Part shown: positions 1 to 23,169 of the stretch, piece by piece | Position numbering within the stretch: position 1 is the first letter of the stretch | Layout of the letters: each line of letters starts with the position of its first letter | Source: a virus | IMG/VR virus record: IMGVR_UViG_3300007559_000025 | Location: 1 to 23,169 of that record | DNA: 23,169 nucleotides | Reading direction: 5' to 3' (one strand) | Notes under the pieces: generated by a model | The model's database searches: none | Seen by the model: only the letters and a program-made list of their open reading frames with translations | What the model was told of the DNA's origin: nothing | Position numbers and translations under genes: made by a program

Positions 1-45
1 AGTTTATTGGCAGAGCAATTTGACCAAATAACTGCACGACTTTAA
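1..45 (+). CDS. C-terminal end of upstream gene (possible scaffold), partial
   Basis: Frame 1 is open from the first base and ends at TAA (43-45), reading SLLAEQFDQITARL. The peptide is helix-like, with hydrophobic and charged residues alternating. In tailed phages the gene just before the major capsid gene is usually the scaffolding protein, whose C-terminus is helical, so that is the positional guess. Only 14 residues are visible, so neither family nor function can be shown from sequence. The 19-nt gap to the capsid gene holds the capsid RBS. Confidence 0.4.
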   Translation, partial: SLLAEQFDQITARL

Positions 46-64
46 TTGATATAGGAGAATTATT

Positions 65-1066
65 ATGGCATTTGCCAATTCCAGTATCAGCGACATCATT
101 GCGACCAACATTCAAAGCCGTACTGGTGAGTTAGCTGATAACGTCACAAACAACAACGCCCTTTTGCGCAGACTCAAAGACCGTGGAAATGTGAAGACAT
201 TTTCAGGCGGTAATGTGATCTTGCAAGAGATTATGTACACCGACAGCACAACTAATAACACGAATTCTTATTCAGGTTATGAAGTGCTGAACGTCTCACA
301 AAACAGCCCTATCAGTTCTGCTCAGTTCAGCATTACCCAATACGCTGCCGCTGTGTCCATCTCTGGCTTAGAAATGATCCAGAACTCGGGCAAAGAGGCT
401 ATTATTGATCTGCTTGACGGACGCATGATGGTTGCCGAGGCACAATTGGCTAACCGCATTGGCGCTGACATCTACACAGATGGCACAGGCAATAGCGGCA
501 AAAACATTACGGGTTTGGGCGCAGCAGTTCCTGATGCACCTACAACTGGTACTTACGGTGGCATTAACCGTGCGAACTACAGCTTCTGGCGTTCAAGCAA
601 GTATTCTGGCGTGACTGATGGCGGTTCTGCTGTTTCGGCTTCAAACATCCAATCTTATATGGATTCTTTGGCTGTTCAGTTGATTCGTGGCACAGACAAG
701 CCTGACTTGATCGTTGCCGATAGTAACTACTACCGTTTGTATTTGCAGTCTATGCAATCCATTCAGCGTGTTACTGATGGTGGCAATTCCACTCAAGGCG
801 CTGGTTTTGCTTCATTGAAATACTATGGCGCTGGCATGGCATCTGATGTTGTGCTTGACGGTGGTATCGGTTCAGCCGCTACTGCAAACCATATGTGGTT
901 CTTAAACACCAAATATTTGATGTTCCGTCCCCACGTTGACCGCAACTTTGTGCCTATTGGTGGTGAGCGTCAAGCCGTCAACCAAGACGCAATTGTTAAG
1001 TTGATTGGTTGGGCTGGTAACTTAACTAGCTCAGGCCCACAGTTCTGTGGCGTTCTGATCGCTTAA
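65..1066 (+). CDS. major capsid protein
   Basis: The 333-residue product forms the icosahedral shell and is expected to have the HK97 fold. It opens with MAFANSSISDIIATNIQSR, then an N-arm with NNALLRRLKDRG and SGGNVILQEI, and ends with DRNFVPIGGERQAVNQDAIVKLIGWAGN. I recognise this pattern from a widespread phage major capsid family of proteobacterial phages. GTDKPDLIVADSNYYRLYLQSMQ in the middle and the NHMWFLNTKYLMFRPH stretch are also typical; no maturation protease gene is visible nearby. The start is supported by AGGAGA at 53-58, 6 nt upstream. It heads the visible late operon, and the small genes that follow fit capsid decoration or head completion. The identification rests on remembered family pattern, not a search. 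Confidence 0.9.
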   Translation: MAFANSSISDIIATNIQSRTGELADNVTNNNALLRRLKDRGNVKTFSGGNVILQEIMYTDSTTNNTNSYSGYEVLNVSQNSPISSAQFSITQYAAAVSISGLEMIQNSGKEAIIDLLDGRMMVAEAQLANRIGADIYTDGTGNSGKNITGLGAAVPDAPTTGTYGGINRANYSFWRSSKYSGVTDGGSAVSASNIQSYMDSLAVQLIRGTDKPDLIVADSNYYRLYLQSMQSIQRVTDGGNSTQGAGFASLKYYGAGMASDVVLDGGIGSAATANHMWFLNTKYLMFRPHVDRNFVPIGGERQAVNQDAIVKLIGWAGNLTSSGPQFCGVLIA

Positions 1067-1080
1067 AGGAGTATGTAATC

Positions 1081-1377
1081 ATGGCATATACAATCACCCC
1101 CCTCATTGGTATCGACTTTAATAATACAGTCACTACCAACTTAAACAGCGCTGGCACGGCAGTTCCTACCTTTGGCCCTTTGGGTGCTGAAGTATTTGGC
1201 TCTGACGGTAAGATTTATGTATTGGCTCAAGCCAACGCATCTATCCCTGCCTCAACAGCCGTTTGCACTGTCAACGCAACCACATTCTTGGTCACAGCTT
1301 CAGGCGGCTCATACAGCTCGCCCGCAGTTGCCCTAGTTAGTGGTGACACTGCATGGTTCTCTAAAGCATCTGTGTAA
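1081..1377 (+). CDS. small capsid-associated protein (decoration candidate)
   Basis: A 98-residue protein rich in Ala, Thr, Ser and Val, with almost no charge, and predicted to be mostly beta. No signal peptide or membrane segment is evident. AAGGAG at 1067-1072 gives a strong RBS. It sits 14 nt after the capsid stop and directly before a rho-independent terminator, so it is co-transcribed with the capsid gene and likely made in high amount. Small beta proteins in this position often decorate the capsid surface. I recognise no specific family; decoration is inferred from position and composition only. Confidence 0.6.
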   Translation: MAYTITPLIGIDFNNTVTTNLNSAGTAVPTFGPLGAEVFGSDGKIYVLAQANASIPASTAVCTVNATTFLVTASGGSYSSPAVALVSGDTAWFSKASV

Positions 1378-1381
1378 AAAT

Positions 1382-1412
1382 AAAAGGGGCGGCATAAAAA
1401 CCGCCTCTTTTT
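1382..1412 (+). terminator. rho-independent terminator after the capsid genes
   Basis: AGGGGCGG (1385-1392) pairs with CCGCCTCT (1401-1408), with one G-T wobble, across the loop CATAAAAA. Flanking A (1382-1384) and T (1409-1411) runs extend the stem, and the T tract continues to 1412. It lies between two head genes, so it probably acts as a partial terminator that keeps capsid mRNA higher than that of the genes downstream. No clear promoter is seen just after it. Confidence 0.8.
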
Positions 1413-1427
1413 AATTAAGGAACTAAT

Positions 1428-1790
1428 ATGGCTATTCCCTCACGAATTCTTGGCGCTGGTAACTCGCCTTTGTCCACAGTCTCTATCGCTGGCGATGGCG
1501 CTGTTGGCATTGTGGCATTGGGTTCAACTGCCGCTACTGCAACGCAATTGTCTGCGGTGTTCAACACAATCACAACTTCATCTGCTTCTACGGGCGTTAA
1601 ATTGCCTCCAACAGAAGCGGGCGCATTGGTTGGTATTCGTAATGATTCGGGTCAAACAATTTCTGTTTACCCTTACAATACAAGCTCAACCATCAATGCA
1701 GCAGCTTCATCTGTTACATTGGCAACAGCAAAGAGTATGATTCTTTTTGCTCCAAGCGCAACAACTTGGGCATCCGTCACTTCAGCTTAA
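1428..1790 (+). CDS. small Ala/Ser/Thr-rich virion protein candidate
   Basis: A 120-residue protein low in charge and rich in Ala, Ser and Thr (for example VALGSTAATATQLSAVFNTITT), with a beta-like C-terminal half containing VGIRNDSGQTISVYPY. That segment resembles small phage head or fibre modules that pack as beta sandwiches. TAAGG at 1416-1420, 7 nt before the ATG, is the RBS. It begins just after the terminator at 1382-1412 and precedes the neck genes. A second decoration or head-associated protein is the best positional guess, but I cannot name a family. Confidence 0.6.
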   Translation: MAIPSRILGAGNSPLSTVSIAGDGAVGIVALGSTAATATQLSAVFNTITTSSASTGVKLPPTEAGALVGIRNDSGQTISVYPYNTSSTINAAASSVTLATAKSMILFAPSATTWASVTSA

Positions 1791-1807
1791 TCCCCACAGG
1801 ATAAAAA

Positions 1808-2338
1808 ATGGCACTAGATTCCGATATTGCAAACGCAGATACGCATCTGCACGTTGAGTTTTATACATTTGATAAAGCACCGTACAAAGACACCCCGTTT
1901 GTGCGAATTATGGTTCCAGGCGATAAGTACAACATCATCGAACAACCCGTTCGTGATGACCATAAAGAGCGCTTTCCCCGTCAATGGTTGCACTATCAAA
2001 TGCAAAACTCAGAAGGTGGGCCGATCATTGGCACAACTTTGCAAAATTGGCATCTAGATCGCCCTGAAGAATTTACAGACAGTCAAATGGCTGAACTGCA
2101 AATTCTAAAGTTTCAAACTGTTGAGCAAGTTGCTACGGCAAGCGATGCTCAACTACAGCGTGTCGGAATGGGCGCTGTTGGGTTGCGTGAAAAGGCAAGA
2201 GCTTATCTGCTAAGACGCAATCAAAGTGAAAGTTCATTTGAATTAGAGCAAACCCGTTCTGAGTTAAAAGAATTGCAAGAGCAAATGAAAGCCTTGTTGT
2301 CTGAAAAAACACGAGGCCGCCCTAAAAAAGAGGTCTAA
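1808..2338 (+). CDS. head-region protein with hairpin-helix and coiled coil
   Basis: The 176-residue protein has an N-terminal beta-rich part (about 10-85) with FVRIMVPGDKYNIIEQPV, then TVEQVATASDAQLQRVGMGAVGLREKARAYL (about 104-134), which looks like a helix-hairpin-helix unit. A coiled coil follows (about 139-168), and the end is basic, RGRPKKEV, resembling an AT-hook core. These parts suggest a virion or assembly protein that touches DNA or other head proteins. It lies between capsid-associated genes and the adaptor candidate; the next gene starts 3 nt after its stop. Molecular function is not established, and the DNA-binding idea is inference from the hairpin and basic tail. Confidence 0.65.
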   Translation: MALDSDIANADTHLHVEFYTFDKAPYKDTPFVRIMVPGDKYNIIEQPVRDDHKERFPRQWLHYQMQNSEGGPIIGTTLQNWHLDRPEEFTDSQMAELQILKFQTVEQVATASDAQLQRVGMGAVGLREKARAYLLRRNQSESSFELEQTRSELKELQEQMKALLSEKTRGRPKKEV

Positions 2339-2341
2339 ATT

Positions 2342-3253
2342 ATGTCTAGCACTATGCTTCAGTTAGTGCAGCAAGTTACCAATGAATTAGGCGTGACAAC
2401 ACCGACAAGTGTTGCTGGAAATACTAATCAAGACGTTATCCAAATTCTTGCGTTAATGAACGCAAGTGGATACGAATTCTTGCGCAAACACCCTTGGCGA
2501 ACTCTTACAAAGCAAAAGCAGTTTTACACTGAATATTTAACCACTACAGGCACATGGAGTAGTAGTGGAACAACCATAACAGGTATCCCATCCACAACGG
2601 GTTTGGATAGCACCTACATGGTGGTTGGCACGGGGATCGACCAAAACACTTTTATTACAACGGTGGACTCAGGCACATCCGTCACCATAGATAGAAGAAC
2701 AACCGCTGCGGGAACTAACGCAACCATATACTTTCAGAAGATGAAGTATGCGTTTCCTAGCGACTATGAGGCCATCATCCCAAGGACAATGTGGGATAAA
2801 GACAAGCATTGGGAAATGTTAGGCCCTGAAGATGCCCAACAATGGGAGTGGTTATTGTCAGGATACATTGCAACAGGCCCACGGATTCGGTGGCGTTTGT
2901 TTAGCAAGTATTTCCAAATATGGCCTGGCTTCTCTAACGCTGAATTCTTGGGTTACGAGTACCGTGCAAATTCTTGGGCAAATAGTGCCGCAGATATTCC
3001 CAAAACATCGTTTACGGTTGACACTGATACTTGCATTTATCCTGACCGTTTGATGGTTCTTTGCACCAAGCTCAAATATTTTGAGGCTAAGGGGTTTGAC
3101 ACAACGGCAATGTATCGCAACTATTTGGAAGAAATGGAAGCGGCAATTGCTTTGGATATGTCTGCGGCTAACTTGTCGTTTGCACCAAGGCCAGGAACAA
3201 TTTTAGTGGGATACGACAATATCCCTGATAGTGGATATGGGGCATCACCGTAA
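2342..3253 (+). CDS. head-tail adaptor-like neck protein (P22 gp4-type position)
   Basis: A 303-residue protein with a helical N-terminus (MLQLVQQVTNELGV, ILALMNASGYEFLRKHPWRTLTKQK), a middle beta insertion rich in Thr/Gly (about 62-130), and a C-terminal helical part (YPDRLMVLCTKLKYFEAKG...YLEEMEAAIALDMSA). The helical frame split by a beta insert, together with its place between capsid genes and a gp10-like protein, fits the adaptor that joins portal to tail in podoviruses. FPSDYEAIIPRTMWDK is a common feature of such proteins as I remember them. Its stop overlaps the next start by one base (TAATG). Confidence in a structural role is high; the exact adaptor assignment is moderate. Confidence 0.65.
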   Translation: MSSTMLQLVQQVTNELGVTTPTSVAGNTNQDVIQILALMNASGYEFLRKHPWRTLTKQKQFYTEYLTTTGTWSSSGTTITGIPSTTGLDSTYMVVGTGIDQNTFITTVDSGTSVTIDRRTTAAGTNATIYFQKMKYAFPSDYEAIIPRTMWDKDKHWEMLGPEDAQQWEWLLSGYIATGPRIRWRLFSKYFQIWPGFSNAEFLGYEYRANSWANSAADIPKTSFTVDTDTCIYPDRLMVLCTKLKYFEAKGFDTTAMYRNYLEEMEAAIALDMSAANLSFAPRPGTILVGYDNIPDSGYGASP

Positions 3254-4797
3254 TGCCAAAAATTGCCCAAAGGACTGCCGCTAATGTAGCGAGTATTCCA
3301 GCGCCCGTTGGCGGTTGGAACGTGCGTGATTCATTGGCAAATATGTCACCAACTGATGCGGTGACGATGAATAATTTTTTTCCAACTGTGTCAAGTGTGA
3401 ACTTGCGTGGTGGATACAGTAAGTGGTCAACGGGCATTACAGGTCAAGTTGAAACGCTGATGGCGTATGAAACGGGGACTGTAAGCAAATTGTTTGGCAT
3501 TGCTGATGGCAAAATATACAACTGCACAACCCAAGGCGCTGTTGGCGCTGCTGAAAAAACGGGGTTAACCAATAGCCGTTTTGAGCATATCAACGTCACA
3601 ACTGCGGGAGGAAGTTTCCTTTACGCTTGCAATGGCGTTGATGACCCATTGCTTTATAACGGCACAACTTGGGCAAGTATCAACGCATCAAGTTCACCAA
3701 TTGCAATCACGGGCGTAACCACAAACAAACTGAACAATGTCACATTGTTTAAAAACCGTGTGTGGTTTATTGAAAAAGATAGTTTAAAAGCATGGTATTT
3801 GCCAACTAACTCAGTTGGTGGCGCTGCCGAGGTTTTAGACCTAAGTTCTATTGCCCGAATGGGTGGATACATTGTTTCTGTTAGTGCATGGACAATTGAC
3901 GCTGGTTATGGCGTTGACGACAACCTTGTGTTTGTAACGTCACAGGGCGAGATTATTGTTTATCGAGGCACTGACCCTTCATCTGCAAGCACATGGGCTT
4001 TAGCGGGCGTTTGGAAGCTAGGAGCACCCGTTTCTAGGCGTTGTTTGTACAAGTACGGTGGCGACCTACTAATTTTAAATTTAGACGGTTTGTTGCCATT
4101 AGCTTCAGCATTGCAATCAAGCCGACTTGACCCAAGGGTTAATTTATCTGACAAGATTCAAGGCGCTATTACTGCGGCAACAACGCTTTACCAAAACTCA
4201 TTTGGTTGGGCTTTGCTTTATCACGCTAAAAAAAGTGCTTTGTGGATCAACGTGCCTGTTGGCCTTGGTACACAAGAGCAATTTGTGATGAACACCATTA
4301 CAAAGTCATGGACAAGATTCACGGGATGGAGTGCTAATTGTTGGGAAACATTTAACGATGATCCTTATTTTGGTGGCAATGGATATGTTGCTTTGGCGTG
4401 GGAGGGCTACGTTGACGATATAAACGACATCAATGCAGTTGCATTGCAAGCCTTTAATTATTATGAAAGCCGTGGCGTAAAGAAATACTTTACACGGGCA
4501 AGACCATCAATTTTCACAGATGGCAACCCCGCCATTTTGGTTGGTATGAATGTCGATTTTGACGTTTCAGACACAACAGGAAGTCTAAACTTTAGCCCAA
4601 CAACTTATGGTTTGTGGGACACATCTGTGTGGGATAACTCATTATGGGCGGGTGGCACAATTATCACGAACAATTGGCAAGGCGTTACGGGCATTGGCTA
4701 CTGTGCGGGTATTCAGCTAAAATCAGCGTCACAGGGCTTGCAAATTGAGTGGGCCTCAACCGATGTGGTTTTCCAACAAGGATGGGCTGGCATATGA
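3253..4797 (+). CDS. P22 gp10-like DNA-stabilization/tail hub protein
   Basis: The 514-residue protein begins with PVGGWNVRDSLANMSPTDAVTMNNFFPT and LRGGYSKW, a signature I know from phage stabilization proteins related to P22 gp10, which plug the portal-tail channel and hold packaged DNA in. Repeated beta strands with FGIADGKIYNCT, FLYACNGVDDPLLYNG and VTSQGEIIVYRGTDP look like blades of a beta propeller. The C-terminal part (from about 420) has several Trp-rich strands (YGLWDTSVWDNSLW). It overlaps the adaptor by one base and the GNAT-like gene by an ATGA, so the neck genes are translationally coupled. Confidence 0.75.
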   Translation: MPKIAQRTAANVASIPAPVGGWNVRDSLANMSPTDAVTMNNFFPTVSSVNLRGGYSKWSTGITGQVETLMAYETGTVSKLFGIADGKIYNCTTQGAVGAAEKTGLTNSRFEHINVTTAGGSFLYACNGVDDPLLYNGTTWASINASSSPIAITGVTTNKLNNVTLFKNRVWFIEKDSLKAWYLPTNSVGGAAEVLDLSSIARMGGYIVSVSAWTIDAGYGVDDNLVFVTSQGEIIVYRGTDPSSASTWALAGVWKLGAPVSRRCLYKYGGDLLILNLDGLLPLASALQSSRLDPRVNLSDKIQGAITAATTLYQNSFGWALLYHAKKSALWINVPVGLGTQEQFVMNTITKSWTRFTGWSANCWETFNDDPYFGGNGYVALAWEGYVDDINDINAVALQAFNYYESRGVKKYFTRARPSIFTDGNPAILVGMNVDFDVSDTTGSLNFSPTTYGLWDTSVWDNSLWAGGTIITNNWQGVTGIGYCAGIQLKSASQGLQIEWASTDVVFQQGWAGI

Positions 4798-5231
4798 ACG
4801 CAAAGATGGAAAAATTTGCAGATGTTTCAGCCGAAGCCGTTGTGCTTATTGGTAAACATTGGACTGAACTTTATGGCAATGCCAACCTAAAAAGTGATTT
4901 GGGTGGCATGATTGAGCTAGAAAGAACGGGCAATTTTGCATACTTTACTTTGCGCACCGAAACGGGTGAATTAGCGGGTCATGCGGGTTTTATGGTGTTT
5001 AGATCGCCTTTTTATGGCGCAATGCAAGCACTAGACGTTTTTTATTATGTACTGCCTGAGCATCGGGGCGGTCTTGGAATTTGCAAACTGCTCAAGTTAG
5101 CGGGGCAAATGCTCAAAGTTAATGGTGTTAGTCAAATCATGATTAGCCACAAGAAAAATCAAGATTTGAGCGTTTTGCTTCAAAGAGCAAACTATGAGCC
5201 ATCAGGCGAAACATACGAATTTAAGGAATAA
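4794..5231 (+). CDS. GNAT-fold acetyltransferase-like protein
   Basis: A 145-residue protein with the GNAT layout: an N-terminal helix pair, strands FAYFTLRTETGELAGHAGFMVF, then LDVFYYVLPEHRGGLGICKLLKLAGQML, and a last segment with LLQRANYEPSGETYEF. HRGGLG fills the acetyl-CoA pyrophosphate loop (usual form R/Q-x-x-G-x-G), with His in place of Arg/Gln. Enzymes of this fold move an acetyl group to an amine; phages often carry GNAT-like proteins beside tail and internal virion genes, where their substrate is unknown. I chose the ATG at 4794 because it overlaps the upstream stop (ATGA) and has AAGGA at 4778-4782. An in-frame ATG further upstream (4749) would overlap gp10 by 49 nt and is less likely. 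Confidence 0.75.
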   Translation: MNAKMEKFADVSAEAVVLIGKHWTELYGNANLKSDLGGMIELERTGNFAYFTLRTETGELAGHAGFMVFRSPFYGAMQALDVFYYVLPEHRGGLGICKLLKLAGQMLKVNGVSQIMISHKKNQDLSVLLQRANYEPSGETYEFKE

Positions 5232-5233
5232 AC

Positions 5234-8200
5234 ATGGCTTTCTTATGCCCCCAACCATCTGCGCCCGCAACGCCTGATTATGCGGCTGCCGCTACTGCTC
5301 AAGGCACAGCAAACAAAGAAACAGCGCTTCTACAAGGTTATTTAAACAACCCTAACGTCAAAGGCCCGTTAGGTGGTCAAACCGTTACGTTTGATCCTGT
5401 TACAAATCAACCCACGATTACGCAAAACTTAACAGGAACGGCACAAAATACGTTGGATGCGCAACAACGTGTGCAATTAGGAATGGCAAACCTTGGTGAG
5501 CAAGGTCTTGCAAGTGCATCAAAAATTATTAGTAAGCCTTTTGAATACACAGGGCCAGCGGGGATTTTCTCACTTGCTGATGCAGGGAAAATTCAAGGCG
5601 CACCCGATTTGACGGGAATGGGCAAAGCCACGGGTGGTTTTACAGGCACAACAGCGGTTGGTAATGCTGTTGGCGATAAAGCACAAGGCTCAATGTTTGG
5701 CTTTGGTGGCACTGCTAGCGGCATGGGTGGTTATGGTACGGCAACGGGTAATGTTGCAAGTGGTCAAGCACTAGGTTCTGTTGCTAACGGTGTTGCACAA
5801 GGCGCTGTTACTAATGGCACGGCACAAGGCACTATAAATAATCCACAAGCTACCGCCAATTTTCAAGGTGGTCAAGCCCAAGGCGCAATGTTTGGTTTTG
5901 GTGGAACTGCTCAAGGTAATTTTCAAGGTGGCACGGCAACGGGTGGCGTAACAGGCCCAACTTTGCAACAAACTTATGGCGATTATGGAACTGTTCAAGG
6001 TGGCCCTGATTTGGGCGGTTATGGTTCTGCCTCATCAATTGGAGCAAATCAATATGGATTATCCCAAGGCGATGTTGGGGCAAATCAATATGGTTTAGCC
6101 CAAGGTAATCTTACGGGTGGTCAATTTGGATCAGCCGCTAACACTACTGCGGCAAATCAATACGGTTTAGCTCAAGGAACTGTTACAGGCAATCAATTTG
6201 GTCAAGCTCAAGGTAATGTTGCGGGCGATCAATTTGGTTTAGCTCAAGGAAATGTTGCCGCAGATCAATACGGTTTGGCGGGCGGTATAAACGCTAATCA
6301 ATATGGCTTGGCAAAAGGAGGCGTTCAAGGTGTCAACTTGCAACAATCCATTGGAAATATTGGTCAAATCAATCAAAACCTAAACCCTAATAATTATCTT
6401 TCTACCAACCAATTAGACTTGAGGAATGTTGCTCAAATGCCCGTTAATGCGGGTACTACGGGGCAAGCGGCAATCATGTCACGGCTTGCGCCTCAATTGG
6501 AACGTCAGCAAAAAGCTACTGCTCAAAACTTGGCAAATCAAGGTTTGGTGGCGGGTGGTGAGGCATACACCAATGCAATGCGAGATCAAAGCCAACAGCA
6601 AAATGACTTGTTAACTCAAGCGGCTTTGCAAGGAATTGGTTTAGATACTGCGGCAAATCAACAGGGCTTTAGTCAAGCCTTGGCTGCGGGTCAATTTGGA
6701 AATCTTGGGCAACAACAAAACTTTGGAAGTGCTTTGGCGGCTCAACAAGCACAAAATGCGGCTCAAGGTCAGGGGTTTAACCAACAATTGCAATCAGGCC
6801 AATTTGGTAATCAAGCGCAGTTGGCAAGTTTTGGTGTTAATTTGCAAAACCAACAAGCACAAAATCAAGCAATTGCCCAAAATTATGGTCAAGGTTTAAG
6901 TGCGCAACAATTAACAAATCAATCTGTTGCACAAAACTTTGGTCAAGGTTTAGCAGCTCAACAAGCCGCAAATGCGGCTATTGCTCAAAACTATAGTCAG
7001 GCAATGAATTCTCAGCAAGCTGCCAATCAAGCAGTCACACAGAATTACGGTCAAGCAATGTCGTCACAACAAGCTGCAAACCAAGCAGTTGCTCAAAACT
7101 TTGGGCAAGGTTTGGCTGCATCCAATGCAACAAATGCGGCTATCAATCAAAACTTTGGTCAGGGATTGGCGGCTCAACAAGCGCAAAACACAGCAGTTGC
7201 TCAGAACTTTGGTCAGGGCATAACTGCGCAAAATGCCGCTAATGCGTCCGTGGCTCAAAACTTTGGTCAAGGCATGACCGCTTCTAATGCGGCAAATGCA
7301 GCGCTTGCGCAAAATCAAAATACTGCATTGCAACAACAAGCGGCTGCAAACCAAGCCCAAGCGCAACAATATGCGCAAGCGCAAGGTAATGCACAATTTG
7401 CCAATCAAGCTCAATTAGCGGGATTTGGTGCAAATCTGCAAAATCAACAAGCGCAAAACCAAGCTATTGCTCAAAATTCAGCTCAAGGATTAGCGCAACA
7501 ACAAGCAGCTAATGCGGCAATAAGTCAAAACTATGGTCAAAACTTGCAAAGTCAGCAAGCTATCAATGCCGCAATTGCTCAAAATTACCAACAAGGTATG
7601 GGAACACAAGCGGCTCAAAATCAAGCGGCTGCGCAGAATTTTGGTCAAAACGTAACTGCTCAACAATTGGCAAACCAAGCGGTTGCGCAAAACTTTGGTC
7701 AAAACGTAACCAATCAACAATTATCAAACGCTGCCGTTGCCCAAAACTTTGGTCAAAATGTGACTAATCAGCAACTTGGAAATCAAGCTACACAGCAAAA
7801 TTTCAACAATGCGATGGCTACTCAACAAGCTCAAAATCAAGCTGTTGCGCAAAACTTTGGTCAAAACTTGTCTGCAACGCAATTAGGCAATCAAGTTATA
7901 AACCAAAATTACCAACAGAATTTGCAATCACAAGAAGCAATCAACCGAGCAGCGGCACAGAACTTTAGTCAGAATGTAACAACCCAACAACTTGCAAATG
8001 CGGCTGCGGCTCAAAACTATCAACAAGGCATGGGTACGCAATCAGCGCAAAACCAAGCACTTGCTCAGAATCAAGCCATTGCCGCACAACAACAACAATT
8101 GGCTAATGCTGCAGTGCTTCAGCAGTACAACCAAAATCTTGGAAGTGCGCAGTTTAGTAACAATGCGGCTTTACAAGATTTACAAGCAAAACTGCAATTA

Positions 8201-8623
8201 CGCAATCAACCTTTGAATGAAATCACGGGTTTGATGAGTGGCTCACAATTGCAAATGCCACAGTTCCAAGGCTACAACCCAACCAATATTGCCCCCGCCC
8301 CCGTGTTTGCGGGTGCGCAAGCGCAAGGTGCGGCTAATATGCAGAATTATGGTATTGCGCAATCGGGTGCTAATGCCACAACAAGCGGATTGTTTAGCCT
8401 TGCGGGTGCGGCAGCTCCGTTTATGTTCTCTGATCGCAAACTAAAGTCAAACATTGAGCGCATTGGCACTCATAAACTTGGAATCGGTCTTTATGAATAT
8501 GACATCTTTGGAGAACGTCAACAAGGCGTAATGGCAGATGAGGCCGAGAAAGTCATGCCTGAAGCAGTTGTGACGCACCCAAGTGGTTACAAAATGGTCA
8601 ACTACGGTTTATTGAACGGGTAA
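5234..8623 (+). CDS. giant Gln/Ala/Gly repeat virion protein with C-terminal S74 chaperone domain
   Basis: The 1129-residue protein has a unique N-terminus (1-125), a Gly-rich region with loose GxAxG repeats (about 130-260), eight 12-residue repeats (272-366), a linker, and 28 in-phase 18-residue units (474-977). The C-terminus (1066-1129) begins SDRKLKSNIERIG and contains QGVMADEAEKVMPEAV and GYKMVNYG. This is the peptidase S74 intramolecular chaperone of endosialidases and fibres, which helps trimer folding and then cleaves itself off before the Ser of SDRKLK. The protein is therefore probably trimeric and part of the virion. The repeats suggest a long shaft: fibre, needle or ejected tube. 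Position before the two ejection-type genes leaves both fibre and internal protein open. Confidence 0.8.
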   Translation: MAFLCPQPSAPATPDYAAAATAQGTANKETALLQGYLNNPNVKGPLGGQTVTFDPVTNQPTITQNLTGTAQNTLDAQQRVQLGMANLGEQGLASASKIISKPFEYTGPAGIFSLADAGKIQGAPDLTGMGKATGGFTGTTAVGNAVGDKAQGSMFGFGGTASGMGGYGTATGNVASGQALGSVANGVAQGAVTNGTAQGTINNPQATANFQGGQAQGAMFGFGGTAQGNFQGGTATGGVTGPTLQQTYGDYGTVQGGPDLGGYGSASSIGANQYGLSQGDVGANQYGLAQGNLTGGQFGSAANTTAANQYGLAQGTVTGNQFGQAQGNVAGDQFGLAQGNVAADQYGLAGGINANQYGLAKGGVQGVNLQQSIGNIGQINQNLNPNNYLSTNQLDLRNVAQMPVNAGTTGQAAIMSRLAPQLERQQKATAQNLANQGLVAGGEAYTNAMRDQSQQQNDLLTQAALQGIGLDTAANQQGFSQALAAGQFGNLGQQQNFGSALAAQQAQNAAQGQGFNQQLQSGQFGNQAQLASFGVNLQNQQAQNQAIAQNYGQGLSAQQLTNQSVAQNFGQGLAAQQAANAAIAQNYSQAMNSQQAANQAVTQNYGQAMSSQQAANQAVAQNFGQGLAASNATNAAINQNFGQGLAAQQAQNTAVAQNFGQGITAQNAANASVAQNFGQGMTASNAANAALAQNQNTALQQQAAANQAQAQQYAQAQGNAQFANQAQLAGFGANLQNQQAQNQAIAQNSAQGLAQQQAANAAISQNYGQNLQSQQAINAAIAQNYQQGMGTQAAQNQAAAQNFGQNVTAQQLANQAVAQNFGQNVTNQQLSNAAVAQNFGQNVTNQQLGNQATQQNFNNAMATQQAQNQAVAQNFGQNLSATQLGNQVINQNYQQNLQSQEAINRAAAQNFSQNVTTQQLANAAAAQNYQQGMGTQSAQNQALAQNQAIAAQQQQLANAAVLQQYNQNLGSAQFSNNAALQDLQAKLQLRNQPLNEITGLMSGSQLQMPQFQGYNPTNIAPAPVFAGAQAQGAANMQNYGIAQSGANATTSGLFSLAGAAAPFMFSDRKLKSNIERIGTHKLGIGLYEYDIFGERQQGVMADEAEKVMPEAVVTHPSGYKMVNYGLLNG
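6047..6331 (+). repeat. eight tandem 12-residue (36-nt) repeats in the giant protein gene
   Basis: Residues 272-366 repeat the pattern (N/D)Q(Y/F)GLAQGNVxG: eight units, seven of 12 residues and one of 11. The DNA units are about 36 nt and have drifted, so this is an old tandem expansion under selection at protein level. It is a different period and composition from the 18-residue array downstream. Confidence 0.85.
6653..8164 (+). repeat. 28 in-phase 18-residue (54-nt) repeats
   Basis: From 6653 to 8164 (1512 nt) the protein keeps an exact 18-residue register with no indel. A typical unit reads AVAQNFGQGLAAQQAANQ; about 20 units are close matches and the outer ones are degenerate. A larger duplication lies inside: the blocks starting near 6800 and 7394 (QFxNQAQLAxFGxNLQNQQ) are 594 nt apart, which is 11 units. 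This shows growth by both single-unit and multi-unit duplication. Confidence 0.85.
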
Positions 8624-8627
8624 AAAC

Positions 8628-10223
8628 ATGGCTAATCAATACGAACAATTTAATGTTGCCAACCCTTATCAGTTGCAACAACAAGAGTTGGATCGCAGGC
8701 AGAAAATGGCTGAGATTCTTCAACAACAAGCATTTGAGCCTGTTCAAGCGGGTTCATACCAAGGCATCCAAGCCCCAATTAGCCCCGTTCAAGGTTTGGC
8801 TAAAGTGCTTCAAATGTACTTGTCAAACAAAAATCAAGAAGGTTTGAAATCAGAGCAAAAAGCATTGGGTGAGCAATACCGTGCGGATACATCTTCTGAC
8901 ATCCAGCGATTGATTCAAGGCTTGCAAGGTAAAGCGGCTACGCCTGAAATGAGGCAAGAGCCAACCGCAAGGGATTTTGAAGATAATCCAAACCTTGCGT
9001 CAACATTTGCACAGATGCAACCTGACCAACAAAGGGCGATGACCATGCCCGCTATGCCCGCAAGAGCAGCGGGCGTGCTTGACCCGTCATTGATTAGCGA
9101 GTTTAAAACGCCTGGTATGCAACAACAAGCCGCAAATATGTACTTGAGCCAACTTGCACCTAAAGCGCCTCTAATTCTCAAAGAAGGTGAAATTGCATAC
9201 AACCCAACAACATACGCAGAAATGTTTAAAGGCGGTACAAAATCTCCTTTTGGCAATGTTAACCCCGCCGCATTTACGTCTGATAGCTTGAAAGCGTTTA
9301 CTGCGGGTGGTGGTAAAGACTTCTCCTTATTAGTGCCATCAGTTAGCGCAGATACTCAAGCAAGATTGTCGCAAGATGCGTTGCAAAATGAAGCAAGATT
9401 GAAACAAGAGCGTGATCTTTCTGACCGTGCATTTAACAATTTAAGTGCAAGTCAAAAGGCTTCTCTTGGTAATGAAGCGGCAAGAATTGGAATTAGTGCG
9501 GCTGATCTTTATTTCAATACTGGAATAAAAGCGGGCGGTGCGCCAAACATAGCTCAAGCAACTTCTCAGCCTATGGCTCAACCCGTTGCACAACCTATGG
9601 CTCAACCACTTGCACAAGCACTTGCGCAGCCCGCCAATCAGCCCGTTGCGCCTATGCAACCTAGACCCGTTGCACCGCCTGTAGCGCCTAATTTGGCTTT
9701 GGCTGCCGCCTTGTCTCCAAAGGCGCAACAAGAAGTGCAAATTGCTCAAATGAAAAACCAACAAGAAGCGGCACAAGGATTGCCACAAGTCATGCAACAG
9801 GGTCAGACTTTGATTAGCACAATTGACCAAATGATTGGCGTAAAAGGCGCAGATGGCAAAGTTATCATCCCTGAACACAAAGGTTTGAAGGATGTTGTCG
9901 GCACAACCATCCCGTTTGAGTACAAGCCATTCCAAGGCGGTACGCAAGGCGCTGACTTTAAAGCCATGTATGACCAAGTTAAAGGTGGCGCTTTCCTTGA
10001 GGCGGTTCAACGCATGAAGGGAAGTGGCGCAATTTCCGAGATTGAGGGAACTAAAGCCACAGCCGCATTGACAGAAGCCTCAACAGCTCAGTCTCCCGAT
10101 GCGTTTAGAAACGCAATGTCAAGGTTTAGAAGTGCCATTCAAACGGGCATGACTAACGCCTCAACCAAAGCGGGTAAGGCAAGAATTCCGACCTACAATC
10201 CCGAAACAGGAAGGGTTGAATAA
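8628..10223 (+). CDS. probable internal virion/ejection protein
   Basis: A 531-residue protein with an N-terminal Gln-rich helix (QLQQQELDRRQKMAEILQQQAFEP), a long helical middle, a Pro/Gln/Ala linker (about 310-350: QPMAQPVAQPMAQPLAQ and following), and a C-terminal helical domain ending in KARIPTYNPETGRVE. No signal peptide or membrane helix is evident. Sequences of this kind sit beside transglycosylase-like or very long ejection proteins in podoviruses, where they leave the capsid with the DNA and line the channel across the cell envelope. Start: ATG at 8628, five nt after the giant gene's stop. Its TAA shares one base with the next ATG. The role is inferred from position and composition; no catalytic motif is seen. 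Confidence 0.65.
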   Translation: MANQYEQFNVANPYQLQQQELDRRQKMAEILQQQAFEPVQAGSYQGIQAPISPVQGLAKVLQMYLSNKNQEGLKSEQKALGEQYRADTSSDIQRLIQGLQGKAATPEMRQEPTARDFEDNPNLASTFAQMQPDQQRAMTMPAMPARAAGVLDPSLISEFKTPGMQQQAANMYLSQLAPKAPLILKEGEIAYNPTTYAEMFKGGTKSPFGNVNPAAFTSDSLKAFTAGGGKDFSLLVPSVSADTQARLSQDALQNEARLKQERDLSDRAFNNLSASQKASLGNEAARIGISAADLYFNTGIKAGGAPNIAQATSQPMAQPVAQPMAQPLAQALAQPANQPVAPMQPRPVAPPVAPNLALAAALSPKAQQEVQIAQMKNQQEAAQGLPQVMQQGQTLISTIDQMIGVKGADGKVIIPEHKGLKDVVGTTIPFEYKPFQGGTQGADFKAMYDQVKGGAFLEAVQRMKGSGAISEIEGTKATAALTEASTAQSPDAFRNAMSRFRSAIQTGMTNASTKAGKARIPTYNPETGRVE

Positions 10224-12262
10224 TGTCTGAAGCATTTAAAACTGTAGAGATTCCCAATTTTGGGCCTGTTAACTTTCCCGTCACCATGTCGGATGACCAA
10301 GTTAATGCTGCAATTTTTAAGATCACGCAAACCCCCGCCTCTCAACCCGCAGTAGATAGAACGGTTGAATCTCCCTCAATGATGCAAGGCCGACAATCTG
10401 ACTTGTCAATGCCAAGCAAAATGGGTTTGGCAGCAGCTCAAGGTCTGACTTTTAACTTTGCACCAAAGATTGCGGGTGCGGGCGCTGCGGGAATGGACAT
10501 CTTGCAACGTGGTTTTGATTCCACTCCGACTGAAACTTACGCAAACACCCGTGATTACATCAAAGGCGTAAATGAGCAATTTAGGGAAACCAACCCTAAA
10601 ACGGCATTTGCAAGTGAGGTAGTTGGTGGCTTGCCACTTTTGCTCACACCTTTGGGAATGACAAGCAAAGCCAAGCAAACAGCGGACGCATTGTCAGCGG
10701 CACAAAAAATGTCAATGGCTGCAAAAATGGCGGGTACGCAAGGCACTATTTCTGCCGTTGGCGCATCCGACATCAACCCCGTCACCGATCCAACAGAATA
10801 TGCTCAAGATATTGCCAAAAAAGGGGCAATTGCTGCCGCCTCGGGCGGTGTTTTATCAGGAGCAGGGCAAGGCGTTTACAACGTGGGTAGCAATGTTGCA
10901 CAACGTTACATCCCCGAAAGTGCCAAAGATGCGGCACGAATTAAACTTGCTCAAGCCTTACAACGTGGCTCAAGTGCGGATGGCTCAAACACCGTGTTAA
11001 GCCGTGTCGAACGTGAAATGGGATTGAACCCTAATGCAAGCATAGCGCAAGCGGGTGGCCCAAGTGCGTTGGCTCAGTTGGATGTGTTGGCATCGATGCC
11101 AGGCCAAGCCAAAAGCCTTGTAGAACGCAGAATTCGTGAGCAACAGATGTTTAGACCCGAACGCCTTGCAAATGCGGCAGATGAGGCTCTAGGTACTCAA
11201 AGTAAGGGTTTCACCGCCACATTGGACGCATTGACTGCGGTTAAAAAAGCTACTGCTGATCCTTTATACAAAAAACTTGAAAACGTATCGGTCAAAATTG
11301 ACGATGATTTGCAATCTTTAATTCAAGCCTCAACGTCTGCGCATGGTAAAGCCGAGTTATTGACTCAATTAAAAAGGCAGTTGCCACTTGATATTTCCAA
11401 GCTAAAAGCGGGCGATGACGTTCCTCTCAATGTTTTAGATATTGTCAAGCAATCACTTTATGACTTGGGTGAATCAGCCCGTGGTGAGTTTGGTAAAGCA
11501 ACAAACACAAGCCGAGCCTATGATGATTTGCGAGTGTCATTGACAAAGAAACTTGAAGCCTTATCGCCTGCCGATAAAAATGGCTCTATTTACCGTCAAG
11601 CCTTGGATGCGTATGCAGGCCCGTCACAACTAGGCAATGCCGTTGTTAAGGGTAGAACAGCCATGAAGCAAGACGATATTGCCTTATCCGACTTGATGGG
11701 CAATATGTCAAAAAGCGAGTTAGAGGCTTTCCGCATAGGAGCATTGCAGTCTTTGAAGGATAAAGTTGGCACAGAGGCGGGTCAGACTTCATTGCTCAAG
11801 ATGTGGAAAGAACCCGCTACAAGCAACAGGCTTAAAGAGATATTTGGCGACGATTATCAAAAGTTTGCTCAAGAAGTTGCCAAAGAAGCTAGATTAAAGC
11901 CATTAGAGCAAGTTGGTAGAGGCTCGGGTACTTTCTCTAGAATGGCGGGCGCTGAAGATTTGGGCGTCATGCCAACCACAATGGCAGCGGGCAAAGCGGT
12001 GGCAAGTGCGGCTACGGGCAGCCCATTGGCGGCTGTGGGTGAGGCGGCAACTGTCAAAAACAGGATTGGTCAAGTAATCAATCAAATGCCTGAGACAACA
12101 CGCAATGAACTAGCTAAAATGTTGTTGTTGCGTGGCCCAACAGGTCAATTAGAAGTAGAAAACACAGCGGCATTGATTCGTGCTTTAAACCAACGATCAA
12201 CGCAATTGCAAACGGGTGGTGGCTCAATAATTGGGCAAAACCTTGACCAATACGGCAGATAA
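10223..12262 (+). CDS. probable large internal virion/ejection protein
   Basis: The 679-residue protein begins with an N-terminal module (IPNFGPVNFPVTMSDDQVNAAIFKITQTP) also known from other phage internal proteins. Then comes AAAQGLTFNFAPKIAGAGAAGMDIL with YANTRDYIKGVNEQFRETNPKTAFASEVVGGLPLLLTPLG, a pattern seen at the front of many phage ejection proteins, followed by Ala-rich hydrophobic and amphipathic helices that could insert in membrane. The rest (about 230-679) is helical. No lysozyme or transglycosylase catalytic site is visible. It shares one base with the preceding gene (TAATG) and is followed by the fibre gene 9 nt later. The ejection role is inference from family resemblance and gene order. 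Confidence 0.7.
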   Translation: MSEAFKTVEIPNFGPVNFPVTMSDDQVNAAIFKITQTPASQPAVDRTVESPSMMQGRQSDLSMPSKMGLAAAQGLTFNFAPKIAGAGAAGMDILQRGFDSTPTETYANTRDYIKGVNEQFRETNPKTAFASEVVGGLPLLLTPLGMTSKAKQTADALSAAQKMSMAAKMAGTQGTISAVGASDINPVTDPTEYAQDIAKKGAIAAASGGVLSGAGQGVYNVGSNVAQRYIPESAKDAARIKLAQALQRGSSADGSNTVLSRVEREMGLNPNASIAQAGGPSALAQLDVLASMPGQAKSLVERRIREQQMFRPERLANAADEALGTQSKGFTATLDALTAVKKATADPLYKKLENVSVKIDDDLQSLIQASTSAHGKAELLTQLKRQLPLDISKLKAGDDVPLNVLDIVKQSLYDLGESARGEFGKATNTSRAYDDLRVSLTKKLEALSPADKNGSIYRQALDAYAGPSQLGNAVVKGRTAMKQDDIALSDLMGNMSKSELEAFRIGALQSLKDKVGTEAGQTSLLKMWKEPATSNRLKEIFGDDYQKFAQEVAKEARLKPLEQVGRGSGTFSRMAGAEDLGVMPTTMAAGKAVASAATGSPLAAVGEAATVKNRIGQVINQMPETTRNELAKMLLLRGPTGQLEVENTAALIRALNQRSTQLQTGGGSIIGQNLDQYGR

Positions 12263-12271
12263 GGATACAAA

Positions 12272-13588
12272 ATGAGTTACAACGGTTCAGGCACGTTTAA
12301 TATCAACACAGCGGGTCAACCCGTTGTTACAGGCACAACCATCACTAGCACGGCATTTAATCTGCTGACTGCTGACTTGGCTTCAGGTTTAACCACTGCG
12401 TTGACCAAAGATGGACAAACCACACCTACTGCAAACATCCCAATGGGGACGTTTAAAATAACGGGTTTAGGTGCGGGCACTGTAGCAACTGATGCGGCTC
12501 AATATGGGCAATTGCAAGCGGGTGCAACCGCTATTGCAACGGTTTCAGGCACAGATACATTGACGGGTTCTTTAACGCCCGCCCTTACTGCTTATGCCAC
12601 GGGCAATTTGTTCTCTTTTGTTGCGGCTAATACAAATACGGGCGCAACCACAATTAACCTAAACAGTTTGGGCGCTAAAAGCATTACAAAATCAGGCACA
12701 ACCGCTTTGGTTGCGGGTGATCTTGTAAGTGGTCAAGTTTATTTAATTGAATACGATGGAACTCGGTTTCAATTGGTCAATCCATCTGTTGTTGCCGCTG
12801 GCGGTGTTGCTTACACAGCGGTTAAAACAGCCAATTACACAGCAGTAAATAATGATGGTGTTTTAACAAACACAACGGGCGGTTCTTTTACAGTCACTTT
12901 GCCTACAAGCCCAACGGTGGGTAATATTGTTGTTGTGGTTGATTCGTTTAGTCAATGGGGAACAAACAATTTAATAATTGACCCTACGGCACTAATTAAG
13001 ATAGCTGGCAATACGGCTGGCGACACATTAACTTGTGATATTACGGGAATAACTGTAACGCTTGTTTACACGGGTGCAACTTATGGATGGAACGTAGCGG
13101 CACAAGTTGGCGGTAATGGTGGTACAGCAGTTACTTTAACTGGCACACAAACCTTAACCAACAAAACATTGACTGCTCCAATACTGACTGCTCCCGTTTT
13201 AGGTACACCATCTAGCGGCACACTTTCAGCTTGTACAGTTGATGGAACTGATCAAGTTGGTTTTAGAAACATTCCTCAAAACAGTCAATCTGCTGCTTAC
13301 ACATTGGTTTTAGCTGATGCTGGTAAACACATATTTCACCCATCAGGTGATGCTAATGCAAGGACATACACAATCCCTGCAAATAGTTCTGTAGCTTATC
13401 CAATTGGTACGGCTATTACATTTATTAACATGACAAGCCAAGTAGTGACAATTGCAATCACTACTGACACAATGTATTTGTCTTCTGCGGGCACAACTGG
13501 CTCACGTTCTTTGGCTCAATATGGTTCTGCAACGGCTATCAAAATGACTTCAACAACTTGGCTTATTTCAGGGAGTGGATTGACATGA
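12272..13588 (+). CDS. tail fibre protein
   Basis: The 438-residue protein starts with MSYNGSGTFNINTAGQPVV and continues with a phage fibre attachment module (TPTANIPMGTFKITGLGAGTVATDAAQYGQLQ). Next is a beta domain (about 100-175) with ATTINLNSLGAKSITKSG and LVSGQVYLIEYDGTRFQLVNP, a common fibre module. A third part contains TLTNKTLTAPILTAPVLGTPSSGTL, a linker motif repeated in many fibres, then a C-terminal beta domain. It would join the virion at its N-terminus and contact the host surface distally. AAGGA upstream is the RBS. Its stop overlaps the next gene by ATGA, so fibre and adhesin are coupled. The same TLTNKTLTAP linker recurs in the fibre at 15832. Confidence 0.85.
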   Translation: MSYNGSGTFNINTAGQPVVTGTTITSTAFNLLTADLASGLTTALTKDGQTTPTANIPMGTFKITGLGAGTVATDAAQYGQLQAGATAIATVSGTDTLTGSLTPALTAYATGNLFSFVAANTNTGATTINLNSLGAKSITKSGTTALVAGDLVSGQVYLIEYDGTRFQLVNPSVVAAGGVAYTAVKTANYTAVNNDGVLTNTTGGSFTVTLPTSPTVGNIVVVVDSFSQWGTNNLIIDPTALIKIAGNTAGDTLTCDITGITVTLVYTGATYGWNVAAQVGGNGGTAVTLTGTQTLTNKTLTAPILTAPVLGTPSSGTLSACTVDGTDQVGFRNIPQNSQSAAYTLVLADAGKHIFHPSGDANARTYTIPANSSVAYPIGTAITFINMTSQVVTIAITTDTMYLSSAGTTGSRSLAQYGSATAIKMTSTTWLISGSGLT

Positions 13589-14346
13589 GTGGTGCATTAC
13601 AAGCAGTTTTTCAAAATCAGCGTTCATTTGGGGCGCCTCCAGGCCAAGATGCTTACACAACTGCTGGGACATATTCATGGGTGGCTCCAGCTGGAGTAAC
13701 TTCTGTCTCTGTTCTTGTTGTTGGAGCAGGTTCTAATCCTGGAGCTGGGGGTGGCGCATTGTCTTATAAAAATAATTTTTCTGTAACTCCGTCAAATTCA
13801 TATACGGTATATCTTAGTTCAACCGGTGGAAGCGATAGGTCTTATTTTAATAATGCCTGTACTGTAAGTGCCGCTGCAACAACAGTGAGAACTGGTGATG
13901 GAGGGGGTGATGGTGGCGCTGGTTTTGGAGGTGGAGCTGGTGGATATTCTGGGGCAGGCGGTACAAATCCATCATCTTTAAATGGTTCAAATGGAACGGC
14001 TGGAAGTGGCGGTGGTGGCGGTGGTGGCGGCTATACCGATTTAGCTGGCTGTTTACCGTTTGCTTATGCCGCTGGTGGTGGTGTTGGAATACTTGGCTCA
14101 GGCTCTAATGGTGCGGGTGGTGGATTTGTCACAGGTGGAGTATCAGCAGCTGGTGGCGGTGGAGGTTCTAGCGGTGCATCTGGCGGTAACAGTACGCCCT
14201 CATCATCTGGAACGGGTGGCGCTTATGGAGGTGGGCGAGGATATGGCTCAACTGCTGGCCCTGGGGCTGCAGGAGCAAGTGCGGTTCGGATTATATGGCC
14301 TGGAAATACTCGTTCTTTTCCATCAACGTGTACGGGTAATCTTTAA
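13585..14346 (+). CDS. glycine-rich tail adhesin (polyglycine type)
   Basis: A 253-residue protein with a short N-terminal segment (MSGALQAVFQNQRS), a beta domain starting AYTTAGTYSWVAPAGVTSVSVLVVGAG, then a glycine-rich region from about residue 49 to 235 with long Gly runs (GSGGGGGGGGYTD). The end reads AVRIIWPGNTRSFPSTCTGNL, a closing motif common in this class. Such proteins form polyglycine-II sandwiches; a known example is the adhesin of phage S16, whose loops bind host outer-membrane proteins. I chose the ATG at 13585 because it overlaps the upstream stop (ATGA) and has GGGAG at 13571-13575; the next upstream ATG, at 13558, would overlap the fibre gene more and lacks an RBS. Receptor contact is inferred. 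Confidence 0.85.
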   Translation: MSGALQAVFQNQRSFGAPPGQDAYTTAGTYSWVAPAGVTSVSVLVVGAGSNPGAGGGALSYKNNFSVTPSNSYTVYLSSTGGSDRSYFNNACTVSAAATTVRTGDGGGDGGAGFGGGAGGYSGAGGTNPSSLNGSNGTAGSGGGGGGGGYTDLAGCLPFAYAAGGGVGILGSGSNGAGGGFVTGGVSAAGGGGGSSGASGGNSTPSSSGTGGAYGGGRGYGSTAGPGAAGASAVRIIWPGNTRSFPSTCTGNL

Positions 14347-14359
14347 TTAAAAGATAAAA

Positions 14360-14863
14360 ATGGAACTTTACATTCGTATCAAAAACGGTCAACCGTTTGA
14401 ACATCCAATTTTTGGTGACAATTTTCGTCAGGCATTTCCTGATGTAGATGTTAACAATTTGCCCGCTGAGTTTGCTCGATTTGAACGTGTTGAACGTCCT
14501 ACATTGGGTATGTATGAAGTGATGACATCTGAAACGGCTATTTATGAATTGATTGATGGAATATGGAAAGATGTATGGCACAAGCGTGACATGACTACAG
14601 AAGAAAAAGTTGCCAAGCAACAGGCGGCTGTCACTTTGTTTAACACCCGAGATCAAGCTGAAAATTGGTCTGCTTGGATTTTGGATGAGGCTACTTGCAC
14701 AATGATTCCTCCAATTGCACGACCAGAAGCTGATCAAGCCAAATTAAATGCTGGTATTTATACAATGTGGTGCGGTGCAGATAACAACTGGAAAGACGCT
14801 TCTGTTCGGCCTGAAGGCCAATACAAATTTGATTTTCTTGCATGGAATTGGGTTGCAATATGA
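14360..14863 (+). CDS. fibre-cassette protein, possible fibre assembly factor
   Basis: A 167-residue acidic and aromatic-rich protein: MELYIRIKNGQPFEHPIFGDNFRQAFPDVD, later DGIWKDVWHKRDMTTEEKVAKQQ, and a C-terminal part with MIPPIARPEADQAKLNAGIYTMWCGADNNWKDASVRPEGQYKFDFLAWNW. Proteins of this pattern occur directly after adhesins in many phage genomes and are annotated as tail fibre assembly or hypothetical. No enzymatic motif is seen. It starts 13 nt after the adhesin, and its TGA overlaps the oxygenase start (ATGA). A chaperone-like role for the adhesin is suggested by position; this is inference and could be wrong. Confidence 0.6.
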   Translation: MELYIRIKNGQPFEHPIFGDNFRQAFPDVDVNNLPAEFARFERVERPTLGMYEVMTSETAIYELIDGIWKDVWHKRDMTTEEKVAKQQAAVTLFNTRDQAENWSAWILDEATCTMIPPIARPEADQAKLNAGIYTMWCGADNNWKDASVRPEGQYKFDFLAWNWVAI

Positions 14864-15561
14864 GTAAAGTAGTAAAAAAACCCAAAGCGTGCAAAGCTGC
14901 TGAATCAGTGGCTCAAGTTGTATTGCAAACACAATTGCAAGTTGCGTATCATTTTCCTTGCCCAATTTACATAATTGAGCGACCTGATTTTTTGGATGCG
15001 GTTAATGTTGTATCTGAAGAAGGCTTGGAAGTTGCACGCAAAAGGCGTGATTTAAACGAAATTTATCCTGTCCACATGACGGGCAATTACTTTGCTGATC
15101 CCCGTGTGTCTAATTTTTCTGAATTTGTTGGTGCTACGGCTTGGAATATTCTCAATGAGCAAGGTTATGCCATGCAAGATAAGGCGGTGCAGTTTACAGA
15201 AATGTGGACACAAGAGCATCACAAACATTCTGCAATGGACGCACACATTCACGGATATGGTTCACAAATAGTAGGCTTTTACTTTCTTGATACTCCAGAA
15301 AACGGTTGTAACGTAGTTTTCCATGACCCCCGTGCGGCAAAAGTGCAGATTGATTTGCCAGAGCAAGATATGAGCATAGCAACACCCGCTAGTAAAATGA
15401 TTAACTTTACGCCTAAGCCAGGCATGATGATCTTTGCTAACTCATGGTTAGCTCATTCTTTTACACGCCATGCTTCAGAACAGCCGATAAAGTTTGTGCA
15501 TTTTAATTTAACGGTGATTTCACAGCTACAGACTTGCTCAACGCCCGCTGAAGTAATATGA
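14860..15561 (+). CDS. 2-oxoglutarate/Fe(II)-dependent oxygenase
   Basis: A 233-residue protein whose C-terminal half fits the 2OG-Fe(II) oxygenase family common in phages (close to Pfam 2OG-FeII_Oxy_5): HIHGYGSQIVGFYFLDTPENG (129-149), then VVFHDPR, and KPGMMIFANSWLAHSFTRH (186-204). H129/H131 and H199 are the likely metal-binding residues, and the final K211/FVHFNL strand takes the place of the usual 2OG-binding Arg strand. These enzymes hydroxylate protein or nucleotide side chains using 2OG and oxygen. The start at 14860 gives an ATGA overlap. Its place within the fibre module, between two fibre-type gene sets, suggests a virion protein as substrate, but this is not shown. Confidence 0.8.
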   Translation: MSKVVKKPKACKAAESVAQVVLQTQLQVAYHFPCPIYIIERPDFLDAVNVVSEEGLEVARKRRDLNEIYPVHMTGNYFADPRVSNFSEFVGATAWNILNEQGYAMQDKAVQFTEMWTQEHHKHSAMDAHIHGYGSQIVGFYFLDTPENGCNVVFHDPRAAKVQIDLPEQDMSIATPASKMINFTPKPGMMIFANSWLAHSFTRHASEQPIKFVHFNLTVISQLQTCSTPAEVI

Positions 15562-15818
15562 ACAAGTATCAAATCAGGTTCAATAAAAGCCGTGGGCAAG
15601 AAGGCCGTGGCTCAATGGATCACGTTTGGCGCATTTTTGAAAATGGAAAAGAGTTTTTGTTTAAGAATCTTGACATTACTGTACCTGTTAAAAGCGAAAA
15701 AGACGCTAATGGGATTGATTACAATATCACTTGCCAAGGTTACATGACAATTGATCGGGATACATCAACAGCAATCATCATGGCAAAAATAAAAGTGCCT
15801 GACTTGGAAACTATATAA
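15558..15818 (+). CDS. small conserved protein beside the oxygenase
   Basis: An 86-residue beta-rich protein: MNKYQIRFNKSRGQEGRGSMDHVWRIFENGKEFLFKNLDITVPVKSE and a C-terminal stretch with ITCQGYMTIDRDTSTAIIMA. I recall close relatives next to 2OG oxygenases in other phages. No catalytic motif, signal peptide or membrane segment is seen. It is coupled to the oxygenase by an ATGA overlap, which suggests a shared function such as partner or substrate adaptor. The function is unknown; the pairing is the strongest clue. Confidence 0.6.
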   Translation: MNKYQIRFNKSRGQEGRGSMDHVWRIFENGKEFLFKNLDITVPVKSEKDANGIDYNITCQGYMTIDRDTSTAIIMAKIKVPDLETI

Positions 15819-15831
15819 ATAAGGATCAATT

Positions 15832-16533
15832 ATGGCTACCGTAGCACTATCTGGAATCATCACACCTAGCAATGTTGTCACGGCAACAAGCACAACTACG
15901 CTGACTAATAAGACGTTAACTGCGCCTACTATTGCATCAGCCAACTTAACTACAGCATTAACCCTTGCTGGTGCTGCTGGAACTAACGGGCAAGTGTTGA
16001 CAAGTGCTGGGTCTGGATTGCCTACTTGGGTTACTCCTAGTTCTGGCGCATTAACTTTACTTGCTGTCTTAACACCTACAGTAGCAGCGAACGTGGATGC
16101 TCTAACTACATTTACTGCAACCTACAATAATTACCTAATCCAAATAGACGGCATTAAACCAGCAACAGATAGCGAACTTTATGTGCGTTTTGCAAATACT
16201 GGTGTTGTTGATTCTGGTTCTTTTTACGGAAATGATGCAAGCACAAGCTCGGTGGTCGCAACAACTGCAAGTTTTTTTCAACTTAACTCTGGCAACGCTG
16301 CATCCGTACAGTCGTTAGAAATCGTTGTTAAAAATGTTAATTCCACTACTGATAAGGCGCTATTTTACCGAGGCATCTACACTAGGCCCGCAGTACCAAA
16401 TAACAATGTTATACAAGGCGTTGGTATAAATGTCAAAACTAGCACAGTTTCTGGAGTGCGTTTCTATTGGGATACGGGGAGCAATTTTGTTGCTCAAGGA
16501 AGTATCAGAATTTATGGCTACGCTAACACTTAA
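15832..16533 (+). CDS. second tail fibre-type protein
   Basis: A 233-residue protein with TTLTNKTLTAPTIASANLTTALTLAGAAGTNGQVLTSAGSGLPTWV in its first third, the linker and GTNGQVL module typical of phage fibres. A C-terminal beta domain (about 75-233) follows, ending SIRIYGYANT. Domains like this often end a fibre with a beta sandwich. AAGGATCAA lies before the start and recurs before the following gene. It shares the linker motif with the fibre at 12272, which points to module shuffling. It could be an alternative or side fibre, or a receptor-binding tip; sequence alone does not decide. Confidence 0.75.
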   Translation: MATVALSGIITPSNVVTATSTTTLTNKTLTAPTIASANLTTALTLAGAAGTNGQVLTSAGSGLPTWVTPSSGALTLLAVLTPTVAANVDALTTFTATYNNYLIQIDGIKPATDSELYVRFANTGVVDSGSFYGNDASTSSVVATTASFFQLNSGNAASVQSLEIVVKNVNSTTDKALFYRGIYTRPAVPNNNVIQGVGINVKTSTVSGVRFYWDTGSNFVAQGSIRIYGYANT

Positions 16534-16541
16534 GGATCAAC

Positions 16542-16811
16542 ATGACATACAAAATCTGTTATTGGGATGAAGCCGCTGGCGAGCAACGTGAGCGTGATGC
16601 TACTGATGTTGAGATTGCGGAATGGGAAACAGAACAAGCAGCGTTTGCGGTTAGAAAAGAAGCACTTTTGCGCACCAAATATCAACGTGACCGAGAAGCA
16701 GAATACCCGCCAATTGGTGACCAACTTGATGCGTTATGGAAGGGTGGCGAAGCCTCTACAACTATGCTTGCACAAATTCAAGCAGTAAAAGCTAAGTATC
16801 CAAAGCCTTAA
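16542..16811 (+). CDS. small tail-region protein with REAEYP-GDQLDALWKGG motif
   Basis: An 89-residue protein ending REAEYPPIGDQLDALWKGGEASTTMLAQIQAVKAKYPKP. This C-terminal motif is widely found at the end of phage fibre-assembly or tail proteins (XkdW-like), where it is usually attached to or adjacent to fibres. The N-terminal half is acidic, with a helix about residues 18-50. AAGGATCAA precedes the start. It closes the fibre module and is followed 8 nt later by the holin-like gene. A role in fibre assembly is likely but not proven. Confidence 0.65.
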   Translation: MTYKICYWDEAAGEQRERDATDVEIAEWETEQAAFAVRKEALLRTKYQRDREAEYPPIGDQLDALWKGGEASTTMLAQIQAVKAKYPKP

Positions 16812-16819
16812 GGTGAGCC

Positions 16820-17044
16820 ATGACAGAAGTTACTCACGCCCAAATCTACGAAAGACTGCTTGAAGTAGAAACTAAGGTAGATACCATCGACAAGAACACA
16901 AGCGGTCTTGTAGAGGCTATAAAGGCTGCCAATGGTGCTGTAAAAGTTCTCAACTGGATTGCATCCATTGCCCAACCTGTTTTGTGGATTGGCGGTTTGA
17001 TTATTGCCGCTGGCGCTATCTGGCAAACATGGCTTAAAAAATGA
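16820..17044 (+). CDS. small membrane protein, possible holin
   Basis: A 74-residue protein with a short helical N-terminal region (about 1-40, EVETKVDTIDKNTSGLVEAIK) and one strongly hydrophobic segment (about 45-68, VLNWIASIAQPVLWIGGLIIAAGAIW), ending in KK. This coil-plus-one-membrane-helix layout resembles XhlA-like and other small phage lysis proteins. AAGGTGAG at 16810-16817 is the RBS. The stop overlaps a 30-residue membrane peptide. It opens a run of membrane proteins leading to the endolysin, so a lysis role is likely; which one acts as holin cannot be told from sequence. Confidence 0.65.
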   Translation: MTEVTHAQIYERLLEVETKVDTIDKNTSGLVEAIKAANGAVKVLNWIASIAQPVLWIGGLIIAAGAIWQTWLKK

Positions 17045-17133
17045 TGGATTGGCTAGAAGCTATTATTGCTCTAGCCTTTCTTCTTTGTTTTGTCATGGTG
17101 TGCGGTCACATTATCCTTTGGGCGATGCCGTGA
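17041..17133 (+). CDS. 30-residue membrane peptide
   Basis: This short ORF reads MMDWLEAIIALAFLLCFVMV and ends CGHIILWAMP, almost all one membrane helix. ATG at 17041 overlaps the upstream stop (ATGA); the second ATG (17044) is an alternative start. Its TGA overlaps the next gene's GTG. It fits a small lysis accessory, such as a pinholin- or antiholin-like peptide. The evidence is the tight overlaps on both sides and clear hydrophobicity; there is no recognised family. Confidence 0.55.
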   Translation: MMDWLEAIIALAFLLCFVMVCGHIILWAMP

Positions 17134-17285
17134 AATGGCTAATAATTCTGCCAATATTTTTTACATTGTTGGCATCTAGCCAAGAAAAGAAAACTGAATA
17201 CCGATGTGTGCGGTGGGCGTGGACGGGTGATGTTTATAACCGCAAAGTTGTTTGCCTACAGTGGGAAAAGGTTGTACGGAAATGA
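17130..17285 (+). CDS. 51-residue exported protein with GTG start
   Basis: A GTG at 17130 begins MKWLIILPIFFTLLASSQEK, a signal-peptide-like N-terminus, followed by a small domain TEYRCVRWAWTGDVYNRKVVCLQWEKVVRK. The two Cys residues could form a disulfide outside the cytoplasm. No lipobox Cys is present after the hydrophobic stretch, so it is not an obvious o-spanin. I recall the RCVRW...GDVYNRKV..CL pattern in small phage proteins near lysis genes. The GTG start overlaps the upstream TGA (GTGA), and the longer upstream reading from 17004 is rejected because it runs through two coupled genes. Function unknown. Confidence 0.55.
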   Translation: MKWLIILPIFFTLLASSQEKKTEYRCVRWAWTGDVYNRKVVCLQWEKVVRK

Positions 17286-17776
17286 TTGATCCAGTAACAG
17301 CGTTAGAAGGACTACAAAGCGCCATTGGATTAGTCCGTAAGGCGGCTAAAGTAGCCAACGATTTAGGCGGCATGGCGGGCGTTATTGGGAAGCTCTTTGA
17401 TGCCCGTAGCCAAGCGACTAAAGCAATGGTTGAGGCCAAAAGGTCGGGCAACAAATCTAACTTTAGCGTTGCAATGCAAATAGAAAATGCGTTGATGCAA
17501 ACGGCTAAGTTGGAAGCTGAATTAGTTTTGCTTTATATGCAGACGGGCAACATAGACGTGTGGAATAAGATCAAAGCTAGAGCTGCTGAGATGGACAGGG
17601 ATGATGCTATTGAAGCCCGCAAAGCCAAAGATGAAGAAAAAAAGCGCAAAGAGGCCGAGCAAGAGCAAATGGAGTGGGCTGTTGGAATTGTGATAATTGT
17701 GATGTTTATTGGTGCTATTGGTTGGGGGATCAATGAGATTACCGAAATGTGTCCCAAGACAGGGTGTGGTCGGTGA
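17282..17776 (+). CDS. MIDPVTAL-type protein with C-terminal membrane segment
   Basis: A 164-residue protein starting MIDPVTALEGLQSAIGLVRKA, with a helical and charged middle (ARAAEMDRDDAIEARKAKDEEKKRKEAEQEQ) and one C-terminal membrane helix (about 130-150, MEWAVGIVIIVMFIGAIGWG) followed by MCPKTGC. I recognise this family from many marine and freshwater phages, where it often sits in or near the lysis genes; its function is not established. The ATG at 17282 overlaps the upstream stop (ATGA); an ATG at 17252 in the same frame would overlap the preceding gene and is less likely. Its stop overlaps a GTG start. Confidence 0.7.
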   Translation: MIDPVTALEGLQSAIGLVRKAAKVANDLGGMAGVIGKLFDARSQATKAMVEAKRSGNKSNFSVAMQIENALMQTAKLEAELVLLYMQTGNIDVWNKIKARAAEMDRDDAIEARKAKDEEKKRKEAEQEQMEWAVGIVIIVMFIGAIGWGINEITEMCPKTGCGR

Positions 17777-17922
17777 ATGAGTACCAAAAGCAATTTGACC
17801 TTTTCCTTAAAGTCTTTGTGCGGTTGTGCATTGCATGGTGGGTGCTTGGACTGCTCCGCTTCCTGCCAGATGAGTTGGCTGGGAAGATTGTCGATAAACT
17901 ATTAGGGATGATTGGATTATGA
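17773..17922 (+). CDS. 49-residue membrane protein with GTG start
   Basis: GTG at 17773 starts MNEYQKQFDLFLKVFVRLCI, followed by AWWVLGLLRFLPDELAGKIV and a C-terminal DKLLGMIGL. One hydrophobic segment lies around residues 13-30. The start overlaps the preceding TGA (GTGA) and the stop overlaps the next ATG (ATGA), so it is locked into the chain of coupled genes. A different reading from ATG 17777 gives a Cys-rich 42-residue peptide that breaks this pattern and was not chosen. A lysis-related membrane peptide is the best guess. Confidence 0.5.
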   Translation: MNEYQKQFDLFLKVFVRLCIAWWVLGLLRFLPDELAGKIVDKLLGMIGL

Positions 17923-18227
17923 GTGAGCCAAATGAAAAACACGCTTTGATTGAGAAGGTGGCGTTTGCCATCCTACCAATTTTGTTCACCTGTGTGGTTT
18001 ACCTAATGAACTCACTTTCGCACCTGTCGCATGAAGTGACTGTGTTAAACAACAAGATTAGTTTGGTTGTTACTTCAGACAACAAACAAGCTACCAATAC
18101 GGGTGCTGAGTTAGCCCGTGAAAAACTGCGTCAAGATTTGGAAAAAGAAATCCAAAAGAATCGTGACGATATCATGCACAACCGACAAGACATTGCCGTT
18201 ATCTACGAAAAACTGGGGAAAAAATAA
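17919..18227 (+). CDS. membrane-anchored coiled-coil protein (spanin/lysis candidate)
   Basis: A 102-residue protein with one N-terminal membrane helix (about 14-32, VAFAILPILFTCVVYLMNS) and a long helical region (HEVTVLNNKISLVVTSDNKQ, then AREKLRQDLEKEIQKNRDDIMHNRQDIAVIYEKLGKK) that looks like a coiled coil. This is the layout of an inner-membrane lysis accessory, and also fits an i-spanin, although no partner o-spanin with a lipobox is visible nearby. I also recall close relatives in phage lysis regions annotated only as DUF. The TAA overlaps the next ATG by one base (TAATG). Confidence 0.6.
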   Translation: MSEPNEKHALIEKVAFAILPILFTCVVYLMNSLSHLSHEVTVLNNKISLVVTSDNKQATNTGAELAREKLRQDLEKEIQKNRDDIMHNRQDIAVIYEKLGKK

Positions 18228-18730
18228 TGCTATCTCTATTCTCAACCCTTGGCGGTTTGCTTATCTCGGGTTTACCTAAACTCTTAGATTTTTTTCAAAA
18301 CAAGGCAGACCAAAGTCATGAGTTGGCTTTGGCCCGTGTCCAAGTAGAGTTACAACTACAAATGATGGCTCAAGGCTTTGCAGCGCAAGAGCGTATGGAG
18401 GAAATTCGTACAGACCAAATTGCCATGCAAACAGATGCCCAAATGACTGAAGCGGCTTTAAAGCATGATGAAAAGATCATGGAAAAAGCAAGCACTTGGG
18501 TGGTTAACTTTGTAGGTACTGTCAGACCTATCGTTACTTACATCTTTATTTTTGAGTTATGTGCAATCAACGCATGGATTGCCTACTACGTTTACAGCAG
18601 ACCTAGTTTGGTCAACAACATGGATGACTTGATTCGAGTTACTGACATTATTTTCTCGGGCGATGAAATGGCAATGCTTGGAGGAATTATCGGCTTTTGG
18701 TTTGGCTCACGTTCATGGTCTAAGAAATGA
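18227..18730 (+). CDS. GTA-type 3TM holin
   Basis: A 167-residue protein with an N-terminal hydrophobic/amphipathic helix (1-22), a long helical middle with many Gln and Met residues, and two membrane segments: 100-123 (RPIVTYIFIFELCAINAWIAYYVY) and about 146-160, ending FWFGSRSWSKK. The VGTVRP...FWFGSRSWSK pattern matches the GTA_holin_3TM family. Such proteins make holes or lesions in the inner membrane that let endolysin reach the wall. It overlaps the endolysin gene by ATGA (18727-18730), which fits paired expression. This is the best holin candidate in the cassette. Confidence 0.75.
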   Translation: MLSLFSTLGGLLISGLPKLLDFFQNKADQSHELALARVQVELQLQMMAQGFAAQERMEEIRTDQIAMQTDAQMTEAALKHDEKIMEKASTWVVNFVGTVRPIVTYIFIFELCAINAWIAYYVYSRPSLVNNMDDLIRVTDIIFSGDEMAMLGGIIGFWFGSRSWSKK

Positions 18731-19230
18731 AAATTAGCAAAGAAGGCGAACACCTGATGCACTTCTTTGAAGGCTACAGGGCTAAACCGTATCGATGCAG
18801 TGCTGCCATTTGGACGGTGGGATGGGGACACGCAATGTACTCAGACCAATTAAACCTACCAAACGTGCGAAAAGAGGGTTATACGGGGCTTATCAGGTCT
18901 GACTATCAACTAAAAGAAGGGGATGCCCGTGTTTGGTCTAAAGATGAATTGGTCGATTTGTTCAAGAGTGACATCGATACTTTTGAACGTGGTGTTATTC
19001 GACTTTCTCCTAATCTTGCTAGTCATCAAAGCAAATTCGACGCTGTTACATCTTTTGCGTACAACGCAGGGTTAGGGAATTACCAACGGTCAACCATTCG
19101 CATAAAGGTTAACCGTGGTGATTGGGAGGGCGCTGCTGAAGCCTTTATGAGTTGGACTAAAGCGGGCGGTAAAGAGGTTTCAGGGCTTGTCAAACGACGC
19201 AAAGCGGAAGTGGTTTTATTTCTTAGCTGA
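18727..19230 (+). CDS. endolysin, GH24 lysozyme family
   Basis: A 167-residue muramidase that cuts the MurNAc-GlcNAc bond of peptidoglycan. FFEGYRAKPYRCSAAIWTVGWGH gives the family active site: E15 as the general acid, C24 at the position held by Asp in T4 lysozyme, and T30 (E-x8-C-x5-T). The Cys variant occurs naturally in GH24 endolysins. SFAYNAGLGNY and the last SGLVKRRKAEVVLFLS are also family signatures. There is no signal peptide or SAR segment, so it should depend on the holin for release. It is the last late gene; its 3' end overlaps the convergent zinc-ribbon gene by 15 nt. Confidence 0.92.
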   Translation: MKISKEGEHLMHFFEGYRAKPYRCSAAIWTVGWGHAMYSDQLNLPNVRKEGYTGLIRSDYQLKEGDARVWSKDELVDLFKSDIDTFERGVIRLSPNLASHQSKFDAVTSFAYNAGLGNYQRSTIRIKVNRGDWEGAAEAFMSWTKAGGKEVSGLVKRRKAEVVLFLS

Positions 19231-19401
19231 GTTTTGGCGTAGGTGTTTGCCTGTCAAACGCATAATCCAACAAGATTGGCATATCCACTTATGCCCCATG
19301 TCAATACCCCCCTCGGGAGGCTTGACTTCATCACATTTATTGCAAGATTTATATTGGTGGACGGGCTGATTGCCGCCTAGTCCGAGTGGATACATTGCCA
19401 T
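19216..19401 (-). CDS. small zinc-ribbon protein
   Basis: A 61-residue protein with two CxxC pairs: SCNKCDEVKPPEGG (C20, C23) and WICQSCW (C41, C44), spaced like a zinc ribbon. Such small phage proteins often bind nucleic acid or RNA polymerase, but the target here is unknown. Two in-frame ATGs lie near the start (19401 and 19395); both overlap the upstream gene. The 3' end overlaps the endolysin by 15 nt in convergent orientation. It is the last gene of the leftward operon. Confidence 0.65.
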   Translation of the reverse strand: MAMYPLGLGGNQPVHQYKSCNKCDEVKPPEGGIDMGHKWICQSCWIMRLTGKHLRQNSAKK

Positions 19402-19697
19402 TCTCTTTCATTTCGCCCTGAATTGGATTTCACGGTGTTGCCTGTTAATTGGATAAGACCGATGACTTTCATTTCATTGAGCCGCCTAGCCACTTGATTG
19501 GGGTCTAAGTCTGTACGGGCTGAAATCCCATCTTTGCCCAAAGCACCATGTTTTTGCAAACAATCCAAGATGGTTTGGTGGTGCTGAGACACAGCGTCTT
19601 TAATCGACTCTGCTGCCTCAAATGAGGTCACGGGGTCATTGGCTCTAACTCTTGGAAATTCGGGAAATATTCTGTCAAACATTCTTTTGTAGTCCAT
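19377..19697 (-). CDS. winged-helix DNA-binding protein
   Basis: A 106-residue protein with PRVRANDPVTSFEAAESIKDAVSQHHQTILDCLQKHG (about 15-51), then SARTDLDPNQVARRLNEMKVIGLIQLTGNTVKSNSGRNEREWQ, a helix-turn-helix and wing typical of small phage winged-helix proteins. These usually sit in early gene clusters and can regulate transcription. AAGGA lies before its ATG. Its 3' part overlaps the zinc-ribbon start by 25 nt. The DNA-binding fold is well supported; target and effect are unknown. Confidence 0.75.
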   Translation of the reverse strand: MDYKRMFDRIFPEFPRVRANDPVTSFEAAESIKDAVSQHHQTILDCLQKHGALGKDGISARTDLDPNQVARRLNEMKVIGLIQLTGNTVKSNSGRNEREWQCIHSD

Positions 19698-19769
19698 GAT
19701 TGTTCCTTAAAGGTGGGGGTACTAACTGCTCGTCTGCAAGCTAAAATTGCGCAGCTTTCCCCCCGTTAT

Positions 19770-20009
19770 TTAAAATGGGATTTCTTCCTCATCCCGTGGC
19801 AAACCTTTGTAATCCTCTTTAGGTTTTGGAGTGTTTAGGTATGCCCAACCGTTCCAACCGCCATCAGGTAAAGGGATGCTATCCAACTTGAGCATTGGGC
19901 CATTCTTGGTTTCAATAACCGATCCAATGGTTTGATAGCGTGATTTTTCCACACCATCTTTGTTTTTATATTTACCTGAAACAACGGTAATTTCGTAAAG
20001 TTTAGACAT
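19770..20009 (-). CDS. SSB-like protein with acidic C-terminal tip
   Basis: A 79-residue protein of mostly beta strands: SKLYEITVVSGKYKNKDGVE, then RYQTIGSVIETKNGPMLKLDSI, ending KEDYKGLPRDEEEIPF. The last eight residues copy the tip of bacterial SSB (DDDIPF), which recruits replication and repair proteins. Together with the small beta body this suggests an OB-like single-strand binding or SSB-mimic role. It lies directly downstream of the exonuclease (8-nt overlap) in a recombination operon, where an SSB is expected. The start is placed at 20009; GGAA lies 10 nt upstream. An ATG at 20033 would add eight residues and overlap the exonuclease more. Confidence 0.65.
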   Translation of the reverse strand: MSKLYEITVVSGKYKNKDGVEKSRYQTIGSVIETKNGPMLKLDSIPLPDGGWNGWAYLNTPKPKEDYKGLPRDEEEIPF

Positions 20010-20628
20010 TTTTAATTTCCATAAGTTGAGCAATTTTTACATCAAGTTCATTTAAGAATTTGACAATTTCTTCTTCCATCAGTCTGATATACATATTGTC
20101 CCGAGGAACACGTTTAACAAACAATTGAAGCTCTTGGGGCAGACGATTGTCAAATGACACAAAGTCACACCAACTACGATTTGTGCAAGCCATTTGAAAT
20201 TGCATCTGGGTGTTGTATTTGCCTGGCACTGTTTGACTAAGCAAAGTTTCAATATGCGTGGCGGTGTTAGGGCATTTGATCTCTAACAGGCCATCATCCC
20301 CCACAAGGCCATCAGGGGACGCACCCGCCATGATTATTGAGGGATGGGGTACAAACCCCACCTCATCCACTAAAACATCGTGTAAAGCCTCATAAGCGGC
20401 TCGGGCAAGAGGTTCTGTGTCTGTGCCGTGTTGCATGGCAGCATTGGTAAAACTATCCCCCTTTTGATTTGTTAGGCGTTCGCACACCAATTGAGCCATG
20501 TAGTTGTCACGGGTTGCTGAATAGCCCGTTTTTGTCTTGGCAAGCACATCCGCTACACGGGATGCGGTAACTTTGCCAATTCGTGCCGCAAACCATTGGT
20601 CTGAGCGTTGTTCAATCATTTCAATCAT
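20002..20628 (-). CDS. YqaJ/lambda-type recombination exonuclease
   Basis: A 208-residue nuclease of the PD-(D/E)xK superfamily. SDQWFAARIGKVTASRVADVL (about 9-29) is the family opening motif, HGTDTEPLARAAYE holds E72, GASPDGLVG holds D106, and LLEIKCP holds E116 and K118; a Gln-rich helix follows (QMQFQMA). Lambda Exo-type enzymes degrade one strand from duplex ends 5'-3' and leave a 3' overhang for the annealing protein encoded just upstream. It overlaps that gene by ATGA (20625-20628) and the SSB-like gene by 8 nt. The active-site residues expected for the family are present. Confidence 0.9.
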   Translation of the reverse strand: MIEMIEQRSDQWFAARIGKVTASRVADVLAKTKTGYSATRDNYMAQLVCERLTNQKGDSFTNAAMQHGTDTEPLARAAYEALHDVLVDEVGFVPHPSIIMAGASPDGLVGDDGLLEIKCPNTATHIETLLSQTVPGKYNTQMQFQMACTNRSWCDFVSFDNRLPQELQLFVKRVPRDNMYIRLMEEEIVKFLNELDVKIAQLMEIKNV

Positions 20629-21227
20629 AATTTCCCCTTTGCTTCATCTTTTGCTGCAATTACTTTAATCTGCCAAGCCTTGTCACCATCACAAGCGGCA
20701 TAAGCTACTCTGTAGGCAACTTTAAGTTCATCTTGTGTAGAGGCGTTGTGAATAGCTAAAAACAAGTCTGTCATGCTGTTTGGGTCAATGGTTGACTCAG
20801 GCTCATCACCTTGCGGAAGATCATCACCAGCGTAGATGTATAGGCCGAGGCCATGCAAGCTAAGTGCTTTGGTCATGCAGCGCATGATGGCTGTGTTAAC
20901 CGCAAACGCATCACATTCAACCCGATACTCTTTGCCATACTTAGAGACCGCTGTATAGCCTTTAAGTGGGATTGCTTTGTTGCCTGAGTCCATCACAGGT
21001 AACTGGCAGGTCATTGGCTTGTCAAACATTGTGACTGTCACCCAGACCATTGCTGTACCATTGATTTCCATGTAGCACTTGCCATCAAACATCTCTACCT
21101 TGAAGGTAGCTTTAGCATCAGCTTTAAGTGCCTCGGCCCATGCCCAAGCCCATGATAGGTAGGTCAGGTTGGCTTTCTTTTCCGTATGCTCATTGACATT
21201 GAGTTTGAGTAATTCTTGCACGTTCAT
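20625..21227 (-). CDS. single-strand annealing protein (DUF1071/Sak-like)
   Basis: A 200-residue protein with LTYLSWAWAWAEALK (21-35), GTAMVWVTVTM and LPVMDSGNKAIPLKGY (76-91), and NTAIMRCMTKALSLHGLGLYIYAGDDLP (111-138). These are the hallmarks of the DUF1071/SSAP_Sak family, related to Sak/Erf/Red-beta type recombinases. They coat single strands and anneal complementary ones after exonuclease resection. The gene is followed by the exonuclease with an ATGA overlap. The last third (about 145-200) is helical and less conserved. With the neighbours it forms a complete phage recombination set. Confidence 0.88.
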   Translation of the reverse strand: MNVQELLKLNVNEHTEKKANLTYLSWAWAWAEALKADAKATFKVEMFDGKCYMEINGTAMVWVTVTMFDKPMTCQLPVMDSGNKAIPLKGYTAVSKYGKEYRVECDAFAVNTAIMRCMTKALSLHGLGLYIYAGDDLPQGDEPESTIDPNSMTDLFLAIHNASTQDELKVAYRVAYAACDGDKAWQIKVIAAKDEAKGKL

Positions 21228-21382
21228 GATTCAATTCTTTCAATTTGTTTAGCTACTAACCATTTGTCACCCAATTGGCGCACAGAGCGCACCCATTGGC
21301 GTTGATAGGAACGGATAACTTCAGGCGGTGCGTCATACCGTGAAAATATGCGTCTTACTTGTTTAAGAAAACGTGTGTTCAT
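21224..21382 (-). CDS. small basic protein, unknown function
   Basis: A 52-residue basic, helical protein: MNTRFLKQVRRIFSRYDAPP, then SYQRQWVRSVRQLGDKWLVAKQIERIES. GGAGG lies just upstream, 5 nt before the ATG at 21382; an alternative ATG is at 21385, and a much longer start at 21442 has no such RBS. It overlaps the annealing protein by ATGA and the upstream membrane peptide's stop by one base (TGATG). The basic helices could bind nucleic acid, but I recognise no family. Confidence 0.55.
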   Translation of the reverse strand: MNTRFLKQVRRIFSRYDAPPEVIRSYQRQWVRSVRQLGDKWLVAKQIERIES

Positions 21383-21474
21383 CATCCCCTCCAAGCTAAC
21401 ATTACGCCAATGCCGCCAAAGATGACGATGGCAAGCACACATTCAATAAGTGTTTGAATAATCTTAGATTTCAT
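21382..21474 (-). CDS. 30-residue membrane peptide in the early operon
   Basis: Between two overlapped genes is a short ORF reading MKSKIIQTLIECVLAIVIFG followed by GIGVMLAWRG. It has a basic N-terminus, one membrane helix (about 8-27), and a short Arg end, consistent with a single-pass inner-membrane peptide. It overlaps the upstream gene by 11 nt and shares its stop with the next start (TGATG), so its place in the operon is tight. Early small membrane peptides in phages can block superinfection or alter the host membrane, but that is only a possibility. Confidence 0.5.
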   Translation of the reverse strand: MKSKIIQTLIECVLAIVIFGGIGVMLAWRG

Positions 21475-21736
21475 TTTGTTCTTTCAGCATACGAGCGTGG
21501 TGAATCTTGGTTTCAGACATGATGTGTTGAAATTCAGATAAAGGCAGATCGCAAGAAATGTCATCACCTTTTAGGTTAAAGACAAACACATCGTAGATTT
21601 CCGCTGAGTTGTGGTCATGTGGCAGATTGATTTCTGCGGGGTAGTAGTCATAGCCGACTTTTACGTTTTCAAGCGTTGTGCCATTGTCATAAGACACAAC
21701 GTCATCAAAGTAATAGTGGAGTTTGTAGTCAATCAT
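21464..21736 (-). CDS. first gene of the leftward operon, unknown function
   Basis: A 90-residue acidic protein starting MIDYKLHYYFDDVVSYDNGT with beta-type strands (VKVGYDYYPAEINLP, YDVFVFNLKGDD) and a C-terminal helix (LSEFQHIMSETKIHHARMLKEQ). No known motif. AGAAAGG at 21742-21748 with a 5-nt gap supports the ATG at 21736; the longer reading from 21838 would run through the promoter and operator. As the first gene after the leftward promoter it is probably expressed early and strongly. Function unknown. Confidence 0.6.
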   Translation of the reverse strand: MIDYKLHYYFDDVVSYDNGTTLENVKVGYDYYPAEINLPHDHNSAEIYDVFVFNLKGDDISCDLPLSEFQHIMSETKIHHARMLKEQNEI

Positions 21737-21778
21737 CTTTACCTTTCTAAATAGACCCCAAAAGTAGGGCATGGGTGG

Positions 21779-21808
21779 ACTATAACGCACCTTATATAAC
21801 CAAGTCAA
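21779..21808 (-). promoter_or_regulatory. sigma70-like promoter for the leftward early operon
   Basis: On the minus strand TTGACT (21803-21808) is followed 18 nt later by TATAGT (21779-21784), each one base from consensus. Transcription would begin at about 21771 and reach the gene at 21736 with a leader of about 35 nt. The -35 box lies inside the ATAACC-N13-GGTTAT inverted repeat, so a repressor bound there would block it. Confidence 0.7.
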
Positions 21809-21820
21809 GTGTAAGGTTAT
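21796..21820. promoter_or_regulatory. candidate operator: ATAACC-N13-GGTTAT inverted repeat
   Basis: Perfect 6-bp arms, 21796-21801 and 21815-21820, centred on the -35 box of the leftward promoter. An overlapping pair ACCTTA (21789-21794) and TAAGGT (21812-21817) gives the same symmetry. The spacing fits a dimeric repressor contacting two major grooves. The likely binder is the Cro-like protein encoded at 21847. Confidence 0.5.
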
Positions 21821-21833
21821 TAGCGAACTAATA
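21818..21833. promoter_or_regulatory. candidate operator: 16-bp palindrome TATTAG-CGAA-CTAATA
   Basis: Perfect 6-bp arms around a 4-bp centre, 14 bp upstream of the cro-like ATG and touching the candidate rightward -10 box. This position fits autoregulation: bound protein would stop RNA polymerase at the repressor's own promoter. Confidence 0.55.
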
Positions 21834-21846
21834 TACAATCTGCCTT
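21834..21846 (+). promoter_or_regulatory. candidate rightward promoter, possible leaderless start
   Basis: TACAAT (21834-21839) is one base from the -10 consensus and ends 7 nt before the ATG of the cro-like gene, so transcription would begin at or next to the start codon. No RBS is visible before the ATG. The -35 region (about 21811-21816) is poor, so the promoter may be weak. The known lambda cI transcript from PRM is leaderless, which makes the reading plausible. Confidence 0.4.
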
Positions 21847-22005
21847 ATGGACAAAAACAAGTTTATTGCATTAGCAGGCTCACAGGATGAGCTAGCCAAA
21901 CTGTTAGGCATTAGCCAGGCGGCTGTGTCTCAATGGAAAACTGTGCCTCAAGCAAGGGTTTGGCAATTAAAGTTGTTAAAACCTGAATGGTTTGACAATA
22001 AATAA
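21847..22005 (+). CDS. P22 Cro-like transcription repressor
   Basis: A 52-residue protein (MDKNKFIALAGSQDELAKLL, then GISQAAVSQWKTVPQARVWQ and LKLLKPEWFDNK) with a helix-turn-helix at about residues 13-33. The run ISQAAVSQWKTVP followed by a xxxWQLKLL helix matches the P22 Cro family (AVSQW...VP...AYRLE). Such proteins bind palindromic operators as dimers and switch early gene expression. It is divergent to the leftward operon with two inverted repeats between. Its last codons contain the -35 box of the small RNA promoter at 21992. No CI partner is visible, so it may be the sole regulator here. Confidence 0.8.
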   Translation: MDKNKFIALAGSQDELAKLLGISQAAVSQWKTVPQARVWQLKLLKPEWFDNK

Positions 22006-22021
22006 AAAATGTGTTTATAAT
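21992..22021 (+). promoter_or_regulatory. perfect-consensus sigma70 promoter for the small RNA
   Basis: TTGACA (21992-21997) and TATAAT (22016-22021) both match the consensus exactly and are 18 nt apart. The -35 box lies within the last codons of the cro-like gene. Transcription should start around 22027-22029, just before a structured region that ends in a T tract. It is the strongest-looking promoter in the window. Confidence 0.85.
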
Positions 22022-22027
22022 TTAATC

Positions 22028-22128
22028 GTTGCCGTGAGAAGCGACCTGATGAAGCCACTTAATTCTACTCTCGCCCTTGGTATTTGCCGCAGGGTTCTCA
22101 CCGAGGGTAGAGCTAAGTGGCTTTTTTT
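22028..22128 (+). ncRNA. about 100-nt structured phage small RNA, possibly C4/CI antisense class
   Basis: Between a perfect promoter and a T tract the sequence forms a closing stem AAGCCACTTA (22052-22061) with TAAGTGGCTT (22114-22123), an inner stem CTACTCTC (22065-22072) with GAGGGTAG (22103-22110), and an apical CCCT/AGGG pair. The 5' part GTGAGAA (22034-22040) can pair with TTCTCAC (22095-22101), which crosses the main stem: a pseudoknot or a switch. No convincing coding frame fits. The arrangement resembles, from memory, the C4 antisense RNA of P1/P7 and CI RNA of P4, which silence phage genes by pairing with mRNA leaders. The class call is tentative; that it is an RNA gene is well supported. 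Confidence 0.75.
22052..22128 (+). terminator. terminator hairpin forming the 3' end of the small RNA
   Basis: The 10-bp perfect stem (22052-22061 with 22114-22123) ends directly in TTTTT (to 22128). Its large loop carries the inner stem, so the terminator and RNA core are the same structure. It should also limit read-through from cro into the replication genes. Confidence 0.65.
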
Positions 22129-22411
22129 ACGTCTATTTTCTTTGCATCCGTACTCCACACGACAGCAGCGCATTTGCATGGATGGCTTGGAAGAAAACAC
22201 CGACAACAGGACACACCCCCTGCATTGCCGATCAGCGTTGGTTAAGCGACTGATAAAGCATTTGGTACAACGGTGGAAACAAGGCCAGATGTATAAGCGA
22301 ATTGACCCGTCAAGCGCACTTGGTTGCTCTTGTTTTTAGTTAGACGAATTAAGATGAATTATGGAAAACAGAGTGATGGAGAAAGGTGGTATATCCACCC
22401 TTGGAGAACCT
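22129..22411 (+). other. region between small RNA and replication gene, no convincing gene
   Basis: About 280 nt hold no well-supported gene. A 53-residue frame (22178-22339, basic helical middle KRLIKHLVQRWKQGQMYKR) has no RBS and is doubtful. AAGCGACTGATAAAGC (22244-22259) is an imperfect copy of AAGCGACCTGATGAAGC in the small RNA (22039-22055). A GGTGG-TATAT-CCACC inverted repeat (22386-22400) sits just before the replication gene's RBS and could affect its translation. Confidence 0.4.
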
Positions 22412-22831
22412 ATGCCTAAAGAAAACACAATGGATTTATTTGGCTTTGAACAACCCCAAAAGCATTTTTTAACAGATGAGGGGTTCGATGAATTCTGGTC
22501 TGCATATCCTAGATGTGACCGTAAGGGCGAAAGAGCTGCTTGCAAGAAAAAGTGGACTGAATCTTACTATTTCTCTCAAAAGCACATTATTTTGAAGCAC
22601 GTTCAATGGATGGCTACCACAGCGCAATGGTTGAGAGACAACGGGTCTTGGATTCCCGCCCCTAAGGTTTATTTAAACCAACAACGATGGGATGGCGCTG
22701 ATATTCCTGAGATTAAGGCTAAACCCCTGATTGACCCCGCTTTGGCAAAGATTGAAGCTGACAACAAAAAAGCCGCACCTATGCCTGAACACATAAGACA
22801 AAAAATTGCACAAATGAAAGGTAGGTCATGA
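22412..22831 (+). CDS. replication protein, O/DnaT-like C-terminal type
   Basis: A 139-residue protein with FDEFWSAYPRCDRKGERAACKKKW, a middle helix, and GSWIPAPKVYLNQQRWDGADIPE. This FWxxYP...IPxPxxYLNQxRW pattern is common in the C-terminal half of phage replication initiation and DnaT-like proteins, which help load the host helicase. Here only that half is present; no winged-helix N-terminus is seen. GGAG with a 5-nt gap supports the ATG at 22412; an upstream in-frame ATG at 22361 lacks an RBS. It overlaps the methyltransferase start by ATGA. The lambda-like order cro, regulatory RNA, replication gene supports the assignment. Confidence 0.65.
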   Translation: MPKENTMDLFGFEQPQKHFLTDEGFDEFWSAYPRCDRKGERAACKKKWTESYYFSQKHIILKHVQWMATTAQWLRDNGSWIPAPKVYLNQQRWDGADIPEIKAKPLIDPALAKIEADNKKAAPMPEHIRQKIAQMKGRS

Positions 22832-23169
22832 ATGAGTTGGCTCTTTTCGCAGGCGCTGGTGGAGGAATTCTCGGAGGCCATTTGCTTGGATGGCGAACAG
22901 TCTGTGCCGTTGAGTGGGAGCAATACCCCGCAAGCGTACTGTGCGCCCGACAAAATGACGGGCTTCTCCCGCCTTTCCCGATTTGGGATGACGTACAAAC
23001 CTTTGACGGAAAGCCGTGGCGAGGAATTGTTGACGTTGTATCGGGAGGGTTTCCTTGCCAGGACATCAGCGCAGCAGGACGAGGCGCAGGAATTGACGGT
23101 GAACGATCAAGTATGTGGAAACACATGGCGAGGATCATTGGCGAGGTTAGACCCAGATACGCTTTTGTG
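22828..23169 (+). CDS. DNA cytosine-C5 methyltransferase, partial (3' end outside window)
   Basis: The first 114 residues are visible. LFAGAGGGILGGHLLGW (6-22) is motif I, which binds S-adenosylmethionine, VEWEQYPASVLCARQN is motif II, and GGFPCQDIS (73-81) is motif IV with catalytic C77. The window ends just before the expected ENV motif VI, with RPRYAFV. The enzyme transfers a methyl group to carbon 5 of cytosine; in phages this often protects DNA from host restriction. No matching restriction endonuclease is seen here. The start is an ATGA overlap with the replication gene. Its recognition sequence cannot be predicted, since the target-recognition domain is not in the window. Confidence 0.9.
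   Translation, partial: MNELALFAGAGGGILGGHLLGWRTVCAVEWEQYPASVLCARQNDGLLPPFPIWDDVQTFDGKPWRGIVDVVSGGFPCQDISAAGRGAGIDGERSSMWKHMARIIGEVRPRYAFV

Follow-up and report, generated by a model that had tools for sequence, protein, structure and literature searches.

What does the stretch between the cro-like gene and the rep gene of this virus encode? In the window, which is the entire 23,169-base IMG/VR virus record, these two genes flank a region where the first-pass annotation had placed a small, so far unannotated RNA under a promoter of its own, and our analysis supported that RNA. With moderate confidence, we propose that the 5′ module of a modular noncoding RNA of phages is encoded here, an RNA that had not been described before and that probably acts in trans.

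Promoter and fold of the 5′ module

The features of this first module, a type A RNA, were located as follows.

21992–22021, + strand: sigma-70 promoter TTGACA-N18-TATAAT (12/12 match; 0 expected in shuffles)
22028–22045, + strand: 5′ hairpin H1, GUUGC/GCGAC with an 8-nt loop (5 bp in the fold; helix 100% paired in the alignment; GTTGNNGT in 110/110 relatives, upstream of the closing stem)
22034–22040, + strand: pseudoknot strand 1, GUGAGAA, in the H1 loop (109/110 exact complements in relatives)
22051–22124, + strand: long U-tailed hairpin (fold; 14/23 helix pairs changed on both sides)
22051–22061 with 22114–22124, + strand: closing stem, 11 bp (fold)
22063–22073 with 22102–22112, + strand: middle stem, 11 pairs (fold)
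22074–22094, + strand: apical hairpin of the long hairpin (fold)
22095–22101, + strand: pseudoknot strand 2, UUCUCAC, bulged from the 3′ strand of the long hairpin (left unpaired by the nested fold; complements in relatives)
22122–22128, + strand: U7 tract, probable intrinsic terminator or attenuator (sequence)

The promoter had been called perfect, and it was: all 12 positions matched and none would be expected by chance. Its –35 box overlaps the final codons of cro, and it is the sole recognizable + strand promoter in 20500–23169. Within 22 nt upstream of the type A RNA, a –10 box (at least 5/6) was present at 79/110 loci, and at 77 of these 79 it lay 6–7 nt ahead of GTTG, the first bases of the RNA. 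From this spacing, the initial G of the 5′ hairpin is the expected start site, and transcription in the window would begin at 22028. The U tract reported after the stems was likewise present, as the U7 listed above. In the set of 110 relatives, the U-tail is present by construction, since GGCTTTT belonged to the search pattern.

The RNA 22028–22130 folded at –44.9 kcal/mol (z = –5.6), and 0/200 shuffles folded as well. Both stems that had been described were present, although the inner one, given as 8 bp, was understated at 11 pairs, and the closing stem measured 11 bp rather than 10. The 7-bp crossing pairing was also found, between 22034–22040 and 22095–22101. The first-pass annotation had read it as either a pseudoknot or a switch between two folds. 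Because both strands are already unpaired in the minimum-energy fold, one in the H1 loop and the other in the bulge, the crossing pair competes with no stem. It is a loop–bulge pseudoknot that coexists with every stem, rather than a sign of alternative folds. A two-state switch, in which forming the crossing pair would rule out the terminator hairpin and vice versa, draws on the existence of that pair, but the pairing is compatible with the terminator stem and was conserved together with it in 110/110 relatives. This reading is largely refuted, and we give it very little probability. The linker between H1 and the long hairpin was 4–9 nt, and the required intramolecular reach of ~21 bp is tight. 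With so short a linker, the loop–bulge contact could instead be made between two molecules.

Compensatory change among type A relatives

A total of 110 distinct type A RNAs, from related freshwater phages, were gathered by the closing stem only. The pseudoknot was kept in 110/110, with a perfect 7-nt Watson–Crick complement in 109 and a G-U pair in the remaining one, while the pseudoknot loop took 24 different sequences. When loops were swapped between relatives differing by at least 2 bases, 0 exact complements were obtained in 2269 trials. Among 38 aligned type A RNAs, 18/35 pairs had changed on both sides, and the covariation score was 0.318 against 0.07–0.11 in slid controls. MAFFT mis-registered the bulge in some alignment rows (pseudoknot 78% paired there), and pairing was therefore tested sequence by sequence. 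The check for compensatory change that had been proposed for relatives was thus borne out, since stems and pseudoknot were kept with double-sided changes. By comparative sequence, a loop–bulge pseudoknot kept by compensatory change is established, as is a predicted promoter with conserved spacing just upstream.

The length of the type A RNA varied from 89 to 119 nt across relatives, and not in multiples of three, so no coding frame is kept. A conserved protein-coding frame, which would have spoken against the RNA, was accordingly absent. An open frame (21992–22339) does cross the region in the window, but the covariation controls and these length differences stand against both a coding frame and chance inverted repeats. 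Compensatory change has already refuted this explanation, and its probability is negligible. That a structured RNA exists is near certain.

A second structured RNA and the exchange of modules

Conserved noncoding structured RNA extends past the end of the feature first annotated, from 22148 to about 22420. The features of this module 2 are given below.

22148–22336, + strand: module 2, class alpha (80–97% identity while the upstream module changes type; 38/57 consensus pairs with double changes, counted in 29 sequences)
22240–22245, + strand: module 2 pseudoknot strand 1, GGUUAA (pairs with 22302–22307; 5/6 pairs double-changed, 100% paired)
22258–22292, + strand: module 2 helix, GCAUUUGG (22258–22265) with CCAGAUGU (22285–22292) (8/8 pairs double-changed)
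22302–22307, + strand: module 2 pseudoknot strand 2, UUGACC (pairs with 22240–22245)
22389–22422, + strand: 3′ element UAUCCACCCUUGGRGAAYCUAUGNCUAAA, which closes module 2 (core CACCCTTGG in 43/65 alpha loci)

In the module 2 core alignment (27 sequences), covariation reached 0.577 against at most 0.085 when slid, a control that is somewhat flattering because the pairs counted came from the same alignment. The CACCCTTGG core was also present where no gene starts, for example in loci L103, L094, and L164. The block 22142–22339, where open frames cluster, was considered as a small protein and rejected, as its covariation shows RNA. Additionally, a resemblance to RNase P in one module 2 string (GGUGGAACAAGGCC) was set aside since no model matches, and a CTGATGA string like a hammerhead core was dropped since no matching core follows. 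Within 22361–22433, the start of the rep ORF is probably 22430 (MDLFGFEQ) and not 22361, with many relatives aligning only from residues 20–25; the part ahead of 22430 is the conserved 3′ element of the RNA.

Both modules came in several kinds. Searching with the rep protein gave 80 viral loci. At the same site, these carried type A (21), a larger type B (49), or type C (2), as assigned partly by eye, and 8 loci ended before the site. Such an RNA was carried by 72/72 rep-neighbor loci complete at the site. In type B, an equivalent crossing helix of at least 8 bp was found in 81/97, compared with 46/943 when swapped. Further variants with the same topology lay upstream of module 2 (GCUGACCC/GGGUCAGC, CUUGGU/ACCAAG, and GUGGCAU/AUGCCAC), and the type A covariance model, R1, matched several such variants (L407, L410, L412, and L452). 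Module 2 fell into class beta at 86 loci (5 type A, 81 type B), class alpha at 65 (40 type A, 25 type B), and at least 4 rarer classes, and types A and B were seen in combination with alpha, beta, and other classes.

A U-tailed hairpin RNA lay just upstream at 154/157 module-2 loci, and a 5′-to-interior complement of at least 7 nt was found upstream of module 2 at 142 loci, compared with 186/902 when swapped. Two type A loci (L132 and L170) had no recognized module 2, which indicates that module 1 can stand alone. The near-constant pairing of the two modules, together with the mixing of A and B with alpha and beta, points to two modules that are exchanged independently. Sequence comparison, again, establishes the second module as a covarying RNA with a pseudoknot and both modules as exchanged, independently, for other folds. 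In L493, L515, L521, and L522, an extra helical segment of ~100 nt (GGAACTAGGTCGGG...CCGACCTAGTTCC type) sits between module 1 and module 2 beta.

Distribution and probable mode of action

The position between cro and the replication gene, stressed by the first-pass annotation, is true in the window, but the tie is incidental, as the RNA occurs in many unrelated phage loci. Other contexts were scaffold/coat, terminase/giant protein, and nuclease/primase genes (gene names are our reading of the sequences). Arrays of tRNAs stand directly upstream of the RNA at L166:7027–8044 (6 tRNAs) and L410:5518–5868 (3 tRNAs), but not next to it at most loci tested, nor in the window. Each locus had one copy of the RNA, and two were never seen in any. 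One copy per locus, amid many apparently unrelated gene neighborhoods, is the pattern that the compared loci establish.

Several proteins were also recorded. In many phages, a cysteine-rich, apparently exported small protein (MKKAIIGVWLGLS...TCTTCCYG...CTTNCF) ends right before the RNA promoter (L407, L451, L458, L472, and L480). Giant proteins downstream, at L116:RNA+453.. and L128:RNA+413.., have a start that by eye resembles ADP-ribosyltransferase-like domains. In the window, 5234–8623 encodes a 1129-aa protein built mostly from degenerate repeats rich in Q, N, and A (AQNFGQ...).

When viral contigs were scanned with patterns for types A and B, at least about 120 stretches were returned, a figure that understates the true number. 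Of 50,697 deposited phages, 1 carried the RNA, MW202484.1 from Manatee Spring. There, the RNA locus at 33533–33892 (L002:3829–4188) is annotated as hypothetical protein UOF77725.1, which is probably not a gene. The plasmids searched gave 0 matches, as did the type B pattern against 84,980 species genomes. The type A pattern matched two MAG contigs among ~85k species genomes, from a Comamonadaceae bacterium and an uncultured betaproteobacterium, and an R1 scan of 401 related bacterial genomes matched 1, the starting genome itself. The RNA is almost confined to uncultivated phage contigs. This near-absence from bacterial genomes indicates that the RNAs belong to phage rather than host, and a bacterial host RNA was ruled out on the same counts. 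The two MAGs suggest that the hosts are freshwater betaproteobacteria.

The C4/CI class had been offered as the best-known relative. An antisense RNA of that kind, controlling an antirepressor or other phage gene by base pairing, would likewise be a small structured RNA of a phage, located near cro in a region resembling an immunity region. However, the proposed search with the C4 model (RF01695) gave no match at E ≤ 10 on 21900–22400. The longest antisense complementarity within the window was 11 nt, as chance predicts, and no conserved unpaired segment that could serve as a seed was found in the RNA. No antirepressor gene lies beside it, as had been noted, the neighbors being cro-like and rep. 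The fold also differs from that of C4, and the gene neighborhoods are many and different. We therefore consider the C4/CI assignment highly improbable.

The main rival to a trans-acting RNA is a cis-acting leader or attenuator like lambda pR′-tR′ (6S RNA) or HK022 put, in which read-through would depend on an antiterminator or on a direct effect of the RNA on polymerase. Its layout fits, with a promoter, ~100 nt, a U-tailed hairpin, and then genes in the same direction, and the module often stands ahead of a co-directional gene block. Furthermore, no other + strand promoter for rep was recognized in 20500–23169, so rep may be reached by read-through, and a cis role would be compatible with that. 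Against this, the same RNA precedes unrelated genes and also sits inside gene blocks, and so variable a gene context argues against a gene-specific leader. In L103 and L164, sequences resembling promoters follow module 2 and precede the coat gene, so that read-through is not required for coat-gene expression. A terminator would not need two modules of such elaborate covarying structure, and the tRNA-array neighbors in L166 and L410 also count against a leader. Overall, a cis attenuator appears unlikely, although it deserves serious weight.

The reading we prefer is a trans-acting folded RNA. It is favored by a fold conserved despite sequence drift, the lack of any conserved unpaired stretch or antisense target, and the varied neighbors; the case for trans action itself depends on the movement of the RNA among gene contexts and on its lack of a conserved unpaired seed. 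Most transcripts would stop at U7, giving a compact RNA of ~100 nt, and some may read through to give a two-module RNA of ~390 nt. The RNA would then act in trans as a folded object, perhaps a protein- or RNA-binding scaffold or a decoy made during infection, and probably neither by antisense pairing nor by switching its neighbors. More tentatively, the two modules may form one RNA machine, swapped like protein domains between phages and acting jointly in trans. In such a machine, module 1 might be any of several unrelated folds sharing the loop-to-interior pseudoknot topology, possibly within an assembly joined by loop–bulge contacts; we hold this equally tentatively.

Phage genomes are usually economical, yet every complete readable rep-locus relative spends some 400 nt on these RNAs, which unrelated phages also have, at different sites. 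This implies that RNA alone performs a valuable function. As an instance of domain shuffling in noncoding RNA, the independent exchange of whole modules at a single genomic site would be unusually clear. The family is absent from Rfam, so automated annotation overlooks the RNA or, as in MW202484.1, takes it for a hypothetical protein. Enough of the fold is defined for break-and-restore mutants to be designed.

Comparison with known RNAs

No Rfam family matched at its gathering threshold in the window and 15 related loci, and more sensitive scans of 21900–22400 (E ≤ 10) and of L322 and L269 (E ≤ 2) added none. The best weak match was PK-repBA (RF01089), which scored 21.6 bits (cutoff, 45) and lay on the opposite strand. 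This plasmid pseudoknot is alike in lying near a rep gene, and we judged it not related. No description of the RNA was found in the literature; preprints and subscription journals were largely outside the coverage, and an earlier description is possible. The lambda 6S RNA (pR′-tR′ leader) and the HK022 put RNAs combine a strong promoter, a short RNA, a terminator, and downstream phage genes. In contrast, the present RNA has a pseudoknot, moves between operons, and stands ahead of another structured module.

In style, the RNA comes closest to GOLLD and ROOL, noncoding RNAs of phages or prophages that have several pseudoknots and no known function and sometimes lie beside tRNA arrays (PMC12286853). 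The likeness lies in the phage location and the pseudoknots; tRNA arrays adjoin the present RNA in L166 and L410 but not at most loci tested. Neither model matched at the gathering threshold in the window and 15 related loci, nor at E ≤ 2 on L322 and L269, and we do not claim membership in these families, of which an RNA-only multimeric cage is a feature. GOLLD and ROOL span several hundred to >800 nt, whereas the RNA described here has about 100 + 290 nt, and it differs further in that unrelated folds replace both its 5′ and its 3′ module, with a terminator-like tail between the two.
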